Assembly (NCBI GenBank): GCA_036504215.1
Contig: DASXVO010000079.1
Coordinates: forward strand, 1-64,000
DNA length: 64,000 bases
Source: Vicinamibacterales bacterium
GTDB taxonomy: Bacteria; Acidobacteriota; Vicinamibacteria; Vicinamibacterales; Fen-181
Reading direction: 5' to 3'
In this document: positions 1-64,000 of the stretch, piece after piece
Position numbering within the stretch: the stretch's first letter is position 1
Layout: each line of letters begins with the position of its first letter
The notes under the pieces: model-generated
Database searches by the model: none
Told to the model about the DNA's origin: nothing
What the model saw: only the letters and a program-made list of their open reading frames with translations
Translations under genes and position numbers: made by a program

Positions 1-515
1 TGGTTGAGGATGTCCGGCCGCGCATCGAGCACGGTGCGGAGCGGTTCCTCCTTGCCCTGGAAGTCGGGGATCAACACCTCAATCCGGCAGTCGGGCCGGC
101 GGCGTCGAATCCCGGCGATCGTCTCGGCGAAGATCGACGCCCCGCCGTCCGCCAGGTCGTCGCGGTCAACCGAGGTGATGACCACGTAGCGCAGCCGCAT
201 CTCGTCGACGGCGTTCGCCACCCGCTCGGGTTCGGCCGTGTCGAGGCCGGCCGGACGGCCGTGCGCCACCGCGCAATACGGACAGTTGCGCGTGCACACG
301 TCACCGAGAATCATGAACGTCGCGGTACCGTGGTGCCAGCACTCGCCGATGTTCGGGCAGTGCGCTTCCTCGCAGACGGTATTGAGATGGAGTTCGCCCA
401 TCAGCCGCTTCAGCCGAAGGTAGCTCGGTGACCCGGGCGCTTTGACCTTGAGCCACGCAGGCTTCGCTTCGCGGTGTCGGACGAGGACCAGCGGGTTCTC
501 TATGGACGTGGACAT
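1..515 (-). CDS. lipA: Lipoyl synthase (3' part outside window)
   Basis: Radical-SAM enzyme that inserts two sulfurs into protein-bound octanoyl groups to make lipoate for the 2-oxoacid dehydrogenases and the glycine cleavage system. The gene runs off the left edge; 171 N-terminal residues are visible. They carry the auxiliary-cluster motif CEEAHCPNIGEC (C48, C53, C59) and the radical-SAM motif CTRNCPYC (C74, C78, C81), at the positions expected in LipA. The ATG at 515 fits the family's N-terminus, followed by a PAWLKVKAPGSPSYLRLK stretch. A TATTAT -10-like hexamer lies at 535-540 on the minus strand without a convincing -35. The upstream neighbour at 612 is divergent. Confidence 0.96.
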   Translation of the reverse strand, partial: MSTSIENPLVLVRHREAKPAWLKVKAPGSPSYLRLKRLMGELHLNTVCEEAHCPNIGECWHHGTATFMILGDVCTRNCPYCAVAHGRPAGLDTAEPERVANAVDEMRLRYVVITSVDRDDLADGGASIFAETIAGIRRRRPDCRIEVLIPDFQGKEEPLRTVLDARPDILN

Positions 516-611
516 ACCAGGTGATTACCTTCTAATAATAGCAGACGCGGTTCCGAAGACCAGACGGACCGCACCGACGACCACATCGCTGATTCCGGGA
601 GGAGTGTTCGA

Positions 612-1343
612 ATGACGGCGCCACGTCTCTCCGCCACATGGCTCGGCCACGGCACCTTCGTGCTCGAGTCCGAAGAAGGACGGCAGATCCTGCTCGACCC
701 CTGGATCGAGACCAACCCCGCCTGCCCCGCGAGCTGGAAGGGGGGTGGGTGGCAGAAACAGCTGGGCGCGCTCGATCTGATCCTTGTCACGCACGGTCAC
801 TCCGACCATAGCGCTGACGCGTTGCCGGTCGCCAAGGCCACCGGGGCGCCCGTCGTGTCGGTGTACGAGATCTGCAGCTGGCTGAAGGCCAAGGGCGCAC
901 CTGCCGTGAGCGGAATGAACAAGGGCGGCACGCAGGAGATCGCGGGGCTGCGCGTGACCCACGTGCACGCGGACCACAGCAGTACCTGCGAGGAACGCGG
1001 ACAGATCATCGCACTGGGCGAGCCGGGCGGCTTTGTCATCGCCTTCACGAATGGCGCGACGGTGTACTTCGCCGGCGACACGGCGCTCTTCGGCGACATG
1101 GCCCTCATCAAAGAGCTCCACGAGCCGACGCTCGCGTTTCTGCCGATCGGCGATCACTTCACCATGGGGCCGAAGGCAGCGGCCGCGGCGTGCCGGCTGC
1201 TCGGCGTGCGCCAGGTCGTGCCGATGCACTACGGAACGTTTCCGGTGCTGACCGGAACACCGGCCGAGCTGCGCTCGCTGGTCGAGCCGGGCGTGAGGGT
1301 CACCGAACTCGAGGCCGGGCGGAAGACGGTGCTCACCGTCTGA
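612..1343 (+). CDS. UlaG-like metal-dependent hydrolase (UPF0173 family)
   Basis: Metallo-beta-lactamase-fold hydrolase of 243 residues, the usual length of the UPF0173/UlaG-like group. Metal ligands are visible: H61-x-H63-x-D65-H66 in THGHSDHSAD, a second histidine cluster HVHADH (117-122), the metal-bridging aspartate of FAGDTALFGD (D156) and a late MHYGTFP histidine. The substrate cannot be read from sequence; relatives are annotated as phosphodiesterases or lactonases. No signal peptide, so probably cytoplasmic. The start at 612 follows a strong GGGAGGAG ribosome site. It is divergent from lipA and convergent with the lipoprotein gene, 12 bases apart. Confidence 0.9.
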   Translation: MTAPRLSATWLGHGTFVLESEEGRQILLDPWIETNPACPASWKGGGWQKQLGALDLILVTHGHSDHSADALPVAKATGAPVVSVYEICSWLKAKGAPAVSGMNKGGTQEIAGLRVTHVHADHSSTCEERGQIIALGEPGGFVIAFTNGATVYFAGDTALFGDMALIKELHEPTLAFLPIGDHFTMGPKAAAAACRLLGVRQVVPMHYGTFPVLTGTPAELRSLVEPGVRVTELEAGRKTVLTV

Positions 1344-1355
1344 GAAATCCCGCGC

Positions 1356-1901
1356 TCAGTCCGCCCGGTCCGCATGCAAGACGATGACGAGCGTTCCGGG
1401 CCGGAGCACGCTGAGGGTCGGGTCCGGGTACGGCGAGATGAGCGTGACCGACCCGATGGCTCTTCCCACGCGGTCGAGGACGGGGCCGCGCGCGACGGCG
1501 GCGCGGTGCCCGCCGTAGAGCCGTGCGAGCTTCGTTCGGTCGTAGCGGGCGACGCTGCCGAAGGCTTCGAGCGGATCCAACGGCTGTACCGTCCAGGCGT
1601 CCTTCGGCACGTCGATCGTCGCGCCGCTCGACGCCAGCACACGGTCCCGGACGCGCTCGATGTCTTCCGGGATCTGCTCGACGGTGTAGTCGCCGGCGGG
1701 CGCGGCCGCGGGAACGAATAGACGGGCAAGCGCCGCCGTGTCGGTTGGTGGGACCACGGTGCCGGCGGGCAGTCCCGGTGGCTGGGAGCCACAACTGCCC
1801 AACAGCGCGGCGGCGAGGGCGGCGCCGCACAGCCGTGCCGCTTGCCTTGACAGAATTGGACGCCGGCGGTAGTGTTTGAAGAACGAAATGCCGTTCCGCA
1901 T
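1356..1901 (-). CDS. Putative lipoprotein, function unknown
   Basis: A 181-residue protein with an Arg-rich N-terminus, a hydrophobic stretch (about 25-36) and a lipobox LLGSC placing the lipidated cysteine at C37. This suggests export and anchoring to a membrane. The mature part (Pro/Ala-rich linker, then a mixed alpha/beta region ending near residue 181) was not recognised as a known domain. The ATG at 1901 is chosen because an upstream ATG (1943) would add residues that overlap the divergent IclR gene. Only 12 bases separate the two divergent start codons, so the promoter of each would lie inside the other gene or its leader. Confidence 0.6.
   Translation of the reverse strand: MRNGISFFKHYRRRPILSRQAARLCGAALAAALLGSCGSQPPGLPAGTVVPPTDTAALARLFVPAAAPAGDYTVEQIPEDIERVRDRVLASSGATIDVPKDAWTVQPLDPLEAFGSVARYDRTKLARLYGGHRAAVARGPVLDRVGRAIGSVTLISPYPDPTLSVLRPGTLVIVLHADRAD
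1847..1875 (+). promoter_or_regulatory. Sigma-70-type promoter for the IclR gene
   Basis: TTGACA (1847-1852), a 17-bp spacer, then TAGTGT (1870-1875). The -35 is a perfect consensus; the -10 matches 3 of 6, including the conserved first TA and last T. Transcription from about 1882 supports the GTG at 1914 rather than the GTG at 1872, which falls inside the -10. The promoter lies within the start of the divergent lipoprotein gene. Confidence 0.5.
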
Positions 1902-1913
1902 AGTGGAATCCCA

Positions 1914-2687
1914 GTGACCGACGGTCAGGTTTCCTCGTCCCACGCCGGCAGTCTAACCTCGGTCGACAAGGCCTTCGACGTCTGCGAGGCGCTGTCGCAC
2001 GAACCGGATGGCATGAGTGTATCCGAGCTGGCGCGCGTCCTGAAACAGCCGCGTCCGAGCGTGCACCGGCTGCTCGCCGTGTTGCGGCGGCGCGGGTACG
2101 TCCGGCAGGACGAGGAATCGCAACGGTACAGTTTGAGCATCAAGATGCTCGATCTGTCGTTTCGCGTGCTGGGGCGGTCGGAATTGCGGCTGCACGCGTA
2201 CCAGGTTCTGCGCGACTATGCGGCGCAATCGGGGCACCGCACGTTCCTGGCCGTGCCCGCGTCAGGGGAAGTGACGTACATCTGGAAGGCGGCAGCCGAC
2301 GACGTGGCCATGCGGACCGTGTTCGGCAAGGAGATGCCGGCGCACTGTTCCGTGTATTTCGACCCTGGGCAGACCAGCCGCCGCCTGAGTTGCCTCCGCC
2401 TGGTCGAGGCCCGTGACATCTCGCGCAGCGACGAGATGGTGAAGCGGCTGCCAGACGCGGGCGCCCCCGGTTCGTCATCCGAGGTTCCCGCCGGGCAGCG
2501 CATGTTCTGCACCTGCGCTCCGGTGTTCGACTATACGGGCCGCGAGGTCGCACGGGTGGGGGTCTTCGGTCACGGGCCGGACGACCGACCCATCCTGGGC
2601 GTGCACAACCGCGGGGCGTGGGAGTTGGCGAGGCACATCTCCCTTCGCCTCGGGTATCTGTCGGCGATGGCGATGGGCGTCGCGTAG
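1914..2687 (+). CDS. IclR-family transcriptional regulator
   Basis: A 257-residue regulator with an N-terminal winged helix-turn-helix (about 15-75, with SVSELARVLKQPRPSVHRLL typical of IclR) and a C-terminal effector-binding domain (about 90-250). IclR proteins bind small organic acids or aromatics and control catabolic operons; the effector here is unknown. Cysteines in the effector domain (for example MFCTCAPVFDY) sit where some relatives bind ligands. The start at GTG 1914 is preferred because the 1872 GTG overlaps the probable -10 box. The gene lies 27 bases upstream of a ferredoxin with its own strong ribosome site, so co-transcription is possible. Confidence 0.88.
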   Translation: MTDGQVSSSHAGSLTSVDKAFDVCEALSHEPDGMSVSELARVLKQPRPSVHRLLAVLRRRGYVRQDEESQRYSLSIKMLDLSFRVLGRSELRLHAYQVLRDYAAQSGHRTFLAVPASGEVTYIWKAAADDVAMRTVFGKEMPAHCSVYFDPGQTSRRLSCLRLVEARDISRSDEMVKRLPDAGAPGSSSEVPAGQRMFCTCAPVFDYTGREVARVGVFGHGPDDRPILGVHNRGAWELARHISLRLGYLSAMAMGVA

Positions 2688-2714
2688 CGACACGTAAGGA
2701 GAAGCGGAGGAAGC

Positions 2715-2975
2715 ATGGCGTACGTAATCTGCGAACCCTGCATCGGGACGAAGGACACAGCGTGCGTGGATGTTTGTCCGGTCGATTGCATCCACCCGAG
2801 AAAGGACGAAGGCGACTTCGCCACGGCGGAACTTCTCTACATTCATCCGGACGAGTGCATCGACTGCGGCGCCTGTGTTCCGGCGTGCCCCGTGGAGGCG
2901 ATCTTCGCACTCGACGAGGTGCCCGAAAAGTGGAAGAACTTCATCCAGATCAACGCGGAGCACTTCCAGAAGTAG
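2715..2975 (+). CDS. fdxA: 7Fe-type bacterial ferredoxin
   Basis: Small electron carrier of 86 residues with two iron-sulfur motifs. The first (C9-x7-C17-x3-C21-P) lacks the middle cysteine of a standard CxxCxxC site (Thr at 12), the pattern of the [3Fe-4S] half of Azotobacter FdI/FdxA-like proteins. The second (C48-x2-C51-x2-C54-x3-C58-P) is a complete [4Fe-4S] site. An extra C6 is also present. The C-terminal EVPEKWKNFIQIN segment matches FdxA-type ferredoxins. A strong ribosome site (GGAGGA) precedes ATG 2715. It sits just before nuoB and nuoI, suggesting a shared electron-transfer role. Confidence 0.92.
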   Translation: MAYVICEPCIGTKDTACVDVCPVDCIHPRKDEGDFATAELLYIHPDECIDCGACVPACPVEAIFALDEVPEKWKNFIQINAEHFQK

Positions 2976-2997
2976 GAGCCACGAGCCAGGATTTTGG

Positions 2998-3035
2998 AAT
3001 CGGGAACTGAGGATCGAGACGGCCGGTTCCTGATT
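2998..3035. other. Stem-loop between ferredoxin gene and nuoB
   Basis: Ten-base arms AATCGGGAAC (2998-3007) and GTTCCTGATT (3026-3035) pair with one mismatch across an 18-base loop. There is no long T run after it, so it may be a weak terminator or an RNA-processing/stability element lowering nuoB-nuoI expression relative to the ferredoxin. Confidence 0.4.
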
Positions 3036-3076
3036 TCTGGCGTGGGGACGGGGTAGAAGGCAGGGAGGCGTTCGAG

Positions 3077-3607
3077 ATGGGCCTGATTGATCACAAGTTC
3101 CAGGACAACTTCATCACCACCAATCTCGACACGGTGCTCAACTGGGCCCGGCAGTCTTCGCTCTGGCCGATGGGATTCGGCTTGGCCTGCTGCGCGATCG
3201 AGATGATGGCGACAGGCGGGCCGCGGTTCGACATCGCCCGGTTCGGTGCCGAGGTGTTCCGTGCGTCACCGCGGCAGGCCGACCTGATGATTGTCGCCGG
3301 CACGGTGACCAAGAAAATGGCGCCCGTCCTGCGGAGGCTGTACGACCAGATGCCCGAGCCGAAGTGGGTCATCTCGATGGGGAGCTGCTCGAACGCGGGC
3401 GGGCCGTTCCCAACCTACAGCGTGCTGCAGGGTGTGGACAAGGTGGTGCCGGTGGATGTCTACATCTCCGGCTGTCCACCGCGTCCAGAGGCGCTGCTCT
3501 ACGGTTTGATGCGGCTGCAGGACAAGATTCGGAAGGAAGGGACCGTGTTCCGCAAGGAGCGGGTGATCAAGGTCGGCCAAACCGAACCGATCCTGGTGGA
3601 AGGGTAG
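3077..3607 (+). CDS. nuoB: NADH-quinone oxidoreductase subunit B (NuoB-like)
   Basis: The 176-residue subunit that holds the N2 [4Fe-4S] cluster and passes electrons to quinone in complex I and related group 4 hydrogenases. All four cluster ligands are present: C38 and C39 in [11 protein letters not shown]104 in [13 protein letters not shown]133 in [11 protein letters not shown]. The length matches canonical NuoB. A GGGAGG site precedes ATG 3077. Only nuoI follows; nuoA, nuoC, nuoD and the membrane subunits are absent from this window, so the partners must be encoded elsewhere or this is a second, partial copy. Confidence 0.94.
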
Positions 3608-3611
3608 CGCG

Positions 3612-4073
3612 ATGAGCAATTTGGTTCGGACAATCTTCCTGGTGGACCTCCTCAAAGGCCTGTGGCTCACCTTGACCTACACGCCCCAGCCGGCGTTCAC
3701 GTTCCAGTACCCGCTGGAACGGCGGCCGACGGCTCCGCGGTTCCGCGGCCTGCTTCGACTGCAACTCGAGCCCGGCACCGGCGCGCAAACCTGCATCGTC
3801 TGTGACCAGTGCGCGAAGGCCTGTCCCGACGATCTCATCTCGCTCGGGGGACACCGTGAGCCGGGGATGAAGCTGAAGACGCTGGACTATTTCGACTTCA
3901 ACCTGTCGCGGTGCAGTTTCTGCGGACTGTGCGCCGAGGTCTGCCCGACCAAGCCCGTCAAGGCGCTCATCATGAGCGAGGATTACGAGCTCGGCACGTA
4001 CAGCCGGGAGTCTCAGGTGCTGCGGGTTGACCAGATGTACGACGGCGTGCCGATCGAGCGGTACACGCACTGA
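3612..4073 (+). CDS. nuoI: NADH-quinone oxidoreductase subunit I (NuoI-like)
   Basis: An 8Fe ferredoxin-like subunit of 153 residues that links the peripheral arm of complex I to NuoB. Two complete [4Fe-4S] motifs are visible, C61-x2-C64-x2-C67-x3-C71 and C101-x2-C104-x2-C107-x3-C111, plus the family's IMSEDYELGTYSRE segment. The start is 4 bases after the nuoB stop, so the pair is almost certainly co-translated. No other complex I gene follows; a 199-base gap and an unrelated protease gene come next. Confidence 0.93.
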   Translation: MSNLVRTIFLVDLLKGLWLTLTYTPQPAFTFQYPLERRPTAPRFRGLLRLQLEPGTGAQTCIVCDQCAKACPDDLISLGGHREPGMKLKTLDYFDFNLSRCSFCGLCAEVCPTKPVKALIMSEDYELGTYSRESQVLRVDQMYDGVPIERYTH

Positions 4074-4272
4074 CCACAACGTTCCGCTCGTTGCTGGCGG
4101 CACCGCATGAGTTGGTTCGAGCCGGAGCCTCGCGGCCGGAAGATGGAACGCAGAATGCATCGGTAGAACGAAACGTGTCGGACGGCACGCGCGGAGCGGG
4201 AAAACAGGACGAGAATCGTAAGACGAGTTTCCTTGGTCACGCCCGGCCCGCCGTTGGCACACTGCTGATACG

Positions 4273-5823
4273 ATGAAATCCCGACACGCTTCTGTGTGGA
4301 GAGCCCTCATGACGCCTCGCACCAAGCTCGCTGTCGCGATCTTCGTGATCGTTCCCGCGCTGTCCCTGGTGCTGTTCGCCGCCGGAAAGCCCAGCGTGGC
4401 GACGGCAGCGCTGCAAGTGTCGCTGGCCGAAATCCTGTACGACCAGGCCGACTATCGGTCGGCCATGCGGATCTATCTCCGCGCGACCGAATGCGACGAT
4501 GCGAAGGTCCGCGACCGGGCCCGCGCGGGCACGATCCGGGCCGCGCTGCGCATCGCCGAATTCGGCATCGCGGCAACGCAGCTGTCGCCGCTTCGTGCGG
4601 GGAGTGCGGCCGACCCCGACGTCCTGGCCCTGGCCGGCGACACGCTGTGGGCCTCGGGCCGTTTCGACGAGGCCGAATCGGCCTATCGTGATTCCCTGGC
4701 GCTCGACGCGGCGAATGCCCGCGGGCACAACGGGATGGCGCGGGCGCTGGCGTCCAAGAGCCAGCTCGACGCCGCGCTCGACGAGGTCTACGCGGCGCTT
4801 CGCTCGACGCCCGGTGATCCGGAGCTGCAGCACACGCTGGGATCGGTACTCGAGCGGATGCGGCGGTACCCGGATGCGGTGGTTGCGTACGAGATCTTCA
4901 TGAACACGCTGCCGCACTCGGGACAGGCCGAGTCGGGGTGGTGGACACGCAACCACGTGGCGTTCCTCAAGTCCTTCAACGGCACCGTGCCGTTCGAGAT
5001 CGTGTCCCGCGACGACCGTCGTCGTCACGTGATCGACTTCCGCCTCGAGAACGGGAAGGTGATCGTGAAGGCGAGCGTCAACGGCAGCCGGCCGATGGAC
5101 TTCGCGATCGACACGGGTGCCGAGCAGACGGTCGTGACCGAGAAGACGGCCCGGAAGCTGGGGCTCCGGCCGATGCTCCAGACCCTGTCGGCAGGCGTGG
5201 GGCTGTACGGGATGCGCGGGCTGCTGGTCGGCAAGATTCAGGCGCTCGAGATCGGCACGCTGACCGTGAAGAACATTCCGTGCCTCATCAAGTCGCCTGC
5301 GCTCCGGGGATTGCCCGTGGACGAGACGAACGGGATCTCGCCGGTGGCCCTCGGGCTGTCGATGACCGTGGACTACAGGAACCGGCGCCTGACGATCGGC
5401 GAGCCGGATTCCGTCGGTGACGGCATCGTTGCCGAGTTGCCGCTGCGACTCAATCGCCTGGCCACCGTCCGCGGCGACGTGAACGGGAATCCGGCCAGCT
5501 TCATCGTGGACACGGGCGGCGAGGCAATCTCGCTGAACGAAAGCACGGCGCGCGGGTTGTTCAAGCCGGACGATCGCCGGCGCATCAAGCTGCTGGTGTA
5601 CGGCGCTTCGGGGTGGGATCCCGACGCGTATCTGCTGCCCGGCGTCAACCTGGCCTTCGGCGACGTCACGCTCGCCAACCAGCCGGTGATGGTGCTGAAC
5701 CTGCGCGCGCCGAGCGTGCTGCTCGGCTACGAAATCGGCGGGATCGTCGGCTATCGGTTCCTGAGCAAGTACCGCGTAGAGTTCGACCTGAAGCAGAGTC
5801 TGCTCCGCCTGCGCACGCTCTGA
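4273..5823 (+). CDS. TPR protein with two retropepsin-like aspartyl protease domains
   Basis: A 516-residue protein with an N-terminal hydrophobic segment (about 18-40; signal or anchor), TPR-like helices (about 45-230) and two tandem retropepsin-like domains. The catalytic motifs are FAIDTGAE (D280) and FIVDTGGE (D413). Retropepsins normally dimerise so that two Asp-Thr-Gly loops make one site; here two copies in one chain could form an internal pseudo-dimer, as in pepsin. The TPR part may position a protein substrate or partner. ATG 4309 is an alternative start that keeps the signal segment. It overlaps the next gene as TGATG, implying translational coupling. Confidence 0.82.
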   Translation: MKSRHASVWRALMTPRTKLAVAIFVIVPALSLVLFAAGKPSVATAALQVSLAEILYDQADYRSAMRIYLRATECDDAKVRDRARAGTIRAALRIAEFGIAATQLSPLRAGSAADPDVLALAGDTLWASGRFDEAESAYRDSLALDAANARGHNGMARALASKSQLDAALDEVYAALRSTPGDPELQHTLGSVLERMRRYPDAVVAYEIFMNTLPHSGQAESGWWTRNHVAFLKSFNGTVPFEIVSRDDRRRHVIDFRLENGKVIVKASVNGSRPMDFAIDTGAEQTVVTEKTARKLGLRPMLQTLSAGVGLYGMRGLLVGKIQALEIGTLTVKNIPCLIKSPALRGLPVDETNGISPVALGLSMTVDYRNRRLTIGEPDSVGDGIVAELPLRLNRLATVRGDVNGNPASFIVDTGGEAISLNESTARGLFKPDDRRRIKLLVYGASGWDPDAYLLPGVNLAFGDVTLANQPVMVLNLRAPSVLLGYEIGGIVGYRFLSKYRVEFDLKQSLLRLRTL

Positions 5824-6686
5824 TGCCCGCCTGTTTCTTCGCGTCCGATTTGCACGGCCGCATACGGCGCTACAACTCGCTCATCGGGGCGATCGAGGCC
5901 GAACGGCCGGCTGGCGTGTTCCTCGGCGGCGACCTCCTGCCGTCCGGCTTCGGCATGGCCGGGTCCGTCGACCCGGATCACCTGGACTTCATCAACGGCT
6001 TTCTGGCCCCGCAGCTCGAGCGACTTCACTCCGTTCTTGGCCGCGACTATCCGGACATCTTCGTTATCCTGGGGAACGACGACCCGAGGGCTGAGGAAGC
6101 GGCTGTGCTGGATGCGGCCGCGCGCGGCGTGTGGCACTACGTTCACGATTGTCGAGTGGAGTGGCGGACCTTCGACGTCTACGGCTACGCCTGCGTGCCG
6201 CCCACGCCGTTTCGACTGAAGGACTGGGAGCGGTACGACGTGTCGCGGTTCGTCGATCCGGGCTGCCTGTCGCCCGAGGAAGGGTGGCGCAGCATCCCGG
6301 TGCCGGACCACGTCGTGCGCTACGGGACGATCCAGGGGGATCTCGAACTCCTCGTCGGGGATCGCCCCGTGGACCGCGCGATCATGCTGTTCCACTCTCC
6401 GCCGTACAAGACCGTTCTCGACCGCGCGGCGCTCGACGGGGTCACGGTCGACTACGCCCCGGTGGACGTGCACGTCGGCAGCATCGCCGTGCAGCGGTTC
6501 CTCGAGCGGCGCCAGCCGCTGGTAACGCTGCACGGGCACGTGCACGAGTCTGCCCGACTGACCGGGGAGTGGCGGACACGACTCGGAGAGACGCAGGCCT
6601 TCTCGGCCGCTCACGACGGTCCGGAACTGGCGCTCGTGAGATTCGACCCCGAGCACGCCGCGGCCGCCACGCGGGAACTGATCTAG
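5823..6686 (+). CDS. Metallophosphoesterase, calcineurin-like
   Basis: A 287-residue phosphoesterase. The five metal-site motifs of the calcineurin-like superfamily are visible in order: ASDLHG (D9, H11), GGDLLP (D37), GNDDP, a histidine in FHSPPYKT, and HGHVHES near the C-terminus. The second-motif histidine of GNHE is replaced by Asp (GNDD), as in several small bacterial branches. The substrate cannot be inferred. The ATG overlaps the stop of the protease gene (TGATG). Its stop codon overlaps that of the convergent PEP-binding gene in a CTAG. Confidence 0.88.
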   Translation: MPACFFASDLHGRIRRYNSLIGAIEAERPAGVFLGGDLLPSGFGMAGSVDPDHLDFINGFLAPQLERLHSVLGRDYPDIFVILGNDDPRAEEAAVLDAAARGVWHYVHDCRVEWRTFDVYGYACVPPTPFRLKDWERYDVSRFVDPGCLSPEEGWRSIPVPDHVVRYGTIQGDLELLVGDRPVDRAIMLFHSPPYKTVLDRAALDGVTVDYAPVDVHVGSIAVQRFLERRQPLVTLHGHVHESARLTGEWRTRLGETQAFSAAHDGPELALVRFDPEHAAAATRELI

Positions 6687-9600
6687 ACCGTCGCCCCCTG
6701 GAGCGGCAGGGCCCGCGCCGGATCGGTGATGGCCCCGATCTTCGACGCGAAGCTCGAGTGGTTCGCGAAGTCGGCATCGGTCACGATCTTCACGTCCAGG
6801 AGCCCTTCCGTCTTGTAGCCCGTGCGCAGGTAGTTCATCTCGCTGAGGCAGAGACTCCAGCCCTCGAGCCACGGTTCCAGCACGCGCCGCTTCTCGTCGT
6901 TGTCCTCGATGTGGACGATGAGATCGATGTCGCTGCCCGGTCCGGCCGTCGCGTTCTTCGTGCTGCCGAAGACGTACATGCCCTTGATGCCGAAGCGTGC
7001 CGGATCGGCCTCGAGCGCGATGTGCTCGACCATGCGCAGGCGCCACCGCCAGTGGTCCTCGGTCAGTTGATGCGTGTCGGCCCGCCGCTCGGGCGGGGCG
7101 CCCTGGGCGAGCGTTGGCGGAGCGAAGAAGGCGACCGCCTCGTCGAGGTCGGCGTTCATCAGCACCTGCAGGATGAGGCCCTCCGTGGCCTTCGAGACAT
7201 CCACGACGCGCACCGTCTGAGCCAGGTGGGCGTACTCGGGCACCAACTCCGCCATGATGTTCGGGGACCGTCGAAGGAACATCTCGTTCAACATCTCGCC
7301 GTCGTCGCCGGGGAAGAGCGGGAGGTAGCGGATGCTCGCTTCCACGAGGTCCTGGAAGAAGTGCGTGCCGAACGACACGTCGGGCACGTAGTTGCCCTTC
7401 TTGGCGGCAATCTCCATCAGCATCGCGGTGTTGTTGATGTCCGAGTAGGTGACGCTCACGCCGAGCTTGATGTCGCCCCGGCTGCCCCAGCGCCCGGGGC
7501 CCATGAGGATGAACTGCCGCTTGGGCAGCAGCTTGTTGAGCCGGCCGATGACGCGGCCGACGTCCTTCAAGTCCGTGAGGTTCTCGACCTGGTCGTACTC
7601 GTCGGGATCGACGTAGACGACGTGCGTGATGTCCGGCACGCGACCGTTGGAGACGTACTTGTTCGCCGAGAAGAGGACGCGTTCGAACGGCAGGTCGCGC
7701 GGAATGGCTGACGGTGTCGCGTCCCGCGAGAAGCTCTGAGGCCGGCACTGGAGCAGGTACAGATCCTTGCCGTCCGAGGCGAACTCGATGTCGACCGGTG
7801 ATCCAATCCGCTCGCGCAGCAGCTTGAGCAGCGCCTTCATCCGCGCCATGAACGGCGTGCTGCTCACCAGGCCGTCGAACGTGACCACGGTGTGCGACTC
7901 GGCCGGGTCCCATCCGAAGCCGACGGGCCGATGGATGCCCTCGCTGTCGTACACCGAGGCGATCAGCTCGAGGGCGGGGTACTCGCGGCCGTACTCGCGG
8001 AACAGGTCCCCGGCGTCCACGGTCTCGAAGCGCCGCGTCTCCAGGTTGATGACGTCGATCTTCCGAGGAGCGTACCGCAGGATCTCCTCGGGCCGGACGT
8101 TGACGCGCAGCCCGGGCTGTCCCGGTGCGACGAGGATCGGATAGTCGTCACCGACGCGATCGACCGCGCGCGTGCCGAGGCCGGGCACCAGACGGACGAG
8201 GCCGTCCTCGCGTTTGATGCGCGGCGACCACCGGAATTCGTTGTGACTGAAGGCGACGCCGGCGAACGACGGCATGAAGTACGGGCCGACGCGCGTGCCC
8301 ACGACCTCCTGGATCATGATGCCCATCTCTTCGTGCAGGTCGAGGAGATTGCGTTCGGCGCGGTACTCGATCGGGTCCGCGCCGAAGAGCGACGCATAGA
8401 CCTCCGCGATCGCGTCCATGAGCGCGCTCAGACGTTCGCCCTTCGTGCCGACGTTGGCCAGGAAGAGGCTCTTGTACTTGCCTGAGAACGCCGCGCCCAT
8501 CCGATCCTCGAGCAGGCTGGAACTGCGGACGATGAGCGGCTTGCCTTCGAGATCGTCGAGGGCCAGCGACAGCCCCTTCATGATCTCCGGCGCGAACCGC
8601 GAGTTCTTGAACACCTGGACGATGTGCGGGTACTCGCGCCGAATCTGCTCGATCTCGAGGTACTTCCGGTTGTAGACGTCCTCGAGCTGGTTGTACTCGA
8701 CGAAGCTCATGAGGCCGTCGGACGCGATGTACCACGTCTTCGGCACCTTGATGCTGCTCAGCAGTTCGGAGTATTCGCTGCACTTCCGGATGATCTGCGA
8801 GGCGAGCAGCATGCCGGCGCTCTTGCCTCCCAGCTTGCCGTGACTGGCGGGGGGGCTGATGATGTGGTTGACCAGCTCGTAGAAATCGCCTATCTCGATG
8901 TAGTTCTTGGCGGTGTTGATGAACTCGAGATCCTCGGTGAAGAACCGGCGGGCGAGCGACACGCGCAGGCCGATCTGAACCGACAGCGAGAGTTCTTCGT
9001 CCTCGACGGCGAGCTGGTGGTACCGCTCGAGCGCCTGGCCGATGTCGGTGAGCGACGTGCACTGGTTCTCGACCGCTTCAACGAGGAACCCGGTCTTGTC
9101 GTCCTTGATCCACTTCTGGATGCACGAGACGATCTCACCCTCGCTCAGGTGCGAGGCGGCGATGCGGAAGGCGTCCTCCGTGAGCGCCAGCAGGTCCTCG
9201 ATGCTCTTCTTCCGCAGCGGGATGTTGTCCTCGAACCCATCGGACTGCTGCGTGAAGTCCGCGGCGAAGCGGTGCAGCAACTGCTGTGCCTCGTCGATGC
9301 CGTTCCAGCACAGGTAGTTCAGCATGCGGCGCGAGATCCGCATCAGCAGGTGCTGGTCGGTCTTCCGCAGGAACTCGATGATGACCCACCACTCGCGCTT
9401 CTCGGGTGAGGCGAGGTTCTCGATCGCCGACTGCCAGTTGCGGAGCGTGGTCTGCAGCTGTCGCTGCATCAGGAAGTGCGCGAGGCGCTCGGCAATCGTG
9501 TCGATCAGCTTCCGTTCTTCCTTGAGGAACGGCCCCTCGTCGGCGCGCGGCATCTGACGCGTGTAGAACATCTCGATGCTGCCGACCTTCTCGCCTTGCA

Positions 9601-9865
9601 CGATCACGTCCGCGCGCAGCGCCCACGGCGTCTCGGTCACGCGCGGCAGCTGATACACCTGGCTCTCCAGGGTGATCTTCGCCCAGCACACGCTCGGGTA
9701 CTGCCAGCCGCCCGGCAACACGTCCAGCAGCCGCCGGCACACGTCGTCCACCGACGCGTCAGCCTGGTTGATCAGTTCGTGAACCTTGTAGAGCGTGTGC
9801 AGTTCCTTCGCACGCTCCTGCAGTTGCTCGATGATGTTGTTGACGGGCTGATTGCCGGGGTTCAT
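6683..9865 (-). CDS. GAF - PEP/pyruvate-binding - nucleotidyltransferase fusion
   Basis: A 1060-residue multidomain protein. Residues about 10-145 resemble a GAF-type sensor found in histidine kinases (KELHTLYKVHELI through DEGPFLKEERKLI). About 145-340 is a helical region of unknown type. About 345-690 is a PEP-synthase/PPDK N-terminal nucleotide-binding (ATP-grasp) domain, with KLGGKSAGM, PLIVRSSSLLEDRMG and DIEFASDGKDLYLLQCRPQS. About 700-930 is a module with GPGRWGSRGD and SFGTHFFQDL motifs shared with the upstream gene product. About 930-1050 is a DNA-polymerase-beta-type nucleotidyltransferase (VFGS..., GSDIDL and a later LDVKIV aspartate). No phosphohistidine swivel or PEP-binding barrel was seen. 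The ATG at 9865 starts 10 bases after the upstream stop. Confidence 0.88.
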   Translation of the reverse strand: MNPGNQPVNNIIEQLQERAKELHTLYKVHELINQADASVDDVCRRLLDVLPGGWQYPSVCWAKITLESQVYQLPRVTETPWALRADVIVQGEKVGSIEMFYTRQMPRADEGPFLKEERKLIDTIAERLAHFLMQRQLQTTLRNWQSAIENLASPEKREWWVIIEFLRKTDQHLLMRISRRMLNYLCWNGIDEAQQLLHRFAADFTQQSDGFEDNIPLRKKSIEDLLALTEDAFRIAASHLSEGEIVSCIQKWIKDDKTGFLVEAVENQCTSLTDIGQALERYHQLAVEDEELSLSVQIGLRVSLARRFFTEDLEFINTAKNYIEIGDFYELVNHIISPPASHGKLGGKSAGMLLASQIIRKCSEYSELLSSIKVPKTWYIASDGLMSFVEYNQLEDVYNRKYLEIEQIRREYPHIVQVFKNSRFAPEIMKGLSLALDDLEGKPLIVRSSSLLEDRMGAAFSGKYKSLFLANVGTKGERLSALMDAIAEVYASLFGADPIEYRAERNLLDLHEEMGIMIQEVVGTRVGPYFMPSFAGVAFSHNEFRWSPRIKREDGLVRLVPGLGTRAVDRVGDDYPILVAPGQPGLRVNVRPEEILRYAPRKIDVINLETRRFETVDAGDLFREYGREYPALELIASVYDSEGIHRPVGFGWDPAESHTVVTFDGLVSSTPFMARMKALLKLLRERIGSPVDIEFASDGKDLYLLQCRPQSFSRDATPSAIPRDLPFERVLFSANKYVSNGRVPDITHVVYVDPDEYDQVENLTDLKDVGRVIGRLNKLLPKRQFILMGPGRWGSRGDIKLGVSVTYSDINNTAMLMEIAAKKGNYVPDVSFGTHFFQDLVEASIRYLPLFPGDDGEMLNEMFLRRSPNIMAELVPEYAHLAQTVRVVDVSKATEGLILQVLMNADLDEAVAFFAPPTLAQGAPPERRADTHQLTEDHWRWRLRMVEHIALEADPARFGIKGMYVFGSTKNATAGPGSDIDLIVHIEDNDEKRRVLEPWLEGWSLCLSEMNYLRTGYKTEGLLDVKIVTDADFANHSSFASKIGAITDPARALPLQGATV

Positions 9866-9875
9866 GAGTGTGGCG

Positions 9876-11642
9876 TCACTCCCTGACGCGGGATTCCCAA
9901 AGGACGACTCCGTGCCCCGTCCGGCCGTCCACCTCGACCCGAAGGGGACGCGGCACGCGAACGTGGCGGACGAACGCGGTCTCGGCAACCGCCGGCAGAC
10001 GCGACAGACCGTCCCAGTCGATCGCGAACGGGCCGTCGAACGCGACCGAGAAGTAGCTGACGTTGAAGCTGGAGATGTTGTGGAAGAAGTGCGAGCCCTG
10101 GCTGAGATCCACGTTCATCGACGGCAGCGTGGCCTCGACGATCGCACGCGCCCCGCCGATCTGCGACCAGGCCACGGGGATGCCCAGCCACGGGTCCGAA
10201 CTGCCCCAGCGCCCGAATCCGAGGAGCAGGTACGGGGTGCCCTGGTCGATGAGCCGCAGGTTGAGGTGCGCGATGTCCTCCGCGATGGCCGGCGTGTGCC
10301 TGGTCTCGAACGCGTCAGGCCGGACATAGACGATGTCCTGGATGTCGGTGAGGATGCCGTTGCCCATCACCCGATCGGAGGCGAGCAGCACGTGGGAGCG
10401 GTCGACGGCGTCGAGATCGACGTTCACGACCGTGTCGGACACCGACATCGGCCGGACCTGCAGGAAGCCGAACCGCGCGGGGCCATCCTCGTCCTCGGCG
10501 GGGAAGGTGACGGCGAACTCGATTTCCACCGGCGCGCCCAGGGCGTCCTGGCAGAGACAGAGCATCGCCTTGAGCAGCGCGTTCAACCCGTACTCCTCGA
10601 GCACGAGCAGCGGCGCGAAGTTCAGCACGCGGGGGCCGCGGATGCCAACCCCCATCGACATCCGATCCGACCGCGCGTCGTAGGTCGAGGCCAGGTACCG
10701 GAGGGTGCCGTCCTCGTCGGCGTCGGGGAGGGACCCGTGGACCAGGTACTCGGCTTCGGTCAGCGGATCGTACGCCGCGGGCCGTCCCATGTTCACCGCC
10801 CAGAACTGCACCTGCGTCTGCTTCAGTAGTTCGCCGACCGACCCGTACGGCGGCGTGGCCTGCGGGTACGCCGGCGAGTAGCTCCAGGTGATGCCCCCGT
10901 CCACGATGCTCTTCCCGAGGCCGAGCGCGAGATTGACGACGCCGTCCTCGGGCCGCGTGCGGCCGCTCCGGTAGAAGCTGTAGGAGCGCGCCACGCCCGA
11001 CAGTTCGGGGTAGAACAGGTCGCGGTGGCGGCGGCCGACGATCGCCTGGAGGATCACCGCCATCCGGTCGTCCGAGCCGTGCCCCGTGAGGCGCCGGTAG
11101 TTGCGCGCGTTGGCGAAGAACGTCGAGGCGTAGACGAACTTGATCGCCTCGACCAGACGATGGAACCGTGATTCGACATCGTGCTGGTTGTTCGGGATCA
11201 TCTTCGTCGCGTAGACGCCCGCGAACGGCTGGTGAAGCGCATCCTCGAGCAGGCTCGACGAGCGGACCGCGAGCGGCGTGTGGACCTGCCGGATGAGCGC
11301 CCACAGGTCGCCGACCAGTTCGGTCGGCAGGGCGGCGGCGAGGAACGCGGCCGCGATCCGATGATCGGGCTCGCCAGACGTCGCCAGGTCCCAGAGCTGG
11401 TTCTCGGCCATGAACGTCTCGAAGACATCCGTGGCCACCACGGTCAGCGTTGGCACGGTGACGTCGAAGTGCCGTCGCGCCCGTTCATCGAGACGCGTCG
11501 CGAGCATGTCCTTGACGGAGAGCAGGCTGTGGGCCTTGCCGCCGTACTCGCCGCTGCCGATGCACGTGAACTGCTCGCTGCCGTCGAAGAAACGGCGATC
11601 GAACCGAGGGACGGCTGGTCGGGTATGCAGGCTGTTGGGCAT
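9876..11642 (-). CDS. PEP/pyruvate-binding domain protein (paralogue of downstream gene)
   Basis: A 588-residue protein with a PEP-synthase-like N-terminal nucleotide-binding domain: GSGEYGGKAHSL (about 30-41), TPLAVRSSSLLEDALHQPFAG (about 120), and VEIEFAVTF...FLQVRP (about 385). A C-terminal module follows with GFGRWGSSDPWLG and QGSHFFHNI. The same module occurs in the downstream protein, so the two are paralogues, but this one lacks the GAF and nucleotidyltransferase domains. No catalytic swivel histidine or PEP barrel is present, so neither looks like a complete PEP synthase. It is first gene of a two-gene unit; glutamate dehydrogenase lies upstream on the same strand, separated by a candidate terminator. 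Confidence 0.85.
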   Translation of the reverse strand: MPNSLHTRPAVPRFDRRFFDGSEQFTCIGSGEYGGKAHSLLSVKDMLATRLDERARRHFDVTVPTLTVVATDVFETFMAENQLWDLATSGEPDHRIAAAFLAAALPTELVGDLWALIRQVHTPLAVRSSSLLEDALHQPFAGVYATKMIPNNQHDVESRFHRLVEAIKFVYASTFFANARNYRRLTGHGSDDRMAVILQAIVGRRHRDLFYPELSGVARSYSFYRSGRTRPEDGVVNLALGLGKSIVDGGITWSYSPAYPQATPPYGSVGELLKQTQVQFWAVNMGRPAAYDPLTEAEYLVHGSLPDADEDGTLRYLASTYDARSDRMSMGVGIRGPRVLNFAPLLVLEEYGLNALLKAMLCLCQDALGAPVEIEFAVTFPAEDEDGPARFGFLQVRPMSVSDTVVNVDLDAVDRSHVLLASDRVMGNGILTDIQDIVYVRPDAFETRHTPAIAEDIAHLNLRLIDQGTPYLLLGFGRWGSSDPWLGIPVAWSQIGGARAIVEATLPSMNVDLSQGSHFFHNISSFNVSYFSVAFDGPFAIDWDGLSRLPAVAETAFVRHVRVPRPLRVEVDGRTGHGVVLWESRVRE

Positions 11643-11786
11643 GGCGCCAGCTGAGCGGGCCGTCGCGTTCTACGTGTTCCGTACCGCGTCTCTCGGTCCA
11701 GGACGCGTCTCTGACCATCCTGCCAGGCGGTCGGTCGTCGTGCCGAAACGAGGATACCGCATCCGCCGGAACGGAGGAAGGAGGGC

Positions 11787-11802
11787 TTAAGCTGTCGCTT
11801 AA
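11787..11802. promoter_or_regulatory. Perfect inverted repeat upstream of the PEP-binding operon
   Basis: TTAAGC (11787-11792), 4 bases, then GCTTAA (11797-11802). It lies about 150 bases upstream of the start of the 588-residue PEP-binding protein and could be an operator. It is AT-rich compared with its surroundings. No regulator is identified. Confidence 0.3.
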
Positions 11803-11846
11803 CAGAGTGGGGCAAGGCGGGAAGGCGGCGGCAGACAAAGTAAGCA

Positions 11847-11868
11847 GGGCGGCCCTTTCGAGCCGCCC
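11847..11868 (-). terminator. Candidate terminator after gdhA
   Basis: GGGCGGC (11847-11853) and GCCGCCC (11862-11868) form a perfect 7-bp GC stem with an 8-base loop. On the minus strand it lies about 65 bases past the gdhA stop and is followed by a moderately T-rich TGCTTACTTTG. Plausible rho-independent terminator separating gdhA from the PEP-binding pair. Confidence 0.45.
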
Positions 11869-11879
11869 CATCGGTTCCG

Positions 11880-11923
11880 ACTGACCGCGTCAGTATCCAC
11901 TGACCGCGTCAGGTCCGACTGAC
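11880..11923. repeat. 19-bp tandem repeat just downstream of gdhA
   Basis: Three ACTGAC starts at 11880, 11899 and 11918 give a period of exactly 19 bases. The first two units share CTGACCGCGTCAG (11881-11893 and 11900-11912), which is itself an inverted repeat (CTGAC-cgc-GTCAG). The third unit decays after ACTGAC. It could be a paired protein-binding site or a remnant of a small repeat family. Confidence 0.55.
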
Positions 11924-11934
11924 ATGTCTCAACT

Positions 11935-13221
<1,287 letters not shown>

Positions 13222-13547
13222 GGATTATCCCCTCTCTTCTGTCGACCCGCCTCGATGGAGGCGGTAATAAGGCCAGTGGATCCTTCCGATCGATCAAAAA
13301 GTCTATCACGGCGCAACCCGGTCCTCGCGATCGATACGATGGGACGTGAGGTTGCGGATTGGAGCACCAGTCAGGTGCGTACCGAGGATTGAGGCGGACC
13401 CGTCACACGAACCAGAATCCGGAACGGACTCGGGCGGCCACCAAGCGGGCCGGACTCGCATCGGACCGTCCTTCAGACTAGAAGGTTGGCACGGAAGAGT
13501 CAAGGCCGGCGTCCCGTGTCCGGCGGCGGCGCGTGGTAGGCTGGCGT
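13222..13547. other. Intergenic region between divergent gdhA and the YgjP-like gene
   Basis: 326 bases with no convincing gene, tRNA or repeat family. It holds a perfect hairpin at 13247-13264 (CCGCCTC and GAGGCGG arms, 4-base loop), 26 bases upstream of the gdhA start and therefore in its leader RNA, and a small AT-rich patch (about 13290-13312) that may belong to the gdhA promoter, though no clear -35/-10 pair was found. Confidence 0.5.
13247..13264 (-). promoter_or_regulatory. Leader hairpin before gdhA
   Basis: Arms CCGCCTC (13247-13253) and GAGGCGG (13258-13264) pair perfectly around a 4-base loop. In the gdhA transcript it would fold about 26 nt before the start codon, just upstream of the AGAGGGG ribosome site. 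It may set translation or mRNA stability, or be the binding site of a dimeric regulator. Confidence 0.35.
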
Positions 13548-14312
13548 GTGGACTCCGACACGGGCGCACAGCCTCGACTGCCATTCGGTCCGGTGCCTCG
13601 CCCCCCGCGCGGCGGATCCGTTCGCGACACCCTCATCGCCCGTGGTCGCCCGCTGGTGGTGACGTACGTGCGCCACCGGCGCGCGCGGCACTACCTGCTG
13701 AGACTCGACGCGGACGGCAACGTCCGCATCACCGTGCCATGGCGAGGTTCGCGTGAGGAGGCCAATCGCTTCATCCGCGAGAAGATCTCGTGGATCGAGC
13801 GCGAGCGATTCCGTCAATCGCTTCGCCAACCCGGGCGTCGGTGGGAGGCCGGTACGCCGGTGCTCCTGGACGGGGAAGAGGTCGGTTTGGCGGTGATCGA
13901 GAACGCCGGTCAGCGCACGGTATCGGTCGGTCCCCATCGCGTGCCGCTCTCGGACGGCGATCCGGTCGACCTCAAACCCGTCGTCGAGCGCCATCTCCAG
14001 CGTGTCGCCACGGTCATGCTGGACGCCCGCCTGCGCGAACTCGCCGCGGAGCTTCGCGTCACCGTCGTCGCCGTCACCGTGCGCGGCCAGCGCAGCCGCT
14101 GGGGGTCGTGCTCGCCGTCCGGACGCATCTCGCTCAACTGGCGGCTCATCCAGTTGCCGCCCACCGTGCGCGACTACGTGCTGCTCCACGAACTGACGCA
14201 CCTGCGTCATCCGAACCACTCCAGGCGGTTCTGGCGTGCGCTCGAGCAGGTGTGCCCGAACCTCGCCGACGCACGCGCCTGGCTGCGCGGCGCCAGCCTG
14301 CAGACCATGTAG
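13548..14312 (+). CDS. YgjP-like (DUF45) zinc metallopeptidase
   Basis: A 254-residue protein of the YgjP/DUF45 family, related to SprT-type metallopeptidases. The zinc motif HELTHLRHPNHSRRFW (about 205-220) holds HExxH plus a third histidine, and the conserved RGQRSRWGSCS box precedes it. The N-terminus (VTYVRHRRARHYLLRLDADG) fits the family. E. coli YgjP has been linked to nucleotide/metal-related biology, but the physiological substrate is unsettled. GTG 13548 is preferred over GTG 13533. The next gene is convergent. Confidence 0.85.
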   Translation: MDSDTGAQPRLPFGPVPRPPRGGSVRDTLIARGRPLVVTYVRHRRARHYLLRLDADGNVRITVPWRGSREEANRFIREKISWIERERFRQSLRQPGRRWEAGTPVLLDGEEVGLAVIENAGQRTVSVGPHRVPLSDGDPVDLKPVVERHLQRVATVMLDARLRELAAELRVTVVAVTVRGQRSRWGSCSPSGRISLNWRLIQLPPTVRDYVLLHELTHLRHPNHSRRFWRALEQVCPNLADARAWLRGASLQTM

Positions 14313-14365
14313 GGCGCGTCGCCAAATCCGTGCTCGGTCGATGGGCTGAAGCCCCGCCCTCTCAC

Positions 14366-16612
14366 CTACGGGACGATTTCGAACAGAATTGCCGGCAGGC
14401 ATGCGAGCGTCAGGCGGCGGCGCTGGGACTTCGGGGCCTGGTTGCCGGCGGCCACGCGCTCGCCCGACACGGTGACGATGAGGTTACCCTTCGAGCCGGC
14501 CTTGGCCTTCGCCGCGTCCGCGCGCACGACGATCTCCGCGCCGCCCGCCGTCACCGACACGTCGGCCAGCGATAGCCCCTCGGGCGGCTCGCTCAGCTCC
14601 AGCCCGATCTGGTCGAACTGGCGCAGTGGCGGCAACGACACCCGGATCCTGGCACTGCCGCCTGCGGGAACGCGCACCGGCTGGGGCGTCATGACCCGCG
14701 CCCACGACCGCGTGGCTCCCCGCCGTATGACCGAGACACGTAAGGCGTCGACCGGCACCAGGTGGCGGTAGGCGAAGGCTTGCATCATGTTCTCGGCCGG
14801 CACGGCGCGGTGGGAGACGGACCGGCCATCAATCGTGGCACGACCTTCGACAACCAGGCCGACCGGCGTGTCGGTCGGCACCGGCGGAACGGTGAGCGTC
14901 ACGCGGATCTGGTCCTGGCCCGCAGGTACGACTCCTCCGCTCAGCGAGAACCCGTCCGACGCGTCCTTCAATGACAGCGCGATGTCCCCTGCGAAGCCGT
15001 CCTTGCGGATGGCGTGGACGGAGACGGGGATGGTCGCGCCGGCGGCGGCGTTCACGGCCGACGGGGTCATGCGCAACTCGAAATCCGGCCGTGGCGGGCC
15101 GACGGACAGGCGGTAGCCATAGTCGGCTCCCCCCTTGCGCTGCCTGTCCCCGATGCGCAGCAGGTAGATCCCGTTGGCGGGCAGCGTCGCGATGATCAGC
15201 GAATCGGCCTGGTGAGTGACCAGGGCGGCGGCTTTGTCGTCGTGGTCGTCGTTGAATGCCACCCGGACGCCGGCCGCGTCGGTCAGTTCGAGCACGGAAT
15301 CGAGTGGTGAGCCCAACCGCCGCCCGAAGACCTCGGCGACGATGCGGCCACCGGCGCGGCCCGTGAAGCTGTAGACGTCGACATCCCCCGGCTGCTGGAT
15401 TCGGCCATTCACGATGACCGGGAGCGAGATGCGCTGCGCGGTCTTCGCCGTGTCGTTCGGTTCGCGCTCGGTCACCTCCGGCAGCTGGTCCACGGCGAAG
15501 GAAACCCGGTTCGACGAGACCTCGCCGCGTCGCATCGACAGAGGATAGACTCCGGGCGTCGCGTGCGTCGCGTCCATCGTGGCCCGGCTGGTCGACAGGT
15601 TCCAACCGGTGGCCTGGACGGTCGTCTTCACGCCCGCCGGACCGCCAAGAGGAAAGATCGACGTCAGGAACGGAACTTCGCCGATCGTGATGCGGTAGAC
15701 GAAATCCTCGCGCCCACGGTAGAGCGCGTCCTTGATCTCGACGACGTATTCACCCTCGCTCGGCACCTTGAAGTGGATCACCGGATCGGGCAGGAACCGA
15801 TCGTCATCGTCGTACGCCACCTCGCGGCCGTTGGCGTCGTAGAGCGTGAGCACCGCCTGGAACCATCCGGGCACCGCGTCGGCCAGGTAGGGCATCAGCT
15901 CGCGGGCGCTGGCGGCGATGATGAGGTCTGCGCCCTTGCGCGCCTCGAAGCGGTAGCGGTCGACGTCTCCGGGCACGTACTGCTGTCCCTGCCTCGGAAA
16001 GAACTGCGCACGGTCGGTGTCGCCCGGCACGAGCCGGCCGTTCACGACGGCCGGCAGCGTCACCGCGGTTTCCGCGTCCGCGCGGCTTTGCTTCTCCTCG
16101 TTCTCGCGAAACTCGGGCAGTTGGCCCACACAGAACACCACAGGGTCCGACAGGCCGAGTGGCGTCATCAGCCGCAGGAACCGCGGCCCGGCGACGGCTT
16201 CGGGTTCGATGAGGATATCGAGGGCCACGATCTCGGCGATGACGGGGTTCTGATTGCGACGCAGCGAGTCGGCCATCTTCAGCCGGAGCTCGGCGACCTG
16301 CCTGCGCACCTCGGGATCGGGACCGCCTTTCAGCAACTCCTGAACCTTGTCGCGCGACTCGCCGATTTCCTTCTGGGTCAGCGGCTTGTCGTAGCCGACG
16401 ACCTCCGCGCGCACGCCGCCGCCCGACACCACGGGCGCCGCCGCGCCCTCGAGATATCGACCCCCGACCTTGACGTGGACCGTGGTGCCGCGCTGGCCCC
16501 CCGCCGGATAGACGTAGCCGATGTGCGGGGAATTCTGCTGCCCGAGGGCAGGAGCCGCGAGCAGCGTGGCGGCCGCGAGGCCGAGCACTGCGGACGTTTT
16601 CGTTCGAGGCAT
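14366..16612 (-). CDS. Secreted PPC-domain protein (pre-peptidase C-terminal domains)
   Basis: A 748-residue exported protein with a signal peptide (about 1-24, ending ALG-QQ). It contains an N-terminal IPT/Ig-like segment (about 30-60), two bacterial pre-peptidase C-terminal (PPC) beta-sandwich domains (about 190-290, and about 385-490 with EREPNDT and PGDVDVYSF), and Ig-like repeats in the C-terminal half. PPC domains usually accompany secreted peptidases, but no catalytic motif is seen. It is the last gene of an operon with DUF1549/1553 and DUF1501 proteins, a trio often found together in Planctomycetes and Acidobacteria. A TGGAGCG ribosome site precedes ATG 16612. Confidence 0.82.
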   Translation of the reverse strand: MPRTKTSAVLGLAAATLLAAPALGQQNSPHIGYVYPAGGQRGTTVHVKVGGRYLEGAAAPVVSGGGVRAEVVGYDKPLTQKEIGESRDKVQELLKGGPDPEVRRQVAELRLKMADSLRRNQNPVIAEIVALDILIEPEAVAGPRFLRLMTPLGLSDPVVFCVGQLPEFRENEEKQSRADAETAVTLPAVVNGRLVPGDTDRAQFFPRQGQQYVPGDVDRYRFEARKGADLIIAASARELMPYLADAVPGWFQAVLTLYDANGREVAYDDDDRFLPDPVIHFKVPSEGEYVVEIKDALYRGREDFVYRITIGEVPFLTSIFPLGGPAGVKTTVQATGWNLSTSRATMDATHATPGVYPLSMRRGEVSSNRVSFAVDQLPEVTEREPNDTAKTAQRISLPVIVNGRIQQPGDVDVYSFTGRAGGRIVAEVFGRRLGSPLDSVLELTDAAGVRVAFNDDHDDKAAALVTHQADSLIIATLPANGIYLLRIGDRQRKGGADYGYRLSVGPPRPDFELRMTPSAVNAAAGATIPVSVHAIRKDGFAGDIALSLKDASDGFSLSGGVVPAGQDQIRVTLTVPPVPTDTPVGLVVEGRATIDGRSVSHRAVPAENMMQAFAYRHLVPVDALRVSVIRRGATRSWARVMTPQPVRVPAGGSARIRVSLPPLRQFDQIGLELSEPPEGLSLADVSVTAGGAEIVVRADAAKAKAGSKGNLIVTVSGERVAAGNQAPKSQRRRLTLACLPAILFEIVP

Positions 16613-16630
16613 GCCGCTCCACTCCACGGA

Positions 16631-17944
16631 TTACATGATTTCTCGGAGGATCCGATCGGGGCTCGCCCCATCAGCGGCGGTGGGAACGGCGCGGATGTCG
16701 AGTCCCTCGGGGTTTGGCAGTTTCGCGTCGGCCGACACGCCGAGCAGTTCGTACATGCTACCGATGAGATCGGCCGGCGAGACCGGCCGGTCCGTCACTT
16801 CTTCGCCCCGGCCATCCGACGATCCCACGACGTGGCCCCCCCTGAATCCGCCGCCCGCGACGAGCGCGGAGAACGCCGGGCCCCAGTGTCCCCGGCCGCC
16901 GTTCCACGGTGGTTCCCACTGCACCTTGGGCGTCCGGCCGAACTCCCCGCAACACCAGATCATCGTGCTGTCGAGCAGTCCCCGCGCGGACAGATCCTGG
17001 AGCAGCGCGGCGAGTCCCTTGTCGAGCTGCGGCAGCTTCTGGCGCATCAGCTGGAAGTGCTGCTTGTGCGTGTCCCATCCCTTCGAGTTGATCGTGATGT
17101 ACGGCACGCCGCGCTCGACCAGCCGGCGCGCCACCAGGCACGATTGCCCGAAGGTGTTCTTGCCGTAGCGCTCGCGCTCGTCGTCCTTCTCCTGTGAGAG
17201 GTCGAAGACCTTGCCTGCCTCGCCGAGGATCAGTTCGTAGGCCTGGTCTTCGGTCTGCGCGAACGCCTGGAGCGCAGCGTTCTCGGGCGCGGCCTTCCCC
17301 AGCGTGTCGAGCTGGTGCAGCAGCGCGCGCCGGTCTCGCTGGCGCTGGTCCGAGACTCCCGGCGTGATTACCCCCTGGACCGCGAACGGCGTTTGCGCGG
17401 GGTCGCCGCCCGTGGCAAACGGGGCGTAGCGCTGGCCCAGGAAGCCGGCTTCAGAAAAGCGGCCCTGCAGATCCGTGAGGACGACGTACGGCGGAATGAG
17501 GCCGGAGTAACCCGCGCTGTAGCCCTTCAGCAGTGCGACGACCGCGCCCACACCGGGATAGACGAGCCTGGCTCCCGGCTTGCGGCCCGTCTGCACCGTG
17601 TAGGCGGCGGTCTCATGGGCGTTGGTGTCGTGCGTCATGCTTCGGATCAGCGAGTACTTGTCTGCCTGTCTGGCCAGCAGGGGCAGCAGTTCGCCAATCC
17701 GAATCCCACTGACGTTCGTCTCGATTGGTGTGGCGAGCGGGCCGGTGTAGTCGTTGCCGGCCTCGGGCTTCGGATCAAACGTGTCGAGGTGTGACGGTCC
17801 GCCCCACAACCAGATCTGGATGACCGCCTTGGCGCGCGCCGCCGGCGCCATGGCCCGCGTCCGGGCACCCAGTCGGTCGGCCAGCAACAGGCCGGCCGTG
17901 CCCCAGACTCCCCGACGTATCGCCTCGCGCCGTGTCAGTGGCAT
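16631..17944 (-). CDS. DUF1501 domain protein, Tat-exported
   Basis: A 437-residue protein of the DUF1501 family (alkaline-phosphatase-like fold). The N-terminus has a twin-arginine-like signal (LTRREAIRRGVWG, then a hydrophobic run), so it is probably exported folded by Tat. Motifs seen: WLWGGPSHLDTFDPKPEA, SMTHDTNAHE, GWDTHKQHF and CCGEFGRTPKVQW. Function is unproven; genes of this family are almost always paired with a DUF1549/DUF1553 gene, and that gene lies 10 bases upstream here. ATG 17944 is preceded by AAGGACGAG. Confidence 0.88.
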   Translation of the reverse strand: MPLTRREAIRRGVWGTAGLLLADRLGARTRAMAPAARAKAVIQIWLWGGPSHLDTFDPKPEAGNDYTGPLATPIETNVSGIRIGELLPLLARQADKYSLIRSMTHDTNAHETAAYTVQTGRKPGARLVYPGVGAVVALLKGYSAGYSGLIPPYVVLTDLQGRFSEAGFLGQRYAPFATGGDPAQTPFAVQGVITPGVSDQRQRDRRALLHQLDTLGKAAPENAALQAFAQTEDQAYELILGEAGKVFDLSQEKDDERERYGKNTFGQSCLVARRLVERGVPYITINSKGWDTHKQHFQLMRQKLPQLDKGLAALLQDLSARGLLDSTMIWCCGEFGRTPKVQWEPPWNGGRGHWGPAFSALVAGGGFRGGHVVGSSDGRGEEVTDRPVSPADLIGSMYELLGVSADAKLPNPEGLDIRAVPTAADGASPDRILREIM

Positions 17945-17954
17945 GTCTCGTCCT

Positions 17955-19559
17955 TCAATGACGGTACCGGAACTCGGCGGTGTTGATGAGCGCCCACGCC
18001 AGATCCTGGACCGCCGCTCGTCGGTTGCCGCCAACCGATCGCGCATATCCGGTTGCGATCTTCAGTTCCTCGTCGGTCGGCGGGCGGGAGAGGATCGTCA
18101 GGTACAACGTCGTGGCGATTTCACGCGCATCGCCCTTCGTCTGGAGCAGTGCCTGCAGCTTCGGGCCCTGCTGAAGCTTCCGCTGAATGTCGGTCGAGTT
18201 GAGCAGGTAGAGCCGCTGGGCGGCCGTCGGACGCGTCGTCCGCTCCGCAGCACGTCCCGTGTCGCGCGCGGGACGGCCGAACGTCTCGAGGAACGCACTC
18301 CTGATGCTGCCGTCCGCCAGCGCGATGGCACGCTGGTCGGGCGGGATGAACGTGAAGGGTTCGGGGATCGGGCTCGAGTACTGTTCGGCGGATCCGGTGA
18401 TCTGTACGATGGCGTCGATCAGTACCTCGGCGTCGAGCGGCCGCACCACCGCCGCAGCGAAGTAGGTGTCCGCGTCGGCGCGCCCACCCGACGCGACGGC
18501 CGAGAGCTGATAGGTGCTCGAGTTCAGGATCAGGCGGTAGAGGGACTTCGGGTCGAACCGCGCGGCAACCAATTCGCGCTCGAGGTACGCGAGGAGTTCC
18601 GAGTGCGTCGCGGGGTTGTCCGGCCGAATGTCGTCCGGTTCGTGGACGATCCCGCGGCCGAGCAACCAGAACCAGATGCGATTGACCAGGCTGCGGGCGA
18701 ACCAGGGATTCTCCGGCGAGACGAGCCACGCGGCGAATACCTCGCGGGGATCCTGGTCCGAAGACAGGCGGGCGGCAGTGCCGTCTGGAAATACGGCGGC
18801 GGGCATCTGACCGCCTGCCGTGGGCGCGCGCGCCTTGTCGGGGTCGAAGAAGACGATCTCTTCCTTCCACTCGCCGGTGTTCTTGTAGCCAATCTGCGAG
18901 AAGAAGGCCGCAAGTCCGGCGACGCGCTCGGCCGGCCAGTTCTCGATTCGCGCACCCATGAAGGTCTCTGCGACCATCGCGGCGATCGCCCGGGGCTCCC
19001 GGCTCTGGGTGGCGCGATAGAAATTGACGGGCGCCACGCGGAAATTGCTGCCGCTGGCGGTCAGCAGTTCGCGCGCGAACCGGTCATAGGGCAGATTGTC
19101 GCGAATGGCGGTCCGGATCCACCGATGGTAGGCCTGCACCGCGTTCGGCCACAGGTTGATCGGAAACTCCGATTTCACCCGCAGGGCGTCGCACCATTTC
19201 ATCGCCCAGTAGTCGGCGAACTCGTCCCGCTGGAGCAACCGATCGATGAGGGCCTGCCGCTTGGTCGGCGACGTCTCGTCGATGAACGCGCGCGTTTCGT
19301 CGGCCGTCGGGAGCGTGCCAATCACATCCAGGAACACGCGGCGGACGAAGACCGCGTCGGAACAGAGCCGCGCGGGCTGCACGTTGAGCTGCTTCAGACG
19401 GCCGAAGACGAGCGTGTCGATCGTGTTGCGAATCGGGGGCGCGGCCCCCGGTTCGAGCGGGGATGATTGTCGGGTTCCGGTTGCTGGTGCCGCGGACAGA
19501 TCGGCGCCTGGCCACGCGGCGGCCAGCACGAGGACGAACGCAACGAGTACCGTTCTCAT
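17955..19559 (-). CDS. DUF1549/DUF1553 domain protein, secreted
   Basis: A 534-residue exported protein with a signal peptide (about 1-25). DUF1549 occupies about 45-250 ([38 protein letters not shown]) and DUF1553 about 280-530 ([52 protein letters not shown]). Many relatives carry a cytochrome-c-type CxxCH domain at the N-terminus; none is present here. Function unknown; partner of the DUF1501 protein encoded next. Its ATG overlaps the stop of the DAHP synthase gene (ATGA), so translation is coupled to a shikimate-pathway gene. Confidence 0.88.
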
Positions 19560-20422
19560 GATGTGCACGTCAACATGTCGGCGGGGCTTGTCGCTGCCGA
19601 GTGGCGCCCGAGCGCGGCCGCGACAGCGGCGACCTGCCTCGTGAGACGGGCGAACGCCTCTGGCGTCAGCGATTGCGCGCCGTCGCTCCGGGCATTGGCC
19701 GGATCACAGTGGACTTCGATGAGCAGGCCGTCGGCGCCGGCGGCGACCGCGGCACAGGCCAGCGTCGGGACCATCCAGGCCTCGCCCGTCCCGTGACTGG
19801 GATCCACGAGCACCGGCAGGTGGGTGTGCCGGTGGAGCAGCGGCACGGCGTTGAGATCGAGCGTATTGCGCGTCGAGGGTTCGAACGTCCGAATGCCCCG
19901 CTCGCACAGGATGACGCGGTCGTTGCCGGCGGCGAGCAGATACTCGGCCGCCTGCAGGTACTCGGTGAGCGTCGCGCTCATGCCGCGTTTCAGGAGCACG
20001 GGATGCCGGCTGCGGCCGACCTCCTCGAGCAGCGTGAAATTCTGCATGTTGCGCGACCCGATCTGGAGGATGTCGGCGTGCGCCGCAACGATCTCGATGT
20101 GGCGCGGGTCCATGACCTCGGTGACGACCGGCAGACCCGTCTCCGCCCGAGCCAGCGCGAGGAGGGCGAGGCCCTCATGCTTGAGGCCCTGAAAGCTGTA
20201 CGGGGACGTCCTTGGCTTGAACGCGCCGCCGCGCAGCGCCTTCGCGCCGGCCGCCCGTACGGCCCGGGCCGTGGTGAGGATCTGCTCTTCGCTCTCGACC
20301 GCGCACGGCCCGGCGACGATGACGACCTCCCGACCGCCGAAGTCCACGCCGCGCACCGAGACGACCGTGCCGCCGGGCCGGTTCTGACGATCCACGAGCA
20401 TGGCGGGCGGCAGGTCGTGCAT
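19556..20422 (-). CDS. aroF: 3-deoxy-7-phosphoheptulonate synthase (type I-beta)
   Basis: Condenses PEP and erythrose 4-phosphate to DAHP, the first step of aromatic amino acid synthesis. The 288 residues match the short I-beta (KDO8PS-like) class. Visible motifs: [67 protein letters not shown] and IEVHCDP. There is no N-terminal ferredoxin-like or C-terminal chorismate mutase regulatory domain, so this looks like an unregulated core enzyme. ATG 20422 overlaps the stop of the RidA-like gene by one base; the 3' end overlaps the DUF1549 gene by four. Confidence 0.94.
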
Positions 20423-21030
20423 CACCGGTCTCCCACCCGGCGTGGGACCACGGCGATGGCTTCGATCTCGACCAGGAGATCCTCGCGGCACAGCCGCGCC
20501 TGGATGCCGGTGCTGGCCGGGAGCGGTTCGAGGCCGAGCCAGGTGAAGAGAGCCGTGCGGACCTCGTTGAAGTCCTTGTAGTCGCGCTCGATGTCCCGCA
20601 GGTAGCAGGTCGTGCGCACGACATCCTGCCAGGTGGCGCCCTCGGAGGCGAGTAGGCCGGCGATGTTCCGGTAGGTCCGCCACAGCTGTGCCCGGAAATC
20701 CCCCACGTTCGTCGTCTGGCCGGCCTCGTCGATGCTGGCCGTGCCCGAGATCATGATCATCGACTTGTCGCCGAGGTCGAAACGGATGGCGCGGGCAAAC
20801 GACGAGGGCCGCGGATAGTCGTACGCCTCGTTCAAGATCGCCCCGGCGGTCACCGCCCGTTTCTCTACGGGTTCGCGCGAGGGGCCGGTACCGGCGGCCA
20901 GGCCCGGCGAGGGAATCCGGCCATCGGCCGTCAGGATGCCGAGCGCCACCATCTCCCGGCGTTCTTCGTCCGAACGGGGCCGGAGACTGACGGTGAGAAC
21001 CGGGGGAGGGATGAGCGTTGAGGTAGCCAT
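20422..21030 (-). CDS. RidA (YjgF/YER057c/UK114)-family protein
   Basis: A 202-residue protein with a RidA-like domain in about 65-200 ([52 protein letters not shown]). It ends with the typical [19 protein letters not shown], including the arginine that binds carboxylates in RidA. RidA hydrolyses reactive enamine/imine intermediates; larger relatives include chorismatases, which act in the same pathway as the downstream DAHP synthase, but the length here (202) is far below chorismatases (about 340). The role of the first 60 residues is unknown. ATG 21030 follows GGAAGGG. First gene of the operon. Confidence 0.85.
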
Positions 21031-21166
21031 GGGTTTCCCTTCCGAGGCCGGGGCCAGGCCCGGCTCTTCTTCACCCTTAGACAGGGAATGCCGGCTGGAC
21101 GTTGAAGCCCGGTGGGCCAGGGCCACGGGCTGGACAATGTGGGTTAGAATCAGCGACTCAATCCCG

Positions 21167-24097
21167 ATGAGACGATCCGTCACCCTGCTGTGCGTGTCGT
21201 TGATGATCGTCCTGGCGATCGCCGCGTCCGGCGACGCCCAGACCACCGGAGGTCTGTCGGGGCGTGTGACCGATCCGTCCGGCCTGGGTGTCGTCGATGT
21301 GGTCGTGACCCTGACGGGACCGCCGCTGCCAAACGTCGCGCGCACGATCCGGTCCGACGCGAGCGGGACCTACCAGTTCAAGGACCTGGCCCCAGGCGTC
21401 TACCGGGTGTCGTTCGAGTTCCAGGGCTTCGAGCCCCAGACGCGAGACGTATCGATCGGGGATGCGGCCCAGCTCCCGCTCGACATCCGCCTCGAAATCG
21501 CTGCCATCCCCCAGACGGTCAAGGTGACGCACGATCTCGAGGACAACGAGATGCCGCGCGATGTCCGACCGGGTGAAGTGACGTGGCCGGCGGACGCCCT
21601 GGACCGCCTTCCCATCGGACGATCGCCGGAAGAAGTGGCGTTGATGACGCCCGGGGTGACGGCCACGGGGCCTGGTGGGGCGCTCACCATGGCGGGGGCG
21701 TTCTCCTACGGCAACCTGTTCCTCGTGGACGGCATGGTGGCCAACGACAGCACGCGCGGCCAGGCGCGCGGCTTCTACATCGGCGAGGCCGTGAAGGAAA
21801 CGCGGGTCGCAGCGGGCGCGGTGCCCGCTGAGTTCGGACGGTTCCAGGGCGGTGTCGTGCAGACGATCACACGGTCCGGCGGGAACACGTTCAGCGTTTC
21901 CGGCCGTGTCGGGCTCACGAACGACTCCTGGCGAGCCCTGACCCCCTACAAGGGCGACCAGACGTTGAACCACCGCGTCCCCACTTGGGAGGCCGTCGTG
22001 GGCGGGCCGGTCGTCAGGAATCGGATCTACCTCCTGGTGGCGGCCATGGCGGCGCACAGCGAGCAGAGCCGGACGCTGGCCTACACGCGCGGGAACTACC
22101 CGTACGGAGAAGACGATCGAAAGTACCAGGTGAAGGGGACCTGGACGCCGTCCAGGGCGCACACCATCCGGGCCACGTACTTCCGCGTCGATTCCTCGCG
22201 GCAGGGCGTGAACGCCGGATCCGTGATGGACCGCGCGAGCCTCTACGACAACGAGTCGCCCGAGTCGCTGTCCGGGCTGACGTACAACGCGGTCGTGTCA
22301 GAGCGGTGGCTGCTCGAAGCCCGCTACTCACAGCGCCGGCTGACGTACTCGGGGTTTGGTTCGAGCGACACCGGCCTGGGCGGCGGCACCCCGATCTGGG
22401 ATCGATCGCGGTCGGATGCGCGGTTCAACTCACCGGCCGGTTGTGCCGTCTGCCCCGACGCGGCCGATACGCGGAACAACCAGGACGTGGCGGCGAAGCT
22501 CTGGTTCAGTCTGCCGACGAGCCGTCGCGGCGTCCACGACGTGACGGTCGGCTTCGACCTGTTTCGGGAGACGCGGTATACGAACGCCTATCAGTCGGGC
22601 AGCGGATTCCGCGTTCGGGCCACGCGGTCGATCATCCAGGGTGACCAGGTGTATCCCGTCTTTCTCCCCGATCGGACGACGTGGATTTACTGGACGCCGA
22701 TTCCGAAGAACTCGGCGGGCAACGACCTGCGGACGTACTCCGCATACGTCTCCGATGCCTGGCGCCTCTCGCCCCGGATGACCGTGAAGGCCGGTCTGCG
22801 GGTGGACCTGAACGACGACCACGACAGTCTCGGCGCCCGGGCGGTGAATGATCTCGCCGCGAGCCCCCGGCTGGGCGTCACGTGGGATCCGGCCGGCACA
22901 GGGACGTGGCAGCTGAGCGCGGGATGGGCGCGGTACCTGACCGCCATCAACACGAACGTGGCCGACGCGGCCTCGGCGGGCGGCCGTCCGGCGACGTACG
23001 TGTATGACTACCTCGGACCGGCGGTCAACCCGACGGCGTCGGCGACGCTCACGCCGTCGCACGTGGCCCTCCAAACGCTGTTCGCGTGGTTTCTCGCGTC
23101 TCCCGGCGTGGGCCGTGCCACGCGCAGCGCCCCCTCGATCCCGAGCGTCAACGTGCGGATGGACCCGGACGTCGGGCCGCTCGACACCCGCGAAGCGATG
23201 GTTGGCGTGTCACGCCAGTTGGGCCGCCGCGGGTTCGTGCGGGTCGAGGGCATGTACCGTCGATTTCTGAATTTCTACGCCACACGTCGGGACAGGGGGA
23301 CGGGCAAGATCGTGGACCCGATCGCGGGCACGAACGATCTGGTGCTCATCACGAACGCCGATACCGACGTCTCGCGGTCCTACAAGGGGTTGTTGACGCA
23401 GTTCAGCGTCCGGGCCACCGCGCGCATCCAAGCGTCGGCCTCGTACACGCTGGCCTCCACGCGGGGCAATGTCGATGGCGATGATGCGAGCACTGGACCG
23501 TCGATGGTCACGCTCACCGACTATCCGGAGTATCGCCGCGTGTCGTGGAGTGCGCCGGACGGTCCGCTCGCCAGCGACCAGACGCATCGCCTGCGGCTGT
23601 GGACGACCTGGGATCTGCCCGTGTCGTCGCGCGTTGGGCGGCTGACGATGGCGCTCGTGCAGCGGGTGGAAACGGGCAGCCCGTGGTCTGGCGTGGCGAA
23701 CATCAATCCCAAGGCGTACGTGGTCAATCCGGGATACGTGAGCCCGCCGACCTCGGTGCCGTACTACTTCACGCCCCGCGGGGAGTTTCGCACGGATACG
23801 CTGACGGCGACGGACATCTCGGTCAACTGGTCGCGCCGGCTGCCGCACCTCCGGAAGGGCCAGTGGTTCTTCCGTGGCATCCTGACGAACGTCTTCAACC
23901 AGTCGGCGGCGCTGCGGGTGAACCGTACGGTGCTGACGCGGAACGACAGCGTGGCGTTCCAGGGGTTCAACCCGTTCGTCGACACGCCGATTCGGGGCGT
24001 GCACTACGACTACGGCCCGGACTTCGGCAAGCCAATCAACCCCACCGATTACCAGTCGCCTCGCGAGTTCTCCATCTCCCTCGGCATTCGGTACTGA
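21167..24097 (+). CDS. TonB-dependent receptor with carboxypeptidase-like regulatory domain
   Basis: A 976-residue outer-membrane protein. Signal peptide about 1-25 (ending GDAQ), then a carboxypeptidase regulatory-like beta-sandwich (about 28-110; GLSGRVTDPSGLGVVDVVV, GTYQFKDLAPGVYRVSF). A plug domain follows (about 130-240; VDGMVANDSTRG, GAVPAEFGRFQGGVVQTITRSGGN) and then a large beta-barrel ending in an aromatic residue (Y976). This is the CarboxypepD_reg/OmpA-related receptor type abundant in Acidobacteria. The substrate is unknown; the next gene encodes an exported peptidase, which hints at peptide uptake. A TAGAAT -10-like box lies at 21145-21150. Confidence 0.9.
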   Translation: MRRSVTLLCVSLMIVLAIAASGDAQTTGGLSGRVTDPSGLGVVDVVVTLTGPPLPNVARTIRSDASGTYQFKDLAPGVYRVSFEFQGFEPQTRDVSIGDAAQLPLDIRLEIAAIPQTVKVTHDLEDNEMPRDVRPGEVTWPADALDRLPIGRSPEEVALMTPGVTATGPGGALTMAGAFSYGNLFLVDGMVANDSTRGQARGFYIGEAVKETRVAAGAVPAEFGRFQGGVVQTITRSGGNTFSVSGRVGLTNDSWRALTPYKGDQTLNHRVPTWEAVVGGPVVRNRIYLLVAAMAAHSEQSRTLAYTRGNYPYGEDDRKYQVKGTWTPSRAHTIRATYFRVDSSRQGVNAGSVMDRASLYDNESPESLSGLTYNAVVSERWLLEARYSQRRLTYSGFGSSDTGLGGGTPIWDRSRSDARFNSPAGCAVCPDAADTRNNQDVAAKLWFSLPTSRRGVHDVTVGFDLFRETRYTNAYQSGSGFRVRATRSIIQGDQVYPVFLPDRTTWIYWTPIPKNSAGNDLRTYSAYVSDAWRLSPRMTVKAGLRVDLNDDHDSLGARAVNDLAASPRLGVTWDPAGTGTWQLSAGWARYLTAINTNVADAASAGGRPATYVYDYLGPAVNPTASATLTPSHVALQTLFAWFLASPGVGRATRSAPSIPSVNVRMDPDVGPLDTREAMVGVSRQLGRRGFVRVEGMYRRFLNFYATRRDRGTGKIVDPIAGTNDLVLITNADTDVSRSYKGLLTQFSVRATARIQASASYTLASTRGNVDGDDASTGPSMVTLTDYPEYRRVSWSAPDGPLASDQTHRLRLWTTWDLPVSSRVGRLTMALVQRVETGSPWSGVANINPKAYVVNPGYVSPPTSVPYYFTPRGEFRTDTLTATDISVNWSRRLPHLRKGQWFFRGILTNVFNQSAALRVNRTVLTRNDSVAFQGFNPFVDTPIRGVHYDYGPDFGKPINPTDYQSPREFSISLGIRY

Positions 24098-24139
24098 ATG
24101 GGCGTTCCCAATTGCTATACTGCCCCCCGGGAGACTGCC

Positions 24140-27100
24140 ATGACTGGTCGCCTGTCGATTGCCCTCGTGCTGCTCTCGCTGTCGATTCCGGCCTGGGCGG
24201 CCGTCCCCGGCGGTCGCGTCCGGCACGCGATGTCGGTCAGTCTCGATCCCGCCACGCACCAACTCGTGGTGACCGATACGATCCAACTTCCGCACGCGTG
24301 GGCGGGCGCGGTGGATTTCGTGCTGAGCGGCGCCCTGCATCTGACTCGGAGTGAGCCCGCGGCGCGCGAGGTTCCGCTCGGCCGGGACGCGACGTTGTTC
24401 GGCATCAACGGGACCAGCGAGGACCTCGGGCGTCAGGCCCAGGTGAAGCGATATCAGGTGACGCTCGCGCCCGGGCAGGCGACGCTGACGCTTTGTTACC
24501 GCGGCGCGATGGACTTCGGTCTCTCGGACGCGAAGGAGCAGTACACGCGCGGTTTCCGCACCACGGCGGGCATCGTCGGGCCCGAGGGCGTCTATCTGGC
24601 GGGCAGCAGTTTCTGGTATCCGGCGTTCAACGGGGACCTGGTCGAGTTCGACCTGGACGTCGCGCAACCGGCCGGCTGGCATGTCATCTCGCAGGGCCAT
24701 GGCACGTCACGTGACGACCGAGGTCGCGCACGCTGGGCCTCGGGCGGCGCCATGGACGAGATCGACCTGGTCGGCGGTCCGCTCCAGGTCTGGCGTGATT
24801 CGGCGGGCACCGTCGAGACTCTCGTCTACCTCCACGATCGCGATGACGCGCTGGCGGCCAAGTATCTTGCCGCGACGTCGCAATACCTCGAGATGTATCG
24901 CCAGTTGATTGGCCCGTATCCGTACCGCAAGTTCGCGCTCGTCGAGAACTTCTGGGAGACCGGTTACGGGATGCCGACCTTCGCGCTGCTCGGCAAGCAG
25001 ATCATCCGCTTCCCGTTCATCATCACCTCGTCCTACCCGCACGAGATCCTGCACAACTGGTGGGGCAACTCGGTCTTCGTGGACTACGAGAGCGGCAATT
25101 GGTGCGAGGGTATGACCGCGTACCTCGCCGACCATCTGATCCAGGAGCAGCGCGGGGCGGGCGACGAGTACCGACGTTCGACCCTCCAGAAGTACCGCGA
25201 CTACGTCAAGGCCGGCCGCGACTTCCCGCTCACCGCGTTCCGTTCACGCGAGAGTGCGTCGACCGAGGCGGTGGGCTACGGCAAGGCGCTGATGGCGTTC
25301 CACATGCTGCGGCTGTCGGTCGGCGATGACACGTTCCGCATGGCCATCGCGCGGCTCTATCGCGACTTCAACGGCAAGCGCGCGTCGTTTGCCGATGTCG
25401 AGAAGACGTTTGCCACCGTGAGTGGGCGCGACCTCGGCCGATTCTTCGGGGATTGGGTTGGGCGCGCAGGGGCGCCGACGCTCGCCGTCGACGTGACGCG
25501 TGCGGGTCCAGACGCCACCGCGTTCTCTGTCGAGGGGCGTCTCCGGCAGACCCAGCCGGGCGATCCGTTCGTCGTCGATGTGCCGGTCGTCGTGCAGACG
25601 ACCAAGGGCGTGGTCAGCGAGGTCGTCCATCTCGATCGCGCGGCGCGGGACTTCACGATCCGGTCCACCGACGCGCCGCTGATGGTGCACGTCGATCCGC
25701 GATTCGATGTCTTCCGCAAGCTCGATCCTCGCGAGACGCCGCCCTCGATCGGACAGATCTTCGGTGAACCCCGGGTGCTCGCGCTCCTCCCGTCGGGAGC
25801 GGCCCCCCAGGAACTCGAGGCCTGGCGGACGTTGCTCCAGGGTTGGCAGTCGGCAAGCCACGCCATCGAGATGAAGCGCGACATCGAGGTGACGACGCTG
25901 CCGCGGGATCGCGCGATCTGGGTGGTCGGGCGAGAGAACACGTGGGCGGGACGACTGTTCCGGACGCACGTAGGAATGGTGTCGAGCGAATCGGCGATCG
26001 AGGTGGATGGCGAGAAGATGGCGCTCGCGAATCATACGCTGGTGCTCGTCACGCGTCATCCGGACAACGTCGAGAAGGCCGTCGGCTGGCTGGCGGTCGA
26101 TCCGGCCGCCGCGTTCCCCGGTCTCGGCCGCAAGCTGCCGCACTACGGCAAGTACTCGTATCTCGGCTTCGAAGGCACCGAGCCGGTCAATGTGCTGAAG
26201 GGGCAATGGCAGGATTCGGATTCGCCGCTGCGCGTGGACGTGCGGAGGCTGGCGGGGCAGACGGCGGCCATCATGGCGCTGCCACCCGATCCCCGCAGGC
26301 CACTCGCCGAATTGCCGCCGGTCTTCTCCCAGAAGGACCTGCTGGCGCATGTCGCGTTCCTCGCCGATGCGGCGCCCGAGGGGCGCGGTCCCGGCAGCGG
26401 CGGGCACGAAGCGGCCGCGAAGTATATCGCCGAGCGCTTCAAGGCGTTCGGCCTCGCACCCGGCGGCGCCGACGGTTCGTACTTCCAGCCGTTCACCATG
26501 CCGATTGGAGGGCCGCGCGAGGAGAAGCGCGTGTCGAACGTCGTCGGGTACATTCCCGGCACGAAGATCGAGTGGAAGGATCAGGCCGTGCTCGTCACCG
26601 CGCACTATGACCACCTGGGTCTCGGCTGGCCGGATGTGCACAAGGGCGACGAGGGCAAGGTGCACCCCGGCGCCGACGACAACGCGAGCGGCGTGTCGGT
26701 GATGCTGGAACTGGCGCACACGCTGGCGGCCGGCGAGAAGCCGTCGCGCTCGGTCGTGTTCATCGCATTCACCGGCGAGGAAGCCGGCCTGGCCGGCTCG
26801 AAATACTACGCGGCTCACGCTGGACGTTTCCCGCTGCCGAAGACGATCGGTGTGATCAACCTCGACACCGTGGGTCGCCTGGGTGAGCAGAGACTGTCCG
26901 TCCTCGGAACCAGCACCGCCTCGGAATGGCAGCACATCTTCCGCGGCGCGAGCTTCGTCACCGGCGTGGAGAGCCGCAATGTGCCCGAATCCGTTCAGGC
27001 CTCCGATCAGGTGAGCTTCATCCAGCAGGGCGTGCCGGCCGTCCAGATATTCACGAGCGCACACGCCGACTACCATCGGCCCAGCGACACGCCGGACAAG

Positions 27101-27532
27101 ATCGACGGCCCCGGCCTCGTCAAGGTCGCCACATTCGTCCGCGAAGGCGTGGCCTATCTCGCGGAGCGGGCCGAACCGCTGACGAGCACGCTCGCTCCGG
27201 CCGGCGCGAGCGGCACCCAGACCCCGGCGGCGCCATCGGCCGCGACGGGCCCGGGCGCCCCAACTCCACGACGCGTGAGCTTCGGAACGGTCCCCGACTT
27301 CGCCTTCGAAGGCCCGGGAGTGAGAGTGAGCGGCCTGGTTCCAGGTTCGCCGGCGGAGAAGGCCGGCCTCCAGGTGGGAGACGTCGTCGCCGCCATCGAC
27401 GGGAGGCCGATCGCCAATCTCCAGGCGTTCTCGAACGCGCTTCGCACGCTCGGCGTCGGCCAGACGGTACGGGCGACCGTCATCCGCGGCGGCAAGGAGC
27501 TGGCGCTGTCAGTGACCCTGGCTGAACGGTGA
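24140..27532 (+). CDS. Fused M1 aminopeptidase - M28 peptidase - PDZ protein
   Basis: A 1130-residue exported protein with a signal peptide (about 1-20, ending AWA). The N-terminal half is an M1-type aminopeptidase-like domain with HEILHNWWGNS (H301, E302, H305) and a glutamate in NWCEGMTAYLADH (E323). The middle is an M28-type zinc peptidase (about 740-1030), with AHYDHLG (H822), GADDNASG, AFTGEEAGLAGS, a late aspartate (INLDTVG) and HADYHRPSDTPD. The C-terminal 90 residues form a PDZ domain (VSGLVPGSPAEKAGLQVGD). ATG 24140 is preferred over ATG 24098 because it starts the signal peptide and follows GGGAG. It lies 42 bases after the TonB receptor gene. Confidence 0.9.
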   Translation: MTGRLSIALVLLSLSIPAWAAVPGGRVRHAMSVSLDPATHQLVVTDTIQLPHAWAGAVDFVLSGALHLTRSEPAAREVPLGRDATLFGINGTSEDLGRQAQVKRYQVTLAPGQATLTLCYRGAMDFGLSDAKEQYTRGFRTTAGIVGPEGVYLAGSSFWYPAFNGDLVEFDLDVAQPAGWHVISQGHGTSRDDRGRARWASGGAMDEIDLVGGPLQVWRDSAGTVETLVYLHDRDDALAAKYLAATSQYLEMYRQLIGPYPYRKFALVENFWETGYGMPTFALLGKQIIRFPFIITSSYPHEILHNWWGNSVFVDYESGNWCEGMTAYLADHLIQEQRGAGDEYRRSTLQKYRDYVKAGRDFPLTAFRSRESASTEAVGYGKALMAFHMLRLSVGDDTFRMAIARLYRDFNGKRASFADVEKTFATVSGRDLGRFFGDWVGRAGAPTLAVDVTRAGPDATAFSVEGRLRQTQPGDPFVVDVPVVVQTTKGVVSEVVHLDRAARDFTIRSTDAPLMVHVDPRFDVFRKLDPRETPPSIGQIFGEPRVLALLPSGAAPQELEAWRTLLQGWQSASHAIEMKRDIEVTTLPRDRAIWVVGRENTWAGRLFRTHVGMVSSESAIEVDGEKMALANHTLVLVTRHPDNVEKAVGWLAVDPAAAFPGLGRKLPHYGKYSYLGFEGTEPVNVLKGQWQDSDSPLRVDVRRLAGQTAAIMALPPDPRRPLAELPPVFSQKDLLAHVAFLADAAPEGRGPGSGGHEAAAKYIAERFKAFGLAPGGADGSYFQPFTMPIGGPREEKRVSNVVGYIPGTKIEWKDQAVLVTAHYDHLGLGWPDVHKGDEGKVHPGADDNASGVSVMLELAHTLAAGEKPSRSVVFIAFTGEEAGLAGSKYYAAHAGRFPLPKTIGVINLDTVGRLGEQRLSVLGTSTASEWQHIFRGASFVTGVESRNVPESVQASDQVSFIQQGVPAVQIFTSAHADYHRPSDTPDKIDGPGLVKVATFVREGVAYLAERAEPLTSTLAPAGASGTQTPAAPSAATGPGAPTPRRVSFGTVPDFAFEGPGVRVSGLVPGSPAEKAGLQVGDVVAAIDGRPIANLQAFSNALRTLGVGQTVRATVIRGGKELALSVTLAER

Positions 27533-27538
27533 GGTGAC

Positions 27539-28567
27539 ATGACGTATCGCTCGGCCATCATCGGGACGGGGCGGGTGGGTTCGCTGCTCGAGCGCGATCC
27601 CCGCCGGCCCAAGCCGCACTCCCATGCCGGCTGGCATCGACGTCATCCGTCGATCGAATTGGTGGCCGGCGCCGACATCGATCCGGAACGGCTGTCCGCC
27701 TTCGGCGAGGATTGGGGTATTCCCGCGGACCGTCTCTTCGCCGACTACCGTGAGATGCTCGCCGTCGTCCGGCCGGACATCGTGTCGATAGCGGCGTGGG
27801 CCCCTGCGCGGCTCGAGATGGTGTTGGCGGCGCTCGACGCGGGCGCTCGCGGGCTGTGGATCGAGAAGGCCATTGCGACTTCCATCGACGAGGCGGAGCG
27901 GTTGCGCGAGGTGATCGCGCGCACCGGCGCGACGGCCATCGTCGATCACCCGAGGCGCGCCGACGGGGCCTACCGGGCGGTGAAGCGGGTCATAGACGAG
28001 GGCACGCTGGGCGAGTTGCAGACGGTGAACTGCCTGATGAGCGGGCACCTGATGCACACGGGCACGCACGCCTGGGACGTGCTGCTCTACTGGTGCGGGC
28101 CCTGGCGCTCGGCCACCGGCTGGCTCGATGATCCGGCGGTGGACGGTGTGCAGGTGAAGGACACGGGCGGGCACGCCCACGTCGTGTTTGGCGGCGACGT
28201 GCATGCGTACGTCACGGGCCGGGACAAGCGCTACTACATCTTCCAGTTCGACTTGGTCTTCAGCGAGGGGCGGATCCAGATAGGCAACGACGTACGCCGC
28301 GTGATGCGCCCGGCCGACAGCCCGCGCTACACCGGATTCCGCGAACTCGTCGAGGTGACCGATCTGCCGCTCGACGATCCCTATCCGCACCCGATGGTGT
28401 ACGACCTGGTGCACGCAATGGAAAGCCGCGTCGAGCCGGTGATGTCGGTCCGGAACGCGATCGATGCGTTCGGCCTCGGGCTCGCGCTGTTCCAGTCCGG
28501 CCTCGACAATCACAAGGTCGTGACACCCGACCTGCTCGATCGCACCCTGCGCGTCGAAAGCGTCTGA
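27539..28567 (+). CDS. Gfo/Idh/MocA-family oxidoreductase
   Basis: A 342-residue NAD(P)-dependent oxidoreductase. A Rossmann nucleotide-binding motif opens the protein (SAIIGTGRVGSLLE), an EK pair typical of the family occurs in LWIEKAIATS (about residue 104), and a C-terminal alpha/beta sugar-acid-binding domain covers about 130-330. Such enzymes oxidise sugars, inositols or related alcohols; the substrate is not predictable. It begins 6 bases after the peptidase gene, so it is probably in the same transcript as the TonB receptor and peptidase. The 123 bases after it contain only the uncertain start of the mutase gene. Confidence 0.86.
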   Translation: MTYRSAIIGTGRVGSLLERDPRRPKPHSHAGWHRRHPSIELVAGADIDPERLSAFGEDWGIPADRLFADYREMLAVVRPDIVSIAAWAPARLEMVLAALDAGARGLWIEKAIATSIDEAERLREVIARTGATAIVDHPRRADGAYRAVKRVIDEGTLGELQTVNCLMSGHLMHTGTHAWDVLLYWCGPWRSATGWLDDPAVDGVQVKDTGGHAHVVFGGDVHAYVTGRDKRYYIFQFDLVFSEGRIQIGNDVRRVMRPADSPRYTGFRELVEVTDLPLDDPYPHPMVYDLVHAMESRVEPVMSVRNAIDAFGLGLALFQSGLDNHKVVTPDLLDRTLRVESV

Positions 28568-28690
28568 CGATGTGTCGGCCCCGCGCGCCGGGGACGCATG
28601 CTGCCGAGCGGGCGAGATCCTGTCCCGCGGGCGAGCACCTCTCCCGGAGTGATTTCCCGGCCGAGCGGGTTCCGCGCGATAATGGGAGGC

Positions 28691-30328
28691 ATGCCACCCA
28701 CAACTGGAGCGCGCCCGGGAAGCGTGGCCCCAACCTCGGCGAGGCAGGCCTCCTTCGCGACAATCTCGGGCCGGCCCGTCGAGAGGCTGTACACCCCGCA
28801 ATCCCTGCCGGGATTCGACGACCAGCGCGACCTGAACGTCCCGGGCGGCTTTCCGTACACGCGTGGCATCCACCCGACGGGCTATCGCGGCAAGCTCTGG
28901 ACGATGAGGCAGTTTGCCGGATTTGGGACGCCCGAGGAGACGAACGCCCGCTACAAAGAACTGCTGCAGAACGGCGGCACGGGCCTGAGCGTGGCGTTCG
29001 ACCTGCCGACGCTGATGGGACGCGACCCCGACCACGCGCTGTCGCTCGGCGAGGTGGGGAAGTGCGGTGTCTCGATCGCGTCGCTGGCCGACATGGAGAC
29101 GCTGTTCGACGGCATCTCGCTGGCCGACGTCACGACGTCGATGACGATCAACTCGCCGGCGTCGATGCTGTTGGCGATGTATCTGGTCGTCGCCGAACGC
29201 CAGGGTGCCGACTGGAAGGCGATCTCCGGCACCATTCAGAACGACATCCTGAAAGAGTTCATCGCCCAGAAGGAGTACATCTACCCGCCGCGTCCGTCGA
29301 TGCGGCTCATCACCGACGTCTTCGGCTTCTGCATGCGCGAGGTGCCACGCTGGAACACGATCTCGGTGAGCGGGTATCACATCCGGGAGGCCGGCGCGAC
29401 GGCCCTCCAGGAACTGGCGTTCACGCTGCGCGATGGCGTCGAGTACGTGCAGTACGGCGTGGACGCGGGTCTCGACGTGGACGCGTTCGTGCCGCGCATC
29501 TCGTTTTTCTTCAACGCCCACAGCGATTTCTTCGAAGAGATTGCGAAGTATCGCGCGGCCCGGAAGATCTGGGCGCACGTCATGCGCGACCGGTTTGGCG
29601 CGAAGGACGAGCGCTCGCTGAAGCTCCGCTTCCACACGCAGACGGCGGGCGTCTCGCTCACCGCGCAGCAGCCCTACAACAACGTCGTTCGAACCGCCGT
29701 GCAGGCGCTCGGGGCCGTCCTGGGCGGCACGCAGTCGCTGCACACCAACTCGCTGGACGAGGCCCTGGCGTTGCCCACGAGCGAGGCTGTGACCATCGCG
29801 CTGCGGACGCAGCAGATCATCGCGCACGAGACGGGCGTGGCGAATGTCGTCGATCCGCTGGGCGGGTCGTACTTCGTCGAACGGCTCACGCTCGACATGG
29901 AGCGCGAAGCCCTTGGCATCTTCGACACCATCGACGGGATGGGCGGGATGGTGGCGGCCATCGAGTGCGGCTACCCGCAGAAGGAAATCGCCGAGAGCGC
30001 CTACCTGTTTCAGCAGGCGGTCGAGCGGCGCGAGAGAATCATCGTCGGTGTGAACGACTTCGTGGCCGATCGGGAGGATGCGATCCCCACGCTCTACATC
30101 GACGAGGCCGCGGCCGGGCGGCAGCTCGCGAAGCTGGAACGGGTCAGGCGGGAACGGGATGACGACCGTGCGAGGCGCGCCCTCGATCACCTCCGCGAGG
30201 TGGCCGCCGGAACGGGCAACACCATGGAACCGATTCTCGCCGCGGTGCGCGCGTACGCCACCATTGGCGAGATGTGCGACGCCCTGCGCGAGGTGTGGGG
30301 CGAGTACGAGGAAGTACCGGTGGTGTAG
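28691..30328 (+). CDS. Methylmalonyl-CoA mutase family protein, large (catalytic) subunit
   Basis: The 545-residue TIM-barrel subunit of a B12-dependent acyl-CoA mutase, without the C-terminal cobalamin domain, which is encoded by the next gene. Motifs seen: [90 protein letters not shown] and [15 protein letters not shown]. Such enzymes isomerise methylmalonyl-CoA/succinyl-CoA or, in related classes, isobutyryl- or ethylmalonyl-CoA; the class is not settled by motif alone. Start uncertain: ATG 28598, 28682 and 28691 are in frame; 28691 has GGGAGG immediately upstream (very close), 28598 has GGGGAC. Confidence 0.9.
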
Positions 30329-30360
30329 GGCTGGCCTCGAGGCCCGCCTGAGGACTTCAG

Positions 30361-30765
30361 ATGCGGAAAATCCGAGTCGTCATCGCCAAGCCCGGCCTCG
30401 ATGGCCACGACCGCGGAGCCAAGGTGATTGCTCGGGCCCTGCGCGACGCGGGCATGGAGGTCATCTACACCGGGTTGCGCCAGACGCCCGAGCAGGTCGT
30501 GGCTGCCGCGGTCCAGGAGGACGCCGACGTCATCGGTTTGTCGATCCTGTCCGGGGCGCATACGCAGATCTGTCCACGCGTCATGGAACTCGTGCGCGAG
30601 CAGGGACTCGACGATGTGCTCGTGGTCATTGGTGGCATCATTCCGGACGCGGACGTGCCGAAGCTGCAGGCAATCGGCGTCAAGGGCATCTTCCGGCCGG
30701 GCAGCTCGATGCAGGATATCGTGCGGTTCATCGAGCACAATGTCCGCGCTGCCACCGAGGCGTGA
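30361..30765 (+). CDS. B12-binding subunit of acyl-CoA mutase
   Basis: The 134-residue cobalamin-binding subunit that completes the mutase encoded upstream. The base-off B12 motif DGHDRGAK (D15-x-H17-x-x-G20) is present, followed by SILSGAHTQ and the [11 protein letters not shown] loop, all diagnostic. Separate catalytic and B12 subunits are typical of archaeal and several bacterial mutases. It starts 32 bases after the large-subunit stop, so the two should be co-expressed. The 244 bases after it hold no recognisable gene. Confidence 0.94.
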
Positions 30766-31009
30766 GTGGAGGCGGCTCACGGTCGATCACGGGGTTTGCG
30801 GAGCCCGCAGAGGCAACAGGCACGGTTGACTCCACGATCTCTGCGATCTCCACGTCGAATGTCACGTGGGCGAGCGGCCAGACGGGGGCCGGAGCCGTGC
30901 GGCCAGGGCGTGGCTCTATTGCGGAGATCGCCTGCCGCCGATAACCGAACGTGTAGCTCCGGCGGCGCGGTGTGTTGTGCACAGCCGACCGGGCATTCGC
31001 GGTGACCGG
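30766..31009. other. Intergenic region before response regulator
   Basis: 244 bases between the mutase subunit and the response regulator. No ORF with recognisable homology, no tRNA and no strong hairpin with a T run. A TTGACT hexamer is present near 30828 but without a good -10 at 16-18 bp. Confidence 0.4.
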
Positions 31010-32269
31010 ATGCCGTACAAACTCCTGCTTGCAGACGACAGCGTTACGATCCAGCGGGTCATCGAGCTGACCTTCGCCGACGAGGACGTCAAGGTGACGG
31101 CCGTGGGCGATGGCCAGCAGGCCATCGATTGCATCGGGGCGGATCGTCCCGACATCGTGCTGGCCGACGTGGGCATGCCGAAGCGGGACGGATACGAGGT
31201 GGCGGCCTTCGTCAAGGACAACCCGGAACTCGCGCACATTCCCGTCCTGCTGTTGACAGGCGCCTTCGAGCCGGTCGATGAGGCGCGCGCGCGCGCCGCG
31301 AAGTGCGACGGGGTGCTGGCCAAACCGTTCGAGCCGCAGATGCTGATAGGTCGCGTCAAGGAACTGTTGAGCGGCGTGAAACCATCGAGATCGGTGCCCC
31401 CGCCTCTGGTGCCGGCCGTGGCCCCGGTGGCCGTGCCACCTCCCGCGCCGCCCACTCCCGCTGCCGTGGTCGATGAGGCGGACGAGCCCACGGTGAGAAT
31501 ATTCGCGCCGTTACACTTCGGTGGGCAGCCGGAGCAGGCGCCGACGGCCCAGTTGCCGACGGCCCAGCCCCCGGCAGAACCTCCGCCCGCGGCGCTCGTG
31601 GTCGAGGAGATATTCGAGGCGACGCCGGTGCCGATCCTGCAGAACGACACCGACATGGTGCTCGACCCATCCTCTCTCAATCTGCGGACCGATACGCCGC
31701 CGCCGGACTCGTCGCTCGACGACTACTTCGACCGCCTGGACGCGGCCTTCGCGCACTTGACCGGCCAGCCGGCCGGCCGTGAGGGCACCGCTACACGATC
31801 GCCGGGTGACCTGTGGCCGGAGCCGACGCCTCCAGCTGCCGACTGGGCGCAGGCAGCCGTCGAGCCTCAGGCGACATTCGACGTTCACCCTCCAGCCGAT
31901 CCGGCGCCATCGCTCGCGGGCGCAGACGAGGGTCGCATGCCCGTTTCGAGTCCCGTCACCCCCGCGGCGGCCGAACCGGAGGCGGCGCCGCTCGTTGCCG
32001 TCCCGGTGGCCGACGCGTTCGCCGCGCTGTTCGACGCGGAGCACCGTCACGGCCCCGAGGCGCTGAACCTCGGCGATCCGTACGCGGCTGCATCGGTGAT
32101 GCTGCCCGGCACGGCGCTGACGGAGGACTTCATCCAGGACGTCGCGCGCCGCGTCGCCGAGCGTCTCGGCGATGGAGCCCTTCGCCAAGTGGTGGCGGAC
32201 GTCGTCTCGACGACGACCGAACGCCTGGTCCGGGAGGAAATCGCCCGCTTGAAGGCGTCGATCCGGTAG
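31010..32269 (+). CDS. Response regulator with long Pro-rich linker and C-terminal amphipathic helix
   Basis: A 419-residue protein. Receiver domain in about 1-122: acidic pair ADDS, phospho-acceptor aspartate in VLADVGMP, threonine in LLTGAF, lysine in LAKPFEP. Residues about 125-370 are Pro/Ala/Glu-rich and look disordered. The last 50 residues ([20 protein letters not shown] through IARLKASIR) form a conserved amphipathic helix seen at the end of gliding/social-motility and Acidobacterial receiver proteins, probably for protein-protein contact. No DNA-binding or enzymatic output domain, so it likely signals by docking. No histidine kinase gene is near. ATG 31010 begins exactly at the receiver fold. 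Confidence 0.82.
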
Positions 32270-32333
32270 CCGGCGCCCCCCGGCGCCTTCCCCCTTGCAG
32301 CCCGCCCGATTCCCCCGTACGATCAATAGATCT

Positions 32334-34982
<2,649 letters not shown>

Positions 34983-34983
34983 G

Positions 34984-35871
34984 GTGGGCGTCCTCTTGCC
35001 GGCCACCGTCCCGTTGCCGCACGACGTGCGCGACGCGCTGGCAATGCGTGCCGACCGGCTCCTCGGATTCGCGTCCCGGGTGGACTGGTACGACCGGGTG
35101 CCCTCGACCAACGACTTGGCTGACCGTGCCGCGGCGGCGGGCGCCGGGCACGGGTTCGTCGTCGCGGCCGAGGCGCAGTCGAGCGGACGCGGGAGGCAGG
35201 GCCACGTGTGGTTCTCGCCATCCGGCGCCGGTCTCTATGTCTCGGTCGTCCTGCGCCCCACCGCGCTGTCGCCGGGCGGAGACGACCACCCCGCCACCCT
35301 GTCCCGGACCGGACGGGGTTTCTGCCCTGCCGTGATGGCCTCATCGATCACACTGACGGCGGGGGTGGCGCTGGCCGAGGCACTCCGCGCGGCTACCGGT
35401 CTGCCGGTCGACATCAAGTGGCCGAACGACCTGGTGATTGGTCCCCGCAAGGTGTGCGGGATTCTCGCGGAGGCGGCCGCGGCCGGTGACCGTCTCGAGC
35501 ACGTCGTGCTGGGCTTCGGCATCAACGTGCTACCCGTCGCATATCCGCAGGACATCGCCGGCCGCGCGACCTCCCTCGAAACCGAACTGGGACGGCCCGC
35601 GGATCGTGCGCTGGTGCTCGCGGAGTCGCTCGCGCGTCTCGCGGAGTGCCTGCGCGAGCTGGTCGAGCGCGGGTTCGACGGGCTGCTCGACCGGTGGCGG
35701 CTTCTCTCGCCGTCGAGCACGGGAACCCAGGTGCACGTGCTCGCAGCGGGAGAGTGGGAGCCGGCCGTCACCTCTGGAGTAGACGATGATGGTGCGCTGC
35801 TGGTCAGGCGCGGGACCGCCGTTCAGCGGGTGGTCGCCGGCGAGATCGGGTGGCCTTCACCGCGAGGCTGA
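34984..35871 (+). CDS. birA: Biotin-[acetyl-CoA carboxylase] ligase
   Basis: Attaches biotin to the BCCP subunit of acetyl-CoA carboxylase via biotinyl-AMP. The 295 residues hold the catalytic glycine-rich loop GRGRQGHVWFSP, the lysine motif DIKWPNDLVI, KVCGILAEA, and a C-terminal SH3-like domain (about 245-290). The DNA-binding winged helix of E. coli BirA is absent, so this is a pure ligase (class I) rather than a repressor. An unusual insertion (about 95-115, SPGGDDHPATLSRTG) interrupts the usual LRP...L strand. GTG start, one base after the valS stop, with GGAG inside the end of valS. Confidence 0.93.
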   Translation: MGVLLPATVPLPHDVRDALAMRADRLLGFASRVDWYDRVPSTNDLADRAAAAGAGHGFVVAAEAQSSGRGRQGHVWFSPSGAGLYVSVVLRPTALSPGGDDHPATLSRTGRGFCPAVMASSITLTAGVALAEALRAATGLPVDIKWPNDLVIGPRKVCGILAEAAAAGDRLEHVVLGFGINVLPVAYPQDIAGRATSLETELGRPADRALVLAESLARLAECLRELVERGFDGLLDRWRLLSPSSTGTQVHVLAAGEWEPAVTSGVDDDGALLVRRGTAVQRVVAGEIGWPSPRG

Positions 35872-35876
35872 CTGAC

Positions 35877-36674
35877 ATGCTGCTTGCGCTCGACATCGGC
35901 AACACGAACATCGTCGTCGGCGTCTTCGACCGCGACCAGTTGCTCCACAGTTGGCGGCTGTCCACACTTCGTCAGCGGACGGCCGACGAGATGGGAATCT
36001 GGCTCGTCCAGCTCTTCGCCCACCGGCGGCTGGCCACCGAAGCCATCGACGGCGTCGTGATCGCCTCGGTGGTTCCCACGCTCACCGGGCCGACCGCTGA
36101 CATGGCGCGGAGCTACTTCTGCCGCGAACCGCTGGTTGTGGACGCCGGCACCGACACGGGCATGCCGGTGCTCTACGACGCGCCTGGCGAGGTCGGGGCC
36201 GACCGGATCGTCAACGGTGTCGCGGCGTATGAACGACACGGGCGTGCCGGCGCGACGTCACCGGCGCAGGATGCCCGCGCGCTGATCGTGGTGGACTTCG
36301 GCACGGCGACGACGTTCGACGCCATCTCGCGCCGCGGCGAGTATCTCGGTGGCGTCATCTGTCCCGGTGTGAACATCTCGGCGGATGCGCTGTTCGAGCG
36401 GGCGGCCCGGCTGCCCAGGGTGGACGTGCGCAAGCCGGCGTCGGTCATCGGGAAGACGACCGTCGGATCGATGCAGTCGGGACTGTTCTACGGATACATC
36501 GGTCTGGTGGAAGGCATCGTGCACCGGATGCGCGCCGAGCTGGGCGACCCTGTGGGATGCATCGCCACGGGCGGCCTCGCAGAGATGATTGCGCCCGAGA
36601 CGACGGTCATCGACGCGGTCGATCGGGACCTGACGCTTCACGGGTTGAGGGGGATTTGGGAGAGAAACAGGTAG
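35877..36674 (+). CDS. coaX: Type III pantothenate kinase
   Basis: First step of coenzyme A synthesis: phosphorylates pantothenate. The 265 residues show ASKHA-fold phosphate motifs LALDIGNTNIVVGVF (about 3-17), GADRIVNGVAAYE (about 104) and VVDFGTATTFDAIS (about 135), the standard CoaX signature; this type is insensitive to CoA feedback. ATG 35877 matches the family N-terminus; an upstream ATG at 35850 would overlap birA. It is preceded by GAGG and follows birA by 5 bases. Its TAG stop is immediately followed by a GGTGCTGGA repeat array. Confidence 0.95.
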   Translation: MLLALDIGNTNIVVGVFDRDQLLHSWRLSTLRQRTADEMGIWLVQLFAHRRLATEAIDGVVIASVVPTLTGPTADMARSYFCREPLVVDAGTDTGMPVLYDAPGEVGADRIVNGVAAYERHGRAGATSPAQDARALIVVDFGTATTFDAISRRGEYLGGVICPGVNISADALFERAARLPRVDVRKPASVIGKTTVGSMQSGLFYGYIGLVEGIVHRMRAELGDPVGCIATGGLAEMIAPETTVIDAVDRDLTLHGLRGIWERNR

Positions 36675-36780
36675 CAGGTGCTGGAGGTGCTGGGGGTGCC
36701 GGAGGTGCTGAAGGTGCGGTGCTGGAGGTGCTGGGGGTGCTGGAGGTGCTGGAGGTGCGGTGCTGAAGGTGCGGTGCTGA
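36675..36780 (+). repeat. GGTGCTGGA tandem array, copy 1
   Basis: About 106 bases made of 9-bp units GGTGCTGGA or GGTGCTGGG with point variants, interrupted by truncated 5-bp GGTGC units. It starts in the base after the coaX TAG stop (TAG-CAGGTGCTGG) and ends 10 bases before the first possible start of the next gene. The plus strand carries many GG pairs and GGAGGTG motifs, which resemble Shine-Dalgarno sites. The same unit and the same junction with a TAG stop occur after sbp (53296-53402). Confidence 0.9.
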
Positions 36781-36790
36781 CGGCCGTCTC

Positions 36791-37576
36791 GTGGCGGTGG
36801 ACCTTCGGCGTGCGGTGATTGAGGTCGGGGTGGAGCCGGTGATTGAGGATACCGATTCGTATTGCCGCGAGGTCGAGGCGTACTTGTGCCGCCGAAACGC
36901 GGGACACCTCGTTCGAGTGGTCGGGCCCGCGTTCGACATGGTGGCAGGGTGGGCCGCGCGCGGCATTCCGATCAAGGTGGCGCTGCGCGGAATCGACCGG
37001 ACATTGGAGCGCCAGACCGCCAAGGACCCGCGACGGCGGCGCCCGGTGCGTGTCGAGTTCTGCGAGGCCGACGTGCTCGACGCGTTCGACGAGTGGCGCC
37101 GTGCCGTTGGCGTCGGCACGGCTGGCGGTGGCGGGGCGCAGCCGGCCGGCCCCGACGACCCTTCGGGAGGCTCGACGCCGAAGCCCACGCGGTCATTGCG
37201 CGCGCACCTCGATCGCGTGGCGACCCGCCTGACGGACCTTTCCGCGGCCGGTCCGCTGCCCGCCGGCCTCGACACGCTGGTCGAGCGGTTGCTGGCCGAC
37301 CTCGGTGAGGATCGAGCCGCAACCCGGGTGCTCCGCGGTGACGCGAGGCGCGAGTACCTCGCGCGACTCCAACGTTTCGACGACGAACTGCTGCAGACCG
37401 CGCGGGCCGCCGTCCCGGCCGCGACGCGCGAGGCGTTGCGTGACGAGGCAAGCCGGGAACTGGCTCCTTTCCGTAGCCGCATGCCCGAGCATGCGTTCGA
37501 GACGGCGGTCGACGCCGCGTCGGACAATCTGCTGCGCGATCGTCTCAGGCTCCCCGTCGTCCGGTTCGATCCCTGA
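36791..37576 (+). CDS. Conserved hypothetical protein
   Basis: A 261-residue soluble protein with no signal peptide or membrane segment. Two parts: an N-terminal compact region (about 14-110; DTDSYCREVEAYLCRRN, FDMVAGWAARGIPIKVALRGID, VEFCEADVLDAFDEWRRAV) and, after a Gly/Pro-rich linker, a helical C-terminal region (about 135-255). I do not recognise the family. Start is uncertain: GTG codons at 36791, 36797, 36815 and 36830 are in frame, the last preceded by GAGG. It follows the coaX repeat array and precedes an RNA methyltransferase gene, from which only 42 bases separate it, so it may be co-transcribed with either. Confidence 0.7.
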   Translation: MAVDLRRAVIEVGVEPVIEDTDSYCREVEAYLCRRNAGHLVRVVGPAFDMVAGWAARGIPIKVALRGIDRTLERQTAKDPRRRRPVRVEFCEADVLDAFDEWRRAVGVGTAGGGGAQPAGPDDPSGGSTPKPTRSLRAHLDRVATRLTDLSAAGPLPAGLDTLVERLLADLGEDRAATRVLRGDARREYLARLQRFDDELLQTARAAVPAATREALRDEASRELAPFRSRMPEHAFETAVDAASDNLLRDRLRLPVVRFDP

Positions 37577-37618
37577 CCAGGCCGGTGGCGGCGCTTCCAG
37601 TTGGCTCGCGGACTTTCT

Positions 37619-38923
37619 ATGCTCTCACCAGGGTCCGTCGTCGAACTCGTCGTCGAGAAACCAGCCACCGGTGGTCGCATGGTCGCGCGCCACGATGGGC
37701 TCGTCGTGCTCGTCCAGGCGGCCATTCCTGGCGAACGGGTGCGGGCGCTCATCGACCGAACCGGGCAGGGTCTCGCCTACGCGATGACTGTGGAAGTGAT
37801 CGAGCCGTCACCGGATCGGCGCCCCGGCCTGCGTGACTGGGCGTGCGGCGGCAACGTGTACGCGCACATCTCCTATCCGAGACAACTCGCGCTCAAGGCC
37901 GAGATCGTCGCCGACGCGTTGACGAGGATCGCCAGGCTCCCGCCGGAGCGACCGATTCCGATTACCGGATCTCCGGAACGCGGATACCGCATGCGGGCGC
38001 GGTTCCACGTGCGTGGACGGACGATGGGCTTCTTCCGCGAGGGCAGTCACACGCTGTGCGATCCGGCGGCCACCGGCCAGTTGCTCGAGGAAACCGGTGG
38101 GCTCCTCGCCGAATTGCAGGACCACCTGCTCGGCGGGCGTCTTGCCGGGGTGACCGAGATCGAACTGGCGGAGAACGTTCCGGCGGCTGAGCGCGCGCTC
38201 CATGTCGAACTGGACCGCCCGGTCACCCCGATGGGTCTCGTGGAGTTGAGCCGGCTTCCAACGGTCGTCGGGGTGAGTGCAGGGTTCGGGGCACGCGGCG
38301 AGCGTGGACGGCCGCCGGTTCGACGGACCGTGACCGCGGGCGGCACACCGTCGGTGCTCGACACGATCGATCTGCCCGCCGCGCACGTCCAACTTCAGCA
38401 CCACGCGCAGGCGTTCTTTCAGGCCAACCGGTATCTATTGTCTCCGCTGGCGTCGCGGGTGGTGTCGCTCGTGCCGCCAGGGCCGGTGGTCGATCTCTAC
38501 GCCGGAGTCGGCCTGTTCGCAGCGTCCCTGGCCGCATCCGGCCGGACGTCGGTGGTCGCGGTCGAAGGCGACCGTGCGGGCGCTGCCGATCTTCGCGCAA
38601 ACGCGGCACCTTATGGTGCATCACTGGTGCCGGTCGAGATGGCGGTGGAGCAGTACCTCGCGACCCGTCCAGTCAGTGGGGACACCAGCATCATCGTGGA
38701 TCCGCCGAGGACCGGAATGTCGAAGGAGGCGTCGTCGGCGATTGCCGGTCAGAAGGCAGGGACAGTGCTGTACGTGTCGTGCGATGTGGCGACGTTCGCG
38801 CGCGATGCGCGCAGGCTGGCCGACGCTGGCTACCGCCTGTCGCACCTCGAGGCGTTCGATTTGTTCCCGAACACGGCGCACGTCGAAGCCGTGGGAGTGT
38901 TCACGAGGCATCATGCTCAGTAG
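37619..38923 (+). CDS. TrmA/RlmD-family RNA (uracil-5-)-methyltransferase
   Basis: SAM-dependent RNA methyltransferase of 434 residues. An N-terminal TRAM domain (about 1-55) precedes a Rossmann methyltransferase with VVDLYAGVGLFA (SAM loop), IIVDPPRTGM and the catalytic cysteine in YVSCDVATFARD. RlmD-type enzymes carry four cysteines for a [4Fe-4S] cluster; here the usual CGGC reads CGGN (WACGGNVYAHISY), and only one further candidate cysteine (TLCDPA) is left, so the cluster is probably lost. The exact target uridine (tRNA U54 or rRNA) cannot be assigned. The 3' end overlaps the convergent glycosyltransferase gene by 7 bases. Confidence 0.86.
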   Translation: MLSPGSVVELVVEKPATGGRMVARHDGLVVLVQAAIPGERVRALIDRTGQGLAYAMTVEVIEPSPDRRPGLRDWACGGNVYAHISYPRQLALKAEIVADALTRIARLPPERPIPITGSPERGYRMRARFHVRGRTMGFFREGSHTLCDPAATGQLLEETGGLLAELQDHLLGGRLAGVTEIELAENVPAAERALHVELDRPVTPMGLVELSRLPTVVGVSAGFGARGERGRPPVRRTVTAGGTPSVLDTIDLPAAHVQLQHHAQAFFQANRYLLSPLASRVVSLVPPGPVVDLYAGVGLFAASLAASGRTSVVAVEGDRAGAADLRANAAPYGASLVPVEMAVEQYLATRPVSGDTSIIVDPPRTGMSKEASSAIAGQKAGTVLYVSCDVATFARDARRLADAGYRLSHLEAFDLFPNTAHVEAVGVFTRHHAQ

Positions 38924-40161
38924 AGCTGACGCCAGGTGAAGAACAGGATCGCGGCGATGCCCTGCCCCATGGCGAATGCCGCAATCCAGGCGCCACGGCG
39001 GCGAGCCGGCACGGACGCACCGAGCCAGAGGAACACCGGGAAGAGCACGGAGGTGAATCGGCCCAGCGACGTGACGCCGCCGCTCAGCAACTGCGGCACC
39101 AGGTTGACGACAATCACCAGCACGTAGGCAGCCCCGAACCGCCGCAGCACGGGCCAGACCGCGACGAGCGCGAAAAGCGCGGCCAACTCGTTCATCGCGT
39201 CGATCGGCTTGTTCATCCAGCGCTCGAAGCCGAGGCTGTGGATCGCCTGCAGCGTCTCCACGATTGGGGCGCCCCCTCGGACAGACCGCCCCCAGGCTGA
39301 CTGCGCCGCGATCCATGCGAACGGATTCCCGGTGAGCGAGTAGATGTACGCGGAATAGGCGAGCATCCCTCCGACGGGTGCGGCCACCGCGAGGAGTGTC
39401 GAGAGGCGTGGCCACGGCGGCAGGTCGCGGCTGCCGCCGGCCGGGCACGACCCGAACAGCCAGCGATGCGCGGCGACTGGCAGTCGCCGCCGCAGCATGG
39501 GAATCGTGGCGATGAAGGCGAGGACGACCGCGAGGAGGAAGCCGTTGGGACGCGTCAGTCCGCAGAGTGCTCCCCACAGCCCGGCCTTGAACGCCTGGCC
39601 CCGCCATGCATGGAAGACGGATCCGACCAGGCACAGCAGGAAGATCGATTCGGTGTAGACCGCTCCGTGGAACAGAGCGAACGGGTATGCGGCCAGGAAG
39701 ACCAGCGAGGCCGCGGCCGCCTGGTCGCCCATGTGCAACCGCGCCAGTCGATACAGGTACGCGAGCGCCCACAGGAACGCCGTCATCGAGACCAGCCAGC
39801 CGGCCAGCATCGTGTGGCCACCGAGCAGCCAGCCGCCGCCGGCCATCAGAATCGGCAGTAGCGGAAAGAACACGATGCTCGTCTGCGCGCCCGTTTCACG
39901 CGGCGACCACGCGTAGCCGCGCTCGGCGATGGGCAGGTACCAGCCGGTGTCCCAACGGGCCAGCAGGTTGAAGGCCGGCACATCCGATACGGAAAAGGGC
40001 AGGTGGCTTCCGGGAAGAAAGCCGATTTGCACGACCGCGATGTAGGCCACGACCAGGACAGCGACGCGCGTCGCGGCCCATACCGGCAGCGCGACAGCGA
40101 CTGGCTCGGGGAGGGCGGAGCAAATTCGGCGCCAGGACAGGCCGCGCGCTACTTCCGGCAT
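38917..40161 (-). CDS. PIG-V-like integral membrane mannosyl/glycosyltransferase
   Basis: A 414-residue polytopic membrane protein with about 9-10 hydrophobic segments. The region FNLLARWDTGWYLPIAERGY (about 58-77) carries the acidic WD motif of GT-C fold transferases, and YPFALFHGAVYTESIFLLC and GLTRPNGFLL match the PIG-V (GPI mannosyltransferase 2) group; bacterial members use polyprenyl-linked sugars. It would act at the inner membrane facing the periplasm. ATG 40161 is chosen: it removes an Arg/Pro-rich upstream extension and overlaps the end of the GATase gene by 13 bases, indicating coupling with that gene. Confidence 0.78.
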   Translation of the reverse strand: MPEVARGLSWRRICSALPEPVAVALPVWAATRVAVLVVAYIAVVQIGFLPGSHLPFSVSDVPAFNLLARWDTGWYLPIAERGYAWSPRETGAQTSIVFFPLLPILMAGGGWLLGGHTMLAGWLVSMTAFLWALAYLYRLARLHMGDQAAAASLVFLAAYPFALFHGAVYTESIFLLCLVGSVFHAWRGQAFKAGLWGALCGLTRPNGFLLAVVLAFIATIPMLRRRLPVAAHRWLFGSCPAGGSRDLPPWPRLSTLLAVAAPVGGMLAYSAYIYSLTGNPFAWIAAQSAWGRSVRGGAPIVETLQAIHSLGFERWMNKPIDAMNELAALFALVAVWPVLRRFGAAYVLVIVVNLVPQLLSGGVTSLGRFTSVLFPVFLWLGASVPARRRGAWIAAFAMGQGIAAILFFTWRQLY

Positions 40162-40835
40162 GCCTCGATGAAGCCCTCGAACAGCGGGCGGAACTCGCCG
40201 GTGCGCCAGAAGTTCTCCGGGTGCCACTGCACGCCCAGGCAGAAGAGGGAGTTCTGGCACTCGATCGCTTCGATGACGCCGTCCGGGGCGGTTGCGGTGA
40301 CCTCGAACCCCGGCGCGATTCGTTTGATGGCCTGGTGGTGGCGGCTGTTCACCGAGCAGGTCTCGGCGTCGGCCATCTTCTCCTGCATCAGCGTCCACAG
40401 CCGGCTGCCCTTGCTCACCCAGATGTCGTGGGCGATGGCGCAGGGCGGCGTCGCCACCGTGTGCTGGAGGATCCCGGTCATTTGCGCCGCGAGGTCCTGC
40501 ACGAGCGTCCCGCCGGACGCCACGTTCATGACCTGAAGGCCACGGCAGATACCGAATACAGGACGCTTGGCCTCGCGCGCCGACGCGAGCAGGGCGAACT
40601 CGAACTCGTCACGATCGGGTTCAACGGCGGTCACGGCCTCGTGGCGCGCCTCTCCGTAGCGGATCGGGTCGATGTCCACGCCCCCGGTCAGCAGCAACCC
40701 GTCGATGTCGCCAATCACACGTTCCGGGCGGTCCTTGGCCGGATCGAGCACGCGCGGCTCTCCGCCGGTTCGGCGAACCGCTTCCACGTAGTCGGGCAGC
40801 GATCGGCAAGGTGCGACGCCGATGATGGGCGGCAT
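40149..40835 (-). CDS. Gamma-glutamyl-GABA hydrolase family (class I GATase-like, peptidase C26)
   Basis: A 228-residue amidase-like protein. The nucleophile elbow GICRGLQVMNV (cysteine about residue 104) and the catalytic His-Glu pair WHPE (about 208) are intact. LLTGGVDIDPIRYGE matches PuuD-type enzymes, which release glutamate from gamma-glutamyl amides such as gamma-glutamyl-GABA. No other putrescine-degradation gene is near, so the substrate is open. ATG 40835 (MPPIIGVAP) is preferred over an upstream ATG because the family begins with this strand. It lies 64 bases downstream of argS on the same strand. Confidence 0.88.
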   Translation of the reverse strand: MPPIIGVAPCRSLPDYVEAVRRTGGEPRVLDPAKDRPERVIGDIDGLLLTGGVDIDPIRYGEARHEAVTAVEPDRDEFEFALLASAREAKRPVFGICRGLQVMNVASGGTLVQDLAAQMTGILQHTVATPPCAIAHDIWVSKGSRLWTLMQEKMADAETCSVNSRHHQAIKRIAPGFEVTATAPDGVIEAIECQNSLFCLGVQWHPENFWRTGEFRPLFEGFIEACRK

Positions 40836-40899
40836 AACAGACCTCGTGCGAGAACCCTGTGTTGGGCCCGGGATCAACCCGCGAGGCACCCGTCCGTCG

Positions 40900-43098
40900 C
40901 TACATGCGCGGCGGAACCGAGATGCCCATGAGATCGAGGGCTCCCGTCAACTGATTACGGAAGTAGCTCACCGCGGCTGCGCGCCACCGCCTGGCGTCGT
41001 CCCGCTCCTCGTTCAGGATCGGGAAGCGGTGATAGAAGGCGTTGAACATCTGCGCCAGGCCGAACGCGTATTTTGCCAGTACCGAGAACTCCAACGTGCG
41101 GACCGCCTGCTCGGCGACCTCGTCCAGCCTTGCCGCCTCCAGTACGAGTGCCCACAAATCGTGTCCATGGGCCTCGCCGTTCAGTTCCTGTGTGGGCAGA
41201 TCGCCCAGGGGGCTCAGGAACGCCGCCTCCGTTTCGCCTTCCCGGTCGCGCAGTTTCTGGAAGATATTGTTGGCGCGCACGCAAGCATACTGTAAATAAG
41301 GTCCGCTTTCACCTTCGAAATTGAGGGCTTCATCGATGTCGAACGCGATGACCTTCCCTCGGGAGAACCTCACCATGAAGTAGCGCACGGCGGCCACGGC
41401 AATGGCTTCGGCGATGCGGCGATTCTCGTTCGGCTGCAGGTCGGGATTCCGTTTCGCCACTTCCTCTGCGGCCTTCCGGACGAGGATGTCCAGCAGGTCG
41501 TCGGCCTTCACGCCCAGACCTTTCCGCCCTGACACCTCGACGAACGGGCGAGCCGCGTCCTCGGGCGAAAGGTGGTAGCCGAGCTGGCGCGCCGTGTTGT
41601 GCGTGAGCGCGACCATTTCGTAGGAGAAGTGGACCGAGCGGTCGGCCTCCTGGGGATGGCCGATGGCCGCCAGCGCCTGCTTCAGCAGCTTCTGGAGGTA
41701 GGACTGGCGCACGTCGATGACGTTGAAGACCGCGCCGGCGCCGCCGAAGGCCGGCCTCGACGCTTCGTCCTGCGTGGCGTCTTTGCACGTGGCCCAGATC
41801 GGACTTCCGTCCGGCCGACGGGCGAAGACCCGGTAGTGGAAGTCCTTGCCGAGCAAGCCGAACTTCCAGAATTGATACGCCATGTCCTTGCCGACGTAGG
41901 TCACCGTGCCGTTCGAGCGGACGATGACCTTCTCCCGGCTCTCGTCATCGTCGGGTAGATCCAGCACGGGCGGGACGCCCGCGCCACTCCCGCCGCCGGG
42001 CGGGACGCCCGTGCCACTCCCGCCGCCGGGCGGGACGCCCGCGCCACTCCCGCCGCCCGGCGGGACGCCCGTGCCACTTCCACCGGCCGGCGGGACGCCC
42101 GTGCCACTCCCGCCGCCCGGCGGGACGCCCGTGGCACTCCCGCCGCCCGGCGGGGCGTCGGTGCCGCTCTCAGCGGGCTGGCCGTCCTCGATCGTCATCA
42201 CCCAGCAGCCGTTCAACCGCCCCTGCGTCTGCAGGAAGACGGCGTGCTTCTCCTTGAGAATCTCGAACGCTCGCGCCCAGAAGTGCAGGCGCAGGATGTC
42301 GCCCTCCCATGCCAGCAGGTCGTAGTCCACATTCATCCGCGCCATCGTCAGCAGATGGCAGCGCACGATCCGATCGGCGATGAACGCGGCCATCTCCGCG
42401 ATCTCACTCCCACCGTGTTCGATCGCGTGAAGCGTGTCGAGGCGAGTCTGCAGCCGGGACTTGTCCTGCTCGTACCAGTCGGCCACCTTCGCGTACAGAT
42501 CCCAGCAATAGAAGTCGAACCGCGTGGTCTCTGCCAGATGCCGGACGTCGGCGAGCGTCTTGCTCTCGAGTTCGCGGAATCCGACGACGACATCGGCCAC
42601 CTGCACGCCGGTGTCGTCGATGTAGTTCTGGATCTCGACCGACGCGCCGCGAAAGCGCAGCGTGCGGACCAGCGTGTCACCGAGTGCGGAGTTCCGAAGG
42701 TGCCCGATATGCGCAGCCTTGTTCGGGTTGATTGCCGTGTGCTCGACGATCGTCTTGACGGTGCCGTGTGCCGGTCGGGCTGCGACGCGGGCATCGAGCC
42801 GCGCACGCAGGAACGCCGGACGGTGGAGGCGAAGGTTGAGGTACCCCTTCGTCGCCTCGACGCGCGCGACGCCCGGAATGTCTCCGACCGCCGCCGCGAT
42901 CTCCTCGGCGATGGCCTTCGGGGCCTTCCTCAGTCGCCGCGCCAGCTCGAAGGCCAGCGGCAGCGCCAGGTCACCGAGTTCGCGGGTCGGCGGATAGTCG
43001 ATGACGATTGAGGGCAGCGCGTCGGCCGCGAGCCCGTAGAGTTGCTGCAGGGATGCGGCAATCCGCTCCCGGACGATGGCGTGAACTGGAAGTATCAT
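40900..43098 (-). CDS. argS: Arginine-tRNA ligase with an internal Gly/Pro-rich repeat insertion
   Basis: Class I synthetase that charges tRNA-Arg. 732 residues, well above the usual 550-590. Seen: N-terminal tRNA-binding domain (about 1-110), the HIGH motif in NKAAHIGHLRNS (about 123-134), the SVEIQNYIDDTGVQVADV segment, and a C-terminal anticodon-binding helical domain (DALR type) ending SVPPRM. An in-frame insertion of about 65 residues (about 310-376) consists of 10-residue units of GGGSGTGVPP type, between a conserved WVMTIED strand and the DDDESREKVIVRSNGT segment, i.e. inside the catalytic domain. No stop or frameshift results. ATG 43098 fits the family start. Confidence 0.93.
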   Translation of the reverse strand: MILPVHAIVRERIAASLQQLYGLAADALPSIVIDYPPTRELGDLALPLAFELARRLRKAPKAIAEEIAAAVGDIPGVARVEATKGYLNLRLHRPAFLRARLDARVAARPAHGTVKTIVEHTAINPNKAAHIGHLRNSALGDTLVRTLRFRGASVEIQNYIDDTGVQVADVVVGFRELESKTLADVRHLAETTRFDFYCWDLYAKVADWYEQDKSRLQTRLDTLHAIEHGGSEIAEMAAFIADRIVRCHLLTMARMNVDYDLLAWEGDILRLHFWARAFEILKEKHAVFLQTQGRLNGCWVMTIEDGQPAESGTDAPPGGGSATGVPPGGGSGTGVPPAGGSGTGVPPGGGSGAGVPPGGGSGTGVPPGGGSGAGVPPVLDLPDDDESREKVIVRSNGTVTYVGKDMAYQFWKFGLLGKDFHYRVFARRPDGSPIWATCKDATQDEASRPAFGGAGAVFNVIDVRQSYLQKLLKQALAAIGHPQEADRSVHFSYEMVALTHNTARQLGYHLSPEDAARPFVEVSGRKGLGVKADDLLDILVRKAAEEVAKRNPDLQPNENRRIAEAIAVAAVRYFMVRFSRGKVIAFDIDEALNFEGESGPYLQYACVRANNIFQKLRDREGETEAAFLSPLGDLPTQELNGEAHGHDLWALVLEAARLDEVAEQAVRTLEFSVLAKYAFGLAQMFNAFYHRFPILNEERDDARRWRAAAVSYFRNQLTGALDLMGISVPPRM
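41971..42170 (-). repeat. 30-bp minisatellite inside argS
   Basis: Six consecutive units of exactly 30 bases (41971-42150) plus a degenerate partial seventh (42151-42170). Unit identity is high, with variation mostly at one or two positions (GCGCCA/GTGCCA, GCCGGG/GCCCGG). Each junction holds a perfect hairpin, CGGGCG-gga-CGCCCG. Because 30 is a multiple of 3, the array stays open and encodes GGGSGTGVPP-like decapeptides. No unique spacers, so it is not a CRISPR. Confidence 0.95.
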
Positions 43099-43152
43099 CG
43101 CTCGATGTCGTTGCTGGTTTGTCGGCCCGCTGGCGTGCAATAATCTGTGCTG

Positions 43153-43761
43153 TCAGCGCTCGGTCGGACCGTCTGCCCACGTTGCAAGGCGGATGGCCTC
43201 GTCCAGGTCGCTTGGCGTGTTGACGTTGAAGAACGCCCGGCTCTCTGGCTCGATGTCGGCCAGTTCGTCGGGGCTCAGTTCCCGGACGCGCGCCGTGGCG
43301 AACAGGTCCACGACCTTCAGGTGACCTGAGTCGATCTGCCGCCGTACGGGTTCGACGAGCCGCCTCGAATAGACGGCGCACAACGGCTGCAGCCCGTCCG
43401 GTGTGCGCGGAACGACGACGTCGAACTGCGGACTGGCGAGTCCGACGAGCCGTGACACGAGCGGCCGGCTGACGAATGGCAGGTCGCACGCCAACACGAA
43501 CACGTGATCCGTCGTGGCGACGGACAAGGCCGTGTAGATGCCGCCGAGCGCACCGGCGCCCGGGAGCAGATCGCCGATGACCGCAACACGTTTGTCGCGA
43601 TACGGTTCGGGGTCGCCGGCCACGACGAAGATGCGGTCGGCCAGTCCGGAGAGCGTCGCGAGCTGGCGGTCGATGATCGAACTCCGACCGACATGAAGCG
43701 CGCCCTTGTTGCGGCCACCGAGGCGGCGCGCTTGGCCACCCGCAAGGATTGCCACGTCCAC
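43153..43761 (-). CDS. mobA: Molybdenum cofactor guanylyltransferase
   Basis: Transfers GMP to molybdopterin to make bis-MGD for molybdoenzymes of the DMSO reductase type. The 202 residues show the nucleotide-binding start VAILAGGQARRLGGRNKGAL, GAGALGGIYTAL, the metal-binding VLACDLPF (about 92-99) and the terminal FNVNTPSDLDEA, all standard for MobA. GTG start at 43761. It is divergent from the V4R-like gene with only 23 bases between, and lies 54 bases upstream of argS on the same strand. Confidence 0.92.
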   Translation of the reverse strand: MDVAILAGGQARRLGGRNKGALHVGRSSIIDRQLATLSGLADRIFVVAGDPEPYRDKRVAVIGDLLPGAGALGGIYTALSVATTDHVFVLACDLPFVSRPLVSRLVGLASPQFDVVVPRTPDGLQPLCAVYSRRLVEPVRRQIDSGHLKVVDLFATARVRELSPDELADIEPESRAFFNVNTPSDLDEAIRLATWADGPTER

Positions 43762-43784
43762 TTTCGTTCTTACCTTAGCAGAAA

Positions 43785-44393
43785 ATGACCGAAGCGGGAA
43801 TTGGCCGGATCCTCGTTGCCAGCCTCCACCAGGGCATTGTCGACCTTTTGCCGACGCGTCTCCCGTTCTACGAGAACTGGCTCAACTCGGATGGACTCAG
43901 GCACGGGACGATTGGCCTGGCCCCGTTCCAGGCGGTATTGAGCTTCCTGCGGCAGGAGGGCGAGGCCTACCGCCTGATCACCGAGCGTGCCGGCGAGTAC
44001 GCGGGCGAGTGGACGGTGGCGTCCCAGTCGGCGGTCGGACGTTCGATGATCCGGGCGCTCCCGCGTTGGATTCGCACGCGCGCCGCGCTGCGCGTGGCGC
44101 GGCGCGCGATCCGCGACTCCTATGTCGGGACACGCGCCATCATCCGGCTTGGGAAGGGCCGCGGGACCATCGACGTGCGGGCATCGCTGTTCTGCGGTAT
44201 CAGGGAACCCTCGGCCGAAGCGCTCTGTCAGTACTACGCGGCGGTCGTCGGGCGCGTCCTCGAGTTGTACACGATTCGGGGGGAGGTCACGACTGGACAG
44301 TGCCGCGCCAAGGGCGACGCCTTCTGCGTGCTCGAGCTCGCGCTCGACACGAGCCGTCCGCCGAAGTTCCCCAGCATCGTCGGGACGCCATGA
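43785..44393 (+). CDS. V4R-like (4-vinyl reductase domain) protein
   Basis: A 202-residue protein whose C-terminal half (about 125-190) fits the V4R domain: SAEALCQYYAAVVGRVLELY, then TTGQCRAKGDAFCVLEL with the paired cysteines typical of V4R small-molecule or metal-binding domains. The N-terminal part (LLPTRLPFYENWL, GLAPFQAVLSFLRQEG) is shared by a family of Acidobacterial and Myxobacterial proteins of unknown role. No signal peptide. It overlaps the next gene by ATGA, so it is translated together with an exported TPR protein. V4R domains are linked to sensing or hydrocarbon binding; function here is unproven. Confidence 0.72.
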   Translation: MTEAGIGRILVASLHQGIVDLLPTRLPFYENWLNSDGLRHGTIGLAPFQAVLSFLRQEGEAYRLITERAGEYAGEWTVASQSAVGRSMIRALPRWIRTRAALRVARRAIRDSYVGTRAIIRLGKGRGTIDVRASLFCGIREPSAEALCQYYAAVVGRVLELYTIRGEVTTGQCRAKGDAFCVLELALDTSRPPKFPSIVGTP

Positions 44394-46006
44394 TTTTCTG
44401 CCGCGCGCTCTCGATTCTCACGTGCCTGCTCGGCTTGGTGGCGCCGGTGGCGCAGGCCGCAACGGGCCGGGATCAGGTTCTCGTCGTTCCCTTCGAGAAC
44501 GCCCGGCACGAAGCCCGTCTCCACTGGCTCACCGAAGCGTCGGCGGTCCTCGTGACCGGCCACCTGGAGGCGCTCGGGCAGCGGGTGCTCTCACGTGATG
44601 ACAGACTGCAGGCGTTCGATCGTCTCCAGTTGCCACCGGCGGCGTCCCTGAGCGAGGCGACCATCATCAGGGTCGGGCAACTCCTCGGCGCCTCGCAGGT
44701 CATCCTTGGCTACTTCACGGTCGAGGAAGGGCGGCTGACGGTGAAGGCTCGAGTGATTCGCCTGGACACCGGCCGCATGGACCCGGAGGTCGTCGATGGC
44801 GGGCCATTGGCCGACGTGTTCGCCGTCTACGAGCGGCTGGCGCGAAAGCTGGGACCGCCGGCCGCGCAGGCCGGATCGACCGGTAGGTTCGAGGCGCCAC
44901 CCCTTCCGGTCTTCGAGGATTACATCAAAGGGCTGCTGGCTGACAGTTCCGCCGGGCAGGTCCGCTTCCTCGAATCCGCCCTGCGCAAGGCGCCGACGTA
45001 CGACCCCGCTCGGCTGGCGCTCTGGCAGGCGTTCACTGCCAGGGGCGACCACGCCAGCGCCGCGAGTGCGGCCCTCGCGGTCGCGCCCGGGTCGGCGTAC
45101 TCGGCACGGGCCCGTTTCCTGTCGGCGCTCTCGCGGATCCGCCTCAAGCAGTACGACGACGCGTTCCAGGCGCTGAAGGCGCTCCTCGACGAGTCGCCGA
45201 CCGCCGCCGTGTACAACAACCTCGGGGTGATCCAGTCCAGACGCGCCCCGACGGCCCAGGCGGGCAAGGCCACCTACTATTTCAACAAGGCTGCCGAGTG
45301 GGACCGCGAGGATCCGGACTGCGCGTTCAATCTCGGCTACGCGTACTGGCTCGATCGCGATCCGCAGGCCGCGCTCTACTGGTTGAAGGAAACCGTCCGC
45401 CGCAACCCGGCCGATGGCGATGCGCATTTCGTCCTCGGCATGGCCTTGCAGAGCACCGGCGCTGCGATCGAAGGAGAGCGGGAGAAGGAACTCGCGCGCC
45501 AGCTGTCGTCCCGCTACGCCGAGTGGGAGCGCCGGCCGAACGCGGCGACCGAGCCGGTGCCGAAAGGGTTGGAGCGGCTGCGCGAGGACATCGCCGCGCC
45601 GCGCCTTGCGCTCGTGGATGCGGCGCTCGTGCCGGCGGGACTGAAGGACCAGCAGGACGAGGCGTCGTTCCACTTGGAGCGCGGGAAGCGGCTGTTCCAG
45701 GAGGACCGGGACCACGAGGCGATCGAAGAATTGAGACGATCGCTCTACCTGTCACCGTACCAGCCGGACGCGCACCTGCTGCTCGGGCGGCTGTATCTGC
45801 GCACGGGGCGCTTGCACGAATCGCTGCTTGCGCTCAAGATTGCGATCTGGAGTCGCGACTCGGCGGCCGCCCGGGCGGTACTCGGCGAAGTCTATCTCCA
45901 GTCGAAGGACATCGCCGCGGCGCGTGAGCAGTTGAAGAACGCGCTCTCGCTCGATCCTCAATCGGCGGACGCGAGACGGCTGGCAGAGAAGCTCGGCGGC
46001 AAATAG
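44390..46006 (+). CDS. Exported CsgG/FlgO-like plus TPR repeat protein
   Basis: A 538-residue protein with a signal peptide (about 1-24). Residues about 28-130 look like a CsgG/FlgO-type domain (VLVVPFENARHE, LEALGQRVLSRDD, LGASQVILGYFTVEEGRL). After a linker, TPR-like helices fill about 165-535, with clear repeats near 260-300 (AVYNNLGVIQSRR), 310-340 (CAFNLGYAYWLD) and 430-535 (FHLERGKRLFQEDRDHEAIEELRRSL, DAHLLLGRLYLRTGRLHESLLAL). It probably acts in the periplasm as a scaffold. The start (ATG 44390) overlaps the V4R stop by four bases; NfeD follows after 13 bases. Confidence 0.82.
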   Translation: MIFCRALSILTCLLGLVAPVAQAATGRDQVLVVPFENARHEARLHWLTEASAVLVTGHLEALGQRVLSRDDRLQAFDRLQLPPAASLSEATIIRVGQLLGASQVILGYFTVEEGRLTVKARVIRLDTGRMDPEVVDGGPLADVFAVYERLARKLGPPAAQAGSTGRFEAPPLPVFEDYIKGLLADSSAGQVRFLESALRKAPTYDPARLALWQAFTARGDHASAASAALAVAPGSAYSARARFLSALSRIRLKQYDDAFQALKALLDESPTAAVYNNLGVIQSRRAPTAQAGKATYYFNKAAEWDREDPDCAFNLGYAYWLDRDPQAALYWLKETVRRNPADGDAHFVLGMALQSTGAAIEGEREKELARQLSSRYAEWERRPNAATEPVPKGLERLREDIAAPRLALVDAALVPAGLKDQQDEASFHLERGKRLFQEDRDHEAIEELRRSLYLSPYQPDAHLLLGRLYLRTGRLHESLLALKIAIWSRDSAAARAVLGEVYLQSKDIAAAREQLKNALSLDPQSADARRLAEKLGGK

Positions 46007-46019
46007 CGGGAGGTCACTG

Positions 46020-47363
46020 GTGCGTCAACCGGGCCCGATCGGGATCCGCGTGCTCCTGTTGCTCCTCGTGCTCGTGACCTCCGCCGGCGTGGCGGCCGTG
46101 GCGCCGCCGACGGTCCCGGTGGTCTACTCGGCCGACGTCGATGCGCTCATCCATCCCGTGTCGGCGGAGTTCATGGTGGATGCCATGGACCGGGCCGACC
46201 GCGACCACGCCGCGCTCATTGTCTTCACGCTGCGGACGCCGGGCGGCCTGCTCGATTCCACGCGCACGATCATCACCCGCATGCTCGCCGCGAAGACCCC
46301 CGTCGCCATCTTCGTCGGCCCGTCCGGCGGCCGTGTCGCATCCGCGGGCTTCCTGATCACGATTGCCGCGGACGTCGCGGCGATGGCGCCCGGGACGCAC
46401 ATCGGCGCCGCGCACCCGGTCGAAGGCAGCGGCGAAAAGGTCGATGAGACGATGGCCAGGAAGATGGCGTCCGACGTGGCGGCGGCCGCCCGGACGTGGG
46501 CCACCGGCCGCGGCCGGAACGCCCAACTGGCCGACGAGGCGGTCCGCGAAAGCCGGTCGTTCACCGAGCAGGAGGCGTTGACGGCCAAGCCGCCACTCAT
46601 CGATCTGATCGCCCGCGACGTTCCGGATCTGATCCGGCAGCTCGATGGACGCGAGATCCGGCGGTTCGATGGCAGCCCTGTCGCGCTGCGCACCGCGGGC
46701 GCCCGCGTGGTGCCGCTCGAGATGAACTGGCGCCAGCGCCTCCTCAGCGCGTTGGCGCATCCGAACATCGCCTACCTGCTGCTCAGCCTCGGCATGCTCG
46801 GCCTCACCATCGAGTTCTGGCACCCGGGGGCGATCCTGCCGGGAGTCGCCGGCGGGATCTGCCTGCTACTCGCGTTCTTCACGTTCCAGATCCTGCCCAT
46901 CAACTATGCCGGCGTCCTGCTGATCCTGTTCGGCGTCGCGCTCCTCGTTCTCGAGGTGAAGGTCCCGAGCCACGGTGCCCTGAGCCTCGGCGGGATCTCC
47001 AGCCTGCTGTTCGGATCGCTGATGCTGATGGACACGCGCGCGCCGGAACTGCGCGTGAGCCTGTCGGTCATCCTGCCGGTCGTCGGCAGCCTCTCGGCGA
47101 TTCTCATCATGCTCGTGCGGCTCGGGATCGCCTCGCAGCGCCGGCAACCGACGACGGGCGCCGCCGGGATGATCGGCGAGAAGGCCGTCGTGCTGACGGA
47201 GATCACACCCGATACACCGGGACGCGTCCGTGCGCACGGCGAGATCTGGGCCGCCGTCGCCGACGAGTCATTGGCCGTCGGCGAGGCGGCGGCGGTTACG
47301 GCGGTGGACGGGCTGACCCTCACGGTTCGCAAACACGCTCCACGGGGACGAGGTGACGAATGA
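46020..47363 (+). CDS. NfeD-type membrane serine protease
   Basis: A 447-residue long-form NfeD (ClpP-class) protein. A signal/anchor (about 8-30) precedes a ClpP-like protease domain with [10 protein letters not shown] and the nucleophile region [12 protein letters not shown] (Ser about 107). Three to four membrane segments follow (about 240-360), then an OB-fold NfeD domain (about 385-440; [13 protein letters not shown]). Long NfeD proteins cleave the hydrophobic C-terminus of stomatin-like partners, and the slipin gene follows with ATGA overlap. GTG start at 46020 with GGGAGG upstream. Confidence 0.93.
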
Positions 47364-48172
47364 TGGCGCTTCCGCCGGTCATGCTGTTCTTGCTCATTGT
47401 CGTGATCTATCTGCTCAGCGCAATCAAGATCCTCGCTGAGTACGAACGCGGGGTCATCTTCCGTCTCGGCAAGCTCCTGCCGCAGCCGAAGGGCCCGGGC
47501 GTGATCCTGGTCTTCAGCCCGCTCGATCGGATGGTTCGCGTCAGTCTGCGGACGATCGTCATGGACGTGCCGCCGCAGGACGTCATCACGCGCGACAACG
47601 TGTCGGTCAAGGTCAACGCCGTCGTGTACTTCCGCGTGATGGATCCGCGCCGGGCCATCGTCGAGGTCGAGAACTACCACTACGCCACCTCGCAGCTCGC
47701 GCAGACGACGCTGCGGAGCGTCCTCGGTCAGGTCGATCTCGACGACCTGCTGTCGGAGCGCGAGCGACTCAACCAGCGGCTGCAGCAGATCCTCGATCTA
47801 CACACCGATCCGTGGGGAATCAAGGTGTCGGCCGTCGAAGTGAAGCACGTCGATCTGCCCCCCGACATGCAGCGCGCGATGGCGCGCCAGGCGGAAGCCG
47901 AGCGCGAGAAACGTGCTAAGATCATCCACGCCGCCGGCGAGTTGGAGGCCTCCGAGAAGCTCGCACAGGCGGCCAGCGTCATGGCCGTCGAGCCGATGAC
48001 CATCACGTTGCGGTATCTCCAGACACTCACCGAGATCGCCTCGGAGAAGAACTCCACCATCGTCTTCCCGCTGCCGATCGAGTTGATCAACCTGCTCGGG
48101 CGCGCCGGGGCGTCCGAGACCGGTGGGCGGTTGGCATCCGGTGGAGCACGTCCGCAACAGGCCGCTGAATAG
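47360..48172 (+). CDS. Slipin (stomatin/SPFH family)
   Basis: A 270-residue membrane-microdomain protein. One N-terminal hydrophobic segment (about 3-20) is followed by the SPFH domain (about 25-190; [65 protein letters not shown]) and a coiled-coil tail ([28 protein letters not shown]). It forms oligomeric rings and partners with NfeD, encoded immediately upstream. ATG codons at 47360 and 47363 are both possible; the first makes a four-base overlap with the NfeD stop. Confidence 0.95.
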
Positions 48173-48213
48173 GGCCGGCCTGAACGGAGAACGTCAAGGG
48201 GTCACAACGCCGC

Positions 48214-48897
48214 ATGACAGACGAGGGCTTCCACGAAATACAGCTGAACGGGAAGCAACTGATCTTCCTGTTGATGATCGCGACTGTCGTCCTCGTCGTG
48301 GCGTTCTTGCTGGGCGTCATGGTGGGCCGGGGCGTCCGGTCGGAGAAGGACCGGCTGACGGGCGACGTGCTCGCGCAGACAGCGCCGGCGACGACCGATG
48401 CAGCTGCGGTTCCGGCCCCCGCGGCGCCCCCCGCGACGCCGGTCGTTCCGCCGCCGGCGGCGTCGGCTCCGCCGCAGCCGGCTGACGAGGATCTCAGTTA
48501 CTACGGACGCCTGGAAGGGCAGACGGCTCCCGCAGAGAGCCTCAAGGCCCCTGGCGGCAAGGCGAAGGTCGCGTCGGGCCAGCCCGCGAAGCCTGCGGCA
48601 CCGGCGCCGACCGGTGGCGAGGCGGTGCCGGTCACGGCGGCCCCATCGTGGCAGAGTGAGCCCTCCGGCGCGGGTTGGGCCCTGCAGATTGCCGCCATCC
48701 GCGACCGCTCGGAGGCCGAGGCCGTCGTCAAGCGGTTGTCCGGCAAGGGCTACAACGTGTACGTGATGCCGCCGACCGGCAAGGGCGCCACGGTGTACCG
48801 CGTGCGGGTCGGCAAGTTCAAGACGCGGCGCGAGGCCGACACGGCCAAGCGTCGCCTCGAAAAAGAAGAGCAGTTCAAGCCCTGGATTACGCGCTAG
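48214..48897 (+). CDS. SPOR-domain membrane protein
   Basis: A 227-residue bitopic protein: short cytoplasmic N-terminus, one membrane segment (about 16-38; FLLMIATVVLVVAFLLGVMVG), a Pro/Ala-rich periplasmic linker (about 45-150) and a C-terminal SPOR domain (about 155-225; GWALQIAAIRDRSEAEAVVKRL, YRVRVGKFKTRREAD). SPOR domains bind denuded glycan strands at division septa (as in FtsN and DedD), so this may be a divisome-related protein. It lies 41 bases after the slipin gene and overlaps the predicted start of lnt. Confidence 0.9.
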   Translation: MTDEGFHEIQLNGKQLIFLLMIATVVLVVAFLLGVMVGRGVRSEKDRLTGDVLAQTAPATTDAAAVPAPAAPPATPVVPPPAASAPPQPADEDLSYYGRLEGQTAPAESLKAPGGKAKVASGQPAKPAAPAPTGGEAVPVTAAPSWQSEPSGAGWALQIAAIRDRSEAEAVVKRLSGKGYNVYVMPPTGKGATVYRVRVGKFKTRREADTAKRRLEKEEQFKPWITR

Positions 48898-50438
48898 CCC
48901 TTCTCTCCGGCGTATTGCTGGCCCTCAGCTTCCCGCGGTTCGGGCACTCGGCGCTGGCGTGGATCGCGCTTGCGCCGCTGCTTGCGAGCCTGACCGTCGT
49001 CGTGCGCCGACGCGCCGCGGCGCCACGCCACTCGTCCCGGCGAGCCTTCACCCTTGGTCTTCTGTCGGGCTTTGTGTACTTCGTCGGCACCATCTACTGG
49101 ACCAGCCAGGTGATGTCTCAGTACGGTGATCTGCCCACGTGGGTTGCCGTGCTCCTGATGCTGGCCCTCGCCGCGTACCTCGCGCTCTATCCGGCGATCT
49201 TCGCGGTGGTCATCGAGCGACTCCGCCGCGCGTTCGGCCCGGCGGCGCTGCTCCTGGCACCCGCCGTATGGGTGACGACGGAACTGGCTCGGACATACGT
49301 GTTCACCGGTTTTCCGTGGGTGGTGCTCGGATACAGCCAGGCGACCGTGCTGCCCATCGCACAACTGGCCAGCCTGGTCGGGGTCTACGGCGTGTCGGCG
49401 CTCGTCGTCCTCGTCAACGTCGCGTTCGTCGCGTCGGCGCTGGCCAGCGCGCGCTGGCGGTGGTGGGCCGTCGGCGTGACGGTTGTTGCCGTGGCCGGCA
49501 CGGCGCTCTGGGGAAGCGCGCGGATCGCCGATGGGGCCCTGACGAGGAGCGGCACGCCATTCCGCGTCGCGCTCGTCCAGGGGAACGTGGCCCAGGATCA
49601 GAAATGGGATCAGGCGCGCGCGGCGACGATTCTCCAGACGTATCTCGACCTCTCGCTCGGAGCGTCCGCCCGGGGTGCGCGGCTCATCATCTGGCCGGAG
49701 TCCTCATTGCCGTTCCTCTTCCAGGAGGATCCGGCGGCCGGCGATGCGCTCCGGCTGTTGGCGTTCCGGACGCACAGCTACCTCCTGTTCGGGAGCGATC
49801 AGATCGAGCGGCAATTCACGCCGCCTCGGTACTTCAACTCGGCCTTCCTGCTCGATCCGGCCGGCACCGTGGCGGGCGTGTACCGGAAGATGCACCTGGT
49901 GCCCTTCGGCGAATACGTTCCAGTCAAGAGGCTGTTGTTCTTCGCCGGGCCGCTCGTCGCGGCGGTCTCGGATTTCTCGGCGGGCGAGCAGATGGTGATG
50001 ATGCCGGTCGCCGGACATCCGACGAGCACGGCGATCTGCTACGAGGTCGTGTACCCTGATCTCGCGCGCCAGGCGACGGCACGCGGCAGCCAGTTGCTGA
50101 CGACGATCACCAACGACGCGTGGTTCGGGCGGTCGTCGGCACCGTGGCAGCACTTCGAGCAGGCGACGTTGAGGGCGATCGAGCAGGGACGGTATCTGGC
50201 CCGTGCCGCGAACACCGGCATCAGCGGCATTGTCGATCCCTACGGCCGCGTCGTCCTCCGCTCCGGCATCTTCGAGCAGGCCGTGCTCGTGGGGGAGATC
50301 CGCTTTCTGACCGATCGCACCGTCTACGCGCGGACGGGGGATCTCTTCGCGTATCTCTGCGCCATCCTGACACTCGGCGCCCTGCTGGTGGCCGCGCGTT
50401 CGAGCAGCGCGTGGCGGCCGGTACTGCGTGACCGTTAG
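48882..50438 (+). CDS. lnt: Apolipoprotein N-acyltransferase
   Basis: Adds the third acyl chain to lipoproteins at the inner membrane. About 518 residues: five to six N-terminal membrane segments (about 1-200), then a nitrilase-type domain with the Glu-Lys-Cys triad in IIWPESSLPF, YRKMHLVPFGEY and TAICYEVVYPDL, and one C-terminal membrane segment. No ATG or GTG lies near the expected N-terminus (DYALALLSGVLLALSFPRFG). The best candidates are CTG 48882, overlapping the SPOR gene by 16 bases, or TTG 48915, so the start is uncertain and probably non-canonical, with translation coupled to the SPOR gene. Confidence 0.93.
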   Translation: MDYALALLSGVLLALSFPRFGHSALAWIALAPLLASLTVVVRRRAAAPRHSSRRAFTLGLLSGFVYFVGTIYWTSQVMSQYGDLPTWVAVLLMLALAAYLALYPAIFAVVIERLRRAFGPAALLLAPAVWVTTELARTYVFTGFPWVVLGYSQATVLPIAQLASLVGVYGVSALVVLVNVAFVASALASARWRWWAVGVTVVAVAGTALWGSARIADGALTRSGTPFRVALVQGNVAQDQKWDQARAATILQTYLDLSLGASARGARLIIWPESSLPFLFQEDPAAGDALRLLAFRTHSYLLFGSDQIERQFTPPRYFNSAFLLDPAGTVAGVYRKMHLVPFGEYVPVKRLLFFAGPLVAAVSDFSAGEQMVMMPVAGHPTSTAICYEVVYPDLARQATARGSQLLTTITNDAWFGRSSAPWQHFEQATLRAIEQGRYLARAANTGISGIVDPYGRVVLRSGIFEQAVLVGEIRFLTDRTVYARTGDLFAYLCAILTLGALLVAARSSSAWRPVLRDR

Positions 50439-50513
50439 CCCAGGATTCTCAGGTGTCGATGCTCGATTCTCATTTCTCAAATCTCGATTCTGACTTCTGA
50501 CCGGAGGCACCAC

Positions 50514-51654
50514 ATGGCCATCGCGCTCGAAGAACTCGTCCGCAAGTACCAGGATCTCGCCAAGCGCTCGTCCGAGCTGCGGAGCTATCTTTGACCGCTC
50601 GGCACCGCGCGACGAGCTGACCCGCCTCGAGACGGATATTTCCCGGCCCGACTTCTGGAACAATCAGGCCGACGCGCAGAAGATCCTGCAGCGCCGCCGC
50701 CGCCTCGAGCAGGAGATCGAGATCATCGAAGCGCTCAGGAAGCGGCAGGAGGACCTGTCGGTGCTCGTGGAATGGGCCGAGCAGGGCGAGGATGTCAGCC
50801 GGGAGCTGAGTGAAGGGCTCGACGCGCTGACCGCTGATGTCGAGGCCGCGGAGACCAAGAAGCTCCTGGGCGGTGAGCACGACCAGAAGAACGCGATCGT
50901 CACGATCCATCCGGGGGCCGGCGGGACCGAGTCCCAGGACTGGGCCGAGATGCTGCTGCGGATGTACCTCCGATGGGTCGAGCGCCGCGGGTTCCACCGC
51001 GAGATCATGGACTACCAGCCGGGGGACGAAGCGGGGATCAAGAGCGCGACATTGACGATCGCCGGCGACTACGCCTTCGGGCTGATGGCGGCCGAAGCGG
51101 GTGTCCATCGACTGGTGCGGATCTCGCCGTTCGACCAGGCCGCTCGGCGCCACACATCGTTCGCTTCGGTCTACGTCTGGCCCGAGTTGCCGGACGATGT
51201 GGAGGTGGAGATCGACGAGAAGGACCTGCGTATCGACACGTACCGATCGAGCGGGCACGGCGGCCAGCACATCAACGTGACCGATTCGGCCATCCGCATC
51301 ACGCACTTGCCGTCGGGGATCGTGGTCACGTGCCAGAACGAGCGGTCGCAGGGACGGAACCGGGATTCGGCGATGAAGGTGCTGCGCTCCCGGCTGTACG
51401 ACCTGAAGATGAAGGAGCAGCAGGCGAAGCTGGACCACCTCGGCGGCGAGAAGCGGGACATTGCCTTCGGGAGCCAGATCCGCAGCTACGTCCTCCACCC
51501 GTACCAGATGATCAAGGATCACCGGACGAAAGAGGAGGTCGGGGACGTCAACCGGGTGCTGGACGGCGACATCGACGCGTTCATCAAGGCCTACCTGAAG
51601 CAGAAGGCGGCGGGGACGCTCGGGCAGGCGGGCGTCGAGGGTGAGGCCGAGTAG
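50514..51654 (+). CDS. prfB: Peptide chain release factor 2, with programmed +1 frameshift
   Basis: Recognises UGA and UAA stop codons and releases the peptide. Translation starts at ATG 50514 (GGAGG upstream), reads 26 codons to CTT (50589-50591), meets an in-frame TGA (50592-50594), shifts +1 and continues from GAC at 50593 to 51654, giving about 379 residues. Visible: the stop-recognition SPF motif in RISPFDQ and the catalytic GGQ in SGHGGQHIN. The C-terminal extension past KQKAAGTLGQ is short. It lies 75 bases after lnt, probably in the same run of genes. Confidence 0.97.
50581..50595 (+). promoter_or_regulatory. prfB programmed frameshift site
   Basis: CTT-TGA-C slip site at 50589-50595 with an internal Shine-Dalgarno-like GGAG (50581-50584) four bases before the CTT. 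This is the standard autoregulatory arrangement: when RF2 is scarce, ribosomes pause at UGA and shift to the +1 frame. The internal SD is weaker than the E. coli AGGGGG. Confidence 0.95.
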
Positions 51655-51694
51655 GCCGATGTCCCGGCTGTTGTGTGCCCTCTGTTGTGCCCTC

Positions 51695-51723
51695 TTGCCT
51701 ATTGTCTATCAACAAGCTAGACT
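51695..51723 (+). promoter_or_regulatory. Promoter and operator of the Rrf2 gene
   Basis: TTGCCT (51695-51700), 17-bp spacer, TAGACT (51718-51723). An inverted repeat GTCTA (51704-51708), 9 bases, TAGAC (51718-51722) covers the spacer and -10, as expected for autorepression. With this -10 the transcript would begin near 51730, the start codon itself, so the mRNA may be leaderless. Confidence 0.45.
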
Positions 51724-51729
51724 ATTGCC

Positions 51730-52179
51730 GTGCTGACCCGGAAGTCGAAGTACGGCCTGAAGGCGTTGCTGCTCCTGGCGCGTGAGTACGCGCGGGGGCC
51801 GATCCTGGCGTCGGAGCTGGCCGGGCGGGAGGGGATTCCGGAGAAGTTCCTGCAGATGATCCTGCTCGACCTGAAGCGCCGCGGGATCGTGAAGAGCAAG
51901 CGCGGGCACGGCGGCGGCTACCAGCTCGCGCGGGATCCGCAGACGATCCACTTCGGCGAGGTCCTGCGGGTGCTCGACGGTCCGTTGGCACTCACGCCGT
52001 GCGTGAGCCAGACGGCCTACCAGCGCTGTGAGGAGTGCGCGGACGAGCGGCGCTGCGGGATCCGGCTCGTGATGAAGGACGTCCGGGACCGAACGGCGCG
52101 GATCCTGGAAGGGGCGACGCTGGCGGGCGTCAACGCGGAAGTGGACCGGAGCGTCCGGCGCCGGCGTCCCAGGAGATAG
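51730..52179 (+). CDS. Rrf2-family transcriptional regulator with cysteine cluster
   Basis: A 149-residue winged-helix regulator of the Rrf2 family (IscR, NsrR, CymR, RirA). The N-terminal HTH is clear (MLTRKSKYGLKALLLLAREY, ILASELAGREGIPEKFLQMIL, GIVKSKRGHGGGYQLAR). Four cysteines cluster in the C-terminal half (TPCVSQTAYQRCEECADERRCGIR), so an iron-sulfur or redox-sensing site is likely. It sits directly upstream of the sulfate ABC transporter genes, suggesting control of sulfate uptake, in line with CymR/CysR-type regulators. GTG start at 51730. A hairpin (52218-52237) lies between it and sbp. Confidence 0.88.
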   Translation: MLTRKSKYGLKALLLLAREYARGPILASELAGREGIPEKFLQMILLDLKRRGIVKSKRGHGGGYQLARDPQTIHFGEVLRVLDGPLALTPCVSQTAYQRCEECADERRCGIRLVMKDVRDRTARILEGATLAGVNAEVDRSVRRRRPRR

Positions 52180-52217
52180 GCGGGAGTTCTGCGGGTCCTG
52201 GGGCGGGGCGAGAGACT

Positions 52218-52237
52218 GCCCGGCCCGACGACCGGGC
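52218..52237. other. GC hairpin between the Rrf2 gene and sbp
   Basis: GCCCGG (52218-52223) and CCGGGC (52232-52237) pair perfectly around 8 bases. No T run follows. It may reduce read-through from the regulator gene into sbp. Confidence 0.4.
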
Positions 52238-52246
52238 GTCTCCAAT

Positions 52247-52263
52247 TATCAAGTCAATCGATA
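52247..52263. promoter_or_regulatory. Inverted repeat upstream of sbp (possible Rrf2 operator)
   Basis: TATC (52247-52250), 9 bases, GATA (52260-52263), 19 bases before the sbp start. The 9-base spacing equals that of the repeat before the Rrf2 gene, which makes a common regulator conceivable, though arm sequences differ. Confidence 0.3.
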
Positions 52264-52281
52264 GAGAATAGGGAAAGTGAG

Positions 52282-53295
52282 ATGCGGCGTCCTCCACGAC
52301 CCTCTCTCGGCATGTGGCTCGCGTCCGTCCTGGCGGGCCTCGGACTCGCGGGATCCGCTGCCGCACAAACCACGTTGCTCAACGTGTCGTACGACCCGAC
52401 CCGCGAGTTCTACCAGGACATCAATGCCGCGTTCGCCAAGGTCTGGCAGGCCACGGGCGGCGGCGTGCTGACCGTCAACCAGTCGCACGGCGGGTCCGGC
52501 AAGCAGGCCCGGTCGGTCATCGACGGTCTCGAGGCCGACGTGGTCACGCTCGCGCTCGCCTACGACATCGACGCCATCCAGCAACAGGGTCTCATCGCGC
52601 CCGGCTGGCAGAAGCGGCTGGCGTCCAACAGCACACCCTATACCTCCACGATTGTGTTCCTCGTCCGCAAGGGGAATCCGAGGAACATCCGCGACTGGGA
52701 CGACCTCGTGAAACCGGGCATCGCCGTCATCATGCCGAACCCGAAGACCTCCGGTGGGGCCCGCTGGAACTACCTGGCCGCGTGGGGATTCGCGCGCACC
52801 CGTCCGGGGGGCGACGAGAACAAGGCTCGTGACTTCGTCGGACGTCTCGTGCGGAATGTCCCGGTGCTCGATTCCGGCGCCCGCGGGGCGACCACCACGT
52901 TCGTGCAGCGGGGAATCGGCGATGTGCTCGTCACCTGGGAGAACGAGGCGCTGCTGGCCGTCGAGAAGATCGGCAAGGGCCAGGTGTCGGTCGTCGTGCC
53001 CTCGGTGTCCATCCTGACCGAGCCTCCCGTGGCCGTCGTCGACCGTGTGGCCGATCGGCGAGGCACGCGCCGCGCCGCCCAGGCGTACCTCGAGTTCCTC
53101 TACACCCCGCAGGCCCAGGAGATTGCGGCGCGCCATCACTTCCGCCCGCGGAATGCCGATGTCCTCGCGCGGTACCGGGCGACGTTCCCCACCGTGAAGA
53201 TGCTGACCATCGACGCGGACTTCGGGGGCTGGGCACGCGCACAGAAGACCCATTTCGACGACGGGGGGACGTTTGATGCGATTTACCGGAGGTAG
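52282..53295 (+). CDS. sbp: Periplasmic sulfate-binding protein
   Basis: Captures sulfate (or thiosulfate) in the periplasm for the CysTWA importer. The 337 residues include a signal peptide (about 1-29, ending AAAQ) and the family signatures [66 protein letters not shown] and [13 protein letters not shown] 52282 follows AGGGAAAG. Its TAG stop is followed at once by a 107-base GGTGCTGGA array that separates it from cysT. Confidence 0.95.
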
Positions 53296-53402
53296 CAGGT
53301 GCTGGAGGTGCTGAGGGTGCTGGAGGTGCTGCAGGTGCGGTGCTGGAGGTGCTGAGGGTGCTGGAGGTGCTGCAGGTGCGGTGCTGGGGGTGCTGAAGGT
53401 GC
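53296..53402 (+). repeat. GGTGCTGGA tandem array, copy 2, with 41-bp higher-order unit
   Basis: Built from the same 9-bp unit as 36675-36780 and starting at the same junction (sbp TAG then CAGGTGCTGG). Four 9-bp units plus one 5-bp GGTGC make a 41-bp block that occurs twice exactly (53298-53338 and 53339-53379), followed by a shorter variant. It ends 7 bases before the cysT start; its last GAAGGTG serves as the likely ribosome site of cysT. Confidence 0.9.
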
Positions 53403-53409
53403 GAAAGTC

Positions 53410-54234
53410 ATGAGTCGGCGTCGGGTGATGCCGGGGTTCGGCCTGTCGCTCGGGTTCACGCTGTTCTATGTCTGCCTGCTCGTGCTGATTCCCCTGAGCG
53501 GTGTCGTGCTGAAGGCGCGGGGCCTGACCTGGGCGCAGTTTGTCGCGGCCGTGACGAGCGAGCGGGCGATAGCCGCATGCACGCTCTCGGTGGGGGCCGC
53601 GTTCGCGGCGGCGGTCGTGAACGCCGGTTTCGGCCTGCTCGTCGCCTGGGTGCTGGTGCGCTACACGTTCCCGGGACGACGGCTCGTCGATGCCTGTGTG
53701 GACCTGCCCTTCGCCCTGCCGACCTCGGTGGCGGGCATCGCGTTGACGGCGGTGTACGCCCCGACCGGATGGCTCGGGCAGCGCCTGGCTCCGCTCGGTA
53801 TCCAGGTGGCGTTCACCCGGCTGGGGGTGATGGTGGCGCTCACCTTCATCGGCCTGCCGTTCGTGGTCCGTGCCGTGCAGCCGGTGCTCGAGGACCTGGA
53901 TCCCGAACTCGAAGAGGCGGCCTGCAGCCTGGGCGCGAGCCGCTGGCAGACGTTCCGGCGTGTGCTGCTGCCGGCGCTGCTGCCGGCGCTGCTCACCGGC
54001 TTCACGCTCGCGTTCGCGCGGGCGCTCGGCGAATACGGCTCCGTGGTGTTCATCTCGGGAAACATCCCGATGCGCACCGAGGTGGTGACGCTGCTGATCG
54101 TCGCACGGCTCGAGCAGTTCGACTACGCCGGCGCGACGGCGATCGCGTCGATGATGCTGGGGCTGTCGTTTCTCGTGCTCCTCGCCATCAACCTCTTGCA
54201 GGCCTGGAGCCGCCGGCGGGGTGCCCTCGCATGA
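53410..54234 (+). CDS. cysT: Sulfate ABC transporter permease CysT
   Basis: One of two inner-membrane permeases of the sulfate importer; 274 residues with six predicted membrane segments. The coupling-helix (EAA) motif that contacts CysA is visible in [22 protein letters not shown], and [19 protein letters not shown] and [14 protein letters not shown] are typical of CysT. ATG 53410 has GAAGGTG 9 bases upstream, contributed by the repeat array. Overlaps cysW by ATGA. Confidence 0.95.
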
Positions 54235-55052
54235 AGGCGGCGACGGGACGTCCGACCGAGCCGGCGGTGGTCCGCTGGGGATTGACCGCCATCGCGCTGT
54301 CGTTCCTGATGTGCTTCCTGTTCGTGCCGCTTGCCGCCGTCTTCGCGCAGGCGTTTTCGGAGGGGCTCCGCGCGTATTGGGCCGCGATCGTCGAGCCCAC
54401 GGCCCTCGCCGCCCTCCGGCTGACGGCGATCACCGCGCTCGTCGCCGTCCCGGTCAATACGCTGTTCGGTCTCGCGGCCGCCTGGGCCATCGCGCGGTTC
54501 GAGTTCCCGGGCCGCGGCGTGCTCATCACGCTCATCGACCTGCCCTTCGCGGTCTCGCCCGTGGTCTCGGGATTGATCTTCGTGCTGATGTTCGGTCTGC
54601 ACGGCCTGTTCGGGCCATGGCTGGTCGCCCACGGCATCCGGATCATCTTCGCGGTGCCCGGCATCCTCCTGGCGACGCTCTTCGTGACCGTGCCGTTCGT
54701 CGCGCGCGAACTGATCCCCGTGATGCAGGAACAAGGCTCCGAGGAAGAGCAGGCGGCGCTCGCGCTCGGGGCGAGCGGCTGGCAGATGTTCTGGCGCGTG
54801 ACCCTGCCCAACATCCGCTGGGCACTCCTCTACGGGGTCGTCCTGCTGAACGCCCGGGCGATCGGCGAGTTCGGCGCCGTGTCGATCGTGTCGGGGCACA
54901 TCCGCGGTCAGACGAACACCGCCCCGCTGCACGTGGAGATTCTGTACAACGAGTACAACTTCGCGGCGGCGTTCTCGGTGGCCTCCGTGCTGGCGTTGAT
55001 GGCCTTGGTCACGCTGGTCGCGAAGAGCATCATTGGACGGAGAAGGACATAG
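54231..55052 (+). CDS. cysW: Sulfate ABC transporter permease CysW
   Basis: Second permease, 273 residues, six membrane segments. Signatures: [20 protein letters not shown], the EAA loop [21 protein letters not shown], and [25 protein letters not shown], which distinguishes CysW from CysT. It would pair with CysT around the CysA dimer. The start codon shares four bases with the cysT stop, and cysA follows after 77 bases. Confidence 0.95.
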
Positions 55053-55129
55053 GGAACGAGCAGTGGTGCCGGACCGCGGGCAGAGACGCCCGCGGCCACT
55101 CGATGGCGAAACAGCAGGGAGCGGGAGCA

Positions 55130-56182
55130 GTGAGCATCGAAGTGCGGGGCGTGACCAAGCGGTTTGGGTCATTCGTGGCGGTCGAACAGGTCGACCTCTG
55201 CATCGAGACCGGCGAACTCGTCGCGTTGCTCGGGCCGTCCGGGTCGGGGAAGACAACCCTCCTGCGGGTCATTGCAGGCCTGGAGATTCCCGACTGCGGA
55301 ACGATCCTGTTCGACGGCAAGAACTCGACCGATCGCCGCATCGCGGATCGCCGTGTCGGGTTCGTCTTCCAGCACTACGCGCTGTTCCGTCACATGACCG
55401 TCTTCGAGAACATTGCGTTCGGCCTGCGGGTTCGGCCGCGCGCACGCCGCCCTGGGCGCAGCGAAATCCAGGACCGCGTCCATCGGTTGCTGGAACTCGT
55501 GCAGCTTGGCGCGATGGCCGACCGTCTTCCGGCGCAGTTGTCCGGAGGACAGCGCCAGCGAGTTGCCCTGGCCCGTGCCCTGGCGGTCGAACCCCAGGTG
55601 TTGCTGCTCGACGAACCCTTCGGCGCGCTCGATGCCAAGGTGCGCAAGGAACTGCGCCGGTGGCTCCGCCGACTGCACGACGAACTGCACGTCACCAGCA
55701 TCTTCGTGACGCACGACCAGGAGGAGGCACTCGAGGCGGCAGACCGCGTCGTGGTGATGAACCAGGGACGCATCGAGCAGGTCGGGACGCCGCCGGACGT
55801 CTACGCCCATCCCGCCAGCCCGTTCGTCTACGATTTCCTCGGCGACGTGAACCTGTTCCGGGGGCGCGTCGAGAAGGGCAAGGCCTACATCGGGTCGCTC
55901 GAACTCGAGGCACCCAGCCAGGCGCACGAGGCGCGCATCGCCACGCTCTACATCCGGCCGCACCAGCTGGAGATCGATCTCGATGGTCACGGCGAGCGGC
56001 AGTTCCGTGCGCGGGTCGCGCACGTGAATCCGGCGGGGCCACTGGTGAAAGTCGATCTCGTCGCGGAGTGGGGCGACCCGGTGCGGGTCGAACTCTCACA
56101 GGAACGTTATGTGGCGTTGGCGCTGCAGCCTGGAGCCGACGTGTTCGTCCGGCCGAAGGACATGAGCCTCTTCACTGCCTGA
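55130..56182 (+). CDS. cysA: Sulfate/thiosulfate ABC transporter ATPase CysA
   Basis: Powers sulfate import. 350 residues: Walker [11 protein letters not shown]-loop VFQHYALF, signature [15 protein letters not shown], Walker [14 protein letters not shown]-loop [11 protein letters not shown], then a C-terminal TOBE-type regulatory domain (about 240-350; [19 protein letters not shown]). GTG 55130 ([14 protein letters not shown]) is preferred because GGGAG precedes it and the family starts MSI; ATG 55103 would add nine residues. The 3' end overlaps the convergent PBP gene by 11 bases. Confidence 0.95.
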
Positions 56183-58514
56183 GGCCGCCGGGCTGCGTTC
56201 CGGCAATGAACGCTTCGCTGATCCCGCCCGGCGAATCGCCGGCCAGGGGCTGGCCGGTCGCGCGATCCACGTTGACGAAGACGATGTTGCCAGGCGCCTC
56301 GAACGTGGGTGGATTCTGCCGGTCGCACCGCTTGTCGATGTAGTCCTTCATGAAGTCCATCCAGACGGGCAACGCCGCCATGGCGCCCGTCTCGGCCGGT
56401 CCCAGCGGCTTCTTGTCGTCGTAGCCCACCCAGACGCCCACGGTGAGGTTCGGATCGAATCCCGTGAACCACGCGTCGGTGAAATCGTTGGTCGTGCCCG
56501 TCTTGCCGCCGAGCGGCCAGGCCAGTGCCGCCGCCGCCGCGCCGGTCCCGCGCTGGACGACGCCCCGCATGAGGCTCGTCATCACATACGCCGTGTCCGC
56601 ACGGATCGCCTCACGCGGTTGCGGGCGATTCTCCTCGAGCAGGTTCCCCTCGCGATCGACGATCTTGAGAATCTGATAGGGCTTCATCAGGACGCCCTGG
56701 TTGGGGAAGACCGAGTACGCCGCCGTCGTCTCCAGCAGGCTCGCCTCCGCCGCGCCGAGGGCGAGCGAGAGATACGGTTCCATCGGCCCCTGGAATCCGA
56801 ACCGCCGGGCGTATTCGATGACGTGCTTCGGCCCGATCTGCTCCATGGTTCGCACGGCCGGGACGTTGCGTGACTGCTCGAGCGCCCGTCGCAACGGGAT
56901 GGCGCCCTCGTACTTGCCGTCGTAGTCGCGGGGCGAGTACGGCGGCTGGCCCGGACCGGCGGAGTAGCTCACCGGCGTGTCGTAGAGAATCGTGGTCGGC
57001 GTGAATCCCCGGTCGATTGCCGCCGTGTAGACAATCGGCTTGAATCCAGATCCCATCTGTCGGTACGCCTGCGTCGCGCGATTGAACTTGCTGCGGCTGA
57101 AGCTCAGGCCGCCGACCATCGCCCTGATCTGTCCGGTCCTGTTGTCGATCGCGAGCACCGCTCCATCCACGACCGGCGTCTGTTCCAGCGAGACGGACAG
57201 CGCGGCGGTCGCGTCGTCGATCTTCGTGATGCGCACCTCGATCAGGTCGCCAGGCGTGAACAAGTCGATGGCGGACGTGCGGCCGGTCCACGCCAGGCCC
57301 TCCTTGCCCAGATCGGCGACGTATCGACCGACTCGGACACGAACCGCACCGAACGGCACGGGCCGGCTGGCGAGCGGGACGACTGCCCCCCCGGGCCTTG
57401 CGGCCGGCCCGACCTTCTTCGCCGCCCCCGTCCCGACGGATACGACGACGGCGGGAACGACCTGGTCCACGGCGAAGGGCCGATCCCAGCGGTCGTCGCG
57501 ATACTGCTCGACCGTCCGCCCTTCGTGCAGCAGGTTCCGCCGGGCTTTGCGCACGCCGCGCCGCTTGTCGAGCTTGCGCAGGCCGTTGTCGAGCGCCCGG
57601 TTGGCAGCGATTTGCAGATCGACATCGAGCGACGTGTAGACGGCGAGACCGTTTTCGTAGAGCTGCTTGGCGCCGTATCTCCGCTCGAGGTGCTTTCGGA
57701 CCTCCTCGACGAAGAAGGGGGCGATTGATTCCTCCTGCGCCGGCTGCCCCCGCAGTTCGATCGGCTTCCGCTCTGCCGCGGCCGCCGCGGCCGTTGTGAG
57801 ATAGCCCTCTTCCGCCATCCGATCGAGCACGTAGTTGCGGCGGCGCAGCGCCCGGCGCATGTCCACGAACGGGCTCTGCCGCTCGGGCGTCTGGATGATG
57901 CCCGCGATGAGCGCCGCCTCCTCGACCGTCAGGTCCTTCGATCGCCTGTTGAAGTAGAGCCGCGCCGCCGCCTCCACGCCATAGGCGCCGTGACCGAAGT
58001 AGATCTGGTTGCAGTAGAGGGTGAAGATCTCCGGTTTCGTGTACCGCCTCTCGATCTGAATCGCGAGGAGCGCCTCCTTGATCTTGCGCTCCCACGTCTT
58101 CTCGTCGGTGAGGAACAACTTGCGCGCCAGTTGCTGGGTCAGGGTGCTCGCACCGGCCAGACGGCGCTTGAAGACGTCCTCGGCGGCCGTGATCACGATG
58201 CGTGAGACGCTGATGCCGAAGTGACGGTCGAAATCGGCGTCCTCGGCCGAGATGATGGCCTGGCGCAGCCGTGGCGAGATGTCCTCGTATTTCACGACGA
58301 CGCGCCGCTCGGTGGCAAACTCGCCGATGACCTGCCCGTTCGAGGCGTAAACCCGCGTGATGGTGTTGGGCGCGTAGTCGTCCAGCGCTGAGATGCGCGG
58401 GAGGTCTCCCGCATAGGCGAACAGCACGCCGGTGACGCTCCCGAGCACGGCCGCCAGCACGAACAACGCCACCAGGCCGGCGTGACGGGCAACGCGAATG
58501 ACAACGTGGGCCAC
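56172..58514 (-). CDS. Class A penicillin-binding protein (PBP1A type)
   Basis: Bifunctional peptidoglycan polymerase and cross-linker, 780 residues. A cytoplasmic tail and one membrane helix (about 10-32) precede the GT51 transglycosylase domain, with [13 protein letters not shown] (catalytic Glu), [15 protein letters not shown] and [13 protein letters not shown]. An OB-like insert (about 330-440) leads to the transpeptidase domain with the active serine in [12 protein letters not shown] (SxxK), SRN in [10 protein letters not shown] and KTGTTN. GTG start. The C-terminus ends shortly after the KTG box, so no long tail domain is present. Confidence 0.95.
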
Positions 58515-58758
58515 AGGGGCATTCTACAAGGAGTCAGGAGCCAGGGGCCAGGTGTCAGTGGACAGCACTGAGAGGTGAGAGTCGAGAACCGAGAATTGGA
58601 AACCGAGAAATGACAAGCGGGGAGTGGGATGTGAGAACCACGACGCGAGCGGGCTTGATTGACAATCAGACGCTCATATTTCATAATGGCAACAGCCTAA
58701 GGGCTCTAGTGAGCCTGTCTGTTCTGCGGCGTCGTGAATGCTGCTGAGGTAGAGGGAT
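58515..58758. other. dnaK upstream region
   Basis: 244 bases between the divergent PBP and dnaK starts. The left half (58530-58640) is low-complexity, with repeated GGAGCCAGG and GAGAACCGAGAA-like words. The right half carries the dnaK promoter and a small hairpin GGCTC (58702-58706), TAGT loop, GAGCC (58711-58715) in the dnaK leader. Confidence 0.6.
58656..58687 (+). promoter_or_regulatory. dnaK promoter with overlapping inverted repeat
   Basis: TTGACA (58659-58664), 17-bp spacer, CATAAT (58682-58687): a near-perfect sigma-70 promoter, transcription start about 58694. A perfect inverted repeat TGATT (58656-58660), GAC, AATCA (58664-58668) overlaps the -35 and may bind a repressor, possibly the HspR encoded downstream, although it does not match the HAIR consensus. 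Confidence 0.7.
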
Positions 58759-60699
<1,941 letters not shown>

Positions 60700-60735
60700 A
60701 CCGCATCCAGGCAGGCCGGGCCCGCCCGGTACATC

Positions 60736-61887
60736 ATGGCGATGGACCTGTATCAGATTCTCGGGGTGGCGCGTGGCGCCCACGTCTCCGACATCCGCCG
60801 GGCGTACCGGCGCCTGGCGCGGAGATATCATCCGGGCGTCAATCCAGGTGACCGCGAGGCGCAGGCCCGCTACGGTCAGATTTCGCTCGCTTTCGAGACG
60901 TTGAACGACCCGGAGCGTCGTCGGGCGTATGATGCCGGCGCCGAGGCTGGTCCGGCGGCGGGTGAGACCTTTTCCTTCGGCTTCGAGGGGTTCGATTTCT
61001 CGGTCGCCGTGCCCTCGGAGCACCAGGCGTCCACCTTCGGTGATCTGTTTGCCGGCGTGCTGGCCCGCGCGGCCGGGGGCTCGACTGGCAGTGGAACGCC
61101 CGAGGCGGGTGCTGATCTGCACGTGGCCGCGACGGTGTCGTTCGGCGAGGCGCTGCGCGGCACGGACTGCTACGTGCCCATGACGCGCCACGTCCCGTGT
61201 CGGACGTGCACGGGAACCGGGGCGCTGGGCGTGGACCCGATGGTCTGCAGCGTGTGCCAGGGGCGGGGGCAGGTGCGTTCGGCACGCGGACACATGGTGT
61301 TCGTCAAACGCTGCGACACGTGCCAGGGGCGCGGGCAATTGTCCCAGGTCGTGTGCCGTACGTGTCACGGCCAGGGCGTCGAGGCCAGGGCCGAATCGGG
61401 TCCGGTTCGGCTGCCTGCGGGGTTGTCGGACGGTGACCAGGTGCGGCTCGCGGCGCTGGGACACTGCGGGCGCCAGGGCGGACGGCCCGGCGACCTCGTG
61501 ATCACTGTTCACGTCACGCCGCACCCGCTGTTCCGCCGCGAGGGCAACGACCTGCACGTTGTCGTGCCCGTGGCGGTGCACGAGGCGGCGCTCGGGGCGA
61601 AGATCGAGATCCCGACGGTGGACGGTTCGGTGCGGCTGCGAGTCCCGCCCGGGACGCCGTCGGGACAACGCTTGCGAGTCAGAGCGCGCGGCGCGCCTTC
61701 GATCAGGACAGGTGGGCGCGGAGACCTGATTGTCGAGATTCGCGTCGTGTTGCCGCCACTGCTCGACGAACGGTCGAAGGAGTTGCTCCGGGAGTTCGGA
61801 CAGATCAACGGTGAGAACGTGCGGCAGGGCCTGTGGGATTCGGTTAACGAGCGGGTGAGTGCCAATGGTGACCAAGAGGGCCGGTAA
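60736..61887 (+). CDS. DnaJ-family co-chaperone with HPG instead of HPD
   Basis: A 383-residue type I Hsp40: J-domain (about 1-70), Gly/Phe-rich stretch, zinc-binding domain with four CxxCxGxG-type repeats (CRTCTGTGAL, CSVCQGRGQV, CDTCQGRGQL, CRTCHGQGVE) and C-terminal substrate-binding domains. The J-domain loop reads RYHPGVNPGD: the aspartate of the universal HPD motif, needed to stimulate Hsp70 ATPase, is glycine (codon GGC). It starts 36 bases after dnaK and overlaps hspR by 23 bases. ATG 60742 is an alternative start. Confidence 0.93.
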   Translation: MAMDLYQILGVARGAHVSDIRRAYRRLARRYHPGVNPGDREAQARYGQISLAFETLNDPERRRAYDAGAEAGPAAGETFSFGFEGFDFSVAVPSEHQASTFGDLFAGVLARAAGGSTGSGTPEAGADLHVAATVSFGEALRGTDCYVPMTRHVPCRTCTGTGALGVDPMVCSVCQGRGQVRSARGHMVFVKRCDTCQGRGQLSQVVCRTCHGQGVEARAESGPVRLPAGLSDGDQVRLAALGHCGRQGGRPGDLVITVHVTPHPLFRREGNDLHVVVPVAVHEAALGAKIEIPTVDGSVRLRVPPGTPSGQRLRVRARGAPSIRTGGRGDLIVEIRVVLPPLLDERSKELLREFGQINGENVRQGLWDSVNERVSANGDQEGR

Positions 61888-62350
61888 GGCCTATTACATG
61901 ATCAGCGCCGTGGCGCAGAAGTTCAATATCCACCCGCAGACCCTCCGATTGTACGAGCGCGAGGGGCTCCTGAAGCCTTCGCGCACCGAGGGAAACACGC
62001 GCCTCTATTCCGACGAGGATCTCGAGCAGCTCGAGACCATCCTGTCGCTCACACGGGATCTCGGTGTGAACCTGGCGGGCGTCGAGATCATCCTCAACAT
62101 GCGGCGAAAGATCGAGCGGATGCAGCACGAGGTCAACGAGTTCATGGAGTACGTCAAGCACGAACTCGCGCGGGGCCTCGATGACTGGGAGCAGCGGCTG
62201 AACACCGCCCTGGTGAAGTCGTCGCCGACCGACCTCGTCAGGGCGTCGGCGCCAGCGCCCCGCCCCGTGCCGGCCGGCGCTGCGTCGAGGCCGGGTGGCG
62301 CGGTTCCGGCCGCGGTTGCGGCGGCCGACGGGCGTCCCCGCGGAGTATGA
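61865..62350 (+). CDS. hspR: HspR-like MerR-family heat-shock repressor
   Basis: A 161-residue MerR-type regulator. N-terminal HTH (YMISAVAQKFNIHPQTLRLYEREGLL, NTRLYSDEDLEQL) then a coiled-coil dimerisation helix (ILNMRRKIERMQHEVNEFMEY) and a Pro/Ala-rich tail. In Streptomyces, HspR represses the dnaK operon using DnaK as co-repressor; the location here suggests the same. ATG 61865 lies inside the dnaJ 3' end; GTG 61859 is an alternative. No canonical HAIR element (CTTGAGT-N7-ACTCAAG) was found upstream of dnaK. Confidence 0.9.
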   Translation: MVTKRAGKAYYMISAVAQKFNIHPQTLRLYEREGLLKPSRTEGNTRLYSDEDLEQLETILSLTRDLGVNLAGVEIILNMRRKIERMQHEVNEFMEYVKHELARGLDDWEQRLNTALVKSSPTDLVRASAPAPRPVPAGAASRPGGAVPAAVAAADGRPRGV

Positions 62351-62357
62351 TGAACTG

Positions 62358-63218
62358 GTGAGCCCGCCACGCGACGACACCTCCGAGGCCGTCACGCTTC
62401 AAGCGTATCTCCAGGAGATCGCCAAGATCCCCCGCCTGAGCCCGGAAGAGGAACGCGAACTGGCTGTTCGGATTACACGCAGCCAGGACGAAGAGGCGCT
62501 GAAGCGACTGGTCGAGACCAACCTCCGATTCGTCGTCTCCTACGCGAAGCGGTACCGCGGGCTGGGCGTGTCGTTCCTCGACCTGATCCACGAAGGGAAT
62601 CTGGGCCTGCTCGAGGCCGCCAGGCGATTCGACGCCGAGCGGCACGTCAAGTTCATCACGTACGCCGTCTGGTGGATCCGGCAGGCGATCATGCACGCGC
62701 TGTCGGATCAGCGCCGCGTCTTCGCGTTGCCCACGAAGCTGTCGGCCGTGGCCAGCCGCTACGGCCGCGAAGTAGCCGACCTCACCGCCCGGCTCGACCA
62801 CGTCCCGTCCTCGGAGGAAATCGCCGAGGACCTGGACATCTCGGCGGCCGAAGCCGAGGCGCTGCAGTACGTGTCGGGCACGGACGTCTCGCTCAGCGAT
62901 CCGGTCACTCACGACGAGGAGGATGGCCGGGAGCTTGGTGAGACGCTGCCGCAGACGAGCGTGCCCGCGGCCGAGGTGGAACTGCTCCACGAAGCGCTGC
63001 TGTCGCAGCTCAAGGCCGCGCTGTCCGAGTTGGCGCCGAAGGAGCGCGCGGTGATGGAGCTCCGATTCGGTCTGGATGGATCGGATCCGAAGACGCTGCA
63101 GGAGATCGGCGACCGCCTCGGCTTGTCTCGCGAGCGGGTTCGGCAGATCGAATCCCGCGCGAAGGAGAAGCTGCGGCGTGGCCGCCGATCCGACGAACTC
63201 CGCTCGCATCTGAACTGA
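62358..63218 (+). CDS. RpoD/SigA-family sigma factor lacking region 1.1
   Basis: A sigma-70-type factor of about 286 residues: region 1.2 (LQAYLQEIAKIPRLSPEEERE), 2.1-2.4 (NLRFVVSYAKRYRGLGVSFLDLI, VKFITYAVWWIRQAIMHAL), region 3 (VADLTARLDHVPSSEEIAEDL) and region 4 with the -35-binding HTH (LQEIGDRLGLSRERVRQIESRA). The short form and placement directly after hspR point to an alternative, possibly heat-shock, sigma factor rather than the primary one. Start uncertain: GTG 62358 (7 bases after the hspR stop) or GTG 62295 (GAGG upstream, overlapping hspR). Confidence 0.92.
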   Translation: MSPPRDDTSEAVTLQAYLQEIAKIPRLSPEEERELAVRITRSQDEEALKRLVETNLRFVVSYAKRYRGLGVSFLDLIHEGNLGLLEAARRFDAERHVKFITYAVWWIRQAIMHALSDQRRVFALPTKLSAVASRYGREVADLTARLDHVPSSEEIAEDLDISAAEAEALQYVSGTDVSLSDPVTHDEEDGRELGETLPQTSVPAAEVELLHEALLSQLKAALSELAPKERAVMELRFGLDGSDPKTLQEIGDRLGLSRERVRQIESRAKEKLRRGRRSDELRSHLN

Positions 63219-63284
63219 GGCGCGCCATGCGCGGCCCAGAATCCTGATCCCCTCGTCGCGTCTCTCTGTCACAATACACGGACG

Positions 63285-64000
63285 ATGCCCTGCGCGATCT
63301 GTGACGATACGCGATGGACGGTGGTCGAGCGCGATGGCGTGCGTCGTGCGGTCCGGTGCCAATGCTGGCGGGAGTCGATGACGACGCGCTTGATGAACGA
63401 CGCGCGGATCCCACGCCGGTATCAGCACTGCTCGCTCGACAATTTCGTCGTCTACCCCAACGAGAAGCTCCAGAAGGCCGTGGCCCACGCCCGCCGGTTC
63501 GCCGAGGCCTTTCCGGTGGCGGCCAAGGGACTGTTCCTGATAGGCCCGCCTGGAATCGGCAAGAGCCACCTCGCCGTGGCCGTGCTGAAGCAGGTGATTG
63601 CCACGCGCGGCGCTCGCGGCATCTTCTACGACGTTCGCGAGCTGCTCAAGCTGATTCGCAGCACCTACAACCCCGTGGTCCGCACGACCGAGATCGAAGT
63701 TCTGCGTCCGGTGATGGAGGCGGAACTCCTCGTGCTCGACGACATCGGAGCCGAGAAGACGTCGGAGTGGGTGGAGGAGACGATGAATCTCATCGTCAAC
63801 ACCCGGTACAACGAGCGGCGCCTGACGATCTTCACGTCGAACTACGGGCAGGAGCAAGACCGCGAAGACCCGGATTCGCTCTTCGTTCGTGTCGGCTTCA
63901 GGATGCACTCCCGCCTGCACGAGATGTGTGAGTTCGTCGACTTCATGGGGGCCGACTACCGGCAGCTTCCGCCCAACGGCGGCCCCGAAGATCTCCTCAC
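63285..64000 (+). CDS. DnaC/IstB-like AAA+ ATPase (3' end outside window)
   Basis: About 238 residues are visible. An N-terminal zinc-binding CxxC...CxC set (CAIC at 3-6, RCQCW at about 24-28) is followed by an AAA+ core with Walker A GPPGIGKSH (about 90-98), Walker B LLVLDDIGAEKT, sensor residues in FTSNYG and a SRLHEMCEFVDFMG arginine-finger region. These are typical of DnaC/DnaI helicase loaders and IstB. No insertion-sequence transposase or inverted repeats are nearby, so a chromosomal helicase loader is the better guess. ATG 63285 is preceded by no strong ribosome site. Confidence 0.85.
   Translation, partial: MPCAICDDTRWTVVERDGVRRAVRCQCWRESMTTRLMNDARIPRRYQHCSLDNFVVYPNEKLQKAVAHARRFAEAFPVAAKGLFLIGPPGIGKSHLAVAVLKQVIATRGARGIFYDVRELLKLIRSTYNPVVRTTEIEVLRPVMEAELLVLDDIGAEKTSEWVEETMNLIVNTRYNERRLTIFTSNYGQEQDREDPDSLFVRVGFRMHSRLHEMCEFVDFMGADYRQLPPNGGPEDLL

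Follow-up and report, generated by a model that had tools for sequence, protein, structure and literature searches.

A barrel-less PEP-synthase-like gene pair coupled to glutamate dehydrogenase, a candidate ATP-driven control system

The closest tested precedent for the proteins described here is VadK (Rv1127c) of Mycobacterium tuberculosis, which combines an ATP-grasp domain with a histidine domain, has no barrel, autophosphorylates on His422, and binds the enzymes of the methylcitrate cycle and tunes their flux (PMC13400623). VadK is regulatory and interacts directly with metabolic enzymes. In rifampin phosphotransferase (RPH), an ATP-grasp domain and a swivel phosphohistidine domain are joined by a third domain that is not a PEP barrel, the swivel domain being C-terminal (residues 767–865) and bearing His825 (PMC4844700). 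HpeHI and the phenylphosphate-synthase-type dikinases are PEP-synthase-like systems of two genes, with the ATP-grasp and swivel domains on separate proteins (PMC12167813). In EI-Ntr (PtsP), a nitrogen-metabolism protein charged by PEP through its barrel, a GAF domain upstream of the phosphohistidine swivel domain binds glutamine and represses autophosphorylation (PMC4848567). A minimal nucleotidyltransferase (NTase) with a GS...DxD motif is found in GlnE, GlnD and MntA. GlnE and GlnD regulate a nitrogen enzyme, acting on glutamine synthetase or PII.

The two genes described here, A and B, lie on the minus strand of a 64,000-nucleotide stretch of DNA from a Vicinamibacterales bacterium (contig DASXVO010000079.1), referred to here as the window (Table 1). 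The first-pass annotation had placed them as adjacent, co-directional genes 10 bases apart, which is confirmed. Directly upstream of A, on the same strand, is a gene for glutamate dehydrogenase (GDH), the first gene of a conserved cluster. This gene, the N-terminal GAF domain of B and the C-terminal NTase of B were all absent from the first-pass annotation. GDH joins carbon and nitrogen metabolism and, to our knowledge, dedicated enzyme-level control of the bacterial enzyme is established in few cases. A and B probably form a control system, so far unrecognised, for this central enzyme of nitrogen metabolism; a search of open-access papers found no description of the gene system. A promoter and terminator scan gave signals at or below chance level, and a defence-system reading was dropped, the PADLOC matches being short, low-scoring stretches of NTase and coil only.

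Table 1. Features of the GDH–A–B locus, with positions counted from the first letter of the window.
Feature	Position	Strand	Description
GDH	11935..13221	minus	ELFV dehydrogenase, 428 aa; PF00208 231 bits, PF02812 181 bits
Gene A	9876..11642	minus	588 aa; ATP-grasp and swivel-like domain; PF01326
A, PPDK_N ATP-grasp	10431..11546	minus	residues 33–404; PF01326
A, GRWGS/GSHFF module	9888..10430	minus	residues 405–585; candidate phospho-His H518 at 10089–10091
A–B intergenic gap	9866..9875	minus	10 bp
Gene B	6683..9865	minus	1060 aa, ATG at 9865; GAF, helical region, ATP-grasp, swivel-like domain, nucleotidyltransferase
B, GAF sensor domain	9419..9838	minus	residues 10–149; structural match of predicted model
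B, all-helical region	8870..9394	minus	residues 158–332; secondary structure of predicted model
B, PPDK_N ATP-grasp	7700..8836	minus	residues 344–722; PF01326
B, GRWGS/GTHFF module	7121..7693	minus	residues 725–915; candidate phospho-His H835 at 7361–7363
B, minimal NTase	6740..7054	minus	residues 938–1042; PF01909; GS(967–968)...DxD(979–981)...D1024

A scan of 84,980 species genomes yielded 250 confirmed relatives of B, of which the best 80 (53–88% identity) were kept; as these were picked by similarity to B, they represent one branch of a larger family. The 80 are spread over Acidobacteriota, Planctomycetota, Ignavibacteriota, Bacteroidota, Calditrichota, Aminicenantes, Spirochaetota, Gemmatimonadota, Myxococcota, Eisenbacteria, Zixibacteria and others. 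A is directly upstream of B in 45 of these best 80, usually at a distance of about 30 bp. Upstream flank of 4 kb or more is available at 54 loci, and at 52 of these GDH adjoins B or the A–B pair, an arrangement that spans more than ten phyla. GDH is co-directional in 47 of the 52, and the usual gap to A or B is about 100 bp. No neighbour other than GDH (and the paralogue C described below) is conserved to a comparable degree across the relatives. Divergent homologues of B without the NTase, or without both the GAF domain and the NTase, mostly still adjoin GDH, so that the conserved unit is the ATP-grasp domain together with the module that follows it.

Co-occurrence agrees with adjacency. In a two-way search of 60 Acidobacteriota genomes, all 17 that have B (E ≤ 1e-100) also have a GDH with 54% identity or more to that of the window, as do 0/43 B-negative ones, which have only weaker full-length GDH matches of about 48% or less. 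In the phylum of a Phycisphaerae relative (79 Planctomycetota-side genomes), a GDH of at least 50% identity is found in 9/10 B-positive genomes versus 3/69 B-negative ones, and B adjoins GDH in eight of the ten. Fisher's test gives p values of 2.6e-15 (Acidobacteriota) and 1e-8 (Planctomycetota-side), uncorrected for shared ancestry. This GDH also occurs in two Planctomycetota genomes that have no B nearby; the GDH is thus not dependent on B, and B is almost never found without the GDH. The B-linked GDHs form one clade spanning phyla (support 97/100), which is consistent with the coupling and not independent evidence for it, because the grouping was made by similarity. Pairwise distances of GDH and B co-vary (r 0.68, 63 loci), and in the subset of 36 loci with A the coefficients are 0.88 for A–B, 0.81 for B–GDH and 0.68 for A–GDH.

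The nucleotide-binding domain of PEP-synthase type that the first-pass annotation saw in both proteins is borne out by PPDK_N matches of 187.8 bits for A and 116.5 bits for B (Pfam cut-off 27). Its ATP-site residues are invariant, in A as K36, R127, E373, E375, Q395 and R397 (n = 49 A/C sequences) and in B as K348, R447, D692, E694, Q706 and R708 (n = 74 B sequences), the latter being what we take to be the equivalents of PPDK K22, R92, D321, E323, Q335 and R337. Neither protein matches the PEP/pyruvate barrel PF02896 at E ≤ 1: A stops after the module and B continues into the NTase, with no barrel in either place. A and B share with PEP synthase and PPDK the ATP-site residues and, as far as superposition of the models shows, a putative swivel-type domain, but differ from them in having no barrel, a swivel sequence that is not recognisable, the additional GAF domain and NTase of B, and the link to GDH. 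The NCBIfam equivalog models for these enzymes are not reached (best 55.6 bits, cut-off 739.75). A scores 14 bits, below the cut-off of 456, with PRK05878, a model for a family of about 530 aa that is presumably the mycobacterial PPDK-like family of VadK itself. A and B have no rifampin-binding domain like that of RPH: the rifampin phosphotransferase model NF041857 gives 30.8 bits against 999, and the ATP-grasp domain and the module are separated by a short stretch only. Unlike HpeHI, which divides its ATP-grasp and swivel domains between two proteins, A and B would each carry both.

The remaining parts of B were assigned on AlphaFold models (A, pLDDT 89 and pTM 0.88; B, pLDDT 82 and pTM 0.66) and on Pfam. 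Residues 10–149 superpose on the GAF domain 3cit (VIA-align Z 12.9; 126 aa at 2.5 Å) and, over residues 10–145, on the GAF domains of PtsP (3trc, Z 10.7; 3ci6, Z 10.2), and the same stretch recurs in neighbouring histidine kinases at two relatives' loci, L039 and L050. B resembles EI-Ntr in carrying a GAF domain upstream of a putative phosphohistidine swivel domain, but would be charged by ATP through its ATP-grasp domain rather than by PEP; no HPr-like partner was seen beside B. The helical region that follows has no Pfam match above cut-off. At the C terminus, residues 957–992 match PF01909 (NTP_transf_2; 29.3 bits, cut-off 21), the motif residues are retained almost throughout (G967 74/74, S968 72/74, D979 74/74, D981 72/74 and D1024 74/74), and Foldseek matches include 2rff and MNT antitoxins. 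In contrast to GlnE, GlnD and MntA, the NTase of B is an added part that many GDH-linked homologues lack, and the gene to which B is linked is that of GDH. A paralogue, C, consists of an N-terminal receiver-like region, a DUF5752-like stretch, PPDK_N and the GRWGS/G[ST]HFF module; its receiver-like region is a weak match to PF00072, under the cut-off in the window's genome and above it at one relative's locus (L025).

Like RPH and HpeHI, A and B might be a small-molecule dikinase, in this case phosphorylating a GDH-pathway metabolite (glutamate, 2-oxoglutarate or a related compound), for which the helical region of B would be the substrate domain. Among solved structures, the nearest belong to small-molecule phosphotransferases (RPH, Z about 25, the best match; HpeI, Z 18–19), operons often join metabolic neighbours, and two-component small-molecule dikinases are known (PMC12167813). 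However, A and C have no extra domain for substrate binding. The GAF and receiver-like fusions fit regulation better, and homologues lacking the first 150 residues retain the GDH link. Moreover, we know of no pathway in which GDH-pathway metabolites need ATP-dependent phosphorylation, and we consider a metabolite substrate unlikely, although it is the alternative that survives best.

Following the ATP-grasp domain in both proteins is the module with the GRWGS and G[ST]HFF motifs, which, as the first-pass annotation had stated, is the same in A and B (hhalign profile–profile E 4e-24). The motif histidine is invariant, in 74/74 B sequences (H835) and 49/49 A/C sequences (H518). Sequence profiles are silent on its identity: the swivel domain PF00391 has no match in A or B at E ≤ 1, hhalign of the module against 27 swivel domains from relatives reached no significance and settled on no single register, and Pfam searches of the isolated module at E ≤ 10 returned none for A and one weak, chance-like match for B. 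The predicted models extend further. With VIA-align, A superposes on PPS 2ols over 361 residues (13..584 to 4..467), on PPDK 1dik over 350 (24..584 to 8..511) and on RPH 5hv3 over 359 (23..546 to 7..851); for B, 366 residues align with PPS (up to 916, matching 467), 355 with PPDK 1dik (304..918 to 11..513) and 371 with RPH (up to 860, matching 866). Matches to some chains or conformers cover the ATP-grasp domain only, at about 226–230 residues for PPDK and 266–288 for RPH. By comparison with these, the longer alignments place roughly 120 (PPDK) and 80 (RPH) residues of the module on swivel domains.

The order of elements in the A module is strand-strand-helix-strand-strand-helix-strand-strand-strand, with H518 opening the second helix in the AlphaFold model. 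In swivel domains, the catalytic histidine stands at the start of the second helix. The module is thus, as judged from the models, likely a divergent swivel phosphohistidine domain, in which H518 and H835 would overlay the catalytic histidine. Alternatively, it could be a new, non-swivel domain that receives the phosphate or merely binds GDH, with the ATP-grasp domain transferring straight to another acceptor, in line with the first-pass annotation. The absence of any profile tie to PF00391 and the size of the module (about 180 aa, versus about 100–125 for swivel domains) favour such a domain; the superposed residues, in ranges that end within swivel domains in both models, and the matching order of strands and helices with its invariant histidine speak against it, and we give it little credence. 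A MAFFT alignment of A and B with PPS and PPDK, in which GSHFF fell opposite the barrel motif GSND, was set aside, because this global alignment was poor in the ATP-grasp domain and its register was contradicted by the structural ranges.

The first-pass annotation had held that neither protein has a swivel domain or a barrel, and had named a swivel domain in either as refuting its reading. The barrel is indeed missing, whereas structure prediction for A and B probably reveals the swivel domain at the level of fold; an annotation trap would thereby be corrected, in which a phosphohistidine-type domain was missed by every sequence profile. Its proposal of a phosphotransfer or signalling system rather than a PEP-making enzyme is supported in direction by the lack of a barrel, the fused sensor modules (GAF and receiver-like) and the tie to one enzyme, GDH. 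Its premise, that a phosphohistidine domain is missing, is probably wrong: as the extra module is most likely such a domain in unrecognisable sequence, the phosphate would probably go first to the invariant histidine within A and B themselves, and only the final acceptor would be outside the protein.

These parts fit an ATP-charged phosphohistidine protein in which an input domain is present but an acceptor domain is not. We somewhat favour the view that A, B and C serve GDH as dedicated phosphohistidine regulators powered by ATP, with a mode of action like that of VadK. As far as the swivel assignment holds, A shares with VadK the two-part architecture of an ATP-grasp domain and a His-bearing PPDK-type domain without a barrel; VadK is, in contrast, actinobacterial, linked to the methylcitrate cycle and devoid of GAF, receiver and nucleotidyltransferase domains, whereas the A/B/C family is linked to GDH and includes them. 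A and B would be a PPDK-derived regulatory dikinase set apart by its coupling to GDH, sensor fusions, NTase and profile-invisible swivel sequence. ATP would be bound by the ATP-grasp domain, as its family and invariant residues suggest, and the phosphate would pass to the invariant histidine of the G[ST]HFF motif on the divergent swivel domain, as in PPDK and RPH. Since there is no PEP/pyruvate barrel, the phosphate or phospho-state would then serve in trans, with the adjacent GDH as its most likely target or user. This activity may be set in response to nitrogen, carbon or redox state by the GAF domain of B or by C's receiver-like domain, each assigned by fold. In those B proteins that have one, the NTase may add a nucleotide to, or remove it from, the same target or A, a step that would be dispensable because shorter homologues without it still adjoin GDH.

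The genetic coupling to GDH is an observation, and gene linkage indicates a process shared with GDH and makes GDH the most likely target; that A and B modify GDH, and that GDH is their substrate, is what we infer from it. The effect on GDH could be phosphorylation, nucleotidylation or allosteric binding. It is conceivable that A, B and C take part with GDH in one nitrogen or redox response without acting on GDH, for example by signalling to transcription. In keeping with this are C's receiver-like domain and, at L039 and L050, genes for a histidine kinase and a response regulator next to the cluster, but none of A, B and C has a DNA-binding output domain and GDH alone is the conserved neighbour, which makes this reading a poor candidate. 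More improbable still is that the NTase is the business end, B nucleotidylating GDH in the manner of GlnE or GlnD while its PPDK-like part only senses ATP/AMP: PF01909 exceeds its cut-off, GS and DxD are kept in 72–74 of 74 sequences and the nearest folds, the MNT antitoxins, AMPylate protein, but many B homologues linked to GDH stop near residue 920 with no NTase encoded nearby, and A and C, which have none, all retain the ATP-site residues and the module histidine.

Extending the preferred reading of dedicated GDH regulators, we tentatively propose, as a possibility on which we would not yet rely, that phosphohistidine proteins charged by ATP control GDH reversibly across phyla. Their GAF, receiver and NTase modules would be interchangeable, and they would put a phosphoryl group on GDH itself and, in certain lineages, a nucleotide as well; such a system would be the ATP-driven analogue of the nitrogen PTS. 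A search for acceptor sites, as columns that B-linked GDHs conserve but both B-less GDHs have lost, returned H115 and D270. H115 is part of the sequence CDPHNLS, just after the catalytic GGGKGG loop; it is histidine in 97% of B-linked GDHs and glutamine in both B-less ones. As it is replaced by R or P in two B-linked lineages, H115 is a lead only as a putative acceptor site, drawn from column conservation.

A conserved GDH partner in more than ten phyla would explain many proteins annotated only as 'PEP/pyruvate-binding domain-containing', and PPDK-derived regulatory kinases such as VadK would not be a mycobacterial oddity. The association with GDH extends to C. The window's genome encodes a second, distant GDH (G000:C39, 34% identical), and C starts about 70 bp after it. 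In a Prevotella record, no pairing of a C-type gene with GDH was seen within a distance of 5 kb. Divergent orientation of a C-type gene and a GDH gene is found in Phocaeicola massiliensis and in Parabacteroides distasonis, where the C-type gene is UNS60_RS17425 and the GDH gene is annotated gdhA. The system is open to direct testing, and a C-type relative is present beside gdhA in cultured Parabacteroides.

Beginning about 70 bp after a second, distant glutamate dehydrogenase (GDH) gene of the window's genome, on contig G000:C39, is the gene of C, the paralogue of A and B with a receiver-like region. This second GDH is 34% identical to that of the window, and, with C behind it, each of the two GDH genes found in this genome therefore has a partner of the A/B/C type.

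Immediately past the GGGKGG catalytic loop of the window GDH (11935–13221) is His115. His occupies this position in 97% of B-linked GDHs, the clade whose genes adjoin (A-)B, with R or P taking its place in two of their lineages, and Gln in both GDHs of the clade found without B. The B-linked type of GDH is present (72–73% identical) in two Planctomycetota loci, L192 (genome G275) and L193 (genome G250), in neither of which do A, B or C adjoin it.

Two GDH-like reading frames lie 3′ of a B homologue in loci L107 and L108, with the Lys of the GGxKGG motif, which is the catalytic residue of known GDHs, replaced by Met (GGSMGG and GGAMGG). Judging from this substitution, these frames are possibly catalytically dead GDH paralogues retained next to the regulator.

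The gap between GDH and A in the window is 292 bp, compared with ~100 bp in most relatives. The hairpin within it says little as a signal, such sites being no commoner than in shuffles. The stop codons of B and of a convergent calcineurin-like phosphoesterase frame overlap (6683–6686).

Features in the window and at related loci
Feature	Location	Strand	Remark
Calcineurin-like phosphoesterase frame	window 5613-6686	plus	convergent to B
Hairpin, then a few T	window 11845-11870	minus	between GDH and A
Large protein, peptidase M28 domain and C-terminal PDZ domain	window 24098-27532	plus	
Second GDH, then C (PPDK_N and module, preceded by a receiver-like region and a DUF5752-like stretch)	G000:C39 (L187 1809-7203)		
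GDH-like frames	L107 9643-12301; L108 4071-6729		
Histidine kinase, then response regulator	L039 479-2351; L050 536-2379		

Adjoining the cluster at loci L039 and L050 is a histidine kinase gene followed by a response regulator gene; the kinase has an N-terminus related to B's GAF stretch (77–82 bits). The P. distasonis record NZ_OY725790.1 (L196), although labelled a plasmid, looks like chromosomal DNA, given the presence on it of ruvC, rapZ and a pair of gdh genes.
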